From contig JANQEQ010000173.1 in NCBI GenBank assembly GCA_028278245.1, positions 62,001 through 126,000 on the forward strand: a stretch of DNA of 64,000 nucleotides. Direction: 5' to 3'. A model generated the notes under the pieces. The model was given only the letters and a program-made list of their open reading frames with translations. It was not told the DNA's origin and ran no database searches. The translations under genes were made by a program, and so were the position numbers. Within the stretch, counting starts at the first letter, position 1, and the number at the start of each line of letters is the position of its first letter. Below, piece after piece: positions 1-64,000 of the stretch. The stretch is from Phycisphaerales bacterium (GTDB taxonomy: Bacteria > Planctomycetota > Phycisphaerae > Phycisphaerales > SM1A02).

Positions 1-357
1 GTCCTGGGAAGCTCTCACTTTCTTGTCCTGCCCACACGTGCGGATTGCACTCCGATTGTCTTGTGTGAAGCCAATGCCTTCGGTGTGCCTTCAATCTCCA
101 CGCACACGGGGGCTGTGCCCTCTGTTGTACACGATGGTCGCAATGGTCTTCTGGTTGATGTCGATGCGCCCGCATCTGAATATGCTGATCGAATCGCCGA
201 ATACGTAACCGATCCTGATCGATACACCACGCTCTGTCGAACTTCTTTTGAGGAGTATGAAACTCGACTGAACTGGAAGATCAGCGGACAGCGTGCTGCC
301 GAAGTATTGCGCAAGATTCCGACACTACCGCAACGACGTGCACATCCAACTGAGTGA
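1..357 (+). CDS. Glycosyltransferase family 4 (GT-B), C-terminal part, 5' truncated by the window edge
   Basis: The reading frame is open from base 1 and stops at 355-357, so only about the last 118 residues are present. The visible part has the acidic donor-sugar-binding signature of GT4 enzymes: LPTRADCTPIVLCEANAFG followed by VPSI and GAVPSVVHDGRNGLLVD. In this family the Glu pair region (here a C-E-A form) binds the nucleotide-sugar. The C-terminal helix with an RLNW segment that packs back on the N-terminal domain also fits. It probably transfers a sugar in the cytoplasm for cell-surface glycan synthesis. The acceptor and linkage cannot be read from this fragment. The next gene, a methyltransferase on the other strand, would fit a surface-polysaccharide locus. 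Confidence 0.85.
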   Translation, partial: VLGSSHFLVLPTRADCTPIVLCEANAFGVPSISTHTGAVPSVVHDGRNGLLVDVDAPASEYADRIAEYVTDPDRYTTLCRTSFEEYETRLNWKISGQRAAEVLRKIPTLPQRRAHPTE

Positions 358-849
358 GTATCCCGCACTTCCCCAACTGGCCCCGTGGAAAATATGCCGC
401 GGGATTCCTTGCACCTTCGGCATGCTCATGTAGCGTGGCGCCATTAGAGCGTTCCAACTCAAAGCCTAGAGTTTCCAAGGCAACGACTTGTTCGTCATGC
501 CTGCGAAGGCAGGCATGCAGTGGGAACAGGAATATCTCTGTGCTCCTTCTGGATACACTGCGCGGGTATGACGCTACGACATAACTTGTCATGCTCTAAT
601 ACGAATACCAATTCGAATCCGGACTTCTATACCGGTCAGTAGAACATTGTGGATTGGTCACAACCTTTGAAGCGACGCGGCTTTTCCGCGCTTACTGTAT
701 ACAACGCAAGCTGCTCAAATGAGCCGATGATGCGCAAATATCAACGGTGACTCGTATAAAGGAGATCCCTGATTCGCCAAGCGAGAGTTGGCGTTTACGG
801 TGTGCTTTGTCGATCTTTGGTCGGTGTACTTCAGCAGGGAATGGCTTCG
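358..849. other. Intergenic region with one palindrome
   Basis: This 492-base stretch separates two convergent genes. Short open frames in it show no family resemblance. The only structure I see is the palindrome annotated at 496-517. Confidence 0.5.
496..517. repeat. REP-like intergenic palindrome
   Basis: A perfect 9-bp inverted repeat, CATGCCTGC and GCAGGCATG, encloses a GAAG loop. It is preceded by TTCGT and followed by CAG. The layout resembles widespread intergenic palindromes of the form GTCAT-stem-GAAG-stem-CAG. It lies between convergent genes, so it could also help end transcription, but there is no T-run beside it. Only one copy is visible in this window. Confidence 0.5.
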
Positions 850-1569
850 TCAATCAGTTACGCTGTCGGTACGGAAGATCATCAGGTTAGCAGAGTACCA
901 TGATGCGACATCTTTCTTCTGCCAATCGTCACGAAATGCAAGTGACACAATTTCGTCGAATGCAAAGCCGCGATCTTTGAACTTGGTGATCCAATACTCG
1001 TGGGGTTGTTCGTTCACATGATCCCGCCCCCCCTGTCCGGGGGTGGCAGCGGCAAAAACAACGACGCAGTCCGCTGAAGTGAGAAAATCTACATACTCGT
1101 CGGCGCATGATTCGGGTAAGTGCTCGGCGACTTCCATGCTGATCATGAGATCTGCGTTGCTATTATCGCGTGGCTCAACAGCAGTCAGATCGAACTTCTC
1201 GACGTCCAATTCACGGTCATGGCATATTCGCAATGCGGCCTCAGAGTACTCAAAGCCGCGCACGTGAACACCCAATTTTCCCAGTTCGAAAAGCAGATCG
1301 CCGGCACCACAACCCACATCAATGGCTGACGAAGGTGCAAACTGCTCGAAAATAGACTGAGCTATGATCTGTGCGCTGCGGTGGGCCTTACTCTGACGCT
1401 CTGAGTAATAATGCTCACCATACACTTCGTCATGGGACGCAGAACCACGAGTAATGCGGATAAGCCCGTGTTTGATCAGACGCAACGGCGGCACTCTCGA
1501 TATAAAGATCCTGGTGGACTTCGGTAATGCGTACCAAAGCCCTGCAAGTTTGGAATACGAGCTACTCAT
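850..1569 (-). CDS. Class I SAM-dependent methyltransferase
   Basis: This 239-residue protein has motif I of Rossmann-fold methyltransferases, AIDVGCGAGDLLFELG, near residue 82. The acidic end of strand 2 (VRGFEYSEAAL) and a later ISMEVAEHLPE segment, typical of the Methyltransf_11/23 group, follow. The N-terminal 60 residues contain an aromatic EVYGEHYYSERQ stretch that often precedes the fold in such enzymes. No membrane segment is visible, so it should be cytosolic. The substrate is unknown. Its place beside a glycosyltransferase suggests sugar or lipid-linked glycan methylation, but this rests only on context. The ATG at 1567-1569 on the minus strand is taken as start. Confidence 0.8.
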   Translation of the reverse strand: MSSSYSKLAGLWYALPKSTRIFISRVPPLRLIKHGLIRITRGSASHDEVYGEHYYSERQSKAHRSAQIIAQSIFEQFAPSSAIDVGCGAGDLLFELGKLGVHVRGFEYSEAALRICHDRELDVEKFDLTAVEPRDNSNADLMISMEVAEHLPESCADEYVDFLTSADCVVVFAAATPGQGGRDHVNEQPHEYWITKFKDRGFAFDEIVSLAFRDDWQKKDVASWYSANLMIFRTDSVTD

Positions 1570-1967
1570 TGCAGTGAGGACTCCTAACCGACATTACTCA
1601 TTTACCCTTCGCTCGACACCGCTGTCCAACTGTCCGAATGCTAGTGTACCGCCACACCTTGAAAACCCAAGTTCTGATCGCCAGTTTCTGTCCGCGGTCG
1701 ATACTGGCCATCACAAACATGCCCATAGATGACGGTCATCATATAGACCCTGTTGGGCCGCTTGGACGCGTATGTGGAATGGCTGACATCGCGGAGCAGG
1801 GGAAAAATGAGCGATACGCTGCTTTCGATACTCGGAAAATGGGTTGCGGATATCTCCCGATGGAACAGGTGATCATAGGAATGAAGGGGTTAAGCTGGTC
1901 AGGGGATATCCTATTCGCTATGCTGCGTGGTTCGATCTTTTTACACCAGATCCCCGGAGATGCTGTG
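1570..1967. other. Divergent intergenic region upstream of tpiA
   Basis: About 400 bases lie between the methyltransferase start and tpiA. An open frame runs through it into tpiA from 1638, but triose-phosphate isomerase begins naturally at 1968, so this is more likely a leader. I see no convincing promoter hexamers or hairpin. Confidence 0.4.
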
Positions 1968-2747
1968 ATGGCGTTACGCACCCCCTACGTAGGTGGAAAC
2001 TGGAAAATGAATACCGATTCAGCCAGCGCAGTCGCGTTGGCTGAGGCGATCGTGTCCGGCTCCGGTGATGCCCTGAACCGCTGCCAGGTGGTGATCTGCC
2101 CTCCGTTTCCATATCTGGGGGCAGTCAATCAGGTGTTGGGAGTTGGGGGACTGCTCCTCGGGGCACAGGATGTGTACCACGAGGAAAAAGGGGCTTACAC
2201 CGGCGAGGTGAGCTGTGCAATGCTTCGGGATGTCGGGGCAGGAGTGGTTCTCTGCGGCCACAGTGAACGACGACATGTGCTGGGCGAATCGGACGTGCTG
2301 ATTAACGCCAAGGTCCTGGCTGCACTGGCTGCCGATCTGGATGTGATTCTCTGTATCGGTGAGAAGATTGAGCAGCGCGAAGCGGGGCAGACCGATGCAG
2401 TCAATGCCGGCCAACTGGCCTACGGCCTGGCGGGCGTATCCGCTGCGGATATGGCTCGGATTACCATTGCCTACGAGCCGGTATGGGCGATCGGGACGGG
2501 AAAAACCGCCACCCCGGACGATGCGCAAAATGCCCATGCCGCAATCCGAACAATGCTGGCATACCTCTATGATGATGCGGTTGCCCAGCAGACGCGGATC
2601 CAGTACGGCGGATCGGTCAAGCCCGGTAATGCGGCTGAGCTGTTTTCCCAGTCTGACATTGACGGCGGGCTGATCGGAGGGGCGTCACTCAAGGCTGAGG
2701 ATTTCGTGCCTATCATTCAGGCAGCAGCAGAGTCTGCATCGCACTGA
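1968..2747 (+). CDS. tpiA: Triose-phosphate isomerase
   Basis: TpiA interconverts dihydroxyacetone phosphate and glyceraldehyde 3-phosphate in glycolysis and gluconeogenesis. The 259-residue product has the usual length of this TIM barrel. Key residues are visible: Lys13 in GGNWKMN, His98 in CGHSERR, and the catalytic base Glu170 in AYEPVWAIGTGK. The phosphate-binding YGGSVK and GGASL loops sit near the C-terminus. The frame stays open upstream to 1638. The ATG at 1968 is preferred because it gives the family N-terminus and has GGAG at 1956-1959, 8 bases upstream. It is followed after 34 bases by secG, an arrangement common in bacteria, so the two are probably cotranscribed. Confidence 0.97.
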   Translation: MALRTPYVGGNWKMNTDSASAVALAEAIVSGSGDALNRCQVVICPPFPYLGAVNQVLGVGGLLLGAQDVYHEEKGAYTGEVSCAMLRDVGAGVVLCGHSERRHVLGESDVLINAKVLAALAADLDVILCIGEKIEQREAGQTDAVNAGQLAYGLAGVSAADMARITIAYEPVWAIGTGKTATPDDAQNAHAAIRTMLAYLYDDAVAQQTRIQYGGSVKPGNAAELFSQSDIDGGLIGGASLKAEDFVPIIQAAAESASH

Positions 2748-2781
2748 TCTTTCAAACCTGTCAGAACAGGATTATTCCAAT

Positions 2782-3345
2782 ATGGCACTCAACGGTTTAT
2801 ATCTGACTCTTATGATTCTTTTTTTCCTCACGGCCATGGCCATGGTGTTGATCATTCTGGCCCAGCGTCCCAGCGGCGGTGGTCTGGCAGCAGCATTCGG
2901 GGGAGCGGGGGGCTCAGGTGGTGATACGGTATTCGGCGGGCGGGTCGGCGATGCACTGACTTGGGCGACGGTGGTGGGCTTCGTGCTCTACCTCGCGCTG
3001 GCTCTGGGATTGAATGTCATCCCCGTGAACAAACAGGCTGAAGAAGGTCCACCCGTTGCCGCGTGCTGTCTACCCGATGGAACATGTCAGGATTCCAGCG
3101 AAATGGATTGCACCACGGCCGGTGGTGCCTGGCAGGGTGAAGAGACCGACTGCGCCACGTTCACCTGTCCCGAAGCGGAGCTACCCGACGAACTCCTCGA
3201 CATGGAAATTGGGGACGGAGCGGAAGAATCCGAAGCAGATTCCGGAGCTGATGATACACCTATGGATGAAACATCAACCACGACCGACGGGACAGCCACC
3301 GGGGAAGAAGAAGCCACTGACAGCGACGACGATTCTGCGGAGTAG
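2782..3345 (+). CDS. secG: SecG translocase subunit with a long Cys-rich extracytoplasmic tail
   Basis: Residues 1-80 are a normal SecG: a first membrane helix, the loop AQRPSGGGLAAAFGGAG with the family Gly-rich motif, and a second helix. SecG helps SecYE and SecA move proteins across the inner membrane. The protein continues to 187 residues, well above the usual 70-130. Residues 93-131 hold six cysteines (C95, C96, C102, C110, C124, C129) with a central GGAWQG. The same spacing occurs in two secreted beta-helix proteins at 47.7-49.7 kb. Residues 132-187 are acidic, with Asp, Glu and Thr runs. With both SecG termini outside, as in E. coli, the Cys module would sit in an oxidising compartment. 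The gene is followed after 5 bases by the yicC homologue. Confidence 0.9.
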   Translation: MALNGLYLTLMILFFLTAMAMVLIILAQRPSGGGLAAAFGGAGGSGGDTVFGGRVGDALTWATVVGFVLYLALALGLNVIPVNKQAEEGPPVAACCLPDGTCQDSSEMDCTTAGGAWQGEETDCATFTCPEAELPDELLDMEIGDGAEESEADSGADDTPMDETSTTTDGTATGEEEATDSDDDSAE

Positions 3346-3350
3346 ATTTC

Positions 3351-4238
3351 ATGATTCGGTCCATGACCGGTTTTGGCGATTCCTCGCTGCAAGTTGACGG
3401 CGCCCACTATGCCATTGAAATCCGTTCCCTGAACAGCAAGTGGTTCAAATCCTTGATCCGCCTGCCTGAAGAGTTGCAAAGTCTGGAGGGGGAGATTGAA
3501 ATTCAACTCGCCCATCGACTGAACCGAGGCAGCATCGTGTTGACGGTGAAGTATTCCGATTGTTCCGCCAACGCTGCCGCCCAATTGAATAAACAGGCGA
3601 TCCAGTGCTATCTGGATCAATTGCTGGAAGTGGAAGGACTGGGTCACGATGCCGCTCGGATCGATCTGGCAGCGCTGCTTGCGCTCCCGGGTGTGATCGT
3701 TCCAGATACGGGCCAGGAATTATTGCAACAGGCGCGCAAAGTTATCGCTCAACTCATCGACGATGCCTGTGACAAACTTCTGACTATGCGCGCACGAGAG
3801 GGTGAGGTGCTCTACCGGGAATTGCATGAGTATCGCCAAACCATAGCTGGGCACCTGGATGTGGTGATGGAGCGAGTGCCGGCAATGGTGGAGATGTATC
3901 AACAACGGCTCCAGGAGCGAATGGAGAATCTTCTGGAGGAATCCGGAGCCAAAGCGCGGGAAGAGGATCTGCTGAGGGAAGTGGCGATCTTTGCTGAACG
4001 ATCCGACATAGCCGAGGAAGTCACGCGCCTGCAGGGTCACTTGGAGCAGTTTTCGGAAATGATCGATGCCGACCACGGAGAGCCGACAGGTCGCACGCTG
4101 GACTTCCTCGCCCAGGAAATGCTCCGCGAAGCCAACACCATCGGCAGTAAGTGCATGGATGTGGAAATCAGTCGGCGAATTGTGGAAATCAAGGGGGCTA
4201 TCGACCGCATCAAGGAACAGGTACAGAATGTTGTGTAG
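3351..4238 (+). CDS. YicC/YloC-family endoribonuclease
   Basis: The 295-residue protein begins with the family signature IRSMTGFG and RSLNSKW. It ends with the DUF1732 block GRTLDFLAQEMLREANTIGSK. Members of this family are reported to be hexameric endoribonucleases acting on RNA in the cytoplasm. A long helical middle (about residues 150-240) fits the known fold. The start ATG lies 5 bases after the secG stop, and GGAG at the secG end (3338-3343) serves as its ribosome-binding site. It is thus likely the third gene of a tpiA-secG-yicC transcript. Confidence 0.9.
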   Translation: MIRSMTGFGDSSLQVDGAHYAIEIRSLNSKWFKSLIRLPEELQSLEGEIEIQLAHRLNRGSIVLTVKYSDCSANAAAQLNKQAIQCYLDQLLEVEGLGHDAARIDLAALLALPGVIVPDTGQELLQQARKVIAQLIDDACDKLLTMRAREGEVLYRELHEYRQTIAGHLDVVMERVPAMVEMYQQRLQERMENLLEESGAKAREEDLLREVAIFAERSDIAEEVTRLQGHLEQFSEMIDADHGEPTGRTLDFLAQEMLREANTIGSKCMDVEISRRIVEIKGAIDRIKEQVQNVV

Positions 4239-4330
4239 GGCAGGATGATGCACTGGCGTGATAAAATCGATGCCGAAGTGGGATCGCAACGCGCCCTTTG
4301 AGCAACCATTGCTACACTCATTGAGACACC

Positions 4331-5476
4331 ATGCAGTCACGACCATCTCCCCAGCCCTCCTCCCCGTTGACCCAACCTGACGGATCTGAACCGGCAACGG
4401 CTCACCTCGGTCCACGGGGGACGGAAGATGCCCTGGTTCACGATCAGTTTGATGCCCACGAGTTGGCAATAGTTCTGAGCAACTACGATCTGGGAATCAT
4501 TGAAAGTATCCGGGAGCACAGCCGGGGATCTCGCCGTGCACCGAAACTGTTGATCAAAACGCAACACGGTGAATATCTGCTCAAACGACGTGCGCCGGGA
4601 AAGGATGATCCCTACCGCGTGGCATTCACCCACGAGCTGCAGCTTCATCTTGCAGCGCGTGGATTTCCCCTGCCCCAACTCATCGGCACGCGCCCCGATC
4701 ACAATTCCATGCTGCTGCTCCAGGATCACATTTACGAAGTGTTCCAGTTCATTCGCGGGAAACGTTACGATCGCAGTGAACATGCAGCAGAACAATCGGG
4801 AGTGAGTCTGGGTGCGTTGCACCGCTTGCTGGCTACGTACAAGTCCGAGTATGAAACACCTAAGGGTACATACCACGATGTCCGTGATATTGGTGCACGC
4901 GCTGCGCTGATACCCGATGCGATTGTGAAAGCCGATCCCCATGCGGACCGGGCAGAACTGCATCGGATGTGTCAGGTTTTAAGTGAATCCTATCGCAACG
5001 CGACATACCAGGTTGATACTGCAAATTACCGACAGTGGCCGCGCACACTGATCCACGGCGACTGGCATCCGGGGAATCTGTTGTACGATGATCGGGTTGT
5101 ACTGGCGGTGATCGACTTTGATTCAGCGCGCATGGAAACACGTGCGACCGACGTTGCCAACGCAGCGTTGCAGTTCTCCATCCAGATGGGTGCAACCACG
5201 GATTGCCGATCCTGGCCGGAGGGACTTGATCTGACGCTGCTGCAGCGACTTATCAGGGGATACAATCAGGCCGCAGCAACGCCGCTTTCCCCCCAGGAAC
5301 AGCGCGCATTGCCGTGGCTGATGATTGAAGCATTGATCGTGGAAAGTGTTATTCCCATTGCCGCTACCGGAAGGTTTGGCGCGCTCAAGGGGATTGATTT
5401 CCTCGGCGTCATCAGCCGTAGCGTCAAGTGGATCGAAACACACGCACGATTGGTAAGTCAACCTGCAACTGCCTGA
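4331..5476 (+). CDS. APH-type phosphotransferase (aminoglycoside phosphotransferase / CotS fold)
   Basis: This 381-residue protein has the catalytic loop HGDWHPGNLL with His242 and Asp244. The metal-binding DFDSARM follows with Asp262, as in the APH/choline-kinase superfamily. Lys residues in LLIKTQHGEYLLKRRAPG are good candidates for the ATP-binding lysine, near residues 75-90. Such enzymes phosphorylate small hydroxyl compounds such as sugars, choline, homoserine or aminoglycosides. Nothing here fixes the substrate. The C-terminal third is helical, as in the family. It lies alone, 92 bases after yicC, and is followed by glnA after a 126-base gap. Confidence 0.8.
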   Translation: MQSRPSPQPSSPLTQPDGSEPATAHLGPRGTEDALVHDQFDAHELAIVLSNYDLGIIESIREHSRGSRRAPKLLIKTQHGEYLLKRRAPGKDDPYRVAFTHELQLHLAARGFPLPQLIGTRPDHNSMLLLQDHIYEVFQFIRGKRYDRSEHAAEQSGVSLGALHRLLATYKSEYETPKGTYHDVRDIGARAALIPDAIVKADPHADRAELHRMCQVLSESYRNATYQVDTANYRQWPRTLIHGDWHPGNLLYDDRVVLAVIDFDSARMETRATDVANAALQFSIQMGATTDCRSWPEGLDLTLLQRLIRGYNQAAATPLSPQEQRALPWLMIEALIVESVIPIAATGRFGALKGIDFLGVISRSVKWIETHARLVSQPATA

Positions 5477-5517
5477 TGTTACGGACCTGGTATTTACTAT
5501 CAGGTCATGTTGCCGGG

Positions 5518-5542
5518 ATTCGTCGGCCTGTGCCGGCCGAAT
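5518..5542 (+). promoter_or_regulatory. Imperfect inverted repeat upstream of glnA
   Basis: ATTCG...CGGC and GCCG...CGAAT arms face each other about 60 bases before the glnA start. It could be a weak terminator for the upstream kinase gene or a leader hairpin of glnA. There is no T-run. Confidence 0.3.
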
Positions 5543-5602
5543 AGTTCGCTCCTGTCCACCGGGCTACAATGATGATCTTCTGATTTTCCTGAGGAGTTGC
5601 CC

Positions 5603-7021
5603 ATGTTCACATCACCCGCTGAAGCTCTGAAATATATCTCCCAGCATGATGTAGAGATGATCGACCTGAAGGTAGTCGGGATTGCCGGTCAATGGTTACA
5701 CATTACTGTTCCTGTGAGCACTTTCACCGAGGCTCACTTTGCGGAGGGCGTCGGTTACGATGGTTCGTCCGGGGCGGGATTCGGAAGGGTCGAAAGCGGC
5801 GACGTCGTAGCGCGGCCTGTACCTGATACCGCGTTCATCGATCCGTTCTGGGAGCGCCCCACCCTCAGCTTTATCTGTGAAACCGTTACCGCAGATACCA
5901 AGGAATCGCTGGCCTCTGATCCCCGAACCATCGCGAAAAAAGCCACCGAGTACCTGAGCCAGACCGGCGTGGCTGACGAAGCGTGGATGGCGCCAGAATT
6001 CGAGTTCCACGTATTCGATTCCGTACAGTTCAGTGAAAGTCCCTACGAAACACATTTGCGTATACATTCCTGCGAGGTTGAGTCAGACGGCGGGATCCCG
6101 GCGATCCCGCACAAGGGTGGGTATATGAGATCCGGTCCGAGTGACCAGACCCAGAATCTGCGGTCGGCGATCACGTTGACACTTCAGCAGATGGGCATCC
6201 CGGTGCGGTATCATCATCATGAGGTAGGCGCTTCCGGGCAGTGTGAGATTGAAGTTGACATGCAACCGCTGGTGCGCGCAGCGGACAATACGATGCTGAT
6301 CAAGTACGTCATCAAAAATGCCGCGCATCAGCAGGGCAAGATCGCAACGTTTATGCCCAAACCGGTGTACGGAGAAGCGGGTAATGGCATGCACGTGCAT
6401 CAGCGATTGACGAAGAATGGCAAGCCGATCTTCTTCGATAAAACGCAGAAAAATTACGCTGACCTGAGCGAACTCGCCCAGTACTACGTGGGCGGTCTGC
6501 TCACACATGGCGAGGCGCTCACCGGACTCACCAATCCATCGACAAATTCATTCAAACGGCTCGTTGAAGGGTACGAAGCACCCGTCAACCTCTTCTATTC
6601 ATTGGCGAACCGTTCAGCCGCAGTTCGGGTTCCCAAGTATGCGGTAGAGCCGGATCAGAAGCGCATTGAATACCGCCCGCCTGATGCCACATCGAACATC
6701 TACATCATGCTCGCGTCGATGTTGATGGCAGGGCTGGACGGCATCGAAAACAAAATTGATCCAACCGCGAACAACTTCGGCCCGTTCGACGTGGATATTG
6801 CCCAGCAGGATGAGGAATTCCGCAGGAAGATCCTGGCGGTCCCCGCATCACTGTTCGAGGCGTTGAAATCTCTTGAACGTGACTACGCATTCCTCCTGAA
6901 AGGGGGCGTGTTCCCCGAGGCGTTTGTGAGGGAGTGGATCCTCGCCAAACGCGAGCAGGAAGCCCGTGTGGTGGCGATCAGGCCGCATCCTCACGAATAC
7001 ACTCTGTACCTGGATGCTTAA
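5603..7021 (+). CDS. glnA: Glutamine synthetase, type I
   Basis: GlnA makes glutamine from glutamate, ammonia and ATP and is the main entry point of nitrogen. The 472-residue product carries the type I landmarks: GYDGSSGAGFGRVESGD, the metal ligands in MAPEFEFHVFD, GASGQCEIEVDM, the GNGMHVHQRL loop, NPSTNSFKRLVEGYEAP and RPPDATSNIYIMLA. The position of the adenylylated tyrosine of GSI-beta (NLYDLP) reads NNFGPFDVDI, without Tyr, so control by GlnE-type adenylylation is unlikely. An in-frame TTG at 5597 is rejected as start in favour of the ATG at 5603. GAGGAG at 5591-5596 is 6 bases upstream of that ATG. Confidence 0.95.
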   Translation: MFTSPAEALKYISQHDVEMIDLKVVGIAGQWLHITVPVSTFTEAHFAEGVGYDGSSGAGFGRVESGDVVARPVPDTAFIDPFWERPTLSFICETVTADTKESLASDPRTIAKKATEYLSQTGVADEAWMAPEFEFHVFDSVQFSESPYETHLRIHSCEVESDGGIPAIPHKGGYMRSGPSDQTQNLRSAITLTLQQMGIPVRYHHHEVGASGQCEIEVDMQPLVRAADNTMLIKYVIKNAAHQQGKIATFMPKPVYGEAGNGMHVHQRLTKNGKPIFFDKTQKNYADLSELAQYYVGGLLTHGEALTGLTNPSTNSFKRLVEGYEAPVNLFYSLANRSAAVRVPKYAVEPDQKRIEYRPPDATSNIYIMLASMLMAGLDGIENKIDPTANNFGPFDVDIAQQDEEFRRKILAVPASLFEALKSLERDYAFLLKGGVFPEAFVREWILAKREQEARVVAIRPHPHEYTLYLDA

Positions 7022-7038
7022 TGCAGCCGTCAGATTGC

Positions 7039-7058
7039 CGGGCTTGAGGACCAGCCCG
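7039..7058. terminator. Possible hairpin between convergent glnA and the DUF2007 gene
   Basis: CGGGCT and AGCCCG form a 6-bp stem with an 8-base loop just after the glnA stop. No clear U-run follows on either strand, so it is at best a weak terminator. Confidence 0.35.
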
Positions 7059-7093
7059 CTCGCGTCTGTAATATGTTGTGATTTACATTTTGC

Positions 7094-7561
7094 TCACGGT
7101 CCGAACAGTTGCAGCACGAACTGGAACAACAGCGCGCCCAGCGCAAGGATGATGAAGAAGATAATCACCTTCATAAACGCGGGGATTGCCTGTTCTGATG
7201 ACAGCGGGATGTGATCTTCACGCTCGCCCACATCAACTTCATCCCAGTCCAAATCAACCGAGTCCTCCTGTCGCTGTTGTAGCGCTTCCTGGGCACGCTC
7301 AACATCATCTGCCTTCACCTGGACCGGCACTTGCGTGAACACTTTCCCCATTGGCATTGTGTGACTGAGTTGGCCGAAAACATAAGCATCGATACCCGCT
7401 TCCTTCAATACCGTGGCGATCGTGTGCGCTTCAAATTCAGATTCCGCTTGCGCCACCGTCTGCAACGCATCAGGATCATCTCCATCGGGCGCCATAAAAG
7501 ACTGTTCATCACGTGGTGGCGAGGGAGAATTGTCTGGGGGGGTGGTGTGGGGGGGGGTCAT
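7094..7561 (-). CDS. DUF2007-type protein with a C-terminal membrane anchor
   Basis: The 155-residue product has a Pro/Thr-rich start, then a DUF2007-like domain (about residues 33-95). The domain contains FEAHTIATVLKEAGIDAYVFG and VQVKADDVERAQEAL, the pattern of the putative signal-transducing DUF2007 proteins. An acidic linker follows, and a single membrane helix (about 125-150) ends the protein, so it is probably tail-anchored. The function is not established for the family. The first codons are a C-run, ACCCCCCCCC, that belongs to a motif recurring in this window. The start lies 4 bases after the stop of the upstream gene, so the two are one operon. Confidence 0.7.
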   Translation of the reverse strand: MTPPHTTPPDNSPSPPRDEQSFMAPDGDDPDALQTVAQAESEFEAHTIATVLKEAGIDAYVFGQLSHTMPMGKVFTQVPVQVKADDVERAQEALQQRQEDSVDLDWDEVDVGEREDHIPLSSEQAIPAFMKVIIFFIILALGALLFQFVLQLFGP

Positions 7562-7565
7562 GATT

Positions 7566-7922
7566 TCACCATATGTAGACTTTGAGGAAGGTCAACACCA
7601 CGATGATCACTACTACAATAAACAGGGCTAACCGATTGATAAGATCGCGCCTGTGTTTTTTGTTTTCATATTCGCGGTCAAATGTTTGCTGTTCATCAAT
7701 AATCTGATCCAGAGCATCCTGCAGGTCCGTAATGTGATGCTCGTGCGTCTCGATGATATACATCCCCTGGTCGAGGTCATGCGTTTCCTTGACAATGTCA
7801 CCGCTCAATTGTTGGCGAACACGTACGGGAAATTCCATCGCAGCAATAGTCGTGACGATCAGATTGACCTGATCGGCCGGGACATTGTTACACAGCGTTT
7901 GCCAGCGGGATGACTCGGTCAT
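7566..7922 (-). CDS. Small tail-anchored protein of unknown function
   Basis: I do not recognise this family. From the ATG at 7922 it is 118 residues. It has a helical, charged middle rich in His, Asp and Glu (ETHEHHITDLQDALDQ) that may form a coiled coil. A single C-terminal membrane helix follows (INRLALFIVVVIIVVLTF). An upstream ATG at 7979 would add 19 residues with three cysteines, but neither start has a strong ribosome-binding site. It is cotranscribed with the DUF2007 gene downstream, which is also tail-anchored, so the two may work together at the membrane. Confidence 0.55.
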   Translation of the reverse strand: MTESSRWQTLCNNVPADQVNLIVTTIAAMEFPVRVRQQLSGDIVKETHDLDQGMYIIETHEHHITDLQDALDQIIDEQQTFDREYENKKHRRDLINRLALFIVVVIIVVLTFLKVYIW

Positions 7923-7990
7923 GACAGTACAGTGTAGGCAGGATGCGTGTTGCGCGAATTTGAATACCCCTGGATGCATCCCGGAGCTGT

Positions 7991-10912
7991 CTAAACGATG
8001 ATGTTGACAATCTGGCCCGGTACGACAATCACCTTGCGGACCGCCTTGTCGGCGATCAATTCCTGAATACGCGGATCCTTCAATGCCTCCTCCTCGATCG
8101 TTTTTTGATCGGCATCAGGGGCAACATTGATGCGGCTGCGCACTTTTCCCTTGATCTGTACCGGCAGCTCGATCGTTTCATCCTGCAGCATCGTTTCATC
8201 AACCGTTGGCCAGGTCGCCTGCGTGATGGAAGATTCGTGCCCCAGCTTGCTCCACAATTCCTCTGCGATGTGCGGGGCAAACGGTGAGAGTATGATTGCA
8301 AAACGCTCCAATTGATCGGCCGTCAATCTACCAACTTTGATCGCCTGGTTGGTCCACTCGATCATCGCTGCGATAGCGGTGTTCATTGCCAGGCGATCGA
8401 TATCCGATCCGACCTTGGCGATCGTTCGATGCAGCGCGCGTTCGAGTTGGTCATCGTGCTGATCTTGCAGCATCAGTTCGCCGGTTTCTTCGTTGATGAC
8501 TAGGCGCCAGACACGCTGGAGGAAACGATACACCCCGACGATGTCACGCGTGTTCCACGGTTTGGTCGCCTCCAGCGGCCCCATGTACATCTCGTAAAGA
8601 CGGAATGTATCAGCGCCGAAATCGTGAATGATGTCATCGGGATTGATGACGTTCTTGAGCGACTTGCTCATCTTGGCAGTTACTTGTGTGACCGGTTTAC
8701 CGTTGGCTTTCTCGACGAACTTATCTTCACCGATTTCTTCCACATCATCAGTGGGGACGAGTGACTTGTCAGCGCGCTGATATGCAAACGAAGTTATCAA
8801 TCCCTGGTGGAAGAGACGAATGAACGGCTCGGAAGTTGAGATTTCTCCCAAATCGTAGAGCATTTTGTGCCAGAAGCGGGCATAGAGAAGATGCAGCACG
8901 GAGTGTTCCGCGCCACCGATGTAAAGGTCGACGCCGGCTGATGTGGCCTGCTTGTCATCAACCGCACCGGTCATCCAGTAACGCTCCGCATCCTGACCGG
9001 CAAGGCGATCATTATTCCGGGGGTCGCAAAAGCGCAGGTAATACCAGCACGAACCGGCCCAGCCGGGCATCGTGTTTGTTTCACGGATCACCGTTTCAGC
9101 AGGATCGAGAACATCCGGCGAAACACCCGCTTCGCCAGCAGTGGTATGTACCCAATCAGTTGCTTTGGCCAGCAGCGGCTGTGGATCATCTGATTCGATC
9201 GGGTGATAGTCCTCCATCTCCGGTAACAACACCGGCAGATGTTCTTCATCCACCGCATAATGATTGCCATTCTGATCAAACACTATCGGGAAAGGCTCAC
9301 CCCAGTAGCGCTGCCGGGAGAATAACCAGTCGCGCAACTTGTAATTCACCTTTGCCTTGCCGATATTTTTTTCTTCCAACCAGGCAGTGATTTTTTCTTT
9401 CGCCTGCTCGGTGGGCAGATTATTGATGTCTATGCCGTTTTCTGTGTTAGCCGAGTTAATGCTAACTCCATCACCCGCCCATGCTTCATCGCGTATGTCA
9501 ACCTCGCCACCGGTAATGACCTGCGTGATGAGCAGATCAAATGCACGGGCAAAATCGTGATCGCGTTGATCGTGTGCCGGGACAGCCATGATCGCGCCGT
9601 GGCCGTAACCCATGAGGACATAATCAGCTGTCCAGATTGGGATGTTTGAATTGTTGACGGGATTGATGGCATAAATGCCGGTGAATACACCGGTTTTTTC
9701 CTTGGATTCGGCCATGCGATCGAGATCACTGCGATGTCGCGCCTGTTCGACATAAGTGCGCAGTGCATCGACATCCGTCTCCTGCCTGGGATTCTTCAGC
9801 ACATCTTCGATCAAAGGGTGCTCCGGCGCAACGACCATGAATGTAGCGCCGAACAAAGTGTCCGGGCGCGTGGTGTAAACGCGAAGTGTTTTTGTGGGAT
9901 CATCAGGAGCTTCGGCAAGGGGGAAATCCACTTCCGCGCCTTCGCTGCGGCCGATCCACTCGCGCTGCATTGCCAAAGTAGATTCAGGCCATTCCAGATC
10001 TGCCAAATCGTTGAGTAGACGATCGGCGTACGCGGTGATACGAAACATCCACTGCTTGAGCGGCTTGCGATAAACCGGGTGCTGGCCGCGCTCACTCTTG
10101 CCGTCAATCACTTCCTCATTAGCCAGAGCAGTGCCCAGTTTGGGGCACCAGTTCACCATCTGCTCATCGAGATAAGCCAGACGATGATTATCAATGAAAC
10201 GACGTTGCTCCTGTGGATCAAGATCACGCCACGAGCGCACATCATCTGCGGAAGATTCCTCGTTGGAAGTGTGAACGATTGCATCTTCACAACCTACACA
10301 AATTGTGCCTGCTTCCAGTTCGTTGATCAGTTCATCAACGTGCCGGGCGCGATCCTGGTTCGTGTCGTACCAGGCGTGATATGCCTTGAGCCAGATCCAC
10401 TGTGTCCAGCGGTAGTAATCCGGATCAATCGTGGAGACTTCGCGATTCCAGTCGTAGGAAAAACCGAAGCGCTGAAGTTGCCGCTTGAAGGTTTCGATTG
10501 CATTCTTCGTGGTGATGGCAGGGTGCACGCCGGTGGTGATGGCATATTGCTCTGCTGGCAGGCCGAACGCATCCCACCCCATCGGGTGCAGCACGTTGTG
10601 GCCGGTGAGTTTTTTGTATCGGCTGACAATATCAGTGGCGGTGTACCCTTCGGGATGCCCCACGTGCAGTCCTGCACCGGAAGGATAGGGATACATATCC
10701 AGGCAATAGAATTTCGGCTTGTTCACATCAAAATCAGAGTCACCGGGATTGGGTTGGCGGAAGGTGTTGCTCTCACTCCAATACTGTTGCCAACGCGTCT
10801 CGATATCCCGGGCAAGTTGAGCGGTATAGCGGAACGAAGGGTGTTGGCTCTGGTCCGGCATATCCGTGCCGTGCTTGGTTGTATGAGTTGTGTGGGGGGG
10901 AGGGTTCGTCAT
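7991..10912 (-). CDS. leuS: Leucyl-tRNA synthetase
   Basis: LeuRS charges tRNA-Leu. At 973 residues from the ATG at 10912 it is long for a bacterial form (about 860). The HIGH-type motif is HVGHPEGYTATD, and the second ATP motif AKMSKSLKN is present. An editing (CP1) domain follows the first part of the active site. An extra segment (CVGCEDAIVHTSNEES) precedes the LAYLDEQMVNWCP zinc/insert region, as in several long LeuRS. The N-terminus carries 17 residues rich in Pro, Thr and His before the conserved part. The ATG at 10963 (MPDQ-type) is not used here because MTNPPP at 10912 is in frame and upstream of MPDQ. A hairpin lies in the leader at 10963-10981. Confidence 0.96.
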   Translation of the reverse strand: MTNPPPHTTHTTKHGTDMPDQSQHPSFRYTAQLARDIETRWQQYWSESNTFRQPNPGDSDFDVNKPKFYCLDMYPYPSGAGLHVGHPEGYTATDIVSRYKKLTGHNVLHPMGWDAFGLPAEQYAITTGVHPAITTKNAIETFKRQLQRFGFSYDWNREVSTIDPDYYRWTQWIWLKAYHAWYDTNQDRARHVDELINELEAGTICVGCEDAIVHTSNEESSADDVRSWRDLDPQEQRRFIDNHRLAYLDEQMVNWCPKLGTALANEEVIDGKSERGQHPVYRKPLKQWMFRITAYADRLLNDLADLEWPESTLAMQREWIGRSEGAEVDFPLAEAPDDPTKTLRVYTTRPDTLFGATFMVVAPEHPLIEDVLKNPRQETDVDALRTYVEQARHRSDLDRMAESKEKTGVFTGIYAINPVNNSNIPIWTADYVLMGYGHGAIMAVPAHDQRDHDFARAFDLLITQVITGGEVDIRDEAWAGDGVSINSANTENGIDINNLPTEQAKEKITAWLEEKNIGKAKVNYKLRDWLFSRQRYWGEPFPIVFDQNGNHYAVDEEHLPVLLPEMEDYHPIESDDPQPLLAKATDWVHTTAGEAGVSPDVLDPAETVIRETNTMPGWAGSCWYYLRFCDPRNNDRLAGQDAERYWMTGAVDDKQATSAGVDLYIGGAEHSVLHLLYARFWHKMLYDLGEISTSEPFIRLFHQGLITSFAYQRADKSLVPTDDVEEIGEDKFVEKANGKPVTQVTAKMSKSLKNVINPDDIIHDFGADTFRLYEMYMGPLEATKPWNTRDIVGVYRFLQRVWRLVINEETGELMLQDQHDDQLERALHRTIAKVGSDIDRLAMNTAIAAMIEWTNQAIKVGRLTADQLERFAIILSPFAPHIAEELWSKLGHESSITQATWPTVDETMLQDETIELPVQIKGKVRSRINVAPDADQKTIEEEALKDPRIQELIADKAVRKVIVVPGQIVNIIV

Positions 10913-10962
10913 GGTTTGGACTGATCGGTTGGTTGAATGTGAATACTGTTCATAAACAACAA

Positions 10963-10981
10963 GGCCCCGCGCTGCGAGGCC
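10963..10981 (-). terminator. Leader hairpin / possible attenuator upstream of leuS
   Basis: On the minus strand GGCCTCGC and GCGGGGCC form an 8-bp stem (one G-U pair) with a 3-base loop. TTGTTGTTT follows, then leuS begins about 50 bases further. This is an intrinsic-terminator shape in a synthetase leader, so transcription attenuation is possible. No T-box AGGGTGG-type element is visible, and I see no Leu-rich leader peptide. Confidence 0.5.
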
Positions 10982-11148
10982 CTGACTGGTGATATGACAG
11001 AATCCCGCGCGCAAGCTACCCGGATAAAAGCAGGAGAAGTAATGGCGAGATGACTATGACCTTATGACACATCGTGCATCAGTGTATCGACAGAATTGCA
11101 GGGGGCAAATCAGTATGATCAGGTAAAGCTCAGAATTCGCCGGTGCGA

Positions 11149-12561
11149 TCAGGCTTTCTCAGCGCGTTTCCGGGCGAGATTTGCCAGATGTCGCTTGGCC
11201 TCACCGACCAGATAAAAGCTCCCGGTTACACAGATCAGGTCATCGCGGCCGACGGCTCGGGAAGCCAGATTGAGCGCATCGGGCAGGTTTTTCGCGACCT
11301 GGCTCATCTTGCCGCTGATCTCACGGAGTTGCTTCTGGAGCATTTCCGGATCAGCGGCCCGGGGATTGCCCTTGGCCTTGGTGAAAATGATTTTATCACC
11401 GCCCAGGGCGATCTTTTCCAGCAGGGCGGGGATGTCCTTATCCTCACAGCAGCCGAAAACGCAGACCATTGAGTCATAAGGAACGTGAGCCCCGATGCAG
11501 CGTATCAACGCCGTGAGGGCAGCGGGATTGTGAGCACCGTCGACCAGGATCCGAGGGCGTTCCCAGACGATTTCCATGCGACCGGGGGTGGAGGTTTTTG
11601 ACAACCCCTCATGCATCGGAACTTCAGGAAAATCAAATCCCCTGTTTTTCAATGTATCCACCACGGAGAGTGCCATGGCACAGTTCATGGCCTGGTGTTC
11701 GCCGGGCAGAGGCACCGGTAGATGCATGAACTGGCTGGTTTCAGTCACGATGCAAATGCGGCTATGCGGTGCGCGTCCCTCGCCCGCTCCGAAGCGGCAG
11801 CTGAATTCGATATCCTTGGTGACGATCTTCAGCGGAGCATCAACTTCCTGGGCAACCTCGCGCAGAACTTCCTCAACCGCTTCATCCTGCAGGCAGGTGA
11901 TGACCGGTACGCCCTGTTTGATGATGCCTGCTTTTTCCCGGGCAATCTCCGGAAGGGTGTTACCGAGGAAATGTGCGTGATCGTGCGCGATACGGGTAAT
12001 GACCGAAACTTCCGGAATGATGATGTTGGTCGAATCGAATCGGCCGCCTAGACCGGTTTCGATGACAGCCAGATCCACGGCCTGCTCCGCAAAATACAGG
12101 AATGCCACGGCAGTGATGATCTCAAAGAATGTCGGCTCTTCCTTCAGTTTGGCAGCCGCTTCGGATGTACGACGCATCAGATCGGTGAAATCGGAGCGGG
12201 GGATTTCCTGATCATTCAGAGCGATGCGTTCGCGGACATCAATCAGGTGGGGGCTGGTGTAGCGGCCCACGGCATAACCGCACCCTTCCAGCATGGAGGC
12301 AATCATCGCCACGGTGGAACCCTTGCCGACGGTGCCTGCCACATGGACCATTCTGATCTGCTGCTGGGGATTATCCAGCTTATCCATGAGTGCGTTCATC
12401 CGGTCCAGCTTGAACATGTCCCGGCTGAGGCGCATGGCACGGAGTTGCTCGTAATCCGTCCGGTCCATCAGATACCGAACGGCGTTGGAATACGTAGAAA
12501 TCTCGCTTACGGCTTTGGGTGTCGGCCGCTTTTTATCTTTCGGAGGTGCAGTTTTAGTCAT
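11149..12561 (-). CDS. folC: Folylpolyglutamate synthase / dihydrofolate synthase
   Basis: FolC adds glutamate to dihydropteroate or folates, using ATP, in the cytoplasm. The 470-residue product has the Mur-ligase fold. Its P-loop is GTVGKGST (Val where Asn is usual). The family block YTSPHLIDVRERI follows, then FFEIITAVAFLYFA, the metal-site region VIETGLGGRFDSTN, the HDHAHFLGNTLPEIAREKAGI block, and ILVDGAHNPAA near the C-terminal domain. A Lys/Pro-rich 15-residue start precedes the conserved part. It lies 237 bases before leuS on the same strand. It is divergent from the LOG-family gene, with an operator-like palindrome in between. Two other folate-cycle genes, folA and thyA, lie elsewhere in the window. 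Confidence 0.93.
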   Translation of the reverse strand: MTKTAPPKDKKRPTPKAVSEISTYSNAVRYLMDRTDYEQLRAMRLSRDMFKLDRMNALMDKLDNPQQQIRMVHVAGTVGKGSTVAMIASMLEGCGYAVGRYTSPHLIDVRERIALNDQEIPRSDFTDLMRRTSEAAAKLKEEPTFFEIITAVAFLYFAEQAVDLAVIETGLGGRFDSTNIIIPEVSVITRIAHDHAHFLGNTLPEIAREKAGIIKQGVPVITCLQDEAVEEVLREVAQEVDAPLKIVTKDIEFSCRFGAGEGRAPHSRICIVTETSQFMHLPVPLPGEHQAMNCAMALSVVDTLKNRGFDFPEVPMHEGLSKTSTPGRMEIVWERPRILVDGAHNPAALTALIRCIGAHVPYDSMVCVFGCCEDKDIPALLEKIALGGDKIIFTKAKGNPRAADPEMLQKQLREISGKMSQVAKNLPDALNLASRAVGRDDLICVTGSFYLVGEAKRHLANLARKRAEKA

Positions 12562-12615
12562 GAGTTTGTGCAGTTTATCAGATTTGCGTCATAAATGCAA
12601 TTGTTTGAATGTAAG

Positions 12616-12644
12616 TTCACGTGAATCAAGATGTTATGATTCAC
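12616..12644. promoter_or_regulatory. Operator-like nested palindromes between folC and the LOG-family gene
   Basis: A perfect 8-bp inverted repeat, GTGAATCA and TGATTCAC, has an 8-base spacer (12621-12644). It overlaps a second palindrome, TTCACGTGAA, at 12616-12625. Such a structure in a divergent promoter region fits a dimeric regulator's binding site. The regulator is not identified. Confidence 0.45.
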
Positions 12645-12730
12645 GGCGTTTTGAAGTCAAACAACAACATTCAACAAGCAGACGGGTGTGATCGGCCGAG
12701 CTACCATGACTCAATCCACAGGAGTGAACC

Positions 12731-13549
12731 ATGACCAACGGGCAAACATTACCGAATGATCACAAAGTTGCCATGCCTTTTGAATCCTGGCGTGTGTTCC
12801 GCATCATGAGCGAGTTTGTCGACGCGTTCGATACCATGGCTCGAGTGGGCCCGGCGGTGAGTGTGTTCGGTTCAGCACGGACCGAGCCGGGAAATAAATA
12901 CTACGAACTGGCGGTTGAAACAGCCTACAAGCTCGCTAAAGCCGATTTCGCGGTCATCACCGGCGGGGGTCCGGGCATCATGGAAGCAGCGAACAAAGGA
13001 GCTGCCGATGCAGGAGGAACAAGTGTCGGCCTGAATATCACGCTTCCCCTGGAACAGCTTCCCAATGGTTATCAGAACGTCGAGATGGATTTTCGTTACT
13101 TCTTCATTCGGAAAGTGATGTTCGTCAAGTACGCGCGGGGATTCGTGATCTTTCCCGGCGGATTCGGCACGATGGACGAGTTCTTCGAATCACTGACCCT
13201 CATGCAGACGCTGAAAGTCGTTCCTTTCCCCGTAGTTCTGATGGGTTCCGATTACTGGTCAGGAATTCTGCAGTGGATGCGCGAGGTGATGCTCGAACAG
13301 TTTCAGTCGATCAGCCATGAGGATTTCGATCTTTTTCAGGTCACCGACTCATCCGATGAAGCAGTGGACATCATCTATGAGACTCACATTGGGAAACGCA
13401 AGTTCGCGACCCAACTGCCCCGGTTCAAGGATGATGAGATGGAAATCAAGAGCGGTGAGGGAACGCGACTGGGCGTTGAACCACGACGAGGTGGACGCGT
13501 CAGAAAGCCCTACGAACGGAAAGAGAATGGAGACGATGACACCAAGTAG
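12731..13549 (+). CDS. LOG-family protein (Rossmann fold, TIGR00730-type)
   Basis: This 272-residue protein has both family signatures, GGGPGIMEAANKGA and PGGFGTMDEFFESL. Many LOG proteins are cytokinin riboside 5'-monophosphate phosphoribohydrolases that release free base from nucleotides. They were long misnamed lysine decarboxylases. The catalytic Arg/Glu residues of the PGGxGTxxE motif are present. The C-terminal 50 residues are charged (Lys/Arg/Glu) and unlike the core. GGAG at 12721-12724 lies 6 bases before the ATG. The exact substrate in bacteria of this kind is unclear. Confidence 0.88.
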   Translation: MTNGQTLPNDHKVAMPFESWRVFRIMSEFVDAFDTMARVGPAVSVFGSARTEPGNKYYELAVETAYKLAKADFAVITGGGPGIMEAANKGAADAGGTSVGLNITLPLEQLPNGYQNVEMDFRYFFIRKVMFVKYARGFVIFPGGFGTMDEFFESLTLMQTLKVVPFPVVLMGSDYWSGILQWMREVMLEQFQSISHEDFDLFQVTDSSDEAVDIIYETHIGKRKFATQLPRFKDDEMEIKSGEGTRLGVEPRRGGRVRKPYERKENGDDDTK

Positions 13550-13607
13550 TGTAAGCCGCATCTGACGAGTCCTCGCACAAATGTGGATGTGAGTGGGGGG
13601 ACTACGG

Positions 13608-14747
13608 TTAGTCTATTGCCGGGAAGATGTTGAGTTCCGTACTGAAATGCTGAGCATACGCTGAGCGAAGATGTTGCGTCACAGTATCCACTGTGGAGGG
13701 ATGACAAAGGATGATTGCTGAACCACCGAAGCCGCCTCCGGTCATGCGCGCGCCGAAGACGCCGGGAATGTTCTTCCGGACGATATCAACGATCGTATCC
13801 AGTTCCGGACAGCTCACCTCATAGAGATCACGCAGTGAATCGTGGCTGGCAAACATCAATTGCCCAAATTGTTTGAGATTGCCCTGTTGGAGAGCTGCGA
13901 CGGCACCGAGCGTGCGCCGATTTTCCTCGATCACATGCAGGGCGCGGTTGTGCAGAACGGGATTAAGCTGAGCCTGATTGAGATCATGGAGTGTTGCGTC
14001 ACGCAGAGACATCACTCCCATTGTTTGGGCAGCCGTTTCACATGCAGCGCGCCGCTCGGCATATTCACCGGAGGTCAGATCGTGCCGCACCTGTGTATCT
14101 ACGATGAGAAGAGTTGCCTGGTGAGTATCCCACAACGGCATTGTGCGGATTTCATTGGATCGACAATCAATCAGCATCACTTGCCCGGGTTGACCAGATA
14201 CAGCAACCAGCATGTCCATGATGCCGCACGGCGTACCTGGAAATGTATGTTCCGCCTGCTGACACCACTGTACTTTTTCCTGCGGTGAAAGTTCAGTGTC
14301 CAGAACCTCTTCCAGCGTAGATGCCATGGCGACTTCAATAGCGGCGCTGCTGCTGAGACCGGCCCCGATCGGAATCGTACTGGTGAGCAGCAGGTCGATA
14401 TTGGGGAGTTCATACCCATGCTGTTTGAACTGCTCCACGACGCCCAGCAGGTAGTTCATCCACCGTGGTTCGAGAAGGGGCTCAAGCGGTTGGGTCAGGT
14501 CGATCTCGTACCGCTCATTCAGATCCAGGGCATAACAGGTTGAACACTGTCGATCTGTCGGCGAAGCCAGAATGTAAGCGAAGCGATCCAGAGGGATGGG
14601 CAGGGTGAAACCCTGGTTGTAATCGGTGTGCTCACCGATGAGGTTGACGCGTCCCGGGGCGGATGCGATATGTTCATGTGGTTTCTGGAATTGCGCGAGA
14701 AATGCATCGGAAGCACGGGATATCAATGCAGGGTCCTGGGAATTCAT
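13608..14747 (-). CDS. galK: Galactokinase
   Basis: GalK phosphorylates galactose at C1 with ATP, the first committed step of the Leloir pathway. The GHMP-kinase landmarks are all present: APGRVNLIGEHTDYNQG near residue 30, the ATP loop PIGAGLSSSAAIEVA, and the C-terminal MTGGGFGGSAI. The product is 379 residues from the ATG at 14747, close to the usual length. An in-frame ATG at 14804 would add 19 residues with no family match. No galT or galE is visible in the window. The gene is divergent from the Na/Pi symporter gene. A C-run followed by ACTC lies about 10 bases beyond its stop. Confidence 0.94.
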   Translation of the reverse strand: MNSQDPALISRASDAFLAQFQKPHEHIASAPGRVNLIGEHTDYNQGFTLPIPLDRFAYILASPTDRQCSTCYALDLNERYEIDLTQPLEPLLEPRWMNYLLGVVEQFKQHGYELPNIDLLLTSTIPIGAGLSSSAAIEVAMASTLEEVLDTELSPQEKVQWCQQAEHTFPGTPCGIMDMLVAVSGQPGQVMLIDCRSNEIRTMPLWDTHQATLLIVDTQVRHDLTSGEYAERRAACETAAQTMGVMSLRDATLHDLNQAQLNPVLHNRALHVIEENRRTLGAVAALQQGNLKQFGQLMFASHDSLRDLYEVSCPELDTIVDIVRKNIPGVFGARMTGGGFGGSAIILCHPSTVDTVTQHLRSAYAQHFSTELNIFPAID

Positions 14748-14985
14748 GGCAAACTCATATCCGGAGCACGACGGTAGGGGATCCCAGTTACGCGATGTTG
14801 TCAAATCAAATAGGTGAGAAGCAACCCGGAATTCACATCATCTGAAATTGAGCCACAATTCACTCATTCGTTCGCGGTAAGCATAGATGAGCCTGCTTGG
14901 GTACTCTATGATCCGCACTTCCCAACACATTCTTTACCAAATCTGAACACAATCATAACAATGAGCTGGGCCGGGCTTTCCTGTC

Positions 14986-16203
14986 GTGTCCAACACTGAA
15001 ACCTCCATCTCTACTCGAGCAGAGCATTCCCCGGCACGCACCTGGGCCAGTGCAGTAACGGCGTTGATTTTTCTGTATCTGTTTCTCTGCGCAATTAATG
15101 TGATGGGATCGGGATTGAAATCGATGGGGAAGAGTTCGGATTGGCTGACCAATATACTGGCTCATGCCAACAATCCATTTGTCGCGCTGATGGGATCAGT
15201 GTTGATTACCGCCATCGTGCAGAGTTCATCTTTCACGACGGCGCTCATCATCACGCTGGTGGCAGCGACCAATGCAGACGGCTCACCCATTTTGTCTCCC
15301 GCAACGGCCGTCTATGCGATCATGGGAGCGAATATCGGCACAAGCGTAACCAACACTATCGTGTCTTTCGGAAATGTGCGGATCAAACGACAGTTTCGAC
15401 GCGCTTTTACTGCAGCCATCGTTCATGACATTTTCAATTGGCTGACCGTTGCAATGCTATTCCCACTGGAATGGATAACGGATGCCTGGCTGATCAAAGG
15501 TGATGGAGGGATTCTGAAGGTCGGTTCGCAGTGGTTGGCAGATTTTCTCGCCTTGCCGGAAGTTTCCAAACCGCACAGTCCGGTGAAAGTGATCACCAAA
15601 CCAGTTGTGAATGGCGTGGAGTGGATCAGCGAACATCTGTTCAGCAACGAAATCTGGATGAGCGGTTTTATCGCCGGCCTGGGTCTGATTCTGTTGTTTA
15701 TTTCACTGTCGATGATGGTGAAGAACCTCAAGGGCGCCTTGCTGCGCCGGATTGAGGGTATGTTCAGACGTGTCTTCTTCCGCAATGATGTTTCTGCGTA
15801 CGGCGTCGGAGCGATGACAACCGTGCTGGTGCAATCAAGTTCAGTGACCACCAGCCTGATTGTGCCTCTGGCCGGAGCGGGTGCAGTAAAACTGAAGCGC
15901 GTCTTTCCCTACACATTAGGCGCGAATCTGGGAACAACAGTAACAGGCGTGATTGCGGCAACGGCCAATCCGGTCACCGGTGCGGTGACTGTGGCGATAG
16001 CACATGTCACCTTCAACATCCTGGGGACACTGATCTGGTATCCATTGCGACGAATTCCCATCGGGATTGCACGGTGGTATGGTGATTTGGCATCACGATC
16101 CAAGCGATACGCCCTGTTTTTCCTGTTTGGCATGTTTGTCATCGTGCCGTTTATTGGGGTCTTTGTCACGGAATGGATGATCAGGATTTTTTCCGGCTCA
16201 TAA
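14986..16203 (+). CDS. Na+/phosphate cotransporter (NptA / PNaS family)
   Basis: The 405-residue membrane protein has two inverted repeats, each with the family QSSS signature: ITAIVQSSSFTTALII and TTVLVQSSSVTTSLIV. Each repeat is followed by a Gly/Asn motif (MGANIGTSVTNT, LGANLGTTVTGV). These proteins import inorganic phosphate with sodium across the inner membrane. About eight hydrophobic segments can be counted. The only start that keeps the conserved N-terminal helix is GTG at 14986, since the nearby ATG at 14961 is in another frame. The next gene, 12 bases on, encodes a PhoU-like protein, a pairing often seen in this family. Confidence 0.9.
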   Translation: MSNTETSISTRAEHSPARTWASAVTALIFLYLFLCAINVMGSGLKSMGKSSDWLTNILAHANNPFVALMGSVLITAIVQSSSFTTALIITLVAATNADGSPILSPATAVYAIMGANIGTSVTNTIVSFGNVRIKRQFRRAFTAAIVHDIFNWLTVAMLFPLEWITDAWLIKGDGGILKVGSQWLADFLALPEVSKPHSPVKVITKPVVNGVEWISEHLFSNEIWMSGFIAGLGLILLFISLSMMVKNLKGALLRRIEGMFRRVFFRNDVSAYGVGAMTTVLVQSSSVTTSLIVPLAGAGAVKLKRVFPYTLGANLGTTVTGVIAATANPVTGAVTVAIAHVTFNILGTLIWYPLRRIPIGIARWYGDLASRSKRYALFFLFGMFVIVPFIGVFVTEWMIRIFSGS

Positions 16204-16215
16204 CGAGGCGCTGTG

Positions 16216-16890
16216 ATGTTATTCAAACAACTTTTTTCAGTACTGAAATCAGCCGAGCACTTGGACAATGCCTTTGAGGAATTTCATCGCATGCTGCAAC
16301 ATGCGCGGTGGATGATCGAACAGGCCAATGACGTTCTGAAGGGGAAGGCTCAGGCAAAGGATGTACGAGAAATACTCTTTACCAGAGATCAGGAAATTAA
16401 CAAATTGCTCATGGAAGTTCGTGGCAATATCGTCAGGCACCTTACGATCACCCCGAGCATTGATGTAGCAGCGTGCCTGACGCTGATGAATTGCGCCAAG
16501 GATGCCGAGCGACTTGGAGATTATGCGAAGAACCTGTTTGAGGTTGGCGAACTGGTGAAGGCGGGATTTTTTGAATCGCCTTATCAGGAATCGATAGCCG
16601 AGATTCGCCAGGAGACCGATGCGCTATTCGCGCAGGTGATCCAGGCATTTCTGGAATCTCACGCTCCGTCGGCAAAGGAAGCTATCCGTACTTCAGTCGA
16701 CCTTAGTCGACGTTGCGACCGGCTGATTGAACAACTCCTGCAGGAACAGGAGGATATTTCCGCCCACGAAGCGGTGACTTACACGCTGATCATTCGGTAT
16801 TTCAAGCGCATCATCGCTCATCTGGGGAATATCTGCACCGCGGTCACGGGAAAAGTCGACAAGCTGGATTTTCACCCCAAGTCAAAGTGA
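16216..16890 (+). CDS. PhoU-like / DUF47 helical protein
   Basis: The 224-residue product is all-helical and has two PhoU-like repeats, with REILFTRDQEINKLLMEVR in the first and SVDLSRRCDRLIEQLL in the second. A conserved NCAKDAERLGDYAKNL segment resembles the metal-cluster E/DxxxD motif of PhoU. It is placed directly after a Na/Pi symporter gene, so it probably modulates phosphate uptake at the membrane's inner face. GTG at 16213 and ATG at 16216 are adjacent. The ATG is chosen because GAGG at 16205-16208 lies 7 bases from it. Confidence 0.85.
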   Translation: MLFKQLFSVLKSAEHLDNAFEEFHRMLQHARWMIEQANDVLKGKAQAKDVREILFTRDQEINKLLMEVRGNIVRHLTITPSIDVAACLTLMNCAKDAERLGDYAKNLFEVGELVKAGFFESPYQESIAEIRQETDALFAQVIQAFLESHAPSAKEAIRTSVDLSRRCDRLIEQLLQEQEDISAHEAVTYTLIIRYFKRIIAHLGNICTAVTGKVDKLDFHPKSK

Positions 16891-16987
16891 AATCCTGATG
16901 TTGCCACCACTTGTGGATCCAACCGTTGCCCGGGGGAGTGAATCAACATCCCTTTGAATTGCCATAGGGTTCGGCATCGACGCTGCC

Positions 16988-18499
16988 ATGAGTTACACTC
17001 ACGTGGTCATGCCGGAGAATCCTTCAGACATCCATGACAATGAAACCCCGCCTGAGGTGGATACACCAGCGGATATCGATGTGCAGCAGGTCGAAGATCT
17101 TTCGGAAGTCACACCGGAGGATGAGCGTGTTGCGGAGTTGATGAGCCACACGATCGACGTACCGGTGCTGGCCGAGGCGGTGCAGCAGCAGGAAGCGGCT
17201 GACGCGGCCGATACGCTGGAAGACCTGGAGGATGAAGAGGCGGCTGATGTTCTGGAGTTGATGGAAGATCAGGCTGCCGCCGACGCTCTGGCGGAGATGG
17301 AAGGACCGCTTGCCGCCATTGTACTCGATGATCTGGTGGATGAGCAGAAAGCTGATTACGCAGCGCAGTTGCTTCATCTGATGGCACCTGATGATGCAGC
17401 CGACCTCCTGCAGGAACTGGATACCGATGAGCAGCGCGAAGCACTCCTGCAAGCGATGCCGGTACCTGAAGCGACCAACCTGCGCCGATTAGCCGGCTAT
17501 GACGAAGATACGGCTGCGGGTCTCATGACGACCGATTACCTGGCACTTTCCGATTCCATGACAGTAGCGCAGGCGACGGAAATCATCCGGGGCAGATCTC
17601 TTTCTGACGAAATCAACGACCTGCTGATAACCGCACCTGGAGGGAAGTTGGCGGGAATGATCAGCCTGCGCGCGCTGCTGCTGAATCGCCCCGAGGATCG
17701 CATTGATGATCTGATGAATCGCTCGATCAAGGCGGTGCGAGCGGATCTGGATCGCGAAGATGTCGCGCGGGAATTTGATCGCTACGACTTTTCCATGTTG
17801 CCCGTGATCGATCAGAGTGATCGGTTGCTGGGGATAATCACGGTCGATGACATCATTGACATTATCCGCGAGGAGCAGACGGAGGATGTGCAGAAGACCG
17901 TGGGTGCGGGTGCTGAAGAGGCGGTGTACTCACCCTTGACTGAGAAGTTCCGCGGTCGATTCCCGTGGTTGAGCACAAGCCTGGTACTGACCTCTATGGC
18001 AGCGATTATTGCGGTCTTTTTCGATGAGCTTGTCGGTGAGCGACCAATCCTGGCGTTTCTCATGCTGCTCATTGCCGCCCTTGTAGGTAATGCCGGCCAT
18101 CAGGCGCTGGCAGTGACCCTGCGGGGGATCGTGCTGGATGAAGTGAGGCGTGATCGCGTTTTACCATTGATTCTGAGGGAAGGTGCGGTAGGTTTCCTGC
18201 AGGGTCTGGCCTTGGGGATCATGGTGCTGCTGGTGGTTTGGGCGCTGTCATTCATCTCCAACAGCGCCTCCTGGGAAATTGGAGCAGTTGCGGGATTTTC
18301 CTTGGCGATTTCCATGGGGGTCGGTACGCTGGCAGGCTCAAGTATCCCCCTGATCATGCGGGGTCTTCGTTTTGACCCGGCTCAAAGCTCCGCCATCATC
18401 CTCATCGTCATAACCGATGGCGTCGCACTTTCAACGTTTCTCGGCCTGATCTACGCATTTTCTCCGTGGCTTCCGATGGTCTCCTCCGGAATGTCATAA
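16988..18499 (+). CDS. mgtE: MgtE-family magnesium transporter
   Basis: The 503-residue protein has the MgtE layout. An acidic helical N domain (about 50-170) is rich in EAADAADTLEDLEDEEAADVLELM. It is followed by GYDEDTAAGLMTTDYLAL, two CBS domains (about 180-305, ending RLLGIITVDDIIDIIREEQTED), a plug-helix region and five membrane helices. The pore signature is present as GNAGHQALAVTLRG. MgtE is a homodimeric Mg2+ channel gated by Mg2+ on its cytoplasmic domains. The gene is followed by hpt after 25 bases. A CorC-type role is unlikely because of the five C-terminal helices. Confidence 0.93.
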   Translation: MSYTHVVMPENPSDIHDNETPPEVDTPADIDVQQVEDLSEVTPEDERVAELMSHTIDVPVLAEAVQQQEAADAADTLEDLEDEEAADVLELMEDQAAADALAEMEGPLAAIVLDDLVDEQKADYAAQLLHLMAPDDAADLLQELDTDEQREALLQAMPVPEATNLRRLAGYDEDTAAGLMTTDYLALSDSMTVAQATEIIRGRSLSDEINDLLITAPGGKLAGMISLRALLLNRPEDRIDDLMNRSIKAVRADLDREDVAREFDRYDFSMLPVIDQSDRLLGIITVDDIIDIIREEQTEDVQKTVGAGAEEAVYSPLTEKFRGRFPWLSTSLVLTSMAAIIAVFFDELVGERPILAFLMLLIAALVGNAGHQALAVTLRGIVLDEVRRDRVLPLILREGAVGFLQGLALGIMVLLVVWALSFISNSASWEIGAVAGFSLAISMGVGTLAGSSIPLIMRGLRFDPAQSSAIILIVITDGVALSTFLGLIYAFSPWLPMVSSGMS

Positions 18500-18524
18500 T
18501 TCCGATCTCCTGGGAGAATACTCC

Positions 18525-19112
18525 ATGAACCAGCTCACTGAACCACGCTGCAAACCTCACCATGCGCGAAATGACATCGAGCGGGTGCTGATTGATCGTC
18601 ACAGGATTGACCAGCGCATCGCCGAGTTGGGTCAGGAAATCAAACGCGATCTGGACGAACAACTCGTTGATACAACCGAAATTGTGCTGGTGCCAATCCT
18701 TACTGGTTCCATCATTTTTCTGGCGGATCTCATTCGTCACCTGCCGCAGAAAATTCGCATCAGTGTGGTGACGGCCACGAGCTATCCCGGAGCCACGACG
18801 CAAAGCAAGGGGACACAGATTGCCGGCGCGTTGCCAGATGATCTGGAAGGCAAGCATGTGCTCATTGTCGATGACATTCTCGATTCGGGCGGGACGATTC
18901 GTCTGATCCGTGAAGAGGTAAGCAAACGTCAACCTAAATCGCTGCGCTGTTGCGTTCTGCTGCGGAAGATGATTCCCCAGGCGTTGGAAACGCCGTGTGA
19001 GTATATCGGTTTTGATATTCCCAACGAATTTGTGGTAGGCGTCGGCCTGGATTACAACAACTACTATCGCAATCTACCGGACATTTGCGTGCTGAAGAAA
19101 GACGTCCTGTGA
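18525..19112 (+). CDS. hpt: Hypoxanthine(-guanine) phosphoribosyltransferase
   Basis: Hpt salvages hypoxanthine and guanine with PRPP. The 195-residue protein has the PRPP-binding loop HVLIVDDILDSGGTIRL, the early LVPILTGSIIFLADLIRHL loop, and the C-terminal base-recognition region VGVGLDYNNYYRNLPDICVL, all typical. The first 25 residues are an extension. It starts a tight three-gene set, because its TGA overlaps the GTG start of the next gene by the GTGA junction at 19109-19112. Confidence 0.94.
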   Translation: MNQLTEPRCKPHHARNDIERVLIDRHRIDQRIAELGQEIKRDLDEQLVDTTEIVLVPILTGSIIFLADLIRHLPQKIRISVVTATSYPGATTQSKGTQIAGALPDDLEGKHVLIVDDILDSGGTIRLIREEVSKRQPKSLRCCVLLRKMIPQALETPCEYIGFDIPNEFVVGVGLDYNNYYRNLPDICVLKKDVL

Positions 19113-19804
19113 TACTTGCCCCGCCCAGTGAGTTGACCGGCTCTGCCGCACGTACTTCGGCAGCCGATAGCGTGAGTATGCCAGACAGAAAGGCAGCGCA
19201 GGCATCCCGCTTGTATGTCACCTGTGGATCAGAGCCGATCTGCCAGGTAAGTAACGGTTCTTCTGCAGTGCAGGCTCAGGAAACGACTTCGAGCATAGCG
19301 CGGCAGCTTGTTCGCGATGATGAAATCATCATTCTCATGATTCGGCCCAGCATTCTCTTTGTCCTCCTGCCCACGATCGGCATGTTGCTGGCCATCCTTG
19401 CCATCACCATGGCGCTGGCTTTCCTGGCGGCAAAGTTCCCGCAGGTGGTTGGCTGGTCGGAAACATCCGCCTTTGCTCTGGGAGTGATCCTGATCGTGTT
19501 GCGCCTCGGCTGGCAGTTTCTCGACTGGGCGACACGCGTGTATGTGTTGACCGATCGCAGAGTGATTCGCCGCATGGGGGTGCTGCGGGTGTCGGTGTTT
19601 GAAGCATCGCTTTCCAACATCCAGCACACCAGTGTGTTTGTGCGTTTCCGTGAACGTGTGTTCGGCCTGGGAAGCATCGGCTTTGCCACCTCGGGCAGTG
19701 ATGTGTTTGACGCATTCTGGGTCATGGTTCGCAATCCGTTTGTTGTACATGCCACCGTGGTGAGAGCGATAGAACGCTATGGTCGGCGAGGTGGCTCATC
19801 GTGA
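19109..19804 (+). CDS. Membrane protein with bacterial PH domain (bPH2 / YdbS-like)
   Basis: The 231-residue protein has two or three membrane helices (about 85-145 from the GTG). A bPH2-type domain follows, recognised by RVYVLTDRRVIRRMGVLRVS and ASLSNIQHTSVF, then a glycine-rich strand (FGLGSIGFATSG). Bacterial PH proteins of this group are inner-membrane proteins of unclear function. The GTG at 19109 shares GTGA with the hpt stop. An alternative ATG at 19178 would drop 23 low-complexity residues. Its own TGA overlaps the folA GTG, so all three genes are translationally coupled. I cannot say what links the PH protein to nucleotide and folate metabolism. Confidence 0.75.
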   Translation: MILAPPSELTGSAARTSAADSVSMPDRKAAQASRLYVTCGSEPICQVSNGSSAVQAQETTSSIARQLVRDDEIIILMIRPSILFVLLPTIGMLLAILAITMALAFLAAKFPQVVGWSETSAFALGVILIVLRLGWQFLDWATRVYVLTDRRVIRRMGVLRVSVFEASLSNIQHTSVFVRFRERVFGLGSIGFATSGSDVFDAFWVMVRNPFVVHATVVRAIERYGRRGGSS

Positions 19805-20286
19805 TCTCTATCATTGTGGCCATGACGGAAAATCGCGTCATCGGGCTACAAGGCGCAATGCCTTGGCATCTCCCCGATGACCTGAAGCGTTTCAAATCGC
19901 TTACCACAGGCCACCCGATCATCATGGGGCGGAAAACATACGCCTCCATCGGCAAGCCGCTGCCCCAGCGCACCAACATCGTCCTGACGCGAAGCGCTCT
20001 GGATGATGAAGGAATTCAGACTGCACGCGATCTGCAACACGCACTGGAACTGGCAGCAAATAACGATGAGACCTTTATCATCGGAGGCGGAGAAATCTAC
20101 CAGCTGGCATTACCCCACACGCAGCGCTGTTACGTCACACAAATCCACGCAACTCTCGAAGGTGACACGATTTTTCCCCCGCTCGGTCCCAATCAATGGC
20201 AACTGATAAGCGATGAGTATCATCCATCAGATGATCGCCACGCTTATGCGTTTACGTTCCAATTGTTTGAACGGCTTGGTCAATAG
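19801..20286 (+). CDS. folA: Dihydrofolate reductase
   Basis: FolA reduces dihydrofolate to tetrahydrofolate with NADPH. The 161-residue product has the standard blocks: IVAMTENRVIGLQGAMPWHLPDDLKRF with the substrate-binding Asp in LPDD, the GRKTYASIGKPLP motif, and IIGGGEIYQLALP, part of the cofactor site. Start is GTG at 19801, overlapping the previous stop as GTGA. Together with thyA (50.4 kb) and folC (11.1 kb) it covers key folate-cycle steps, since ThyA makes the dihydrofolate that FolA recycles. Confidence 0.95.
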   Translation: MISIIVAMTENRVIGLQGAMPWHLPDDLKRFKSLTTGHPIIMGRKTYASIGKPLPQRTNIVLTRSALDDEGIQTARDLQHALELAANNDETFIIGGGEIYQLALPHTQRCYVTQIHATLEGDTIFPPLGPNQWQLISDEYHPSDDRHAYAFTFQLFERLGQ

Positions 20287-20371
20287 ATCTAACCGGGCTG
20301 GAGCGAACCGAAGGTGAGCGCAGACCGGGGTAAAATGTGCGTTGGTGATTGTGGGTAAATGTGTGGGGGGG

Positions 20372-20806
20372 TTATTCGTCTTCATCTTCACCGCGGATCG
20401 CGATCAATCCGATCATTGTGCTTTGCTCATCGGGTTGAATCTCGACGAGGCGCACCGGTGTCGGTTCCACTGTGCGCCAAAAGCCGCCTGCATTGGGACG
20501 TTCGCCTCGCTCATCATAAAAATCCCACAAGCTGAGTGTGAGTGATTGGCCCGCAGGCAGCGAATCGACATGTTTCACGTACCGCTGATTGATCCACAGG
20601 TCAAAATCGGAATATGACTGTGCGGTTGCGTTGACCACCTCGATGTAGACGCCATCACGAAAGACCTGAATGTCAACTGTCTCCGTGGTGTGCAGTTCAA
20701 ATGGATAGGAGCGGGTGGCGTGCTCAGGATAAAACTGTTTGTGATGACACCCTAGTGCCGCCAGCAGCAATCCTCCGACGAGTGTTTGACGAATCAGGCT
20801 ATTCAT
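20372..20806 (-). CDS. Small predicted lipoprotein with a DUF-like beta domain
   Basis: This 144-residue protein starts with a short lipoprotein signal (LLLAALGCHHK) whose Cys20 is the likely lipidated residue. It should therefore be membrane-anchored outside the cytoplasm. The rest looks like one beta-rich domain (VDIQVFRDGVYIEVVNATAQSY) that ends in an acidic EDEDE tail. I do not recognise the family. On the sense strand, the bases just after the stop are CCCCCCCACAC, one of the recurring C-run motifs. It is convergent with folA. Confidence 0.6.
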   Translation of the reverse strand: MNSLIRQTLVGGLLLAALGCHHKQFYPEHATRSYPFELHTTETVDIQVFRDGVYIEVVNATAQSYSDFDLWINQRYVKHVDSLPAGQSLTLSLWDFYDERGERPNAGGFWRTVEPTPVRLVEIQPDEQSTMIGLIAIRGEDEDE

Positions 20807-20980
20807 GTTGCTGGTAGTCTAGCAAGGATTACCCTCCAGCGCAGCATAATTGATGCAGGTTGCAAAAGAAGTCCTACAACGGGAACTTGGCCGTCCTATG
20901 GGAGCGAGCATCCCTTAACGTATAGAACGCTAGGGGCAAGCTTTGGAGGTCCAAGATCAACTAAAGTGGAGGAATGTCGG

Positions 20981-21235
20981 ATGATTTGGAAATCGAGCAT
21001 CAACCATATAGAGCAAGTCCTTGGTGATACGGATATCTGCGAAAAGTGTGGTTGCTCAGGAAACCTGGCGCGGATCATCGCTGTAGATTCTGTTGAGTAT
21101 GAGTTAGATAGATGCGAGGTGTGCCAACGTCCACTTCCACCCGATGGGCGTCCGTTGGCGGAACACGTCAGAGTTATCATCCTTGATCCGAAGAACGAAG
21201 ATGCAAGGCACAGAGTAAATGGGGATCATGATTAA
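20981..21235 (+). CDS. Small double-CxxC protein, probably zinc-binding
   Basis: The 84-residue product begins at ATG 20981 with a strong ribosome-binding site, GGAGG at 20968-20972, 8 bases upstream. An open frame extends further upstream, but without such support. Cysteines C20, C23 and C25 and, later, C45 and C48 form two CxxC knuckles, a likely zinc site. I do not recognise the family and cannot give a role. Its 3' end carries one copy of a 21-base direct repeat. Confidence 0.5.
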   Translation: MIWKSSINHIEQVLGDTDICEKCGCSGNLARIIAVDSVEYELDRCEVCQRPLPPDGRPLAEHVRVIILDPKNEDARHRVNGDHD

Positions 21236-21259
21236 TGAGCACAGAGTGGATGGGGATCA
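21208..21259 (+). repeat. Short imperfect direct repeat at the end of the CxxC gene
   Basis: Two 21-base copies (21208-21228 and 21239-21259) differ at two positions and are 31 bases apart. The first lies in the last codons of the small CxxC gene, and the second just beyond its stop. This looks like a local duplication. Confidence 0.6.
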
Positions 21260-21775
21260 GGTATTCGTCATAAGTAGTAGTATTTTTAAGACCTGAAGTT
21301 ATGATTAAAAATTCAAATCGACCATTTTCGTGAAACCCGGTTAACACGTTGTCGTCTGTTGGGTGAGCACCTTAGCGCAAGAAACATATTTACCGCTTGC
21401 AGTACCGCAGTGAACTGCATGTGGCACAGCGTTGTTGACCAAGCTCAGTCGTTCTTAATTTTATTCAGAGTCGTGATACACAAACTCGTATTCCTGGATA
21501 AATTCCCGGGGGACATACGCGGCTGCATATTTAGCCCGTGTCAGAAGATATACCGAGTGTTGGGATTGGGCTTTAATAGGAACATAGCTATAGTGGTATT
21601 TTCTTAATATAGCTGGATTGATCCCATCGCTGTGTCATGTTCAGATAGATAAACCCGGTTAAATTAATGTTTTAATCTTGTATTTCATACATGAAGCCAA
21701 TGAAAACTTTGATATTTTAACCTACGGAAAACACTCGTTTAGGGAACTGAACTGGTGACGAAAGGAAGGTGCAAA
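21260..21775. other. AT-richer intergenic region upstream of a PEP-CTERM gene
   Basis: About 500 bases hold no gene I can support. The DNA is richer in A and T than the flanks, as expected for a promoter region. A short open frame at 21359-21607 has no recognisable product. Confidence 0.4.
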
Positions 21776-22642
21776 ATGAATAAGTTTCTTGTGGTAGTGA
21801 TTGCTGTATTTTTAAGTACAGATGCGGTGGCTGACATCATCGCCAATACCGAATTGACCTATGAAATTACCGGCGATTGGTCATTTGCCGGACCACCACC
21901 ATGGGATCATGGCGGATATGGTGGGGCAGATGCTTTCATTAATCCCGGCGCTTTCCTCGATTATGAATTAGTTTCCCCATGGGATCTGCCGAATGGCATA
22001 ACCGCACCTGGTGCAGGAGTAGGTTGCCCCCATGGATCTGCCTATGGAGGTGCATTGAATCCTTATGCTTCAGCGCCCGAGTTTTATCCAGGTTTAGGGA
22101 TGATCAGTCAAGCTGGCTGGGATCTTGGCCCGACGGCGGATTATGGATCGGGCATTGGTTGGGTTATGACAGAATCTTATACTCCGGATACAGACGGCAC
22201 TGTCTCACTATCTGTTGATTTGAGTTACGCGATCGACATGATTGATGCCAATCCTCCTCCTACATCCGGAGCAGTTGTCGTTGCCTGGGTTGCTCTCTGG
22301 GAGTGGGATTGGAGTAGTGGGGCGAGGTACCTGGTTCTAGATGAGATGGGGGATTGGACGCGGGGCAATGTATCCCCTGATTTTTACCCCGATGATCAAC
22401 TCGTTCGTTCTTTTACGGTAGACGCGGGAGCTTCTATCGTTGAACTGGAATCACTTCAATGGACAATCGATGTAGATTCCAATACCAACTACATGGCTAC
22501 CTCGGGTGTCTTTGTTGAATCAACTTACTTCAATGCCGGCTATCTTAGTCAGTACATTACCGGCGCTGTCCCAGAACCAGCTAGCATGAGTTTACTGTTT
22601 GTGGGAAGCATGATACTACTCAGCCGTAGACGTACTGTTTGA
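21776..22642 (+). CDS. Secreted PEP-CTERM protein
   Basis: The 288-residue protein has an N-terminal signal peptide (MNKFLVVVIAVFLSTDAVAD). It has a beta-rich body of aromatic and acidic residues and a C-terminal PEP-CTERM sorting tail: the motif VPEPAS near residue 265, a hydrophobic helix and RRR at the end. In bacteria with an exosortase, such tails are cut and the protein is delivered to the surface or extracellular matrix. No exosortase gene lies in the window. The body resembles no enzyme I know and is probably structural. AGGAAGG at 21763-21769 precedes the ATG at 21776. An upstream in-frame start at 21755 lacks that site and the signal peptide. Confidence 0.8.
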   Translation: MNKFLVVVIAVFLSTDAVADIIANTELTYEITGDWSFAGPPPWDHGGYGGADAFINPGAFLDYELVSPWDLPNGITAPGAGVGCPHGSAYGGALNPYASAPEFYPGLGMISQAGWDLGPTADYGSGIGWVMTESYTPDTDGTVSLSVDLSYAIDMIDANPPPTSGAVVVAWVALWEWDWSSGARYLVLDEMGDWTRGNVSPDFYPDDQLVRSFTVDAGASIVELESLQWTIDVDSNTNYMATSGVFVESTYFNAGYLSQYITGAVPEPASMSLLFVGSMILLSRRRTV

Positions 22643-22958
22643 ATGTTCTTTGATCAAGTGACACTTTGTTGCATTCGTTGTGTTACACATACGAGACGAT
22701 TTCGCCACTTGAACATCTCCTTGATCAGTTCAGAAATTCTGGCACACGAGCACTTTCATGATCCATAATGGCTTTTAACGCTCGATGTGAACAGCAGGCC
22801 ATTCTGCAATTGAAGCAATTCTAGACGCCCATAGTGAATTTGGGTCGTGAAACAGTGAGTGGTAACAACTCACACGGTCCCCATTCACCAAGAATAACAA
22901 AGAGGTCGTCGATGTTGACCGTGCAAACTTCAGTCAGATCACCGACACCCCACAGCAA
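22643..22958. other. Intergenic region between a PEP-CTERM gene and tRNA-Leu
   Basis: These 316 bases contain no gene or clear hairpin. An open frame from 22834 runs antisense into the tRNA gene and is rejected. Confidence 0.4.
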
Positions 22959-23044
22959 TGGGCCCGGAGGGACTCGAACCCTCATGAGGTATTACCCTCG
23001 GCGGATTTTAAGTCCGCTGCGTCTGCCAATTCCGCCACAGGCCC
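22959..23044 (-). tRNA. tRNA-Leu (anticodon UAA)
   Basis: Read on the minus strand, GGGCCTG at the 5' end pairs with CGGGCCC at the 3' end, the latter followed by the discriminator A. The D arm is GGCGGAATTGGCAGACGC. The anticodon stem GCGGA/TCCGC closes the loop CTTAAAA, giving UAA, which reads UUA codons (Leu). A long variable arm (CGAGGGTAATACCTCA) and the T loop GGTTCGAGTCC follow, as in class II tRNAs. It is 86 nt without an encoded CCA. Its first 22 nt are repeated exactly 2.4 kb away. Confidence 0.95.
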
Positions 23045-23191
23045 GGTTTGAGTATCACCATTGTATATCGAATCAGAATCGCAGGTTTTGCCTATTGATC
23101 TTCATACCTTCAGTTCATCGCGAAGCATCTTTGTAGTCTGGGATGAATCAGGAATCGTGAACAAATTTGCTTGTGGTGTGGAATAGACTGA

Positions 23192-23253
23192 ATTCTTGTT
23201 TTCTGTGGTAAGGTGAGCATCATCGATCTTCTGACGTTGCTGGCCAATTGGGG
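23192..23253 (+). pseudogene. Remnant of a dockerin-type repeat
   Basis: One frame reads GKVSIIDLLTLLANWG, the second half of a planctomycete dockerin-like calcium repeat. No signal peptide or body precedes it: an in-frame TGA lies at 23189-23191, 7 codons before this GKVSIID segment. This looks like the last piece of a secreted-protein gene lost by deletion or insertion. It lies between tRNA-Leu and a lipoprotein gene. Chance resemblance is possible because the match is short. Confidence 0.45.
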
Positions 23254-23437
23254 GGAGTTGATGTCGGCAGATAGCCCGCTTGGGATCAGATTGCCTGTAA
23301 GTAGACATCGTCCCGCAGTTTCAACAAAGACACTGGTAATTCGTATTTCCGGAACCTAGACTGTTTCGCGCAGAATGGTCCCGGATGCCATTTCTTCGCC
23401 CATTTCCGCCCTTCCTTTGCACGCTAAAGGAGAAACC

Positions 23438-24031
23438 ATGTTTCGAAGAATGATCTGTATTGCGAGCCTCGCTCTGTTAGCTATTTCCTGCAGTAGTGAG
23501 ACTACGCCGGAAAGCGACGAGACAGCGATTCCTGTGAGCATTGTCGACTTCAACGCCAGCCCCGCGGATTTTGTGGACAAGAAGGTGGTAGTCTCCGGGA
23601 CGGTCGATCACGTCTGCAAACACGGCGGCAAGCGCCTGTTCATCATGGGGGACACGCCCGAGGATCGGTTGAAGATCGAAACCGGCGAGAAGATTTCCGC
23701 CTTCGACGTGTTACTTGAAGGCAGCACCATCCGCGTGGAAGGCATCGGCTGTGTTCTCAAGATGGACGAAGCCTATCTCGACAACTGGGAGGCCGAGGTC
23801 CTCGCCAATGAGGAAGAGCACGCCGAGGAGGAGCATGGCGAGGGCGAGGTGCACGATGAAGGTGAGGCGCACACTGAGGAGGAGCACGGCGAAGGTGAGG
23901 GTGGCGACGATCACCACCACGGTGACCCCCTGGAGCAGATCAACGAACTGCGCCAACGCCTGGCAGATTCGGGCGAGGAATACATTGGCTTCTACCACAT
24001 TGAGTGCCTGATCTTCGAGGAACTTGACTGA
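23438..24031 (+). CDS. Lipoprotein with an OB-fold-like domain and a His/Glu-rich tail
   Basis: The 197-residue product has a lipoprotein signal ending LLAISCSS (Cys18 likely lipidated). A small beta domain follows (about 35-110: VDKKVVVSGTVDHVCKHGGKRLF, then IRVEGIGCV), like the OB-fold seen in some periplasmic metal or nucleotide handling proteins. Residues about 125-165 are extremely rich in Glu, His, Gly and Asp, with EEEHGEGE-type repeats and a DDHHHGD run, a likely metal-binding stretch. A strong ribosome-binding site AAAGGAG (23426-23432) sits 5 bases before the ATG. Its stop overlaps the next start as TGATG, so it is coupled to the PepSY-type gene. Metal or heme handling at the membrane is my inference. 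Confidence 0.65.
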   Translation: MFRRMICIASLALLAISCSSETTPESDETAIPVSIVDFNASPADFVDKKVVVSGTVDHVCKHGGKRLFIMGDTPEDRLKIETGEKISAFDVLLEGSTIRVEGIGCVLKMDEAYLDNWEAEVLANEEEHAEEEHGEGEVHDEGEAHTEEEHGEGEGGDDHHHGDPLEQINELRQRLADSGEEYIGFYHIECLIFEELD

Positions 24032-24600
24032 TGCCGCGAAGGTCTCGCTTCCGCTGGCGCAAGTGGAACAACATCCTTCACCGCGACATCGGCTATCTCT
24101 GTGTCGGCATGACGATCATCTACGCGCTGTCGGGAATCGCGCTCAACCATCTGCACCACTGGAATCCCAGTTACTCGGTGACACACGAGGATGTCCGGTG
24201 GTCGGGCCCTATCCCAGGTGGCGAGATCTCCCCCGAGACGGTGCTGGATTTTCTGGACCGCTACGGTGAACGCAACAGTTACAAGAAACACTACCGACCC
24301 CAGCCGGGGAGGCTGAAGATCTTCCTGAAGGGAGGCAGTGTGGTGATTGATGAATCTACGGGGGAAGGCGTGATGGAGAAGCTTGAGCGGCGGCCTATCT
24401 TCTACGAGGTCAACTTCCTGCACTACAACCCTAAAGGCCTTTGGACCTGGTTCTCTGACCTTTTCAGCGCTGCCTTGATTTTCCTTGCAATCACTGGGCT
24501 CTTCGTGCTCAAGGGAAGGAAGGGCATCACAGGCCGCGGCGCCTGGCTCACGGGCATCGGGGTGCTGATCCCGTTGATCCTATTGCTGTTGTACCTCTGA
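24031..24600 (+). CDS. PepSY-associated transmembrane protein
   Basis: This 189-residue protein starts with a basic segment (RRSRFRWRKWNNILHRDIGY). A membrane helix then ends in a His-rich GIALNHLHHWN, an outside PepSY-like region comes next, and two C-terminal helices close the protein. The family, often annotated PepSY-associated TM helix protein, is linked in many bacteria to iron/siderophore or respiratory contexts. His residues at the end of helix 1 could hold heme or metal. The start shares TGATG with the lipoprotein stop, so the pair are translated together. The exact role is unknown. Confidence 0.7.
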   Translation: MPRRSRFRWRKWNNILHRDIGYLCVGMTIIYALSGIALNHLHHWNPSYSVTHEDVRWSGPIPGGEISPETVLDFLDRYGERNSYKKHYRPQPGRLKIFLKGGSVVIDESTGEGVMEKLERRPIFYEVNFLHYNPKGLWTWFSDLFSAALIFLAITGLFVLKGRKGITGRGAWLTGIGVLIPLILLLLYL

Positions 24601-24764
24601 CGCAGCCCGTCCGGGATATTTATCCGCCTGGTACAGCAAGCGGTTGTGCAGGGATTCGCTATTGATTCTCAAACGACTTCAGGGGAGGTAGATAATCATG
24701 AATCTGCGACTGTCGCGCGTGAAACGACACCCATCCGGTGTGCCGTCATGAATATGCAGGCTTA

Positions 24765-25211
24765 TCATTCCTCAGTCGTAGTTTCAGTAGTCCTGCGGGG
24801 CTTCCAGCGGATGATGCACACTGTCCCGATCACCGCGAGCAGGGCAATGCACGCCGCCAACCACTCCAGGCCTCGATCGGCGTTCAGCATGGGCCAACAA
24901 CTCAGGCTCACCGCCAACCACATGAGGATTATGGACAGAGCTTTGCCGCGCCACGTCATCCCCTCCTCGCCATCGAGCATTCGCACATAAGGCCTGAAAA
25001 AGCGATTGCGAATGAGGCGATCCTCGAGCCACGGACAACTGCGGGTGAAGCATGCTGAGGCAACGATGAGAAGGATGGTGGTGGGCAGGCCGGGAACGAT
25101 AATCCCGATCCCACCGATAATCACCGCGAGCACACCCACTCCTGTCAACACCCACCGCTGCATGCTGCTGACGTTTGTCCGGGTTGTCGATTCAGTGCTC
25201 TTGTCATTCAT
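24765..25211 (-). CDS. DUF454 (YbaN-type) inner-membrane protein
   Basis: The 148-residue protein has the DUF454 pattern: VGVLAVIIGGIGIIVPGLPTT, then LIVASACFTRSCPWLEDRLI and PYVRMLDG. It has three or four membrane helices. YbaN-like proteins are of unknown function but widely distributed. The chosen start is ATG 25211 (MNDKS). A longer frame from 25301 adds a Cys/His-rich stretch with no family match. The C-terminus is Thr/Glu/Arg-rich. It runs opposite to the lipoprotein/PepSY pair. Confidence 0.75.
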   Translation of the reverse strand: MNDKSTESTTRTNVSSMQRWVLTGVGVLAVIIGGIGIIVPGLPTTILLIVASACFTRSCPWLEDRLIRNRFFRPYVRMLDGEEGMTWRGKALSIILMWLAVSLSCWPMLNADRGLEWLAACIALLAVIGTVCIIRWKPRRTTETTTEE

Positions 25212-25442
25212 GTGTGAGTAGATTATGTGGGTGCAGAATCTTAGGCAGATGGGGCAGCATCGGTGGTGGTGGATGCAACGTGCAAGTCGGCGCGTGTCCA
25301 ATGGGCAAACGGGTGATGTCCGGGATCGAGAGCGCCGACGAATTCAGTTGCCTACATCTGTTGATTCCTTGCAAAGTCACCTTGATGGTTCTTGAGGTCG
25401 TACCGTAGTGATTCTATTGAGAAGCTCGGTGGTACACTGCGC

Positions 25443-25464
25443 CTGCCAATTCCGCCACAGGCCC
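25443..25464 (-). repeat. Exact 22-nt copy of the 5' end of tRNA-Leu
   Basis: This matches 23023-23044 base for base, covering the acceptor 5' strand and most of the D arm of tRNA-Leu(UAA), in the same orientation. What follows on the minus strand does not fold as a tRNA: no anticodon stem or T loop. So it is a fragment, not a gene. It may mark one edge of an inserted or rearranged 2.4-kb segment. A translation through it gives a spurious LWRNWQ-type peptide often seen from tRNA genes. Confidence 0.8.
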
Positions 25465-25853
25465 AGCCTGTGCAAACAGTATTGTAACGCGTTTAGAATG
25501 CTATGTTTCCCGCTTATTCGTTGATTTTCACGCGATATCGCTGCTTGTTCGATTATCCACCTTTGCTGCATCAGGCTGCATAGCTGTGTACTGTTCAGAA
25601 CCCTCATGCGCCAAGCAAAGCGCCAAGTCAAAATCTTCGCCCTCAATCTTCGGTGCTTGATCGTCCGTTACCGTCGCACTTTGTTTTGTTATTTGAAACG
25701 GACTGACCTTTCCCCAAAAACTGATCCAGTTCTAGAGAGGGATTCTGAATCGATTTGTGAGGCAGCGATCAATGCATAATATGAGAGTCTGTTGTATTGG
25801 TGACTAAAGTCTGAAAATACATCCAGTGAGATTGAGTCTATTTTGATCAAGTT
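25465..25853. other. Intergenic region beyond the DsrC-type operon
   Basis: About 390 AT-rich bases with no gene. It follows the last gene of the minus-strand operon, but I find no good hairpin with a T-run. Confidence 0.4.
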
Positions 25854-26519
25854 TTACGCAAAGAAGGGTAAGCCGGAAATTCGACAAGCCCCTCGTCGGT
25901 AGCCGCCGGGAAACAATTCCTTTAGATCATCAAGTTCCAGGTTATGAGCTTCGCAAACCTCATGCACATTTGGAATGTTGTGCATCGCCTGATAGTAGTT
26001 CCTCAGGAAATGAATCACTTGCCAGTGTTTGTCCGTCAAACCTTCGCTTAATCCCCATTCGTCCCCAATTAAATGGGCATATCGCTCGTTCCAGGTTTCA
26101 TAATCTGCTAGGAATCCCTGTGGCGTGATCTTGTATTCGGATTTGAGGTTAGGGACCGTCTCGTAAGTATGCCAGATATTTACATCACAGAGAAATGCAT
26201 AGCTTAGACCGGCAATACGACATGCCCCTCGGAAGTATCCGGTTGGAAACAATGATCTGAGTTTATCGAGCCGCCAGTGATTATCCAGACATGCCACTAC
26301 CAGCAGTGGTAGTGTTTTCTCTTCCTGATATTTATTTCTAATGTAGTAGATAAAATTCCAGTGATCTTGGGTCATACCATCGTAGATGCCCTGCAACCTG
26401 GCCATGCTGCGTGCAAACTCTTCATCCCATAACTCTGGATTAGCCAGGAATCCGTATTTATCCAATACATAAGTTTTACCTTCCCCGGAGGTAATCGTCT
26501 TCGTCTTATCTGAGCTCAT
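25854..26519 (-). CDS. Fusion of two DsrC/TusE-type domains in one chain
   Basis: DsrC/TusE proteins carry sulfur or electrons on a swinging C-terminal arm with one or two cysteines. This 221-residue protein is two such domains in tandem. Domain 1 (about 17-111) ends RGACRIAGLSYAFLC: Cys100 and Cys111 are 11 residues apart, the spacing of the CysB/CysA pair of DsrC. Domain 2 (about 128-221) has the same layout (ITPQGFLADYETWNERYAHL, LTDKHWQVIHFLRNYY, LFPGGYRRGACRISGLP). It has Cys212 but stops 9 residues later, so it lacks the arm-tip cysteine. The first domain's arm is not at a free C-terminus. Start ATG 26519 follows AGGGTGG; GTG 26528 is an alternative. It is the last gene of the operon with the DsrK- and DsrM-like subunits. 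Confidence 0.85.
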   Translation of the reverse strand: MSSDKTKTITSGEGKTYVLDKYGFLANPELWDEEFARSMARLQGIYDGMTQDHWNFIYYIRNKYQEEKTLPLLVVACLDNHWRLDKLRSLFPTGYFRGACRIAGLSYAFLCDVNIWHTYETVPNLKSEYKITPQGFLADYETWNERYAHLIGDEWGLSEGLTDKHWQVIHFLRNYYQAMHNIPNVHEVCEAHNLELDDLKELFPGGYRRGACRISGLPFFA

Positions 26520-26601
26520 CGATTCCACCCTGCTAGGAGTGAGTAAGTGTGATGTTCACAGTATTGTAGTGTACCCGTAGGAAACTTCGTGGGATTCTGA
26601 C

Positions 26602-27933
26602 TTACACATACTCCTTTCGATCTGCAGCCTTTCCATTAATGAGTATTGATCTGGACAGCATATCATGTACGCCGCCCACATCGATTTCTTCGTCATGATG
26701 CTCCATGAGTTGCGTCAGTTGCCGCTTACAGTTGGAGCAGGCGGTTGCGATATATTTTGCTCCCGTATCTCGAACTTGCTCGAGTTTCTTTACACCGGAA
26801 ACTTCCATCCGGAATTCAATAATGTCATCCATTGCGGAAAGACCACCGCCACCTCCGCAGCACCAGTTTTCGCCTCGGTTGGGATACATCTCGCGGAAAT
26901 CGGCGCAGGCCGCTTGCAGTATTACACGAGGATCCTCTGTGATTCCGCAGGAACGACCGAAGTTGCAGGGATCGTGATACGTGACCGGCTGAGGATTCTT
27001 GGATTTATCAAACTCAAAGTGGCCTTCTTTGATGCGATCAGCTGTCCATTCCATGCAGTTTTCAACCTTGAAGGGCAGCTCCCCCCACCATCCCGTCTTC
27101 TCCATCATCATTTTCATGATGCGATATGCGTGGCCGCACTCACCCATCAGCATTGTCTTGCATTTGAGATCCTTTGCTTCTTGAACGTATAACTCGTTAT
27201 CCTTTTTCATATCACCGTCATTTCCGGTGAACAAGCCGTAATTAGCTCCATCAAAACACTTGGAACTCATTGTCCATTTATCTGCCATACCCAGGATGTG
27301 AAATACTTTGGCTAGTCCCATGGTCGCTTCGGGGTTGACTAACACATCACCCGATGGTGGAACATAAAAATAATCTGCCCCTTCCACATCGACCGGGATC
27401 TTGATGGGAATGCCGTGCTCTTCCTCCATCTCCTCTTCCAGGAATTCGATGGCGGCTTTGAATGCCACATCATTGGCTCCATCGGTATTACCGGTTTCCA
27501 GCGAAATGTCGACGACCTTCTGCATCGTGTCCGGCGTCTTCCCAAGCATATCGAGGATCGCGCGGCCTTTGCGTGTCATCACTGAGTGGTCAATACCGAA
27601 TGGACAATATGTGGCACAACGACGGCAACCGGTACACTCGTAAAAGATTGAGCGCCACTCCTCAATATCTTCAGGGTTGAAATCTTCGGCACCAGCCCAC
27701 TTGCCAAATAAACGACCTGTAATAGTGCAATATTTACGGTAAATCCGTCGGATCAAGTCCGTGCGTTCAGCAGGATTGTATCTTTTCTCACTCTTACCGT
27801 GATAAATCGGGCAGACCGAAGCGCAGGTTCCGCACTTGGCGCATGTTTCCATATACAAGCGCCCGGCACGTGGTCCGTTTTTAATAGCCTTGATTGCGTT
27901 AACAACTTTCTCTTTGACATTGGTGTCTGACAT
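26602..27933 (-). CDS. DsrK / HdrD-like iron-sulfur oxidoreductase (CCG domain)
   Basis: In sulfate reducers DsrK takes electrons from the DsrM cytochrome b and reduces the DsrC disulfide or trisulfide. TmcB and HdrD are close relatives. This 443-residue protein has two 4Fe-4S motifs: C31-x2-C34-x2-C37-x3-C41 and C100-x2-C103-x2-C106-x3-C110. A C-terminal CCG domain has C323, C358-C359 in WCCGGGGG, and C399/C402 in ACSNCKRQ, the ligands of the special heterodisulfide cluster. Cys226 and Cys266 (GECGHAYR) add to a preceding half-domain. The start at 27933 has GGGAG 9 bases upstream. No signal peptide is present, so it should act at the inner face of the membrane. Confidence 0.88.
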   Translation of the reverse strand: MSDTNVKEKVVNAIKAIKNGPRAGRLYMETCAKCGTCASVCPIYHGKSEKRYNPAERTDLIRRIYRKYCTITGRLFGKWAGAEDFNPEDIEEWRSIFYECTGCRRCATYCPFGIDHSVMTRKGRAILDMLGKTPDTMQKVVDISLETGNTDGANDVAFKAAIEFLEEEMEEEHGIPIKIPVDVEGADYFYVPPSGDVLVNPEATMGLAKVFHILGMADKWTMSSKCFDGANYGLFTGNDGDMKKDNELYVQEAKDLKCKTMLMGECGHAYRIMKMMMEKTGWWGELPFKVENCMEWTADRIKEGHFEFDKSKNPQPVTYHDPCNFGRSCGITEDPRVILQAACADFREMYPNRGENWCCGGGGGLSAMDDIIEFRMEVSGVKKLEQVRDTGAKYIATACSNCKRQLTQLMEHHDEEIDVGGVHDMLSRSILINGKAADRKEYV

Positions 27934-27977
27934 TCGTGTGTCTCCCGGAGTAGCGGGTTGAACCACTATTCACATTA

Positions 27978-28694
27978 TTATTTTCGAATGAGTTGGTGAG
28001 TGAAGAATATCCCGCCGAAATGCAAAAGCTTGCTAAATGGCATGCACATGATTAGCAAAAACGCCAGACTCATGTGAAGCACAAAGGTGCCGTTCTGGAG
28101 AGCTGCTATATCAGTAAAATTTCTAAACGTTGCAAGGTCGGCGAAGTACTCGCGTGTGAGTACTAAATCAAAGTGCTCGGGGCCAAAGCGCATGATGTTA
28201 CCGGTAATAATGATCGCTCCAATGAGTAACAGAGCAAGGTAATCTGCAAACCCGGTAATCTCGCGGACACGCGGAATGGCTAATCTTCTTACTAGTAGAA
28301 GTACTGTTGCCGCCAGGATGATCACACCCGCCGCCCCTCCCGCACCCGTGGACATGGCCAGAATAGCGTCCTCACTCATCCCCAGTGACATGAGCAATTG
28401 ATCAATATTGGTAAAGACGCGGAGATGTCCAAGAATGATCAATACCAATACCAGGTGAAATATCCAGGCGATAATCCATAACAATCGGTCACCTTTAAAC
28501 AAGCTCGAGAAGAACACTGATTCTTTAATAGTGTTCAAGGTAGGGCTGCCTCCACTCGTAGAGGCAGGAAACAGTGTCATCGGAGGTGAAGCCAGTTTCT
28601 TCCAGGTAAGAAACCGCCAAATCATACCCAACAGAAAAACAATGACCGCGACGTAGGGCAATATAACTCCGAAGAGAAATCTCAGGCTTTCCAT
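27978..28694 (-). CDS. DsrM / NarI-like membrane cytochrome b
   Basis: The 238-residue protein has five membrane helices and no signal peptide. His80 and His90 lie in one helix (WIFHLVLVLIILGHLRVF). His207 and His225 lie in another (TFVLHMSLAFLLIM and FSKLLHFGG). These four are good heme b ligands, as in NarI and DsrM. Such subunits pass electrons between (mena)quinol and a soluble iron-sulfur partner. It is NarI-sized and shorter than typical DsrM or TmcC. The DsrK-like gene begins 45 bases downstream, which is the usual pairing. There are no DsrJ, DsrO or DsrP genes here. Confidence 0.85.
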   Translation of the reverse strand: MESLRFLFGVILPYVAVIVFLLGMIWRFLTWKKLASPPMTLFPASTSGGSPTLNTIKESVFFSSLFKGDRLLWIIAWIFHLVLVLIILGHLRVFTNIDQLLMSLGMSEDAILAMSTGAGGAAGVIILAATVLLLVRRLAIPRVREITGFADYLALLLIGAIIITGNIMRFGPEHFDLVLTREYFADLATFRNFTDIAALQNGTFVLHMSLAFLLIMCMPFSKLLHFGGIFFTHQLIRK

Positions 28695-28771
28695 GTGTCG
28701 TTATTCCTTCACGTAGGGATGAGTAAAAAACACAAGACAACGTCCCGGTTGCGTTGCCTTGCGTTGCGGAT

Positions 28772-29089
28772 TCAAGCGCACCCGGGTGGGCGAGGTAGTC
28801 CTGCCAAGCGATATGCACCCTTCACCGTACCGCACGGAAACAGGTCGCAGATTTCCTTGGATGACAGTCCAGTCGTCTTGCCGATCTTCGCCACCGGAGG
28901 TCCAATGTTGTAGCTTTCGTAATAGCTCTTTACATACTCAATCACCTTCCAATGGTTATCCGATAGTTGACCGACATCGTGCTTATAAGCGAGTTCCTGG
29001 GCCATCGTTCTATCCCAATCCGACATAGTCTTTAAGAAACCATCGTAATCAGTTTGAGATATATTCTTGGGTGTTTCCTCATGGATCAT
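28772..29089 (-). CDS. Single-domain DsrC/TusE-like protein with only the arm-tip cysteine
   Basis: This 105-residue protein has the DsrC layout (DYDGFLKTMSDWDRTMAQEL, LSDNHWKVIEYVKSYY, CDLFPCGTVKGAYRLAG) and the conserved end GLPRPPGCA. Cys104 is CysA. The place of CysB, 11 residues before, is Tyr93. TusE-like and some other DsrC homologues also lack CysB, so it should carry sulfur or act as a partner rather than form the intramolecular disulfide. Extra cysteines C81 and C86 lie near the arm base. The ATG at 29089 overlaps the end of the upstream regulator gene by 11 bases and follows AAAGGG. A start at 29128 is possible but lacks family match. Confidence 0.85.
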   Translation of the reverse strand: MIHEETPKNISQTDYDGFLKTMSDWDRTMAQELAYKHDVGQLSDNHWKVIEYVKSYYESYNIGPPVAKIGKTTGLSSKEICDLFPCGTVKGAYRLAGLPRPPGCA

Positions 29090-29918
29090 CGTTATCCCTT
29101 TCAGTCTGATGGATTTGCGTGCTTTCACTTATTGGATGGGGCAGGATTGAGGAATCGTTTATCGTTGTAATGATCCGACTACATTGAAAAGGTTTTTCCA
29201 ATATGCCGATGATCTGGTCACGATTGAATCGACGATGCCGGCGTTTATTAAACTTGGGAGGTACCGCGATAATGATCCTAATCCCCGGTACTCGTGGATC
29301 AGAAACAAGCGCATCAATCAGTTCAGATTCCCTGCCTCTAGTACACTCAATGTCAATAATGGCAACAATCGGTCGGAAGTCTTGAACTAATGCTGAAGCC
29401 AAGTATACATTTGAGGCAAACCGAAACAGAATACTCTCATTCTCATCACTCAAAAGCTTTTCGGTTTGATCGTCGTCAGTGGTGATCACGAGGATGTGAG
29501 GAGCGAGACCATTCACATGACGGTAATAGTTGCAATCTTCGCACGAAGTCTGACAGAATTGATGCGCATGCCCAACTTCCTGATCCAAATCTGCAAGGAC
29601 ATAACAATTCTTTGCTCTGATTTTGTAGACTACACAATCAAGACATTCATCCCTGACTGTTCCTTGATGACTCAGGTACTCCCAACAGCGGAGTTCTCGT
29701 TGAGCGTATCTCTCAGGTAACGTATCTTCACATTTCCGTGCGAGCGCAGTCGCGACATGTGGTTCCAGGTCATTTCGATCTATGCGATAGTGCCCACCAG
29801 CTGTACGTACACCCTTCAATCTTCCTTTCTTGATCCATTTGAGAACAGTGTCTGGAGTGACCGAGTAAAGCGCAGCCACTTGGCCTGTAGACAACAGTCT
29901 GTGCGGCTCTGGTAACAT
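29079..29918 (-). CDS. HTH regulator with a Cys-rich centre and a receiver-like C-terminus
   Basis: Residues 8-55 are an excisionase/MerR-like DNA-binding domain (LLSTGQVAALYSVTPDTVLK, then GGHYRIDRND). Residues 63-130 hold eight cysteines (C63, C78, C92, C95, C105, C122, C126, C129), with CWEYL, ECLDC and FCQTSCEDCNYY. They may bind a metal or iron-sulfur cluster or act as a redox switch. Residues 139-255 look like a response-regulator receiver: acidic DDD148-150, Asp189 in AIIDIE, and Lys242 in ILEKPF, but no Ser/Thr at the expected strand-4 site. It begins the DsrC/M/K operon and probably controls it. An inverted repeat lies about 24-38 bases upstream of the start. The family is not one I can name. 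Confidence 0.75.
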   Translation of the reverse strand: MLPEPHRLLSTGQVAALYSVTPDTVLKWIKKGRLKGVRTAGGHYRIDRNDLEPHVATALARKCEDTLPERYAQRELRCWEYLSHQGTVRDECLDCVVYKIRAKNCYVLADLDQEVGHAHQFCQTSCEDCNYYRHVNGLAPHILVITTDDDQTEKLLSDENESILFRFASNVYLASALVQDFRPIVAIIDIECTRGRESELIDALVSDPRVPGIRIIIAVPPKFNKRRHRRFNRDQIIGILEKPFQCSRIITTINDSSILPHPISESTQIHQTERDNDDP

Positions 29919-29941
29919 GATCCAGACATCCTCTGGAATTT

Positions 29942-29956
29942 ACGGGATTGTCCCGT
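29942..29956. promoter_or_regulatory. Perfect inverted repeat upstream of the DsrC-operon regulator gene
   Basis: ACGGGA and TCCCGT are separated by TTG, just upstream of the regulator's ATG (29918). This is a likely autoregulatory operator or a leader element. It is inferred from position only. Confidence 0.45.
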
Positions 29957-29981
29957 TTAAAGAATCCAGATAATCAATATA

Positions 29982-30006
29982 ATATCTGCAGGTTTTTATA
30001 TCTGCA
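29982..30006. promoter_or_regulatory. Direct repeats in the AT-rich promoter region of the DsrC operon
   Basis: ATATCTGCA occurs at 29982-29990 and again at 29998-30006, 16 bases apart, in an AT-rich tract. The spacing of about 1.5 helical turns is compatible with regulator half-sites. The whole stretch 29919-30283 has no gene. Confidence 0.35.
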
Positions 30007-30283
30007 ATACAAAATATCAGGATATTCTCGAATTCTAATACACTAAAACGGCATATAATTATGGATTTTATTGATTTGGATTTTGAGAGTAGAGATGAAT
30101 GACCTTGGGTGAAATGTGAACGGCCAGTTTTGACACGGCGCGCCCTGATGTCTGTCTTTCTCCCTGTTCACCATACTATTGAAGTGCGCTTACCGAAGAC
30201 GGGTGATCAATCCACTCGCTTCCCAATCGTGGGCAGGAAACCTGTAGGCAGTCTGATGAATTTGGCCGGTGCCGTGGGTACTA
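30007..30283. other. Intergenic region between the DsrC-type operon and the Lpd-like gene
   Basis: AT-rich at 30007-30110, then normal composition. No gene or hairpin with a T-run seen. Confidence 0.4.
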
Positions 30284-31702
30284 CTACATTCGATACATGA
30301 CACGAGCCATCTTGCGCAACCTGGAACTTCCCTGCATCAGTTTCATCATCCACGTTTCCGCAATGCGTTTGCTCAGGAATCCCATGGTCGGGAAGGAATG
30401 CTGCAGCATCATGACATCATGCAGACGTATCTTCTTCTGGATGGCCAGCGCCCACTCGTTGATCATTTCACCCGAACCCTCGCCGATGATCACCGTGCCG
30501 TAGATTCGTCCCCATTTGCTTGCGAACACTTTGACGAATCCGGTATCGACATTTTCCGCAATGGCAGCACCATAATCGCCGTACGCCACCTTTATCGTCT
30601 CGTAGGCAGAACCCCGTTCCTTGAGCTGTGTTTCCGTCAATCCCGCCTGCGAAAACTGCGGCTCTGTGAAAACCGTCCAGGGAACAACGTATTTACGGAA
30701 ATTCATTTTCATCGGTCCGGGCATCATCGCATTCATCAATGCAATCATACCCTGATGCATCGCAGCATGTGAGAGAAGGTGATGGCCGTTGCAATCACCA
30801 CAGGCGAAGATGTGTTTGGTACTGGTGCGCAGGTACTTATCAACAGTGATGCCGCCTTTGGTGAACGTAACGCCGGCATTCTCCAGCGTGAGCGCATCGA
30901 GATTGATCTGTCTTCCGGCAGCTACCAGTAGTTTTTCCCCGACAAGCTGTTCGTTCTGATCGGTATGGACCACAGTGTGGCCGGACTCGTTCAGTTCAAC
31001 CTTGCTGATCATGCGCGCGTTGTAAACTTCAATCCCCTCTTCCTTAAGTTTCTCTTCGAGCAACGCTGCTGCTTCTTCATCTCCAACCGGAACCAGGTGT
31101 GGATCCATATGAACGATGGATACTTTGCAACCCAGGCGACCGAAAGCCTGCGCCATCTCGCAACCGATCGCGCCGCCACCGATGATCACCATTGATTCGG
31201 GAATGCTATCCAGATCAAACATCGTCTCGTTGGTGAGGTAGTCGACTTGATCCAGGCCGGGAATGGGCGGCGCAGCGGGACTGGTACCGGTGCAGATGAA
31301 GATTCGTTTTGCGGTGATTGTTTTCTCGCCGACTCTGACCGTATGAGGATCGACAAACGATGCATCGCCCTCCCCCAAATGCAGGTCGACCTTTTCGAAC
31401 ATCTTTTTCGTTTTTGTTTCGCTGATGTAGGCAAGATCATTCTGGATCTTCGTTAATGGTTTCACCAGACCGGGCAGTTCACATACTGCCAGTTCCATTT
31501 GGGGGAATTTAGTCACAGCATGGCGCGTCTTGGCAATACGGAGGAGCGCCTTACTGGGAATACAACCGACGTTCATGCACTCGCCGCCGATCTTTCGACG
31601 TTCGATGGTGCAGACTTTGAGCCCCATTTCCGATGCCATGACCGAGACAGCCATCCCGGCAGGTCCCAGACCGATGCTCAATACGTCATAGTCGTACTTC
31701 AT
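30284..31702 (-). CDS. Dihydrolipoamide dehydrogenase-like FAD/NAD(P) disulfide oxidoreductase
   Basis: The 472-residue protein is a class I pyridine nucleotide-disulfide oxidoreductase. It has an FAD loop (GLGPAGMAVS), the redox disulfide C42-x4-C47 in GGECMNVGCIPSK, the NAD loop VIIGGGAIGCEMAQ, and FAD-binding FACGDCNG. The C-terminal interface holds HSFPTMGFLSKR in place of the Lpd motif HAHPTxSE, so the active-site His may be His448-like but the context differs. Relatives include Lpd, mercuric reductase-type and sulfur-metabolism flavoproteins. It lies just upstream of the DsrC/M/K operon on the same strand, with a 365-base gap. It could supply NAD(P)H electrons to a dithiol partner. Substrate unknown. 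Confidence 0.8.
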   Translation of the reverse strand: MKYDYDVLSIGLGPAGMAVSVMASEMGLKVCTIERRKIGGECMNVGCIPSKALLRIAKTRHAVTKFPQMELAVCELPGLVKPLTKIQNDLAYISETKTKKMFEKVDLHLGEGDASFVDPHTVRVGEKTITAKRIFICTGTSPAAPPIPGLDQVDYLTNETMFDLDSIPESMVIIGGGAIGCEMAQAFGRLGCKVSIVHMDPHLVPVGDEEAAALLEEKLKEEGIEVYNARMISKVELNESGHTVVHTDQNEQLVGEKLLVAAGRQINLDALTLENAGVTFTKGGITVDKYLRTSTKHIFACGDCNGHHLLSHAAMHQGMIALMNAMMPGPMKMNFRKYVVPWTVFTEPQFSQAGLTETQLKERGSAYETIKVAYGDYGAAIAENVDTGFVKVFASKWGRIYGTVIIGEGSGEMINEWALAIQKKIRLHDVMMLQHSFPTMGFLSKRIAETWMMKLMQGSSRLRKMARVMYRM

Positions 31703-31897
31703 CGTGTGTTTCTTTCAATACTGGCCCGTGTGAAGATCATCATACGTTTCCAGGTAAGACGGATGAAACCTTTCTAAAGGCTTCGTTAATTGAGAGACAT
31801 GGGGATATTGTCGGGTTCCCTGTTGTTTCAGGAGTATTTTCACAAAACAGGGATTCATCCGGATATTTCGAAATCCTCATTCTGCGTTGGATTTATA

Positions 31898-32184
31898 TGA
31901 AGGAGAGATGCGGAGGGATGTATGGAGGGTGTCCAAGGACGTTCCTCGCGATTGATGTCTTTCCTGTACCCGATGACCCATGCAGCCAAAGGTGGACTTA
32001 CACTCGGGGCTGCTCATCGGAGTTCAGTAAACGAGTGAGTTGTTCGTGGGGAATTGGAAGCCTTCTTGCTGACAGAATCATTAGACATTCATTCACCCTG
32101 AACCAGCTTCTGGGGGGTAGGTCAACACTGCTACACCAGATTGCCGCCAAGTCATCCAATGTTTGGAAAAGGTAACAAACCGCA
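31898..32184 (-). pseudogene. Possible degraded P-loop ATPase fragment
   Basis: On the minus strand one frame reads HEQLTRLLNSDEQPRV, a stop (31998-32000), then VHLWLHGSSGTGKTSIARN. The latter is a good Walker A motif (GSSGTGKTS). The frame closes soon after (31899). Upstream it is open to about 32184. No Walker B, start codon or full domain is seen. So this may be a pseudogene of an AAA-type ATPase or a chance match. The stretch between Lpd-like and zinc-ribbon genes is otherwise empty. Confidence 0.35.
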
Positions 32185-32185
32185 C

Positions 32186-32416
32186 CTAGACACGCTGAAC
32201 TCCCGCGCCACCGCAGGCCGGGCAGGCTCTACCTTGACCCCTCATGACGTCGCCGATGGGGCCGACCTGTCCATTGCCACCACAAGCCGCGCACTTCACT
32301 AATTGGCCACCTGCCACTTCTCCCTGACAATCATCAAACTTCCTCCCGCAATTAGGGCAGTATTTATCGGTCGCGCCAACCCGCGCGTTGCAATTTCTAC
32401 AGTAGTACTCACTCAT
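32186..32416 (-). CDS. Small zinc-ribbon protein with DnaJ-like Cys repeats
   Basis: The 76-residue product has an N-terminal zinc ribbon (C6, C9, C20, C23: YYCRNC and KYCPNCG). Two CxxCxGxG units follow (CAACGGNG at 42-49 and CPACGGAG at 65-72), like the DnaJ zinc-finger domain. No J domain is present. It may be a small zinc-binding protein with a chaperone or regulatory role, but this is not established. An upstream open frame to 32521 is not supported. The gene is divergent from clpS. Confidence 0.6.
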   Translation of the reverse strand: MSEYYCRNCNARVGATDKYCPNCGRKFDDCQGEVAGGQLVKCAACGGNGQVGPIGDVMRGQGRACPACGGAGVQRV

Positions 32417-33038
32417 AGTCACTGACCTCATTCCGGTTGTTGTAACTGTGGGAATTCCCCTGATAGACTTTTGCCCGTGGTTATCACGGGGCTCTCTGAT
32501 AATTCTACCACGTCCCCACATGATCCGCTAATAAATTGCACGTAACGACCCCTGTCCCTAGCGAAAATCCATACAGATTTGCGAAACAGGGTGGAGCATG
32601 GCTCAACTGGTTCTATCGTTTCCGGGGGCGGATCAACCGCGCGTAGGCTCCGTCGCGATGGCAACCTGCTCCAACGAGCATCCTAGAGTGCCAATTCCCA
32701 TTAAGTAGGGCGATCCCGGAATTCATACCATCGAAATCGATAGCGACGCATTGCCGAGTGCATGGACTTTTCAAACCCTACCTCGTGCAAAATCGTTGTA
32801 GTTTTGCAAGTGGCACCTTGTGAGCCATCGCCATATTACCGTGATTAGTCAATCCTCAAGTCAATGAAACGTCGAGCAAGGTGTGTTGAGAACGCTCTTT
32901 GCAACTCCTTGGAATACGATAGTGTGGGGGGGTGGTCTGGGGGTGTGGTGAGGCATACACTTGTTCCGAGATCAGGCAAACGGATGTGCCCTGCCGGGGT
33001 TGGCAAGAACGCATCTGAATAAAGAGAAGGAAATCAAC
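32417..33038. other. Divergent intergenic region before clpS
   Basis: About 620 bases, with a short ORF shadow only. It contains a G-run stretch at 32921-32950 (TGTGGGGGGG, then GGGGGTGTGG), one of several such motifs in the window. No clear promoter hexamers seen. Confidence 0.4.
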
Positions 33039-33380
33039 ATGGTCTGTGCACCACGTGCATCTGATTCCTCAACATCAGCAACTGCAGTTGAGAGTGCTGA
33101 TGTGGAAACCATCACGCCTCCCCAGTCTCAATCGGCTCGGGTTAAACAACTTCCGCTCTGGAAAGTACTGTTGCACAATGATGACGTTAATGAAGCAGGC
33201 TTTGTTGTGGAGACAATCATTGAACTGACACCGCTGAACGCACACGATGCGATGATCCGTATGGTGGAAGCTCACAAGACCGGCATATCACTGCTCATGA
33301 GTACCCATCGTGAACATGCCGAACTGCTGCAGGAACAGTTCACCAGCAAATCGCTGACCGTGACCATTGAGCCCGATTAA
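33039..33380 (+). CDS. clpS: ClpS adaptor of the ClpAP protease
   Basis: ClpS recognises N-degrons and hands proteins to ClpA. The 113-residue product has the core WKVLLHNDDVNEAGFVVE with the HNDD motif, then HDAMIRMVEAHKTGISLLM and AELLQEQFTSKSL, as in the family. Residues 1-38 are a Ser/Thr-rich extension. A start at 33039 with AGAAGG 8 bases upstream is chosen over an open frame from 32961. No clpA lies beside it. The stop is followed by CCCACCCCCCACACACA, a recurring C-run motif. Confidence 0.88.
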   Translation: MVCAPRASDSSTSATAVESADVETITPPQSQSARVKQLPLWKVLLHNDDVNEAGFVVETIIELTPLNAHDAMIRMVEAHKTGISLLMSTHREHAELLQEQFTSKSLTVTIEPD

Positions 33381-33545
33381 CCCACCCCCCACACACAGAC
33401 CCGGACCTTCCTCGTAGACTCGTCAGATCCGACTTACGATGAGGTAGGATTACATTGCGAGGGAAAGGTGTGGGGGTATCTGCGTCTTCGCTGCGCGCAG
33501 GCGCAGCTTCCCTGCACGTCGAGATAAAAATAAAATCTGTTATAG

Positions 33546-34574
33546 CTATTTCATCAATGATTCTGCGATCTGGATTGCATTGAGAGCGGCACCTTTGCGC
33601 AGTTGATCACCGGATTCGAAAAGCGAGAGACCTTTCCCCCTGGGTTGACTTGGATCTTCGCGTAATCTTCCCACCAGAACATCATCTCTTCCCGTTGCAT
33701 GAATCGGTTCGGGGAACTGGTTTTTGTCGCGATCATCAACCAGGGTAACTCCAGGTGCATCACCCAGGAGTTTTCGCGCTTCCGCTACGGACATCGGGTT
33801 GTTCAACATGAGGTTGATCGCAGCGCTGTGAGCGCGCAAAACCGGGACACGAACACACGTTGCGCTGATGCGCAGTTCATCATCATCCCAGATCTTGTGC
33901 GTTTCCCTGAGCAGTTTGGTTTCCTCTTCGTTGTGGCCGGCATCATCGACAGGTGAATCATGGCTGAAGATATTGAAAATGTAAGGTCGGCCGATGACAT
34001 CGGTGGTCAGCGGCCGATCTGCCACATAATCGCGCGCCTGCTGCTGGAGTTCTTCCATGACTGCTGCCCCTGCCCCGGACGCTGCCTGATAGGTGCTCAC
34101 GACCATGCGCTCAATCCCCACCGCGCGCTGAATAGGAGTCAAAGCCATGAGGATGATGATCGTGGTGCAGTTGGGATTTGCGATGATTCCCGAGTTTTCC
34201 CATTGGTCCAGCACATCGCCGTTGATCTCAGGAACAACAAGCGGGACACGCTCATCCATGCGAAAGGCGCTGGAATTATCGATCACGGTTGCCCCTTGCC
34301 GAGCTGCAATCGGGGCAAATTCCTCGCTCACATTTCGTCCGGCAGAAAAAAATGCCAAGTCAATATCTGCCAGACTCTTCGGTGACAGGAGTTCAACAGC
34401 GTGCGGCTTGCCCTGGAAAGCGATCTCCGTTCCAGCCGAACGCTGTGATGCCAGCATGCGGACCTGCTTACAGGGGAATCTCCGCTGCTCGAGGATTGCC
34501 AACATTTCGCGGCCGACGGCTCCACTGCAGCCGACCACTGCCAATCGAGGATTCCTGGATATCACGGGAGGCAC
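33546..34574 (-). CDS. asd: Aspartate-semialdehyde dehydrogenase
   Basis: Asd reduces aspartyl phosphate with NADPH, on the way to lysine, threonine and methionine and the peptidoglycan diamino acid. The 342-residue product has the nucleotide loop VGCSGAVGREML (residues 14-25), the FFSAGR segment, and the catalytic Cys136 in NPNCTTI. QAASGAG, VRVPVLRAHS and the C-terminal NQFPEPI and RGKGLSLF blocks are as in the family. Start ATG 34574 is in the usual place. It is convergent with clpS and divergent from purE (54-base gap). Confidence 0.95.
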   Translation of the reverse strand: MPPVISRNPRLAVVGCSGAVGREMLAILEQRRFPCKQVRMLASQRSAGTEIAFQGKPHAVELLSPKSLADIDLAFFSAGRNVSEEFAPIAARQGATVIDNSSAFRMDERVPLVVPEINGDVLDQWENSGIIANPNCTTIIILMALTPIQRAVGIERMVVSTYQAASGAGAAVMEELQQQARDYVADRPLTTDVIGRPYIFNIFSHDSPVDDAGHNEEETKLLRETHKIWDDDELRISATCVRVPVLRAHSAAINLMLNNPMSVAEARKLLGDAPGVTLVDDRDKNQFPEPIHATGRDDVLVGRLREDPSQPRGKGLSLFESGDQLRKGAALNAIQIAESLMK

Positions 34575-34627
34575 TCCATGAGTTGCGAGTGTACCATCTG
34601 CGTAGAAAGAACTGACAGGAGATCGAC

Positions 34628-35137
34628 ATGAACACCGCTTTCACCACCGAGAATAATGCAAAGGTCGGCGTCCTGATGGGCAGCGATTCCGATTGGGCCA
34701 CGATGTCAGCATGTAGCGATACCCTCAGGAAACTGGGAATTGCTCATGAATGCAATGCGATCTCTGCGCATCGGCATCCAAAATATCTGGAAGCGTATAT
34801 TGCCTCTGCCCATGAGCGCGGCGTTGAAGTGTTCATCTGTGCTGCGGGGGGAGCAGCTCATCTGGCGGGAGTGGTGGCTTCGCAAACCGATCGGCCGGTG
34901 CTGGCCTGTCCCATGAAAGGTTGGGCAACAGAAGGCCTCGATGCGTTGCTTTCGATGGCGCAGATGCCTAAAGGAGTGCCGGTGGCAACATTCGCGATCG
35001 GCAAACATGGAGCAATCAATGCGGCACTCTTCGCTGGGGCGATCCTGGCCCGATCCGATGAGTCGATCCGAAAATCCTGGCAGGAATACCGCGCGCAGCA
35101 ATCAGCATCATTACCAACTCTGCCGGTGAACTCCTGA
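34628..35137 (+). CDS. purE: N5-carboxyaminoimidazole ribonucleotide mutase
   Basis: PurE (class I) converts N5-CAIR to CAIR in purine synthesis. The 169-residue product has the family signatures GVLMGSDSDW, SAHRHPKYLEAYI and CAAGGAAHLAG, with TDRPVLACP and KGVPVATFAIG following. The active-site His of AHRHP is present. No purK is seen nearby. It is divergent from asd. Confidence 0.94.
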   Translation: MNTAFTTENNAKVGVLMGSDSDWATMSACSDTLRKLGIAHECNAISAHRHPKYLEAYIASAHERGVEVFICAAGGAAHLAGVVASQTDRPVLACPMKGWATEGLDALLSMAQMPKGVPVATFAIGKHGAINAALFAGAILARSDESIRKSWQEYRAQQSASLPTLPVNS

Positions 35138-35265
35138 TACATAACAATGCAGCGATATGACAGCCAGCGCCGTGGAAATGTTGTTGGTGTACCTGCGTAC
35201 TTCGATAAAGGGTGAACAAGTGATAACGACCTGATCGTTGAGACAGCGTTCAGGCGTTATCAAAC

Positions 35266-35862
35266 TCAAGCCAGCGTGGGAAAGAGTTTGTCGAGGTGTT
35301 CCTCGAATCTGATGAAATCCTTCTCCACGTTCGGATTCTTCATCACGTCGTAGCACACAAATGTTTCCAGTGGGCTCATGCCGAAGAATCTGAAGTTGAG
35401 GTGTGCCGGGAAAAACAGATCATCGACACTCTTGCCGGCAAAGAATTCCTGCGATGGATCATTGAATGCTTCTTCCGGCGCATTGAACGTCAATGAGAGC
35501 ATGTATTTTTTGTCCGTGAGGGTACCGCCTGAGCCGTACTGTTTCGACGGGTCATTGCGGGTTCGTCCATCGCCGTCGCAGAGTTGGCCGGTCAATCCTG
35601 CAGAATAAACATAATCCATGTAGCGCTTGAACGACCAAGGGAATCCCATCCAATTCACGGGAGATTGCAGGATGATGGCATCGGCCCACACGTGTTTCTC
35701 AACTTCCTGATTGACATCGTATTCATCCTTCATCGTCGTGATTTGAAGTTCGTATCCCTTGTTCTTCAGGTTCGCTTGTGCTCTATCCACCAGAGCCTGG
35801 TTCAGTTTGCCTTTTGCAATGGGGTAGAATTCATGGGCGTTGATGATGAAGATGTTCTTCAT
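35266..35862 (-). CDS. MdaB-type NAD(P)H quinone oxidoreductase (flavodoxin-like fold)
   Basis: The 198-residue protein belongs to the flavodoxin-2 fold. It has an N-terminal [20 protein letters not shown], the FMN/FAD-binding segment [21 protein letters not shown], and [14 protein letters not shown]. MdaB reduces quinones by two electrons and helps protect against oxidative stress. It is cytosolic or membrane-associated. It stands alone, convergent with purE. A strict assignment among MdaB, KefF-like and NQO1-like relatives cannot be made by eye. Confidence 0.85.
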
Positions 35863-36143
35863 GATGGGAAACCTCTCAAGGACGGATTCTTCGTGGCTCT
35901 GGGGCGTATGCGAAAAATGGATATTAGGTTATGAACCACGAATTTCCACTGATGGAATGAGCAGGTATCCGAACCGACGGATGAGATGAATCAGTACCAC
36001 TACATCCTGTTGATACAATACTCAGGGGCCGGAATTCTCGTTCGCCGCTGATAGAAACAGGAAATAGGTGAGTACGCATGGGCGTTCAATCTGCACGCTG
36101 CACTCCTGTACTCACTTTGTACAAATGAGGTTACGATATCGGG

Positions 36144-37382
36144 ATGAACAAATTGCAATTCAGTCAGATATTCAGAGGATCGATTTCTCCCCTTCTCGTG
36201 TGCATGGCACTGCTCTGCCTGATCCACTTTCTGGTTGGGTGTGAGAAGGAATCTGCCCCTCAAGCATCGGTACCAGCGGAGACTCAGGCGGTAACTCCCG
36301 CTCCGGTGAATGAATCCACTGCTGCAGAATCAACTTCGGAGCCGGTTCCGGAACCCAAGCCGGAACCCAAGCCGAAACCCAAGCCGAAACCACAACCCGT
36401 GCCGGTCACCGGACCACCCGCAATCACGTTTGAATCCATAGAACACGATTTCGGCACAATCTCCGATGCGGAGGAACACTACTGCTCCTTCAATTTCACC
36501 AATACCGGCGGAAGTCTCCTGAATATTCTCAGAGTTACCTCGCACTGTTCCTGCGCTGATACAACCATCACCAAGTGGAATTATGCACCTGGCGAATCAG
36601 GCACGATCAACACCACGTATGTACCCAAGAGTGCCGGTTGGCAGCGGCAGACGATCACGGTACTGACCAATGCGCCGGAATCTCGTACGGTGGAACTCGC
36701 AATCAAAGCAACCGGGCAACAATTCCTTGCTACTACGCTGCGCGCGAAATTGTTGAAGTTCGGCGATGTCGCTCGCCATCGGTCTCATACAAAAGTTTTT
36801 GAGGTGTGGTGCCGAGACAAGAACATGACAGTGACGGATATTCACTGCACAGATGAGCGGATTGCGACGGAGCTGGTCAGTCTGGATTCAGAACAGGGCA
36901 AGGCGACCGTTCGGGCAACGCTCCCCGATGATATGCCCTGGGGTCCGCTTTCACTGACCAGAATTCACTTTACCGCAGCGGGTCACCTGGAAAACGGACG
37001 AGCAGTAGAGAAGACGCTGAAGTTCATCGTGGTCGCAAATGTTGTGGATGACATACGGTCCGAACCCACTCGCCTGTCCACCGGCATACTCAATCCCAAT
37101 CAGAACTTCCGGAGTTCGGTCACGCTCACACATTTGGCCGGCCAACCTTTTGAGATCACTGATGTCCACATCGTCGATCCCGAAACCGCAACGATGACTG
37201 TTGATGTACAACCAAACCAGGATTTTCAGGGAGGCTATGTCATCACTCTATCCGGGACTGCCGGCACGCAACGGGGCGCTTTTCTCAAGGGATCGGTGCA
37301 GTTCACGATCTCTGGTCTGGGAGATCCCCTCGATGGCGTTCGCAACATTCCCATCTCGGGCATGATTCGCAAACCTCAATAG
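36144..37382 (+). CDS. DUF1573 lipoprotein with a Pro/Lys linker
   Basis: The 412-residue protein starts with a signal ending LIHFLVGCEK (Cys near residue 33 likely lipidated). A 50-residue linker of Pro, Glu and Lys repeats (PEPKPEPKPKPKP) follows. Then comes a DUF1573 domain (about 95-190): IEHDFGTISD, FNFTNTGG, the RVTSHCSCADT cysteine motif, and PGESGTI. The rest has two more beta-sandwich-like regions. DUF1573 is common in surface and secreted proteins, where it is thought to be structural. The linker suggests that it stands off the membrane through the cell wall or periplasm. It is monocistronic here. Confidence 0.75.
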   Translation: MNKLQFSQIFRGSISPLLVCMALLCLIHFLVGCEKESAPQASVPAETQAVTPAPVNESTAAESTSEPVPEPKPEPKPKPKPKPQPVPVTGPPAITFESIEHDFGTISDAEEHYCSFNFTNTGGSLLNILRVTSHCSCADTTITKWNYAPGESGTINTTYVPKSAGWQRQTITVLTNAPESRTVELAIKATGQQFLATTLRAKLLKFGDVARHRSHTKVFEVWCRDKNMTVTDIHCTDERIATELVSLDSEQGKATVRATLPDDMPWGPLSLTRIHFTAAGHLENGRAVEKTLKFIVVANVVDDIRSEPTRLSTGILNPNQNFRSSVTLTHLAGQPFEITDVHIVDPETATMTVDVQPNQDFQGGYVITLSGTAGTQRGAFLKGSVQFTISGLGDPLDGVRNIPISGMIRKPQ

Positions 37383-37418
37383 AAGATCACGATTCGGTTG
37401 GTGCAATCGGTGTTGCCA

Positions 37419-38117
37419 CTACGCTGCGGAATCAGCTTCCGGGTCAGCGCGCTCTGAGTAGGGAATGCCGAGCGCTCGATGCAGTTGTGAATGGTCCACG
37501 GCACGTTCCAGTGCGGCGACGATGTTCGGATCGAGCTTAATGCCAGCCAGTGACTTAATTTCAGCCAGGGCTTTTTGGAACGGCCAGGCCTCTTTGTAAC
37601 ATCGCTGGGAAATAAGCGCATCGAGCATATCCGCCGCTGTGGTAATGCGCGCTGCCAGGGGAATCTGTTCGCCGATAAGCCCCTGTGGATAGCCGCTGCC
37701 ATCGTATGCCTCGTGGTGTGATTGAGCGATGAGCGCTGCCTGCTGCATCGAAGGGCGCATCGAAAGCAACCGAGTGCCCAGCGTGGTGTGTGATTCCATC
37801 AATTTGCGTTCGTGGGCGGTCAACTCTCCCGGTTTTTTCAATACATCCGGAGGGATCTTGAGTTTACCCACATCATGGAGCATGGCATCGTGTCCCAACT
37901 CCTCAGCATCATCAGGATCAAATCCCAACTCCAGTGCGATGTGCTCGACGAGCAGGCGAATGCGCACCACATGTCCACCGGTATCCTCATCGAGCATTTC
38001 ACTGGTGCGCGCGAGCTTGAAGATAACATCATGGTGCATGCGCTGGGGCGAATCGCCCCTCGGTTCGGAACGCATGTCGAATTTACGCAGTTGCGGTTGG
38101 TTAGAAGATGAAGTCAC
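37419..38117 (-). CDS. HD-GYP domain protein (cyclic-di-GMP phosphodiesterase family)
   Basis: The 232-residue protein is essentially one HD-GYP domain. It has GGHVVRIRLLVEHIA, the HD pair H81-D82 in LHDVGKLKIP, SHHEAYDGSGYPQGL with the GYP motif near residue 142, and ITTAADMLDALIS. HD-GYP enzymes cut cyclic di-GMP to GMP in the cytoplasm. There is no receiver or sensor domain, so control must come from another protein. The metal-binding and GYP residues look intact, so activity is likely. A PilZ protein, a c-di-GMP receptor type, occurs at 58.1 kb. Confidence 0.9.
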   Translation of the reverse strand: MTSSSNQPQLRKFDMRSEPRGDSPQRMHHDVIFKLARTSEMLDEDTGGHVVRIRLLVEHIALELGFDPDDAEELGHDAMLHDVGKLKIPPDVLKKPGELTAHERKLMESHTTLGTRLLSMRPSMQQAALIAQSHHEAYDGSGYPQGLIGEQIPLAARITTAADMLDALISQRCYKEAWPFQKALAEIKSLAGIKLDPNIVAALERAVDHSQLHRALGIPYSERADPEADSAA

Positions 38118-38254
38118 GCGTGGCTTTCAATGAGATAACACCCCCTGATTTCATCGGCTGGTCTGAAGATTGACTGAATCAGGGGCAACCGGTGATCGAC
38201 CTGGGTCCGGTATTCAGGACTATTCGGATGAACCGGCGGCAAAGCCCCTCCACA

Positions 38255-39106
38255 TCATTCCAATTCGTTCCGGACTCGTTCAAGCAGAGCTTTTGTGCGG
38301 TGGATTCCCTCGTGTTCGCTGAGTTGCGTTCCTTCGTACTCGATGCCGAGATATCCCCGATAGCCCGCATCGAGCACAATCTGCACCATTTTGTGGTAGT
38401 CCGTTTCCGTCTCGTTGCCCTGTTCATCAAAGACATTTGATTTGGCGCTGACTGCCTTGGCCCAGGGCATCAGTTCCGCCACCCCGCGGTAGCGGTCGTA
38501 CCAGTTGGTCACCATATCCGACACATCAGGCATGCCCGGCTTGAGATAGAAATTACCGAAGTCAGGCAACGTACCGCAACGGGAATGATCCACCGCTTCC
38601 ATCACGCTTGCGAGCCAGGCACCATTGGAGGACAAGCCGCCGTGGTTTTCCACCAGCACGTTGATGTCGTATGAATCTGCCAATTCACAAAGCTGGTTCA
38701 GGCCGTCAGCAACGAGTTGGTGCTGCTGCTCAGGCGATCCCTCGGAGCGCGCATTGACGCGAATGCTGTGACACCCCAGGTGTGCTGCCATCGCCAGCCA
38801 CCAGTGATGCTGCACAATTGTTTTGTCGCGTTCCTTCGTATCAGGGTGGCCGATGTCGCCCTCACCATCCACCATGATGAGCAGGTTTCTAACACCGACT
38901 TCCCGTGTGCGGCGCGATAACGCCTCAAGTCCCGCTTCGGTGGCGACCAGATCCTTGATGAGCGTGTTGACATACTCCACGGCACCAATGCCGAACTCAT
39001 CACGTGTCAGATTGGGAAAATCCAATGGATCGAGCTCGCCGCTGCGTATCGCGCGATGCAACGACCACTGCGCTAGCGAGATTGAGAAAAGCGGTTGGTC
39101 GGTCAT
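38255..39106 (-). CDS. Sugar phosphate isomerase/epimerase (xylose isomerase-like TIM barrel)
   Basis: The 283-residue protein has the metal ligands of the AP-endonuclease-2-like barrel: Glu in NVLVENHGG, Asp in CGTLPDFGNF, and Glu in YLGIEYEGTQL. It acts on an unknown sugar or cyclitol. Its ATG (39106) overlaps the stop of the preceding gene as ATGA. So it is the third gene of the alaS operon, and coregulated in part with alaS. No signal peptide. Confidence 0.85.
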   Translation of the reverse strand: MTDQPLFSISLAQWSLHRAIRSGELDPLDFPNLTRDEFGIGAVEYVNTLIKDLVATEAGLEALSRRTREVGVRNLLIMVDGEGDIGHPDTKERDKTIVQHHWWLAMAAHLGCHSIRVNARSEGSPEQQHQLVADGLNQLCELADSYDINVLVENHGGLSSNGAWLASVMEAVDHSRCGTLPDFGNFYLKPGMPDVSDMVTNWYDRYRGVAELMPWAKAVSAKSNVFDEQGNETETDYHKMVQIVLDAGYRGYLGIEYEGTQLSEHEGIHRTKALLERVRNELE

Positions 39107-39510
39107 GATTCAGATTCGTCTTTGTCGGTAGGGGAGTCATCGAAAGTGGAGTCGGAACTATCTTTCTGTTGGTCTTTCTTTCGATCCTCCAGCACACAAT
39201 GAAAGCCGATACAGGGAATCTCCGGCTCGGGCTCGGTCAGTGACTGCTGCGCTTCGGCGATGAGTTCCTGAACCTGCTGAAACAAATTCTGATTCAGCGC
39301 AACAGAAACCACGCGCTGATTGGTTCTGCCACCGGGCATAACGGCACTGATGACCGCAACGGTCTGTGGGTGCTGCAGAGCTGTGATCACATGCTCCCCA
39401 ACCTGGCGTTCGACTGTTTTCAGATCGGTGACGAATTGGGGAATGCCGCGTGCGGCTGCTTCAATTTCGCCGGGTTGCTCGGGCAGATTCGGTTTGTTTT
39501 CTTCAGCCAT
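39103..39510 (-). CDS. Small hypothetical protein between alaS and an isomerase gene
   Basis: I do not recognise this 135-residue protein. Residues 30-95 look like a compact alpha/beta domain (GIPQFVTDLKTVERQVGEHVI, VVSVALNQNLFQQVQELIAEAQ). A short segment with two Cys (IPCIGFHCV) comes before a charged Lys/Asp/Ser tail. It starts 10 bases after the alaS stop and overlaps the next gene as ATGA, so it is part of one operon. Confidence 0.6.
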   Translation of the reverse strand: MAEENKPNLPEQPGEIEAAARGIPQFVTDLKTVERQVGEHVITALQHPQTVAVISAVMPGGRTNQRVVSVALNQNLFQQVQELIAEAQQSLTEPEPEIPCIGFHCVLEDRKKDQQKDSSDSTFDDSPTDKDESES

Positions 39511-39520
39511 AACGACCTCT

Positions 39521-42500
39521 TCACCCCATTAGAGTTTTGGCGTGTTGTTCAGCCTGTTCGATGGCTTTGCTGATCATTTCGGGTTTTTTCCCGCCGGCCT
39601 GTGCGTTATCGGGTCGGCCGCCGCCGCTCCCGCCGCAGATTTCCGCCGCCTGTTTCACCCAGTCACCGGCTTTGAGGCCGCGCTGGATAAGCGGCTTGGG
39701 TACGTTGGCAATGATCGAGACTTTCTGCTCGATTTCATCGCCGGCAAAGAGCATAATCGCTGCCGCCGGTTGTTTGGCGCGCACCACGTCCATCGCTGCC
39801 CGCAACGTGTCTTTGTCCGCCCCCAGCAGACAGGAGACAATCACCTCGCCATGACTCTGATCAGCCAGCACCCGCGCCTGTTCCACCACGGTTGCAGTTG
39901 CTGCGGCTCGCGCCTGTTTTTCGAGATTCTTCACCCGGTCCTGAAGCGGTCGAAGATGCGTCAGGATCCGATGTCTGGTGACCGCTCCCAGCGGTGTGGT
40001 GTCGACCATTTGATTCAGTTGTTCAACAACCGGTAACAATTGGCGATCGGTTAACTGCTGGGCGTCGATAACTTTCGCTTCCACTTTTTGCCCGGCTTCT
40101 TCTGCCTGCTGCGCTGCTTGGCCGGTGATGGCGGTAATACGTCGAACACCTGCTGCCAGCGCTGTTTCCTGAGTGATGACGAAATACGCGATCTGTTGTG
40201 TTGATTCCAGATGCGTCCCACCGCAGAACTCAATTGAGTAGTTGAGCCACTCTACTTTTTCCGGTTCCGCCAGCAGTTCACTGACCGGTTGACCAATGCT
40301 GACCACGCGCACCGGGTCGGGATATTTTTCGCCGAACACAGCACGCACGCCGTTGATCTGTCCTGCCTGTGCCAGAGGAACAATGTCTGAATGAACAGCA
40401 AGATCATCCGCAATGTCCTGATTCACCCGTCTTTCCACCTCCGCAATTTCCGAGGGGAGCATGGCGTGGGAACAGGTGAAATCAAAGCGCAGCCGATCAT
40501 CAGCCACGAGAGATCCTTTCTGCTCGACTTCGTCACCCAGCACATCGCGCAATGCCAGGTTGAGCAGGTGCGTTGCAGTGTGATTGGACCGAATCGGTCT
40601 GCGGTATTTCTGATCAATCTTCAGCGTCACTCGATCGCCGATCCGGATAATGCCTTCCGTGACCTGACCCAGGTGAACGATGTAGCCGCCGAACACCTGT
40701 GTGTTATCGATAGTGAAGCGACCGGTGGTTTCATCGCTGTCGTGGTCTGCGATGATCATACCGCGATCACCCACCTGCCCGCCCTGCTCAGCATAGTGAT
40801 TGGTGTGGTTGAGAATCAGTCCTACGGGATGGCCCGGCTCTGCCTTGTCGTCAAACGCAACACCGTCCCAGATTGTCTCGACACGCGCGATGATGGATCG
40901 GCCGTGGTATTTATCAATGTCTTCCGTTGGTTGAATATCATGCTGACGCAAGTGGGCCACTGCCTGATCGGTCAGGATGATCTGCCCATCGGTTTCGGTT
41001 GTGCGGCGGGAGATCTCCCGTGCGTGCAACATAAGTTTTTTGAATCCCTGCTCATCGACCCCCATGCCGCGCTCTTCCGCCATGATGCGTGTCAGATCAA
41101 TGGGGAAGCCGTACGTGTCGTGGAGCTGGAAGGCATCAGCGGCAGTGATTTGTGGTGCTTGTGTGTAGCGAGTATTCATCCAATTAGCATCTATATCACA
41201 CAACTTACAGTTATCTACTGCACGAGAACCTGAGTCAGGGTCAGGATCCGGATCTTGGATAAAAAAGCCAACAGAATCTGTACCAGGCCACTGTCCTGTG
41301 TAACTACCGTCGGAATCGTATTTTTCTCGGAAATAGTCTTGATTTAATTTGTCATCACTTTTTACTAATGTGTTGTTAATTGCCGCCAAGAAATATGTGA
41401 TACCTCGGTCGAGTGTCTTGAGGAAGTTTTCTTCCTCCTGTCGAATGATCTCCCTGATCCTGTCGGGGCTTTTCTTCAATTCCGGAAATACATCGCCGAG
41501 TGAATCCACCACTGCCGGAACGAGCAGGTGAAGCAGCGGTCCGCGCACCTGCAAAGTCTGATGAGCGACGCGCACTGCCCGACGGAGAATGCGGCGCAGC
41601 ACGTATCCCCGTCCCTCATTGCTCGGCCGACATCCATCCGTGATCGCCACCGTCAGGCAACGGACATGATCAGCGATGATGCGATACGCAATGTCTACCT
41701 TATCCTCCAGGTGTCCCTGGTATGGATGCGCACCGGTGTGACTCTCGATGGCCATGAAGACCGGCAGCCAGATATCGATGTCGTAGTTGCTCTTCTTTCC
41801 CTGCAGTACACGGACGACGCGCTCAAACCCCATCCCCGTATCAACGTGCTTTGCCGGGAGAGGCGACAACTTGCCTTGCGCATCTCGATTGAACTGAATG
41901 AACACAAGGTTCCAGATTTCAATCACATCGGGATGATCTCGGTTGATAAGGTTCGCAGCAGGTATCGCAGCACGTTCTTCATCGCTTCGACCGTCGTAAT
42001 GAATCTCACTACATGGACCGCACGGTCCGACGTTACCCATCTCCCAGAAGTTGTCTTTTTTTCCCCAGCGACTGATCCGCTCGGGTGGCAGATACCTCTG
42101 CCAGAGCTGTTCCGCTTCCTCATCGGGTTCGGTACCTTCTGATTCTTCGCCGGCAAAGACAGTGGCGTAGATTCGATCCGATTCCATTCCCCAGACATTG
42201 ACCAGCAGTTCCCACGCCCACTCAATCGCCTCGGCTTTGAAATAATCGCCGAAGGACCAGTTGCCCAGCATCTCAAAGAAAGTGTGGTGGTAGAGATCCG
42301 TACCCACATCATCCAGGTCGTTGTGTTTGCCCCCGGCTCGTATGCACTTCTGGGTGTTGGCTGCCCGGAAGTAATCGCGTTGGCTATGTCCGAGAAAAAC
42401 GTCCTTGAACTGGTTCATACCCGCATTTGTGAACAGCAGGGTCGGATCATCGTGGGGGACGACCGGTGAGGAAGGCACAAAAGTATGGCCGTGCCTGGAC

Positions 42501-42562
42501 TGGAAGAATTCGATAAATTCCTGGCGGATCCGGGCTGCGGTTTTTGTTGTGGTTTCAGGCAT
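39521..42562 (-). CDS. alaS: Alanyl-tRNA synthetase with an internal insertion
   Basis: AlaRS charges tRNA-Ala. The 1013-residue product is longer than the usual 870-880. The catalytic domain starts with FFQSRHGHTFVPSSPVVP and has TNAGMNQFK. The editing domain has HTATHLLNLAL and CGGTHLES zinc/editing ligands, and the C-terminal (C-Ala) domain is complete. Extra residues, roughly 395-467, lie between the first domain and ITAADAFQLHDTYGFPIDLT. They include a run of DP repeats (QDPDPDPDSGS), a CKLC pair and an AT-richer DNA stretch (41170-41380). I do not know what this insert does. The gene ends with the operon's small hypothetical and isomerase genes. Confidence 0.95.
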   Translation of the reverse strand: MPETTTKTAARIRQEFIEFFQSRHGHTFVPSSPVVPHDDPTLLFTNAGMNQFKDVFLGHSQRDYFRAANTQKCIRAGGKHNDLDDVGTDLYHHTFFEMLGNWSFGDYFKAEAIEWAWELLVNVWGMESDRIYATVFAGEESEGTEPDEEAEQLWQRYLPPERISRWGKKDNFWEMGNVGPCGPCSEIHYDGRSDEERAAIPAANLINRDHPDVIEIWNLVFIQFNRDAQGKLSPLPAKHVDTGMGFERVVRVLQGKKSNYDIDIWLPVFMAIESHTGAHPYQGHLEDKVDIAYRIIADHVRCLTVAITDGCRPSNEGRGYVLRRILRRAVRVAHQTLQVRGPLLHLLVPAVVDSLGDVFPELKKSPDRIREIIRQEEENFLKTLDRGITYFLAAINNTLVKSDDKLNQDYFREKYDSDGSYTGQWPGTDSVGFFIQDPDPDPDSGSRAVDNCKLCDIDANWMNTRYTQAPQITAADAFQLHDTYGFPIDLTRIMAEERGMGVDEQGFKKLMLHAREISRRTTETDGQIILTDQAVAHLRQHDIQPTEDIDKYHGRSIIARVETIWDGVAFDDKAEPGHPVGLILNHTNHYAEQGGQVGDRGMIIADHDSDETTGRFTIDNTQVFGGYIVHLGQVTEGIIRIGDRVTLKIDQKYRRPIRSNHTATHLLNLALRDVLGDEVEQKGSLVADDRLRFDFTCSHAMLPSEIAEVERRVNQDIADDLAVHSDIVPLAQAGQINGVRAVFGEKYPDPVRVVSIGQPVSELLAEPEKVEWLNYSIEFCGGTHLESTQQIAYFVITQETALAAGVRRITAITGQAAQQAEEAGQKVEAKVIDAQQLTDRQLLPVVEQLNQMVDTTPLGAVTRHRILTHLRPLQDRVKNLEKQARAAATATVVEQARVLADQSHGEVIVSCLLGADKDTLRAAMDVVRAKQPAAAIMLFAGDEIEQKVSIIANVPKPLIQRGLKAGDWVKQAAEICGGSGGGRPDNAQAGGKKPEMISKAIEQAEQHAKTLMG

Positions 42563-42763
42563 GGCAACTATCGATAAGCTCAGTTGAGGAAGGAAGATCA
42601 GTGTACCCTCTGGGGGGATGAAAATGCCAGTTCAGGGGGAAGTATCTCAAGAAGTATCTCACCCAAGGGCGAAATCCGACTCATCTTCCCTCGGCAATCC
42701 TGAACTTCATCTTGCCTTGGGGGGGTGATTTCTCCTGATGAAGCATCTGCCTACAATAGTGTC

Positions 42764-43672
42764 ATGACCGGTTCGAAACAGAACACCGTCGGCAGCGTGA
42801 CGGAGAAAACCAGTGCGCCCGTTGAGGTAACCGTGCCGGATACATCGTCATCCAAGCCGGTTACACTCCGTACGATCTGCCGTGATTACGTCCTTGCCGC
42901 CCGGAAGTTTTCGTGTCTTACCTGCTATGACGCAACAACGGCACGGTGGCTGGAGCGCGCAGGAGTCCCGATGCTGCTGGTCGGTGATACGGCAGCAGAG
43001 ATGATTCTGGGATTTCCCGGCACAATCCATGCGCCGCTGGATTTCCTTATCCAACTCACTGCAGCAGTGAAACGGGGCGCACCCAAAACGCTGGTGATGG
43101 CAGACATGCCGTTTATGAGTTACCAGGCGGATGACACTGAGGGCATCCATAATGCCGGTCGATTCATGACCGAAGGTATGGCTGACTGTGTTAAACTCGA
43201 AGTTGATCACACCTTCACCGGTCTGGTGATGCGTATGGCTCGGGCGGGTGTACCGGTAGTGGGGCACATTGGATGTCGTCCACAACAGGCGAAGCTGCGC
43301 GGGGGATATCGCTCAGTGGGGCGCACGGCCGAAGAAGGCAAGCAGATGATCACAGACGCGCTTGCCATGGAGCAGGCGGGAGCGGTGATGTTGCTCATCG
43401 AAGCGGCTCCATGCGAAGTGACTGAGCGCATCGTCGAGAAAACGAACATACCTGTCATCGGATGTGGTGCCGGTTCTGCATGCCACGGGCAGGTTGTTGT
43501 GCTCCAGGATCTGCTGGGTTTGACCGATTGGCAGCCGAAATTCGCCCATCCTCTGGCGGATTTGGGGTCTCAGATCAAGCAAGCCGCCCAGGAATGGGTC
43601 GAAAAGGTCAAAACTTCTGATTTGGGCGATCATCCGTATAAGATGATGGACCATGAGGCTGAGAAACTCTGA
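42764..43672 (+). CDS. panB: 3-methyl-2-oxobutanoate hydroxymethyltransferase
   Basis: PanB makes ketopantoate from ketoisovalerate and methylene-THF, for pantothenate and CoA. The 302-residue product has the family signatures: SCLTCYDATTARWLERAG, LVGDTAAEMILGF, VMADMPFMSY, KLEVDH, VVGHIGCRPQQAKLRGGY and VIGCGAG. The metal ligands are in GDTAAE and MADMPF. Start ATG 42764 was chosen because the in-frame GTG at 42725 adds only a Ser/Thr-rich stretch. A 23-residue Thr/Val-rich extension precedes the core. It is divergent from alaS. Confidence 0.94.
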   Translation: MTGSKQNTVGSVTEKTSAPVEVTVPDTSSSKPVTLRTICRDYVLAARKFSCLTCYDATTARWLERAGVPMLLVGDTAAEMILGFPGTIHAPLDFLIQLTAAVKRGAPKTLVMADMPFMSYQADDTEGIHNAGRFMTEGMADCVKLEVDHTFTGLVMRMARAGVPVVGHIGCRPQQAKLRGGYRSVGRTAEEGKQMITDALAMEQAGAVMLLIEAAPCEVTERIVEKTNIPVIGCGAGSACHGQVVVLQDLLGLTDWQPKFAHPLADLGSQIKQAAQEWVEKVKTSDLGDHPYKMMDHEAEKL

Positions 43673-43790
43673 TCTGTTTATTTCGGATCTTGTGGATTTG
43701 GCAAATGTCCGGCAGCATCTACGGAATAAGTGTGCATACGTAATGTGCCGGTGAAACAGACGGTGGGGGAGGTGAATGAGGCAGTGACCC

Positions 43791-45575
43791 ATGCGAAAAT
43801 TGAGCGACTATGGTCCAAGTCTGATCGTTTTGTTTACGGCAGCAGTGGTATTGCTGGCCGGCCCCTTTGCGGTTCGAGAGATCACCTTTGCCCGTGACCA
43901 GGCACGCATCCACCAGGCGGCTCATCGTCTGGCTGAATCGGATGTCCTGGCGGAACTGAATCAGGCTTATCGGGATATCGCCACGTTCGTCGAACCTTCG
44001 GTCGTGCATATCAGTGCAGCCCAGTTTGTCCGCACGGCACCGTTTGGTGAGATCGAACCACGGCTATCTACCGGCTCCGGCTGGATTTTCGACGACCTTG
44101 GTCATGTCGTGACGAATTATCACGTCGTGGAAGATGCCCAGCGAATCGAAGTGCAACTTTACGATGGGGAACTGCGCGAGGCAGAATTGCTTGGATCCGA
44201 TCCGACCACGGACATTGCAGTGTTGAAAATTCCGCCCGGTCGTTTGCACCCTGCGGAATTGGCCGATCCCAGCGAGTCGGTCCTTCAGGGCGATCTGGTA
44301 TTTGCATTCGGCTCGCCGTTCAACTTCCGCTTCTCCATGTCGTCCGGCGTAATTTCCGGGAAGGGGCGTTCGGTAGGGGTGATACGCAGCGAAACGGGGC
44401 AGGCGTATGAGAATTTCATCCAGGTTGATGCTGCGATTAATCCGGGCAACTCCGGAGGTCCGCTGACTGATTTCCGCGGCAGGGTCATTGGAATGAACAC
44501 CGCCATTCCCACTGAAGATGGCGAATTTTCCGGTGTCGGCCTGGCCATTCCCGTCAGCATGATTTATCCCACCGTGAGCCAGATCGTGGAAACCGGCGTG
44601 GTTAGCAAGGGATTTCTGGGGATCAGCGCTCTTGATCGCCAGCAACCCGTGGCCTGGGAAATGCGCACCATGCAGTTCACCGGCTTTGGCGTGGTCATCG
44701 GCCACATTGCCTCAGACAGCCCATTTACCGACAACGGCCTGCATATCGGCGACATCATCACGCATGTGAACAATCAACAGGTTGCCACGATCGCGCAGTT
44801 TCAGACGGCCATCTCTGCCGTGGATGCAGATGATGAGGTGTATGTGCGACTGTGGCGCTACGATGCCAATCGTGATGTGGGACGTGAAGTTGTAGTGGAG
44901 ATCCCGGGAATCCTCACCGCTGATATGTCTGAGTTGTCACTCGTGCAGGCAAATGAATCAGTGGGGCGGGAGATGGAACTCATGGGATTTACCGGCCGAG
45001 GCGTGCGTGTTATTCGCTGCCAACCTGATGGCCCTGCCCGCGCTGCCGGGGTAAAGCGATTCGACATCATCACCCATGTCAACGACGAACCCATCGAAAC
45101 CATGCTCCAGTTGCAGTCGATCATTTCATCGATTCGGCCCGGCGACATCGCCAAGCTGACCATCTGGCGTTACCAGCCGGAAACCGACAGCGGAACAATC
45201 ATCCACGTTGATGTACCGCTGGCCCGAATGGATCGCCTGCGCATCACCGGGCTGATACCGCCGGATCAGGATAAAACACAAATCGCCGGACTGGGTATCG
45301 CAAAAATGTCGTCCAGCACCAAGAAACTCGCGCGGAAATACGACATGGCTTATCACCCCGGCGTGATCATCGAGGAATGCGTAGAGGGTTCTCCACTGAA
45401 GGAACAGATCCCCACCGGCTCCACACTTGTGGCTGTTATGGATCGTACCGTTTCCAATGTCGATGAATTTCTCAACGAAATGCGGCGGTACAACCTGTTC
45501 AATGGAGTGAGGGTGACCATCGTCGACCCGCATGGCAGAACTTCCCAGCCTATCCTAGGCGTGATTGCAGAATGA
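43791..45575 (+). CDS. HtrA/DegP-type serine protease with PDZ domains
   Basis: The 594-residue protein has an N-terminal membrane anchor (residues 10-28). The S1C protease triad is His111 (TNYHVVED), Asp141 (DPTTDIAVL) and Ser221 (NPGNSGGPL). PDZ-like repeats follow at about 270-380 (FTDNGLHIGDIITHVNNQQV), about 395-480 (GPARAAGVKRFDIITHVNDEPI), and a degenerate one near 520-585. It should sit in the periplasmic space and help with protein quality control. HtrA forms usually have one or two PDZ domains, so three here is unusual. Start ATG 43791 is 119 bases after panB. Confidence 0.92.
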   Translation: MRKLSDYGPSLIVLFTAAVVLLAGPFAVREITFARDQARIHQAAHRLAESDVLAELNQAYRDIATFVEPSVVHISAAQFVRTAPFGEIEPRLSTGSGWIFDDLGHVVTNYHVVEDAQRIEVQLYDGELREAELLGSDPTTDIAVLKIPPGRLHPAELADPSESVLQGDLVFAFGSPFNFRFSMSSGVISGKGRSVGVIRSETGQAYENFIQVDAAINPGNSGGPLTDFRGRVIGMNTAIPTEDGEFSGVGLAIPVSMIYPTVSQIVETGVVSKGFLGISALDRQQPVAWEMRTMQFTGFGVVIGHIASDSPFTDNGLHIGDIITHVNNQQVATIAQFQTAISAVDADDEVYVRLWRYDANRDVGREVVVEIPGILTADMSELSLVQANESVGREMELMGFTGRGVRVIRCQPDGPARAAGVKRFDIITHVNDEPIETMLQLQSIISSIRPGDIAKLTIWRYQPETDSGTIIHVDVPLARMDRLRITGLIPPDQDKTQIAGLGIAKMSSSTKKLARKYDMAYHPGVIIEECVEGSPLKEQIPTGSTLVAVMDRTVSNVDEFLNEMRRYNLFNGVRVTIVDPHGRTSQPILGVIAE

Positions 45576-45624
45576 TCGCTCCGTACAAGGCTTCCGGGCG
45601 CAAATCGGGTAGGATCTTGTTGTT

Positions 45625-46473
45625 GTGATTGACCAGGCATCACTCAGTCAGATGGTTGATGATCCCTACGAGCGGCCGCTGCTGCGAGTGGAGAATCTGT
45701 GTACCTACTTTCCGATTTACAGCGGATTTCTGCAACGCAATATCGGGCATGTCAAAGCGGTCAATGACGTGAGCTTCCACATCCATGCGGGGGAAACGCT
45801 GGGACTGGTGGGCGAATCCGGCTGTGGCAAGACCACGACCGGCCGATCCATCCTCCGTTTGGCTCGCGTTACCAGCGGGCAGGTCTACTTTGAGGGAAAA
45901 TCCATTCTGGATCTCTCGCGCCGTCGCCTGCAACGATTACGCCGGGAAATGCAGATCATTTTTCAGGATCCGATCGGATCGCTCAATCCGCGTCTCACGA
46001 TCGGGCAGATCGTCAGCGAGCCGTTGCTGGTGCACGGCATTGCATCGGGTGATGAACTGCATCGGCAGGTGGCAGAGTTATTGGATCGTTGCGGATTATT
46101 TCCGGGCGCGGCTTATCGATACCCGCATGAGTTCTCCGGAGGTCAGCGGCAGCGCATTGCCATCGCGCGCGCTTTGGCGCTGCGCCCGAAACTGATCGTT
46201 TGCGATGAGCCGACCAGTGCGCTGGATGTTTCGATTCAATCACAGATTCTCAACCTGTTGCAGGATCTTCAGGATGAGTTCGATCTCTCTTATCTGTTTA
46301 TCAGCCACGACATGGCCGTGATCAATCATATCTGTGATCGTGTGGCGGTGATGCACAACGGCAAAATTGTCGAGCAGGGTGACCGCAACCAGATTATTAA
46401 TGATCCCCAACACCCGTACACCAAGAAACTCCTTGCCGCCGTGCCGGATGTAACTCCGACGCGTACGGGTTAA
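45625..46473 (+). CDS. Oligopeptide/dipeptide ABC transporter ATPase (OppF/DppF type), orphan
   Basis: The 282-residue ATPase has the Walker [10 protein letters not shown], the OppF-specific block [21 protein letters not shown], the ABC signature SGGQRQR and Walker [13 protein letters not shown]. The C-terminal ends [14 protein letters not shown], as in the OppF/DppF family. In the family it pairs with OppD, OppB and OppC to import peptides. None of these lie in the window, so its partners are elsewhere or lost. The start is GTG 45625, 49 bases after the protease gene. AGGA at 45611-45614 lies 10 bases upstream. Confidence 0.88.
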
Positions 46474-46574
46474 AAAAACCGCGCAAGCCGGATCTGACGA
46501 ATCTTCGAGGAAGTTCTGGATTCCCCTACACCTTTGACGGCTTACTTGACAGTACTGTTATTAACAAACACCGC

Positions 46575-46589
46575 CGCCTCCTAGAGGCG
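46575..46589 (-). terminator. Hairpin after the PEP-CTERM-like gene on the minus strand
   Basis: CGCCTC and GAGGCG form a 6-bp stem with a 3-base loop, about 50 bases beyond the stop of the minus-strand gene. A T-containing stretch (GTGTTTGTTAAT) follows. It may serve both convergent genes. Confidence 0.45.
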
Positions 46590-46637
46590 ACGGTACGTAG
46601 TGTTATGTGATCAAACAGACAGAAACAGGTTGACCGA

Positions 46638-47300
46638 TTACCGGCGACGGCGGCCAACCAGACCCGCCAGGCCGAGTAGTGCCAATGCACCCGGTGATGG
46701 GAGATAAATTGAGTCATAATCGACGACAGTTGGACCTCCATCCGGAAGCCAGGCAATTTTTGTACTAATTTCTAATTCAGGAAGACCATCTACCGGGTTG
46801 GCTAAGGTGAAGTTGCCGATCAGGACGCGATAATAAGTGCCATCAAAAACACCAAAGGTCACAGGATCCGTGGGGACACGGCTCCAACCACCGTCATCAC
46901 CGAGGAAGGTGTTTGCAGTCCAGTGCGGACCGGTGTTCCAAAATTCACCGGTTGGGCCATCGGTTCCACTGTCGGTAGATCCGATCGTCCAGTACGTGTC
47001 ATAGTGCAGCCCCTCAAACATGGGATCAAAAGCAGCATTATGCTCCGTGTCTCCACCTAACTCGTGATGATAGAACGATGTACTTGTCCATGCAGTTACC
47101 GGCTCATCTACATCGCCACCTATACCGACGAGCTGGTTAAGTGGGGAATCAAACAGAGCATAGACACGGTATGTGGTGTCAAACCCCGCCGGTCTGTCAA
47201 ATGTGTCGTTTGTGTACAGTTCGCCGTACAGGCCTGCATAATCAGCGTTAGCAGTGCTGGCGATAAAAAGGGAACCGGTGAGTACAATCATCTTGTTCAT
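46638..47300 (-). CDS. Secreted protein with a PEP-CTERM-like tail
   Basis: The 220-residue protein has a signal peptide (MNKMIVLTGSLFIASTANAD). Its body is rich in Gly, Asp, Thr, Tyr and Trp. The C-terminus, PSPGALALLGLAGLVGRRRR, is a hydrophobic helix and an Arg cluster, as in PEP-CTERM-like planctomycete tails (PSPG in place of PEP). It is probably sorted and cleaved at the surface. The body resembles no known family. Convergent with the oppF-like gene. Confidence 0.75.
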   Translation of the reverse strand: MNKMIVLTGSLFIASTANADYAGLYGELYTNDTFDRPAGFDTTYRVYALFDSPLNQLVGIGGDVDEPVTAWTSTSFYHHELGGDTEHNAAFDPMFEGLHYDTYWTIGSTDSGTDGPTGEFWNTGPHWTANTFLGDDGGWSRVPTDPVTFGVFDGTYYRVLIGNFTLANPVDGLPELEISTKIAWLPDGGPTVVDYDSIYLPSPGALALLGLAGLVGRRRR

Positions 47301-47678
47301 GAGAAAGACCTTTCTTATTTATCCTTGTCTCATTCCACAGACAACAATTGCTGCAACACACAACGTTGCTGTTGCCACTCTCTCTCTATTGAATCAAGAC
47401 ACCCCCACATTTGTACGGCAGGCAACATAAGCTGCAATACACTTTGCAGCGTTACCTCCCCCGGTCTCCATTAACAAAATACGACTTCTCGCCTCAAAGT
47501 CAAGGATTTTTTCATCTGAAGTAAGATAATAGAAAGGATTGAATATTCGGACAGGCCTGGTTCATAGCAATAGAGCGCCAATGATGATTTATGTAGAAAG
47601 TCTTACTGGTAGTCTGATTGATACCAGCTTTCCATCGGAAGAAGGTTCCCCATGTGGTATACCGGCGCGAATATACAC
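47301..47678. other. Intergenic region between two secreted-protein genes
   Basis: The 378 bases are AT-richer, with no supported gene. Short frames here match nothing. Confidence 0.4.
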
Positions 47679-48611
47679 TTATGGGCAGACACCCCACAAG
47701 CCAAGTATGGCGAAGATATCATCGACGTTTACTACGCCATCGCCTGTGATATCACCGGGACACGGTTCCGGGCATGTCACGTTGAAGCAGTATTCGTTAT
47801 CGCCGAAATATGTTCCGCCTAGTTCATTACATTCCGATCCTTCAATATCGACACAACCCTCACCAATGCAACATGCTCCAATGTGCGCAGGTGGCGGGCA
47901 ATGTTCACTGACAATATTCCCGCCGCCATCGACATAATCGCCATAGATTTGCCCCGGTGAATTTTCGCATACTCGTGTGGATGTGAGTATCGGATTGCTG
48001 CTGCCGGAACTGCGTATCCCTCCGCCTTCATTATTGATTATAACGCAATTGGAAATAATCGGATTAGAGTTGTGGTGGTTGGAAATACCCCCCCCTCCGT
48101 AGGGATTTGCATTTTCAGAAATTGTGCAATTGATTATCGTTGGGCTGCTCTCGTAATTGTACAACCCACCAGTAGCGTAATAGGGATGAGCGTGATTGCC
48201 CGTAATTATGCAGTTCACAATTGTTGGGCTGGCCCACGCGTTGTGAATTCCTCCCCCAAGTATGCTTGGTGAATCATGGGTGATCACGAATCCGTTAATG
48301 ATCGTATCCGGACCTTCATCATTCTGACAGAGAATGGTGAATGATTCACTCGATGTTGAAATGATTGTGCTGGCAACTATGTCCGGATCATTTGGATCAA
48401 GACAGCGCAGTGTGATCGCTTTGCCCTGCATGTTGAGTGATTCGTGATATGTTCCCGGATGAACGATGATCACATCACCGTCTACCGCGAGAGTGATGGC
48501 TCCAACAATCCACGGGACATCATCCGGAACGTGAATTTCCTCTGCGGAAACTGAAAAGGTCAACGAAAGTGAGATGTATACTGCTGTGAAAAAATGAATG
48601 GGTTGTTGCAT
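47679..48611 (-). CDS. Secreted beta-helix protein with a Cys module and dockerin-like repeat (paralogue A)
   Basis: The 310-residue protein has a signal peptide (about residues 1-23) and a right-handed beta-helix. It begins IHVPDDVPWIVGAITLAV, with the HPGTY and INGFVITHD repeats and SNPIISNCVIINN coils. Then comes a six-cysteine module (ACCIGEGC, C-x7-C, GGTYFG, C-x4-C, CPE) shared with the SecG tail. It ends with a dockerin-like calcium repeat (CPGDITGDGVVNVDDIF, ILGLWGVC). It should be an extracellular surface or matrix protein, possibly acting on polysaccharide, but no catalytic site is clear. GGAGG lies 8 bases before the ATG at 48611. The next gene upstream is a close paralogue with the same start region. 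Confidence 0.85.
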   Translation of the reverse strand: MQQPIHFFTAVYISLSLTFSVSAEEIHVPDDVPWIVGAITLAVDGDVIIVHPGTYHESLNMQGKAITLRCLDPNDPDIVASTIISTSSESFTILCQNDEGPDTIINGFVITHDSPSILGGGIHNAWASPTIVNCIITGNHAHPYYATGGLYNYESSPTIINCTISENANPYGGGGISNHHNSNPIISNCVIINNEGGGIRSSGSSNPILTSTRVCENSPGQIYGDYVDGGGNIVSEHCPPPAHIGACCIGEGCVDIEGSECNELGGTYFGDNEYCFNVTCPEPCPGDITGDGVVNVDDIFAILGLWGVCP

Positions 48612-48779
48612 GGGGTCGTCCTCCACCGGCACAGAAGGTGCCACTCGATCCTGAAATGTTGTTCCTGATCACCAGATTTTGTTGCGACCATAGAAACTTA
48701 TTCAATAACTCAAAAATAATGTGTCATAGGTATAACAACTGCGACTCAACGAATCGCAGATCCTTTCTGTATATATGCA

Positions 48780-49706
48780 TCACGGACAGACGCCCCACAA
48801 GCCAAGTATGGCGAAGATGTCATCTACGTTTACTTGTCCATCACCTGTAATGTCACCGGGGCAGGGTTCCGGGCAGGTTACATTGAAGCAGAACTCGTTA
48901 TCACCGAGATATGCGCCGCCCAGTTCATCACATTCTGGACTTTTCAGATCGACACAACCCTCGCCAATACAACAAGCTCCGATGGGTGCAGGCGGTGGGC
49001 AGTAATCACTGACAGTATTTCCTCCGTTATCGGTATAGCCGCCGCGAATTTGTTCGCTTGAGTTGCCGCACACTCGTGTGGACGTGAGTATCGGATTACT
49101 GCTCGAACTGTAAATCCCTCCGCCGTCATTATTAATAATGACACAGTTAGTGATTATCGGGTTTGAATTTGAGGTACAATAGATACCTCCACCTAAATCC
49201 GATGAGTTCTGGGAGAAGGTACAATTTATTACTCGTGGGCTACTTTCGTAATTGTATATTCCACCACCATGGTATGGAGCAACTGCATGATTACATATAA
49301 AGATGCAATTCATAACTGTCGGGCACACTGATACGTTATGCAGTCCTCCACTCCCCTCGTACTGAGAGTCGTGAGTGATAACGAATCCGTTGATGATCGT
49401 GTCCGTACTTTCATCATTTTCACAGGTAATCGTTGCGTACATACTGGGAGCTGAAATGATGGTGCTGGTGACGATGGCAGGATCATTCGGATCCAGACTA
49501 CGTAAAGTGATTGCTTTGCCCTGCATATTAATGTTTTCGCTATACGTCCCCGGATGAACGATGATCACATCACCATCTACCGCTAGAGTGATGGCTCCTA
49601 CGATCCACGGGACATCATCAGGAACGTGAATTTCGTCCGCAGGTGCTGAAGCTACTGAAAAGAGTGCTACACACGCGGTCGTAAGAAAGTGAATTGGATG
49701 TTGCAT
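48780..49706 (-). CDS. Secreted beta-helix protein with a Cys module and dockerin-like repeat (paralogue B)
   Basis: The 308-residue product closely parallels its neighbour over the full length: signal peptide (ends SVASAPADE), beta-helix start IHVPDDVPWIVGAITL, Asn ladder coils (SNPIITNCVIINN), the ACCIGEGC module and CPGDITGDGQVNVDDIF at the end. The two genes are tandem, same strand, 168 bases apart. They look like a recent duplication with divergence in the helix coils. Both start in the GGAGGA-x7-ATG pattern. Dockerin-like repeats may bind cohesin-like partners or calcium, but no cohesin is seen here. Confidence 0.85.
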   Translation of the reverse strand: MQHPIHFLTTACVALFSVASAPADEIHVPDDVPWIVGAITLAVDGDVIIVHPGTYSENINMQGKAITLRSLDPNDPAIVTSTIISAPSMYATITCENDESTDTIINGFVITHDSQYEGSGGLHNVSVCPTVMNCIFICNHAVAPYHGGGIYNYESSPRVINCTFSQNSSDLGGGIYCTSNSNPIITNCVIINNDGGGIYSSSSNPILTSTRVCGNSSEQIRGGYTDNGGNTVSDYCPPPAPIGACCIGEGCVDLKSPECDELGGAYLGDNEFCFNVTCPEPCPGDITGDGQVNVDDIFAILGLWGVCP

Positions 49707-49881
49707 GGGGTATTCCTCCACTGGCACATACCGTACCAGAAGATCCTGATTAATCGAGAAGAAAGTTCAATAACTCCATGCTGAGAAGACAAAATGGGGG
49801 AAACCCCTTGTATATATTGGGGCTTACAGCATGAGTGTGGGGGGGTTTGACGCAGGATGTGACCTCTGAGAAACTCTCTTC

Positions 49882-50373
49882 ATGACGACTGAAGGGGCGA
49901 TGGGCGAATATCGGCTGCGATTGTCGGACGATCGAGAATTCGGCCCGGTGCCGATGGAGACGATTCTGCAATGGGCTCGGCAGGGGCGTGTGCCGAGAGA
50001 TGTCCAACTCATCTCACAGGATGATGGAGTTGAATACAGTGTGCTTGACATGCCGGAGTTGGCGCGGATTGTCCAGGCTCCACCGACCGAATCGACCGGT
50101 TTACGCCATCCTCTGCCGAGCAGTCCCAGCGCGTTGATCCCCAGGGCAAATCCACACGCGCTCATCGGGTATTACCTGGCTGTGGCGTCGATCCTTCTGG
50201 TATTTCTGGCACCGGTGGCGATCGTGCTGGGTTTCATAGGATTGCGGAAAGTCAAAAAGAATCCTGCGATCAAAGGTACAACCCATGCGTGGGTTGCCAT
50301 CATCGGAGGTACCCTGGTGATCTTTGGATATGTTGCTATCTTCTCAATACCAACTCTGATGAGATCGTATTGA
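49882..50373 (+). CDS. GYF_2-domain membrane protein
   Basis: The 163-residue protein has an N-terminal GYF_2-type domain (YRLRLSDDREFGPVPMETIL, then ARQGRVPRDVQLISQDDG). A linker follows, then two C-terminal membrane helices with GFIGLRKVKKNPAIKG between them, a DUF4190-like pattern. GYF_2/DUF4190 proteins are common in planctomycetes and of unknown function. The GYF_2 domain lies in the cytoplasm if the helices follow the positive-inside rule. A G-run motif lies about 40 bases upstream. It is followed after 44 bases by thyA. Confidence 0.7.
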   Translation: MTTEGAMGEYRLRLSDDREFGPVPMETILQWARQGRVPRDVQLISQDDGVEYSVLDMPELARIVQAPPTESTGLRHPLPSSPSALIPRANPHALIGYYLAVASILLVFLAPVAIVLGFIGLRKVKKNPAIKGTTHAWVAIIGGTLVIFGYVAIFSIPTLMRSY

Positions 50374-50417
50374 CGGTCGTACCCCGGCACGAGGAACGCT
50401 GAGAAAGATATTGCCTG

Positions 50418-51212
50418 ATGAAACCCTACCTGGACCTCATGCAGCATGTGCTGGATAACGGAGCGAAGAAGGATGATCGCACCGGTACCGGAACACTCAG
50501 CGTGTTCGGTTACCAGATGCGCTTCGATCTTGAGCAGGGTTTCCCACTGCTTACGACGAAGAAGCTGCACCTGCGCTCGATTATCCATGAACTGTTATGG
50601 TTTCTGCACGGTGATACAAATATCCAATCACTCAACAACCAGGGCGTGTCGATCTGGGATGAATGGGCTGATGAGAGAGGCAGCCTTGGACCGATTTACG
50701 GGCGACAGTGGCGATCCTGGCCGAGTCCTGATGGGAAGAGTATTGATCAGATCGCGCAAGTCGTTCATACCATCAAATCCAATCCTGATTCCCGGCGAAT
50801 TGTGGTCAGTGCGTGGAACGTGGGCGAGCTTGATCAGATGGCGCTCCTGCCTTGCCATGTCATGTTTCAGTTTTATGTCGCGGATGGCAGATTGAGTTGC
50901 CAGTTGTATCAAAGGTCAGCGGATATTTTTCTCGGCGTGCCGTTCAACATCGCCAGCTACAGTCTGCTGACGATGATGGTCGCGCAGGTGTGCGGTCTTC
51001 AAGTGGGGGATTTTATTCATACGTTCGGCGATGCGCATCTGTATATAAATCATCTGGAGCAGGCGCAGCTTCAATTGCAGCGTACCCCCCGACATTTGCC
51101 TACGATGCGGATTAATCCGCGGGTCGACTCAATCTTCGGCTTCGCTTATGAAGATTTTGAAGTGGTGAATTACGATCCGCATCCCCACATCAAAGCACCG
51201 GTTGCCGTGTGA
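50418..51212 (+). CDS. thyA: Thymidylate synthase
   Basis: ThyA makes dTMP from dUMP and methylene-THF. The 264-residue product has the usual length. It has the [11 protein letters not shown] start and the catalytic Cys146 in [46 protein letters not shown] and the [19 protein letters not shown] end complete the family set. Nucleotide-binding Arg residues in RRIVVSAWN are present. It works with FolA, also in this window, which recycles its dihydrofolate product. Confidence 0.97.
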
Positions 51213-51255
51213 GAAGATTTGCATTCGATTCATGAAGCGATGCGACTTTGTCACG

Positions 51256-52200
51256 TTACTCTGTTTCTGTGCTGTCGCTGAGGAATTCAATCACCGATGC
51301 AGTGCCCGCCGTGGTGATCGTGCCCGGATGATTATGCAACTGAACACGGCAGGAACTGTTGTGAAGTGACAACGTGACCAGGTGATCTTTGGTTGAACCC
51401 AACCACAGGTAGGGGTGTGTTGGTGAACTTCCCAGGTCGAGCAGGGAACGTTGCGCTGAGAGTTGTGCGGCTGCTCCGGCACTGTAACTGAAGCCGGCAA
51501 TCATCAGACATGTAGCGAAGATGATCACGCTGGCCGATAGAACTCTCAACCACGTGTCAATTGCCAGGCGGAACATCAGTACCGTCCACAGCGCAGCGGC
51601 GATGAGCAGTAACGTATCCAATCCCGCGACTGTTTGGATATCGACATACCACGAGTTGATGAACTGCGTGGTGACAGGTAGCGGTTGAAAGAGATCACTG
51701 CGTAACGGAGAGGCCAGCCAACTTACCAGGAGCACGCCGTACAAACCGGCAATCACCCCCGCAGCGTTGGAAAAAACGATTGCCGGCGGAGACATGCGAG
51801 GTCCACCGGGTGTGCCCGGTCGACTGGCACTCAGCCCTGCAGCCGGGATCGCAATGAACACGAACGTGATCATCAGCCACGTCGGGTGCGCCAGACCCAG
51901 TTGCAGAATCAGTGCAGGAATGCGAAGCCAGGTCCGAATCCCGGCTGTCAGCGCGTGGCCGAAATCCTGAGTCAGTTCCGGCACATGAATAAGCGGCGCG
52001 TAACCCAGGTGATAACCGATGTATCCCATCAGCCACAAAATAAGTAATCCACCTGCAGTAGCGATCACGCCGATTGCCAGATTAACAGGGAGGCGACGAT
52101 GTTCACCGCGTGCATGAACCCGCTTTACCGGTTGGCGCACCACCAGCATCTTGGGGCGGGGCGAGCTGGTGCGGGGCATGGGACGCGTGATGTTCGGCAT
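51256..52200 (-). CDS. Multi-pass membrane protein of unknown function
   Basis: I do not recognise this 314-residue protein. It has a basic Pro/Arg-rich start (MPNITRPMPRTSSPRPK) that faces the cytoplasm. Six membrane helices follow, then an outside tail of about 70 residues ending in an acidic segment. It follows the moxR gene by 38 bases on the same strand, so it may be a MoxR-linked membrane partner, but nothing in the sequence proves this. Confidence 0.6.
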   Translation of the reverse strand: MPNITRPMPRTSSPRPKMLVVRQPVKRVHARGEHRRLPVNLAIGVIATAGGLLILWLMGYIGYHLGYAPLIHVPELTQDFGHALTAGIRTWLRIPALILQLGLAHPTWLMITFVFIAIPAAGLSASRPGTPGGPRMSPPAIVFSNAAGVIAGLYGVLLVSWLASPLRSDLFQPLPVTTQFINSWYVDIQTVAGLDTLLLIAAALWTVLMFRLAIDTWLRVLSASVIIFATCLMIAGFSYSAGAAAQLSAQRSLLDLGSSPTHPYLWLGSTKDHLVTLSLHNSSCRVQLHNHPGTITTAGTASVIEFLSDSTETE

Positions 52201-52238
52201 GGGAGATAATCAACAAGTTCAGCCCGGACAATACCGGA

Positions 52239-53171
52239 TCATACCGGGCTGGGAACAGTTTCAAGAACCTGCTGGATAATTCGGCGAGTCGTGGCCGTGT
52301 CTCCAGCATGCATGTAAGTTTTACTGATAACTCGGTGGGCACAAACCGGCAGCACGTTGGAGACAATGTCTTCCGGTACGCAATAATCCCGATCGTGCAT
52401 CAGGGCTGTTGCGCGTGCAGCTTGTGAAATGGCCAGCGCGCCACGGGGGCTGACTCCCACCTGCAGGTCATCGTTATCCCGCGTTGCCGTGGTGAGCGAG
52501 ATGATGTATTCCACCAGTGACTGGTCGATTTTGATCTGGTCAACCTGATGTTGCAGTGCCAGAACATCCTCAGCCGTCATCACCGGCTCCAGGGTGGTGA
52601 GGACGGTTCGAGCCGGCTCCTGTTTGATCACTCGCGCTTCGTCGTCAGGTGCGGGATAACCCAGACTGATACGCAGCAGGAATCGATCCAACTGGTTCTC
52701 GGGAAGGAAATACGTCCCCTCAAATTCGTAAGGATTCTGCGTCGCGACCACGATGAAAGGTTGCGGCAAAAGATGAACTTCACCTTCGACCGTAACCGTC
52801 GGTTCACTCATCGCCTCCAACAGAGCGGATTGAGTGCGCGGCGTGGTGCGGTTGATTTCGTCAGCGAGAATGATGTTGTGAAAGATCGGGCCGGACTGGA
52901 ATTGAAACGTCGCGTGCTGCCGATCATAAATGTTGACACCGATGATGTCGCTGGGAAGAAGATCGGGGGTGCACTGGATGCGGGCAAACGAACACTCGAT
53001 AGATCGCGCCAATGCCTGAGCGAGTACGGTCTTCCCCACCCCCGGCACATCTTCAATGAGGATGTGGCCTCGCGCCAGCAGACCGACAATGATTCGGTCC
53101 ACAGCGGCGGTATTTCCCATGTAGACGCTGGTGATATTCTCGCGAAGTCGTTGTATCTGGTGGGTGGGCAT
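52239..53171 (-). CDS. MoxR-family AAA+ ATPase
   Basis: The 310-residue protein has the Walker A EDVPGVGKTVLAQALA, Walker B NIILADEINRTTPRTQSALLEAM, sensor ATQNPYEFEGTYFLPENQLDRF and the C-terminal lid typical of MoxR. MoxR ATPases usually help assemble or mature a membrane or metal enzyme and lie beside DUF58 and VWA genes. None of those is seen here. The only same-strand neighbour is the membrane protein gene downstream. Start ATG 53171. Confidence 0.9.
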   Translation of the reverse strand: MPTHQIQRLRENITSVYMGNTAAVDRIIVGLLARGHILIEDVPGVGKTVLAQALARSIECSFARIQCTPDLLPSDIIGVNIYDRQHATFQFQSGPIFHNIILADEINRTTPRTQSALLEAMSEPTVTVEGEVHLLPQPFIVVATQNPYEFEGTYFLPENQLDRFLLRISLGYPAPDDEARVIKQEPARTVLTTLEPVMTAEDVLALQHQVDQIKIDQSLVEYIISLTTATRDNDDLQVGVSPRGALAISQAARATALMHDRDYCVPEDIVSNVLPVCAHRVISKTYMHAGDTATTRRIIQQVLETVPSPV

Positions 53172-53391
53172 GACAATTGGCTGTGTTAGGAGGATAGAAG
53201 TGGCTTCATTCTGACGAAGAATGCCGATTCGTACAGGGGTGAAGGAAGATTCTTCGTTGAGTTCCTGAGTATATCAGTCCCAGGCCGGATTCGTTTCAGT
53301 ATGATGAGATGGCTGCGAAGGTCGGATATGGGGCATAATCCCCAATTCGACCAGGTGTTTGAACGTTTGATCCCTTGGCGGGCGGGCGACC

Positions 53392-54300
53392 ATGACGGAC
53401 TCGACCGAATCACCAACGCTGGCCGGGGCTGTAGTGCGCGATCTGCTGTACTGCCGTCGGTGCGGCTATTCCCTCCGAGGCCTGCCTGCTGAAGGAAACT
53501 GCCCTGAATGTGGTACTGCAATCTGGCAAAGTGTGATCCATACCGTGGATCCGGCCGCCAGTCGTCTGCCGAAGTTGCGCAATCCCCGTCGGGTTGGGTC
53601 GGCCCTGTTCTGGCTCACGCTGAGTATCTTCCTTGCGGGTGTTCTCTATGCCGCTGAATCTGTGCAATTTGAACTGATCGGAACGGGAAATGGACACTGG
53701 TACACCCCGCCCTGGTTGCCCGAGGGTCAGCTTCGCATCGCGTCCGGAGTACTGGGATTGCTGGGACTCATCGCGGTTGCACGACTTATCCGCCCCCAGG
53801 CTGAGGCGCCGGCTCGAATAATTCAGATGAACCTGAGTTGGTTAGCGATCGGGCTGGCAGTGTGGTCTCTCGTGATTCTGGTACGCGGATTCATCGAAGT
53901 AACAGGTCTCATCGTAACACCGGTCACCATACCCTGGCTCGTACTTATCGGAGATATTGCGGCGATCTTCGGTCTGTGGGGAATGCGTGGCATCTTTATT
54001 GCGGTCGGCTTGAGAAGTCGAGAGTACCGTACTTCACGCAGCAGTCGTCAGGGAGCCAAGTCGATGATGGCAGCGGTGTGCGGCGATGCATTGGGACGGA
54101 TATTTCAAATCGGTCTTCTGCGAGGATGTGCCGATGATAGATACTTACCGATCTCAGAAATCATCATCGCCGTCTCTTCACTGATGCTTCTGATCGGCTT
54201 TGCCTACCTGGTGATGAATTCATGGTGGATACGGCGGTCGCTGCGTAAACCTCCTCCACAACTGGATGAGATACTGCAGTATCCCCAGCAAGATAAATAA
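53392..54300 (+). CDS. Zinc-ribbon membrane protein
   Basis: The 302-residue protein starts with a zinc ribbon near residues 21-40 (C21, C24, C37, C40; YCRRCGYSLRG and GNCPECG). A linker and five or six membrane helices follow. Planctomycete genomes have many of these zinc-ribbon plus helices proteins, and their function is unknown. It is divergent from moxR. The next sequence holds an orphan dockerin-like ORF. Confidence 0.6.
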   Translation: MTDSTESPTLAGAVVRDLLYCRRCGYSLRGLPAEGNCPECGTAIWQSVIHTVDPAASRLPKLRNPRRVGSALFWLTLSIFLAGVLYAAESVQFELIGTGNGHWYTPPWLPEGQLRIASGVLGLLGLIAVARLIRPQAEAPARIIQMNLSWLAIGLAVWSLVILVRGFIEVTGLIVTPVTIPWLVLIGDIAAIFGLWGMRGIFIAVGLRSREYRTSRSSRQGAKSMMAAVCGDALGRIFQIGLLRGCADDRYLPISEIIIAVSSLMLLIGFAYLVMNSWWIRRSLRKPPPQLDEILQYPQQDK

Positions 54301-54380
54301 CAGAGATCTGGCGGAACTCGATACCCTGAATTGTGATATGAGTTCAAGCTGTGTTTGCAGTGAATCAGTAGAAGAGCAAC

Positions 54381-54497
54381 ATGGAGAATGTGTGCCTTTT
54401 TTGCCCACCGAACTGCAAGGGTGATCTTACTGAGGATTGCACTGTGAACATCGACGACATCTTCGCGATCCTCGGCCAATGGGGACCGTGCGAATAA
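54381..54497 (+). CDS. Orphan dockerin-like mini-ORF (38 residues), possible gene remnant
   Basis: An ATG at 54381 opens a 38-residue frame with CKGDLTEDCTVNIDDIFAIL and ending WGPCE. It is nearly identical to the last 30 residues of the beta-helix gene ending at 56639. It has no signal peptide and no good ribosome-binding site. It most likely remains from a duplicated or deleted secreted-protein gene, but a very small expressed peptide cannot be ruled out. The rest of the 54301-54671 gap has no other feature I see, beyond the promoter of the next gene. Confidence 0.5.
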   Translation: MENVCLFCPPNCKGDLTEDCTVNIDDIFAILGQWGPCE

Positions 54498-54671
54498 ACT
54501 GGGATTTAACAGTTACTTACAAACGGGGGTCATTCAAACAGAATCTGTTGTAATGGCAAGGTTTTCATGGCTGTCTTGAAGACTGGATCTTCAAAAATTC
54601 AGATAAATCTCCGTATTTTTCTTCAATCATTCAGGATGATGTTGTACATTTAGGGAGTAGGAGGAACCCCC

Positions 54672-56639
54672 ATGCAATTGAAGAGATTCTTTTCAGCCAC
54701 ACTCAGTCTGACGTTATTTTGTTCATCAGCGCTTGCCGTGCAGTACCACGTTTACGAAGGTGAATCGATCCAAGCCGCAATCGATAGTGCATCTACGACC
54801 GGCGATGAGATCATTGTTCATCCCGGCACGTACTACGAAGCAATCGACTTCCTAGGTAAGGCCATCAATCTACACAGTAGCGACGGAGCGGATGTCACGG
54901 TCATCGACGCCAACGGGCTAAGTACATCTGTTGTAACCTGCGCCACTGGTGAAGGATCGGATACGATTCTCGAAGGTTTCACTATAACCGGCGGCAATGG
55001 AACTTACTACTGGGAAGAATATTGGGGGGGTGGAATGCGCAACGCTGGAGCCAGCCCAGCAGTAAACAATTGCATTTTCATCGACAACACAGGTAATGGT
55101 GCAGGGATGCTTAATTACCCCGGGAACCCGACGGTGACCAATTGTTCATTCATTGATAATTATGCCGATAGTGGAATGTACAATGTTGGGAGCAGTCCGG
55201 TAGTTATAAATTGTACATTCATAAATAATAGTGGATATGAAGCTAGTGGTGGGATGTACAACTGGGCTAGTAGTCCGATAGTGTTAGGCTGCACCTTCAC
55301 CGACAATCAAGGTGAAATTGGTGGCGGGATGTGTAACACCAACGGTAGTCATCCGGTCGTGAGCAACTGCAAATTCACTGCTAATTCGGGGGGCGAGGGC
55401 GGTGGGATACGTAATTTAAGTCAAAGTAACTCGATGATAATCAACTGCACTTTCACCAATAATATCGCATACGGCGGGGGCGGAGGAATAGAAAACGATA
55501 ATAGTAGTCCTGATGTGATTAATTGCACATTCAGCGACAACAATAACGGTAGTGGAATCTACAACCGAAATGGGAGTAGTCCAACAGTGACCAATTGTAT
55601 CCTATGGGATAACAACCCCGACGAAATTGTAGATGAATCCGGAAGTGTGACAACACTGAACTACTGTGACATTCAGGGGGGATGGACCGGAGCAGGAAGC
55701 AATAACATCAATGCGGATCCACTTTTTGTTGATCCTTATAACGACGATTATCACCTTCAACCCGGTTCGCCCTGCATTGATGCGGGTGATAACACAACAG
55801 TCCCCGTGGATGTCACAACAGATCTTGATGGCAACGCGCGTTTTGTCGATGATCCCAACACTGTCGATACGGGAAATGGAACACCGCCAATCGTTGATAT
55901 GGGTGCATACGAGTATTGGATTGGAGAGGACTGCAATGGCAATAATATTCCGGACGATGTGGATATCCTTACCGGCTTCAGCCAGGACTGCAATGGAAAC
56001 GGCATCCCGGATGAGTGTGATGTCATAGATACAATTTATTTTGACTCCGGCCAACTGATCCCCTTCGGTGGTCTGGGAAATGAGCAGAGTTACACCATCG
56101 TTCAGCCTGCAGAGGCAGAGGGCGATGTTACCCTCAACTTCGCTGCGTATACCGATCTCGATAAGACCACGGAATACGTTGACGTTGATCTCAACGGAAT
56201 GAATCTGGGTTCCTTCTGGGTGAATGATGGTCATGATTGCCCCGAGATTCCGGATACGGCAGAGATTATTTTAACCGCAGAGGACTGGAACCTCGCGCTG
56301 AGCGTTGGTGGTGGTGATGCTACGATTAACATGAACCCGACCTCTGGTGTTTGGGCAAACCAGTGCCCGGAAGATTCCTACGTCATCGTGGAAGTCCTGT
56401 ACTTCATATCTTCAGGTAATGATGTCAATGGCAACGGGATTCCCGATGAATGTGAATGCCCGGCTGATCTGACCGGTGATGATCAGGTGAACATCAATGA
56501 CATCTTCGCAGTGCTTGGTTTGTGGGGTGATTGTCCTGACCCATGCCCACCCTATTGCACCGGCGACCTCACTGAAGACTGCACCGTTAACATCGACGAC
56601 ATCTTCGCGATCCTCGGCCAGTGGGGACCGTGTGAGTAA
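54672..56639 (+). CDS. Large secreted beta-helix protein with two dockerin-like repeats
   Basis: The 655-residue product has a signal peptide (MQLKRFFSATLSLTLFCSSALA). A right-handed parallel beta-helix (residues 25-350) has Asn-ladder coils (PVVINCTFINNSGYEASGGM) and the choice-of-anchor-type end DPYNDDYHLQPGSPCIDAGD. Two short CNGNGIPDECD calcium-like motifs come next, then a beta-rich domain (about 455-585). Two dockerin-like repeats (DDQVNINDIFAVLGLWG and DCTVNIDDIFAILGQWG) end the chain. It should be an extracellular surface or matrix protein. GGAGG lies 6-7 bases before the ATG. It lacks the six-Cys module of the paralogues at 47-49 kb. Confidence 0.85.
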   Translation: MQLKRFFSATLSLTLFCSSALAVQYHVYEGESIQAAIDSASTTGDEIIVHPGTYYEAIDFLGKAINLHSSDGADVTVIDANGLSTSVVTCATGEGSDTILEGFTITGGNGTYYWEEYWGGGMRNAGASPAVNNCIFIDNTGNGAGMLNYPGNPTVTNCSFIDNYADSGMYNVGSSPVVINCTFINNSGYEASGGMYNWASSPIVLGCTFTDNQGEIGGGMCNTNGSHPVVSNCKFTANSGGEGGGIRNLSQSNSMIINCTFTNNIAYGGGGGIENDNSSPDVINCTFSDNNNGSGIYNRNGSSPTVTNCILWDNNPDEIVDESGSVTTLNYCDIQGGWTGAGSNNINADPLFVDPYNDDYHLQPGSPCIDAGDNTTVPVDVTTDLDGNARFVDDPNTVDTGNGTPPIVDMGAYEYWIGEDCNGNNIPDDVDILTGFSQDCNGNGIPDECDVIDTIYFDSGQLIPFGGLGNEQSYTIVQPAEAEGDVTLNFAAYTDLDKTTEYVDVDLNGMNLGSFWVNDGHDCPEIPDTAEIILTAEDWNLALSVGGGDATINMNPTSGVWANQCPEDSYVIVEVLYFISSGNDVNGNGIPDECECPADLTGDDQVNINDIFAVLGLWGDCPDPCPPYCTGDLTEDCTVNIDDIFAILGQWGPCE

Positions 56640-56800
56640 TTCATACGATTACTGTTTTCCGTACGCTGGATACCCGGATTTACACCCACCTTCGGTTCGT
56701 TTCATCCTGGTTGAGTGAAACGAAAGACAATACTGTCAAGCCGGGGCAAAGCGCAGCACCGCCCCAGACACCCCACACATTTCACGAACACTTTCAGAGA

Positions 56801-58021
56801 CTAAGTCTGTGCAGGGACGGATTGATTCTCTTGTGCTGCTCCCACCTTGGCCAGCATGCGATCCAATGAGAGTTGTGCCAGCTTCTGCACATCTTCGGGA
56901 ACGGTGATGCGATTGACCACATTTCCCTCAACCAGATTATCCAATACCCACAGAAGATTCTTCGGTTCGATGCGGTACATTGTGGTGCAGAGACATTGAC
57001 ATTCGTTGAGTGTAACGACATGAATGTCACGCTGTTTCTGCTCCTGCGCGATACGATTGACAAGATTAACTTCCGTTCCGACCGCCCAGTTCGTTCCTGT
57101 GTCGGAAGCAGAAATCGTTTGCAGAATACGTTCGGTCGAACCGGAGTAATCAGCCTTATCCACCACTTCCTTGGAGCATTCCGGATGCACGATCACTTTG
57201 ATCCCGCCCTGGTTTTCGTATTTCTCTCTGATGCGATCGATGTGTTCCGGACGGAAGAGTTTGTGAACAGAACAATGTCCGGCCCAGAGCAAAACTTTGG
57301 CATTGCGAATCTGCTGATCGGTCAGACCACCGTCGTCAAGTTGCGGGTCGTAGATGACCGTTTCCGTAGCTCCCTTACCGGCTGCTTCATCGACTTCGGT
57401 GACCAAGCCGAACGCTGAAGCGGTATTGCGCCCGAGGTGTTGATCGGGCAGGAACAGAATCTTGATATTTTCGTCTTTTCCCTTGGGTTGCGTACCACCC
57501 TCCATCGCCCATTGAAAGATCTGGTCAGCATTGCTGCTGGTGCAACATGAGCCGCCGTGCTGGCCGACGAATGCTTTGATTGTTGCGGTGGAGTTGACGT
57601 AGGTGATGGGGATCACGCGGCAATTTGAATCATCACCGAGTGCATGTTGAATTCGCTCCCACGCGATAACAGTGTCGTCATAGTCAGCCATATCTGCCAT
57701 GGAGCAGCCGGCCGAGAGATCCGGCAGGATCACCTGCACAGAATTTTCGGTGACGATCTCAGCCGTCTCCGCCATGAAATGAACACCGCAGAAGACGATG
57801 TACTTCGTTCCCCGCTGGGCAGCCTCATGAGCGGCCATCTGTGCCAGTTTCAGGCTGTCACCGCGCAGGTCAGAATGCGCAATGACGGAATCCTGCTGAT
57901 AGTGATGGCCGAGGATAAGCAGATCATCGCCCAGGTCGCGACGTCGCTGTTCGATGCCGCGGTTCAATTCATCATCGGTGAGCGTCTGGTACGGCTCAGG
58001 TAATGCGGGCTGCCATAGCAT
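56801..58021 (-). CDS. nadA: Quinolinate synthase
   Basis: NadA condenses iminoaspartate and dihydroxyacetone phosphate into quinolinate for NAD. The 406-residue product carries the family blocks: GHHYQQDSVIAHSDLRGDSL, the FCGVHFMAETAEIV segment, PDLSAGCSMADM, AFVGQHGGSCCTSSNA, WAGHCSVH, HPECSKEVVD and NECQCLCTTMYRI. The cysteines of the [4Fe-4S] cluster are in FCG, HPEC and ECQC-type sites. The start at 58021 has GGGAG 7 bases upstream. An in-frame longer start at 58093 is not supported. No nadB or nadC is seen nearby. Confidence 0.93.
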   Translation of the reverse strand: MLWQPALPEPYQTLTDDELNRGIEQRRRDLGDDLLILGHHYQQDSVIAHSDLRGDSLKLAQMAAHEAAQRGTKYIVFCGVHFMAETAEIVTENSVQVILPDLSAGCSMADMADYDDTVIAWERIQHALGDDSNCRVIPITYVNSTATIKAFVGQHGGSCCTSSNADQIFQWAMEGGTQPKGKDENIKILFLPDQHLGRNTASAFGLVTEVDEAAGKGATETVIYDPQLDDGGLTDQQIRNAKVLLWAGHCSVHKLFRPEHIDRIREKYENQGGIKVIVHPECSKEVVDKADYSGSTERILQTISASDTGTNWAVGTEVNLVNRIAQEQKQRDIHVVTLNECQCLCTTMYRIEPKNLLWVLDNLVEGNVVNRITVPEDVQKLAQLSLDRMLAKVGAAQENQSVPAQT

Positions 58022-58137
58022 GTAGTGACTCCCGGGAGAAGACAAAGGTGAGAATCCTAGGCAGCTGGGTGCTGAATTGACAACGATTCGCACTCATTAC
58101 AAGGAGCTTATTGCGAACGAGTATCAGTTTTTGTTGT

Positions 58138-58482
58138 TCAAGCTGCCAATGGGAGAGATTCAGGCAATCCCTGGCTTGCATCGATGAATCGCAGCCCCAA
58201 CACCGTTTCCTGGGTGGAGATAGGCAGGATACGGGTGATCTCCGTTGCCACCATATCATGCGAGCGGAGCAGAGCCTGACGGCGCTTCTGGGCAATACCC
58301 AGGTACAGCTTCTCACCGATCTCATACTCAATGGGCTGAGACAGACGTATGCAAGCCCCTCCTGAGGAGAGGTCGCTGGTTATTCCGGCATGGTATTTCT
58401 GTGAGCGGGGGCGGTAGACTTTGCACGGCCGGGTAAGAGATACCCTTGGTGATTCGCGTCGGTCTCGTTCAATGGTGATCAT
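58138..58482 (-). CDS. PilZ-domain protein (cyclic-di-GMP receptor type)
   Basis: The 114-residue protein is a single PilZ domain. It has the RxxxR motif in RRESPRVSL and the D/N-x-S-x-x-G box in SDLSSGGACIRL, the c-di-GMP-binding residues. Both motifs look intact. Start ATG 58482 follows GGGAAG, while an ATG at 58500 would add a few residues. PilZ proteins transmit c-di-GMP to motility or matrix functions. An HD-GYP phosphodiesterase lies at 37.4 kb. Confidence 0.85.
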   Translation of the reverse strand: MITIERDRRESPRVSLTRPCKVYRPRSQKYHAGITSDLSSGGACIRLSQPIEYEIGEKLYLGIAQKRRQALLRSHDMVATEITRILPISTQETVLGLRFIDASQGLPESLPLAA

Positions 58483-58637
58483 GGTGCTTCCCACGCGCAT
58501 AAACATCGTGAAGGCATAAAGTTGCTATCGGTTGGTTCTCTACAGGACTTCGATAGTGTCAGGGAACTTCCATGAGATTTTTATGACACGTGGATTTCTT
58601 CCCAGCCTGTCCTCAATCAGTCGTATATGCTGTATTT

Positions 58638-59537
58638 ATGATGGATCATCTCACGATTTCTGCTCCGGCAAAATTAAACCTAGCTCTCTCCGCGGGTGCC
58701 CCAAATGAAGATGGTCTCCATCCGATCTGCTCCTGGATGGTCACAGTAAGCTTGTATGACGACCTGGAACTGACGCGACTCCCTCCAGACCGTTTTTCCC
58801 GCTACGCAATCCTCTGGCACGGGGATGCCAAAAGACGACGTGAGATTAACTGGTCTGTTACCAAGGACTTAGCAGTACAGGCTCATCTGGCCTTACAGCG
58901 ATATTGCCGACGCTCACTTCCGGTGCAGATGAAATTGGAGAAGCGAATTCCCATCGGTGGGGGCTTGGGCGGTGGCTCATCTGACGCAGCTGCCATGTTG
59001 CACGGTATCAATAAAATGTACGATCTTGGTTTGTCTGCGCACGATCTTGCTTCGATCGGTGCTGAAATCGGTGCAGATGTCCCGTTCCTTGTACATGGTG
59101 GATCCACCATCGTGGAGGGGATTGGGGACAAACTTGAGCCCCAGGAGATTTTGCCTGATTTGCATGCCGTGATCGCATTTCCTGAAGCAAGCTGCGATAC
59201 CGGAGCGGTTTATGCGGGCTTTGATGAGCTGGCTCTGGAAAATCTCAATCCAAGTGCAGTGCGTGAGTTGGCGGTCAGCCCACCGAATTCGATGCCACAC
59301 GAAAAGCTATTCAACGATCTCACTGCCGCTGCACTCCATATCACACCGGCACTGAAGGATGAAATGGACTGTCTGGAATCTCTGGTTGAATTTCCGGTTC
59401 ATTTATCCGGTTCCGGATCCAGCCTGTTCGTGATATGTGAAGGCTTGGATCATGCCTCTTCGATGGCCGAGTTGATCGAACGCCAGCTTCAGCTTCCTGC
59501 AGTCGCAGTCCGGACGGTCCAGCCGAACACATGTTGA
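58638..59537 (+). CDS. ispE: 4-diphosphocytidyl-2-C-methyl-D-erythritol kinase
   Basis: IspE phosphorylates CDP-methylerythritol in the MEP isoprenoid pathway. The 299-residue product has the GHMP signatures APAKLNLALSAG, RIPIGGGLGGGSSDAAAML, and the C-terminal HLSGSGSSLF. Asp in GADVPFLVHGG is typical. The chosen start is ATG 58638 (MMDHLTISAP). An open frame from 58590 adds 16 residues. No other MEP genes are seen in the window. Confidence 0.9.
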   Translation: MMDHLTISAPAKLNLALSAGAPNEDGLHPICSWMVTVSLYDDLELTRLPPDRFSRYAILWHGDAKRRREINWSVTKDLAVQAHLALQRYCRRSLPVQMKLEKRIPIGGGLGGGSSDAAAMLHGINKMYDLGLSAHDLASIGAEIGADVPFLVHGGSTIVEGIGDKLEPQEILPDLHAVIAFPEASCDTGAVYAGFDELALENLNPSAVRELAVSPPNSMPHEKLFNDLTAAALHITPALKDEMDCLESLVEFPVHLSGSGSSLFVICEGLDHASSMAELIERQLQLPAVAVRTVQPNTC

Positions 59538-59672
59538 ATTAGGATGTCATACCGGTATCTTCCAGACAGCAAAGAGGTTATGGTATTGGCCGTTTATTTC
59601 GGTTTTTTACTTTTTGATATTTCCCCAGCCAAATGAGAAGCAAGCAATCCTGGGGGTTTGTGGAAGGAAACA

Positions 59673-61382
59673 ATGACGAATACTCAGGAAGTGAAGAGCG
59701 ATTTTGTCCCGTTGAATATCGATGCCTCCAAATGGGAGATCATCGAACCCTATTTTCAGCAGCTCCTTGATCGGGAGTTGGCCTGTGAAAATTGCCTGGA
59801 GCAACTTCTTCTGGATCGCAGCGAACTCGACGCTGCGGTGAGTGAAGCCCAGGCCAACCTTTACATCAACATGACCTGCCACACGGATGATGAGGAATGT
59901 AAGAACGCATACCTCGCCTTTGTCGAGCACGTTGAGCCGGAGGTGAAACGGATCGGATTTGAGCTGGACAAGAAAATCGTCCAGTCTCCCCATGCGGGCA
60001 AACTCGACCAAACGCGCTATGAAGTGCTGCTGCGAAACCTCAAGGCTGATGTCGAGATATTCCGCGACGAGAACGTTCCTCTGCAAACTGAAGACACCAA
60101 GCTGGATCAGCAATACAGCGAAGCGTGTGGCGCGATGGTGGTTGAATTCCGAGGCGAAGAAAAAACGCTACCGCAGATGAATAAATATCTCGAAGAGAAC
60201 GATCGCCAAACACGGGAGGATGCCTGGCGACTGGTAGCGAATCGGCGCCAACAGGAAGAAACACTGTTCAACGGAATTTTCGATGAGATGATCAAGCTGC
60301 GTCACGAGATTTCTCGCAACGCTGATTTCGATACTTATGTTGACTATGCGTTTCGATCCAAACATCGGTTTGACTACACGCCTGATGATTGCAGCGCATT
60401 TCACGATGCGGTGGAAAATGTTTGCGTGCCGCTGAGTCGATCGCTCAACCGTCAGCGGGCTGAAGCGCTGGGTGATGATCAGTTGCGCCCCTGGGATCTG
60501 GAAGTTGATGTGCGTGGTCGTGAACCACTGGTACCGTTCTCTGGCGCCGATGAACTCATCGATCGTACTTCAAAAGTTTTTCATCGAATGGATAAACAAC
60601 TTGGCGGATTGTATGACCGCATGCGCGAAGGACACTGCCTAGATCTGGAAACACGCCAGGGTAAAGCGCCGGGTGGATATCAATATCAACGTGACAGAAC
60701 TCGTCGGCCGTTCATTTTTATGAATGCGGCTGGGATTCAGCGTGATTTGGAAACGATGGTGCATGAAGCGGGGCACGCGTTCCATTCCATGTTATGTGAT
60801 GATGAACCGCTTGTGGCATATCGTCACTCGCCGCTGGAGTTTGCGGAAGTGGCGTCGATGAGTATGGAACTCCTGACGTACCCCTATCTGGATGAGTTCT
60901 ATGGCGAAGATGAAATCGATCGCGCCAAACGCAAGCATCTGGAAGGCATTGTTAAGATTCTGCCCTGGATTGCGACGATCGATGCCTTCCAGCACTGGCT
61001 GTATACGCATCCTGATCACAACCATGATGAACGCACGGAATACTGGCTGGAGCTTGATCATCGCTTTGGCCCGGAGGTGAGTTGGCTGGATCTGGAGGAT
61101 TTGCGGAAAATACAATGGCAGCGGCAGCTTCATCTCTTCTCCGTGCCGTTTTATTACATCGAATACGGTATTGCGCAGCTCGGAGCATTGCAGGTGTGGC
61201 TGGCCAGTAAAAATGATCCAGAGAAGGCTTTATCCCAATATAAACAGGCATTGAGTGTGGGGGGGTCGCGACCGTTGCCGGAACTGTTCTCCACTGCCGG
61301 GATCAAGTTTGATTTCAGCCAATCGACGATGGTTGAGGTTATCAACGCGGTCAAGGATGAACTTGACGCTTTGCCAATTTAG
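59673..61382 (+). CDS. M3-family oligoendopeptidase
   Basis: The 569-residue protein has the zinc motif HEAGH at residues 364-368, with the following Glu in FAEVASMSME, typical of M3 (oligoendopeptidase F-like) peptidases. It cuts short peptides in the cytoplasm, since no signal peptide is visible. The N-terminal half is helical, with no PepF-specific deletion. AAGGAA lies just before the ATG at 59673. The reading frame contains a TGTGGGGGGG run near 61257, the same motif seen between genes, here coding Val-Gly-Gly. Confidence 0.9.
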   Translation: MTNTQEVKSDFVPLNIDASKWEIIEPYFQQLLDRELACENCLEQLLLDRSELDAAVSEAQANLYINMTCHTDDEECKNAYLAFVEHVEPEVKRIGFELDKKIVQSPHAGKLDQTRYEVLLRNLKADVEIFRDENVPLQTEDTKLDQQYSEACGAMVVEFRGEEKTLPQMNKYLEENDRQTREDAWRLVANRRQQEETLFNGIFDEMIKLRHEISRNADFDTYVDYAFRSKHRFDYTPDDCSAFHDAVENVCVPLSRSLNRQRAEALGDDQLRPWDLEVDVRGREPLVPFSGADELIDRTSKVFHRMDKQLGGLYDRMREGHCLDLETRQGKAPGGYQYQRDRTRRPFIFMNAAGIQRDLETMVHEAGHAFHSMLCDDEPLVAYRHSPLEFAEVASMSMELLTYPYLDEFYGEDEIDRAKRKHLEGIVKILPWIATIDAFQHWLYTHPDHNHDERTEYWLELDHRFGPEVSWLDLEDLRKIQWQRQLHLFSVPFYYIEYGIAQLGALQVWLASKNDPEKALSQYKQALSVGGSRPLPELFSTAGIKFDFSQSTMVEVINAVKDELDALPI

Positions 61383-61647
61383 CGACACCGAACCCGATAG
61401 AAGAACCGTGGGCGGGATACAATATTGTTCTGTCACAGCCTCCCACAGATACTGGCGCAGTTTGAAATAATCTATAGCGTGGGTGGCGTGGTCTGAGTCT
61501 TTGAAGGCCACGTGGCCATCGACTACGCTCTGACCACGGCACCCAAGTGCTTTGCAATACGCTATACATTAAATAAAACTGCTCTAATTCGTGCTTGTAG
61601 TAAAGCAATCTGGTTTCTATTTTCTCCTACAATGTCAATCGGCATGT

Positions 61648-62226
61648 CTAAGAACAGCGCTGTATGTAACTCATAAAACACGCTGACGTGTGTCGCACGA
61701 ACCGCATCAATTGTTCAACGCTCACCATGATTTCTCCCGTCCAGTTTGGATTGCCTTTTCTGTTTGTGGGATATCGAGATGTTTGACCGTCTGGATCAAT
61801 GATATTAACCTGCTCGACAATCCCCTCAAGATCAGCAAGCCATTCACAGTAATCAAAACCCAGATGTTCATTGTGCTCGGCTTCGTAGTCCAATACTAAC
61901 ACAATACTCGCCTTTGCATCATCAATTAGTTTGGATAGCTTATGACTATTTTCTGGTTTCTTGACATGCTCCGGATATGTTTCCGCTAAGTCAGTGATGA
62001 GATACTTTACAAATAACTCAACTGAATGACGGATAGCGTAGATAATTGATGGGGTAATAGAGTCTATCGCAGTTTTATTCTCGATTGCAGCGCGTGTTGC
62101 AATTGCGGCGATTTCTAGGAAGCCCATCGCATGTATTCTGAGGCTCATGGAACCTTGATATGTCGTGACAACCGCTAGTTGATCGTCGTCGGTTACTGGA
62201 GAAGGAGATATCAGATGCACTGTCAT
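61648..62226 (-). CDS. HEPN-like helical protein of unknown function
   Basis: The 192-residue protein has a helical centre with AIRHSVELFVKYLITDLAET and SHKLSKLIDDAK, a layout like HEPN-type domains, including an R-H pair in the helix. HEPN proteins are often nucleases or nucleotide-binding partners in defence or toxin systems. I see no typical RxxxxH catalytic motif with confidence, so this is tentative. Its ATG overlaps the stop of the lipoprotein gene upstream as TGATG. The downstream gap 61383-61647 has nothing I can support. Confidence 0.5.
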   Translation of the reverse strand: MTVHLISPSPVTDDDQLAVVTTYQGSMSLRIHAMGFLEIAAIATRAAIENKTAIDSITPSIIYAIRHSVELFVKYLITDLAETYPEHVKKPENSHKLSKLIDDAKASIVLVLDYEAEHNEHLGFDYCEWLADLEGIVEQVNIIDPDGQTSRYPTNRKGNPNWTGEIMVSVEQLMRFVRHTSACFMSYIQRCS

Positions 62227-62654
62227 CAGTATACCCTTTGGTATACATCATATATGCTTGATCGTCCGACTTTCGTGACTCCGGTATAAACAGCTTTCAG
62301 TATCCCATCCTGAAAGAAAAAGATATAAGGTTTTGATCCTGCATAGCCACCATAACTGTTCTTTGCGTTTACACCAGCCAGCATTTTATAGCCGAACATC
62401 CACTCACCACTGGGTACTTCACTTCGCTCATAACCTTGTTCAACCGGTCCCCAGATCACGCGGCGAGAATCGGGATCTTTGAGTACAGAGACTAAATACA
62501 TATCAGCTTGCTTCTCTGCACTCGCTTGCGTTATTGGCTCGCCATAGTCTGCATTTGCTATTAGTTCGGCGGATGGCTTCACCGACGTTTCACATCCAGC
62601 AAGAAGATCGACTACGAAAACCACGATCACGATTGTGAGGAGTTGGCGCATCAT
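62226..62654 (-). CDS. Small predicted lipoprotein
   Basis: The 142-residue protein starts with a lipoprotein signal ending LLAGCETS (Cys21 lipidated). The rest is an alpha/beta domain of unknown family (DPDSRRVIWGPVEQGYER, SGEWMFGYKMLAGVNAKN, PYIFFFQDGILKAVY), which resembles small periplasmic domains in planctomycetes. It is coupled to the HEPN-like gene by TGATG. Confidence 0.6.
   Translation of the reverse strand: MMRQLLTIVIVVFVVDLLAGCETSVKPSAELIANADYGEPITQASAEKQADMYLVSVLKDPDSRRVIWGPVEQGYERSEVPSGEWMFGYKMLAGVNAKNSYGGYAGSKPYIFFFQDGILKAVYTGVTKVGRSSIYDVYQRVY
62229..62246. promoter_or_regulatory. Inverted repeat at the lipoprotein/HEPN-like junction
   Basis: GTATACC and GGTATAC arms with a 4-base spacer lie at the end of the lipoprotein coding region, just before the next start. 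It encodes the last residues (VYQRVY), so it may be chance. Confidence 0.25.
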
Positions 62655-62854
62655 GCCGCGATTGTACCGATTCGCGATCGTGCAGTACAGGGACGGGATG
62701 TCTTAGTCCTTACTTCTCCTACGACAACGTGAGAACAGGGAGGATACAACGAAAAGCTGGACACGGTGCCAGTTTAGCGAACCGCAATTAGCTGAAACGG
62801 CGGTGATTATTCAGAATCCGGGTGGAAATTACACGGATAGTGCAACATCAGCCG

Positions 62855-63682
62855 ATGAATCTCCAGTCCATGCGATACGCACTACTGTTTCAATCCACTT
62901 TGACGATCAGCCTACTTTGCCAGCCGGTATGGGGTGAGGAGCCTGTCTTTATTTCACCGTTGGATCAGGCAGTGGAAGATACAAGCGTACTTTCCACCAG
63001 CTTGCGTAAGATCGACTGGGATACCCGGTACCCGGTGGGTTTTGAGAATGTGTATCGTATCCCCGGCCACGATGACAAACTCATGCGCGCTGACGGCGCG
63101 CTGTATGCCATCTTCCCCCAATCGGTCTACGCCAACACGGCCTATGGCGACATTCCGCTCATCCCCCACGATACGGTTTTTTCCATCGGCTGGCCCTGGA
63201 GCGATCAACCGATTCCATCGGAGTTAGGGCGCCATCATTACTTCGGTCCTCAAGGTGTTCCCGCTGCCGCCCAGCCATCATCTTCCCTTGTTGACGATCT
63301 GCTTCTTGACGCGCGCATCAATCTTCGCCTGGACACGCGTTACGAACCGCAACCGTATGCCATCGAGGATATGGCACCTCGTGACATTGCGGTTTTCCAC
63401 ATGGATGCGATTCCCCACGCAAGTGTGTTGGATAAGATCCCGCAGGAATCCGCGCAGCAAGGGGAAGAAACTACCGACACAACATATTCCGAGGAAACAT
63501 CAGGCGAACCGGATCGAACACCACTGCCGAGGTATGTGTATCCGATACAGTTCGAGATGGACTCAGATGTACAGCAATCAGAATCCATTCAGCACCGCAC
63601 GATTGTGACTGACATGACCTATCGCAGCCGAAGACTTCGCGAGCTTATGGAAAATGCAACGCGCGACCGGGTGGATTCATAA
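62855..63682 (+). CDS. Secreted or periplasmic protein of unknown function
   Basis: I do not recognise this 275-residue protein. It has a signal-like N-terminus (MRYALLFQSTLTISLLCQPVWG) and a conserved-looking core (WDTRYPVGFENVYRIPGHDDKLMRADGALYAIFPQS). A Ser/Thr/Glu linker and a charged C-terminus ending in RRLRELMENATRD follow. No strong ribosome-binding site marks either ATG 62855 or ATG 62870. It is a likely planctomycete-specific protein. Confidence 0.6.
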   Translation: MNLQSMRYALLFQSTLTISLLCQPVWGEEPVFISPLDQAVEDTSVLSTSLRKIDWDTRYPVGFENVYRIPGHDDKLMRADGALYAIFPQSVYANTAYGDIPLIPHDTVFSIGWPWSDQPIPSELGRHHYFGPQGVPAAAQPSSSLVDDLLLDARINLRLDTRYEPQPYAIEDMAPRDIAVFHMDAIPHASVLDKIPQESAQQGEETTDTTYSEETSGEPDRTPLPRYVYPIQFEMDSDVQQSESIQHRTIVTDMTYRSRRLRELMENATRDRVDS

Positions 63683-63767
63683 TTCACACAATCCCACAGG
63701 TAAATGAGGCATTCACAGCGTGCGGGTGTGGTGTAGGTGTGTGGTAGTGGGGGGCAGTGTGGGGGGA

Positions 63768-63992
63768 TTATGCCGCTTTGGGGTCATCGTCATCTTCATC
63801 AAAGAATCCCAGGCAGTTCAACTCGCGTGCCAGATCCTTGATTGAGCGGTTCATTGATTCCAGCGCAGACATAATATCCTGTGATATTTCCTCTGGCGGC
63901 TGACAATTTTCATGGGACTCTTCGGTCGCCCGTTCGCCGGTCTGCTCGATCGGGAAACGTATCGGCGGGCTGTTACGAAGACGGCTGTACAT
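63768..63992 (-). CDS. Small acidic-tailed protein
   Basis: The 74-residue product has a helical middle (SQDIMSALESMNRSIKDLARELN) and a Cys in LNCLGFF. It ends in DEDDDDPKAA. No family is recognised. It lies at the right edge of the window, and an upstream start beyond the edge cannot be excluded. Its stop is followed on the sense strand by TCCCCCCACACTG, a recurring C-run motif. Confidence 0.5.
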   Translation of the reverse strand: MYSRLRNSPPIRFPIEQTGERATEESHENCQPPEEISQDIMSALESMNRSIKDLARELNCLGFFDEDDDDPKAA

Positions 63993-64000
63993 GTGAGGGT

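Follow-up and report, generated by a model that had tools for sequence, protein, structure and literature searches.

The window considered here, a stretch of 64,000 nucleotides from the genome of a Phycisphaerales bacterium, carries on its minus strand between positions 25854 and 29918 five open reading frames, all of which are present in the ORF list of the window. In order of transcription these are:

29079..29918, minus strand: regulator with an HTH_17/MerR-like domain, a middle domain with seven cysteines and a receiver-like C-terminal domain
28772..29089, minus strand: single-domain DsrC-like protein (sDsrC), PF04358 at 91.7 bits and TIGR03342 at 82.2 bits
27978..28694, minus strand: short DsrM-like cytochrome b of the NarI family, 238 aa, PF02665 at 90.2 bits
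26602..27966, minus strand: DsrK-like protein, PF02754 at 49.2 bits, PF13183, and NF045796 at 355.6 bits
25854..26528, minus strand: double-DsrC protein (dDsrC), PF04358 in two stretches at 144.6 bits

Both DsrC reading frames fall within the DsrC family, the curated cut-offs being 24.9 bits for PF04358 and 53.5 bits for TIGR03342, on which dDsrC reaches 111.9 bits. The DsrM-like protein lies well above the cut-off of Nitrate_red_gam (PF02665, 22.9 bits), and the DsrK-like protein passes the CCG and Fer4_8 profiles. The first-pass annotation had named these five genes, in this order, and had placed the DsrC proteins in the DsrC family and the cytochrome with DsrM; the coordinates, the profile matches and the recurrence of the set elsewhere bear this out, with the DsrM equivalog the best NCBIfam match of the cytochrome and the DsrK equivalog that of the CCG protein. 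An artefact of gene calling or a chance arrangement is ruled out by the profile scores and the conservation of the set, because 12 further genomes from several phyla have the same genes together. A neighbouring pyridine nucleotide-disulfide oxidoreductase (30284-31702) was considered as a part of the module and rejected, no homologue of it adjoining the module elsewhere.

The regulator begins with an HTH_17/MerR-like DNA-binding domain (PF12728, E 4.8e-12), continues with a middle domain in which seven cysteines (78, 92, 95, 105, 122, 126 and 129) are invariant in the alignment of homologues, and ends in a receiver-like domain with an invariant Asp189, the receiver fold being recognised by AlphaFold and Foldseek in a model that has low confidence in the cysteine domain. 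It is thus the HTH/Cys/receiver-like protein that had been described. The mechanical start of the sDsrC reading frame is a GTG at 29128, from which its residues are numbered below, and its likely start is an ATG at 29089, preceded by AAGGGA; counted from this ATG it overlaps the end of the regulator by 11 bases, so the earlier claim of an overlap and of a single regulated unit stands.

The two putative electron-carrying proteins keep what would be needed for catalysis. The DsrM-like protein has kept the four histidines that correspond to the probable heme ligands of canonical DsrM, and the DsrK-like protein, with a likely ATG at 27933, combines two Cx2Cx2Cx3C [4Fe-4S] motifs with a single complete CCG motif (C334, C369-C370, C410-x2-C413), the motif cysteines being invariant in 12 of 12 module sequences, which places it among the DsrK/HdrD-like CCG proteins. 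The module resembles the canonical DsrC-DsrMK(JOP) system in its DsrC fold, its diheme NarI-type DsrM and the combination of two [4Fe-4S] motifs with a CCG site in its DsrK. It is nevertheless not the canonical system. Its DsrM is some 100 aa shorter than canonical DsrM and scores 119.6 bits on NF038037, for which the equivalog cut-off is 300, whilst its DsrK scores 355.6 bits on NF045796 against a cut-off of 400, a profile on which the canonical DsrK of another carrier reaches 707 bits. The CCG motif of the module DsrK ends in C-x2-C, with a cysteine in place of the aspartate of the C-x2-D found in the canonical DsrK of the same carrier genomes. Within the window no DsrJ, DsrO or DsrP gene is adjacent, and in addition to lacking these the module differs from canonical Dsr systems in having two odd DsrC proteins, between which CysA and CysB are divided, and a Cys-rich HTH/receiver regulator of its own.

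A tree of 47 DsrK sequences, built from the homologues collected in this analysis, places the module DsrK in one clade (100/99) that is sister to the canonical DsrK of Dsr genomes (95/88), with the Hmc/Tmc-like DsrK groups lying apart. A fragment of a canonical DsrMKJOP complex is ruled out by score, size and tree. The Hmc and Tmc complexes of sulfate reducers are alike in pairing a DsrK/HdrD-like subunit with a NarI-like membrane subunit and are proposed interaction partners of DsrC (PMC6470260), but the module DsrK scores only 196.5 bits as HmcF and 215.5 as TmcB, which rules out a module of this type; it also has no ferredoxin or NrfD subunit, and an Hmc-like set is found separately, on contig C99 of the same genome. 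The gene set is a real variant of DsrC-DsrMK, a second and divergent set that is distinct from the canonical one.

The sulfur shuttle of one of the most ancient forms of respiration is DsrC, whose chemistry is considered to be defined by two cysteines in one C-terminal arm. Neither DsrC protein of the module has CysA and CysB in one such arm; instead the pair is divided between two proteins that are encoded together. In sDsrC the penultimate cysteine, Cys117, is CysA and is kept, with CysB replaced by tyrosine, and in all 14 module sequences CysA is kept and tyrosine or phenylalanine stands at the CysB position. Two additional cysteines, Cys94 and Cys99 (in 'IC' and 'FPCG'), are likewise invariant in the 14 sequences, and none of the canonical DsrCs drawn from other Dsr genomes shows this pattern of Cys94, Cys99 and Cys117. 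It could be that sDsrC uses Cys99 or Cys94 together with Cys117 as an internal pair. The single DsrC is similar to TusE, the sulfur relay protein of tRNA thiolation, in having a DsrC fold with CysA only; it differs in its score (52.7 bits against a TusE cut-off of 191), in its two additional invariant cysteines and in being linked to DsrMK, with no tus operon.

The double protein is the complement of this. AlphaFold models it as two DsrC folds (pLDDT 86.5), for which all PDB matches with E < 0.001 are DsrC, and each domain has a cysteine at the CysB position (C103 and C215). In an alignment with 12 module relatives CysB is present in both domains of nearly all of them and neither domain has a conserved CysA arm, the protein ending before CysA; Cys114 of the window copy has a CysA-like spacing in the first domain, and other residues stand there in the relatives. 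A regulatory role has been suggested for DsrC-fold proteins without active cysteines, and dDsrC might likewise act as a regulator and not as a redox carrier, with the module serving mainly as a redox sensor. The loss of CysA from both domains would fit, as would the divergently read Cys-rich HTH regulators that sometimes adjoin its gene, but a CysB kept in both domains is needless for pure DNA binding and the module includes a DsrM and a DsrK with complete catalytic motifs, and this explanation is very improbable. A partnership or reaction between sDsrC and dDsrC is suggested by the complementary cysteines. The division of the redox cysteines is the most unusual point of the locus and was missed by the first-pass annotation. 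A set of this kind, whether as DsrC paralogues, a fused DsrC or DsrC-DsrMK without dsrAB, was found undescribed in the open-licence literature searched, which is weak evidence of absence.

The module is found in bacteria that are far apart. A scan with the module DsrK alone, one genome per species and without any use of dsrAB, found 12 loci, in Gemmatimonadota (three), Elusimicrobia, Planctomycetota, Acidobacteria, Calditrichaeota, LCP-89, a 'Deltaproteobacterium' and others, and the five-gene set is common to at least six bacterial phyla. The 'Deltaproteobacterium' is labelled as Myxococcota in the tree. The regulator, single DsrC, DsrM, DsrK and double DsrC recur at the loci, contig ends excepted, and the comparison of gene order that had been proposed finds the exact order of the window at four of them (L034, L035, L036 and L040), the flanks otherwise not being common. 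Two Gemmatimonadota loci (L031 and L038) have the double DsrC at the opposite flank of the regulator, and at L032 neither the double DsrC nor the regulator was recognised. Genes for sHdr-type HdrA, HdrB or HdrC were not recognised in any of the neighbourhoods read.

In the tree the DsrK of the window groups with that of Gemmatimonadota (97/83), and most of the genomes sampled from the organism's family and order are without any such DsrK gene, which points to acquisition by horizontal transfer. The G+C content of the module is lower than that of the window (0.474 against 0.524); as the Gemmatimonadota loci are G+C-rich, this lower value names no donor.

The first-pass annotation had taken the absence of dsrAB, dsrJOP and sulfate-reduction genes as a sign that the module serves another use. 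This step is weakened by the other carriers, since 11 of the 12 encode NIR_SIR genes in a dsrA/dsrB pattern and the twelfth (G396) has aprA, a gene found in 10 of the 12, either above its cut-off or as a sizeable fragment. Near dsrAB these genomes have canonical dsrC, dsrMK(JOP), dsrN and a dsrL-like gene, and the apr, qmo and dsr genes are often in one cluster. The association extends to the locus itself: at two Gemmatimonadota loci (L029 and L054) the module adjoins dsrN-dsrL-dsrB, with only 110 bp at L054 between the end of the module and the convergent dsrN-dsrL-dsrB genes, and in G394 the module and dsrAB lie on one contig some 30 kb apart. A further carrier, G011, has aprA, Qmo and dsrMKJOP, with homologues of dsrJ, dsrO and dsrP inside the module between DsrM and DsrK and siroheme genes near; the earlier statement that dsrJOP is absent thus holds for what is adjacent in the window and not for the module in general. 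Amongst 395 Gemmatimonadota genomes the module is present in 2 and dsrA in 6, both module carriers being dsrA-positive, for which Fisher's test gives P 1.9e-4, a guide only as the sample is centred on one carrier. Four of the 6 dsrA-positive genomes are without the module, which is therefore optional for Dsr metabolism. A search for DsrD gave no match in the carriers, and as it gave none in any control genome either it is uninformative. TusA and DsrE matches are scattered among the carriers with no clear link to the module.

Given the co-occurrence with dsrAB or aprA, the linkage to dsrN-dsrL-dsrB and a DsrK clade that is sister to canonical DsrK, the module is probably an accessory to Dsr metabolism. 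The genome of the window organism seems to be an exception among carriers in lacking the Dsr pathway. In this metagenome-assembled genome (180 contigs, 88.84% complete) dsrA and dsrB (PF01077, TIGR02064), aprA and canonical DsrC were not found, nor was a third DsrK-like gene beyond the module DsrK and the DsrK2 of contig C99; the absence of the dsr genes is soft because 11% of the genome is missing. The earlier statement that there is no dsrAB is thus upheld for this genome, but not for the carriers at large. The missing cluster may simply lie in the unassembled 11%, an explanation that concerns this genome only and is compatible with an accessory role. In its favour are the strong association of the module with Dsr and Apr, the closeness of apr and dsr in G393, G394, G397 and G403, such that one gap could remove all of them, and the dsrAB gaps of G011 and G396, which have aprA or qmo all the same. 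Set against it, not one of canonical dsrC, dsrMK and aprA is present, DsrC is missing from nine genomes sampled from the organism's family, and another genome of that family, G668, has a different single DsrC with a DsrK-like gene but no dsrA, leaving the explanation a credible one that is still somewhat doubtful. With no dsrAB, aprA or canonical DsrC here and no DsrC in the nine relatives, the organism may genuinely lack a sulfite-reductase partner.

Were it absent, the module could act as a stand-alone relay without DsrAB, in which menaquinol reduces a DsrC-borne thiol or persulfide for some other partner, be it sulfur transfer fed by TusA or DsrE, polysulfide reduction or redox homeostasis. 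The genome has kept both the module and an Hmc-like complex in the apparent absence of Dsr genes, and it encodes a TusA homologue (57.4 bits) and a weak DsrE-like match (26.9 bits). A DsrAB-free use is, however, drawn from one incomplete genome, in which a whole apr-qmo-dsr cluster could be missed, and all 12 other carriers have dsrAB or aprA, so that such a relay is unlikely. The bolder idea, that a two-protein DsrC trisulfide shuttle with its own DsrMK works here without a dissimilatory sulfite reductase, as a Dsr-derived module that became detached and was reused, is more unlikely still.

It is known that a DsrC trisulfide arises through the action of DsrAB with DsrC and is reduced by DsrMK(JOP) (PMC10504309), and the reduction of this trisulfide is established chemistry (PMC10504309; PMC6470260). 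By analogy, the module would connect menaquinone by way of DsrM and DsrK with its two DsrC proteins, which would carry a disulfide or trisulfide. DsrM, as a diheme cytochrome b, would exchange electrons with menaquinone and DsrK would carry them to its CCG-type iron-sulfur site, at which they would reduce, or come from, a disulfide or trisulfide formed with the CysA of the single-domain protein and the CysB of each half of the double-domain one; the flow of electrons, its direction and the trisulfide chemistry are inferred. The Cys-rich HTH/receiver regulator presumably controls its own set, and the set would be accessory to canonical DsrC and DsrMKJOP in Dsr-type dissimilatory sulfur metabolism. 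The moderately probable reading is then of an accessory relay between menaquinone and a DsrC thiol or trisulfide in Dsr-type bacteria; in the window organism it may have been orphaned or gained horizontally, or the dsr genes may lie in the unassembled part of the genome. Much of the earlier interpretation is retained, namely the list of parts, the five genes as one regulated unit and the suggestion of a route from menaquinol to a thiol carrier.

A set conserved across several phyla that divides the DsrC cysteines allows the working of the shuttle and of DsrMK to be tested directly. It is also a warning that matches to DsrC and DsrMK alone do not prove canonical sulfate or sulfite reduction.

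The Hmc-like cluster on contig C99 consists of a MerR-type regulator, DsrK2, an HmcE/TmcC-like, an HmcB-like and an HmcC-like protein, a PAS histidine kinase and two receivers, and it may share the same carriers as the module. This cluster also recurs in several other carriers, and at L029, L031, L038 and L041 other related DsrK clusters directly adjoin the module.

For a relay through DsrC that does without DsrAB, as the first-pass annotation had proposed for the module, a better candidate is a set of genes that joins a cysteine desulfurase to DsrC and HmcE/HmcF-like proteins, found in two genomes of the window's phylum, with a dsrA search of both giving no match.

L049:8317-11826 (genome G012), cysteine desulfurase, single DsrC, HmcE-like membrane protein and HmcF/DsrK-like gene
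L050:2613-6118 (genome G099), the same set

In a same-family genome (G668, locus L072) a cysteine desulfurase, DsrC and a DsrK-like gene all lie within about 10 kb. Three genomes of this phylum carry a double DsrC without the remaining module, and in domain 2 of each protein the redox cysteine CysB is gone.

L043:9443-10444, stand-alone double DsrC
L044:6839-7810, stand-alone double DsrC
L045:9213-9968, stand-alone double DsrC

Upstream of the module, on its strand, lies a flavoprotein that is not conserved beside the module loci elsewhere.

Window 30284-31702 (-), MerA/dihydrolipoamide dehydrogenase-like flavoprotein

The window's own genome (G000) also has an Hmc-like complex in which the HmcA cytochrome is missing and the NrfD-type protein is long, accompanied by two receiver proteins and a PAS histidine kinase with several cysteines in its PAS region.

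L070:9044-16776 (contig C99), Hmc-like complex

In several phyla an HmcF/TmcB-like DsrK is adjoined by a macro-domain (ADP-ribose-binding) protein, and the DsrK of this group at L029 is fused to a receiver domain.

Macro-domain protein with HmcF/TmcB-like DsrK:
L041:4351-6984
L074:1606-4675
L081:5072-8075
L085:8198-11221
L086:10899-13869
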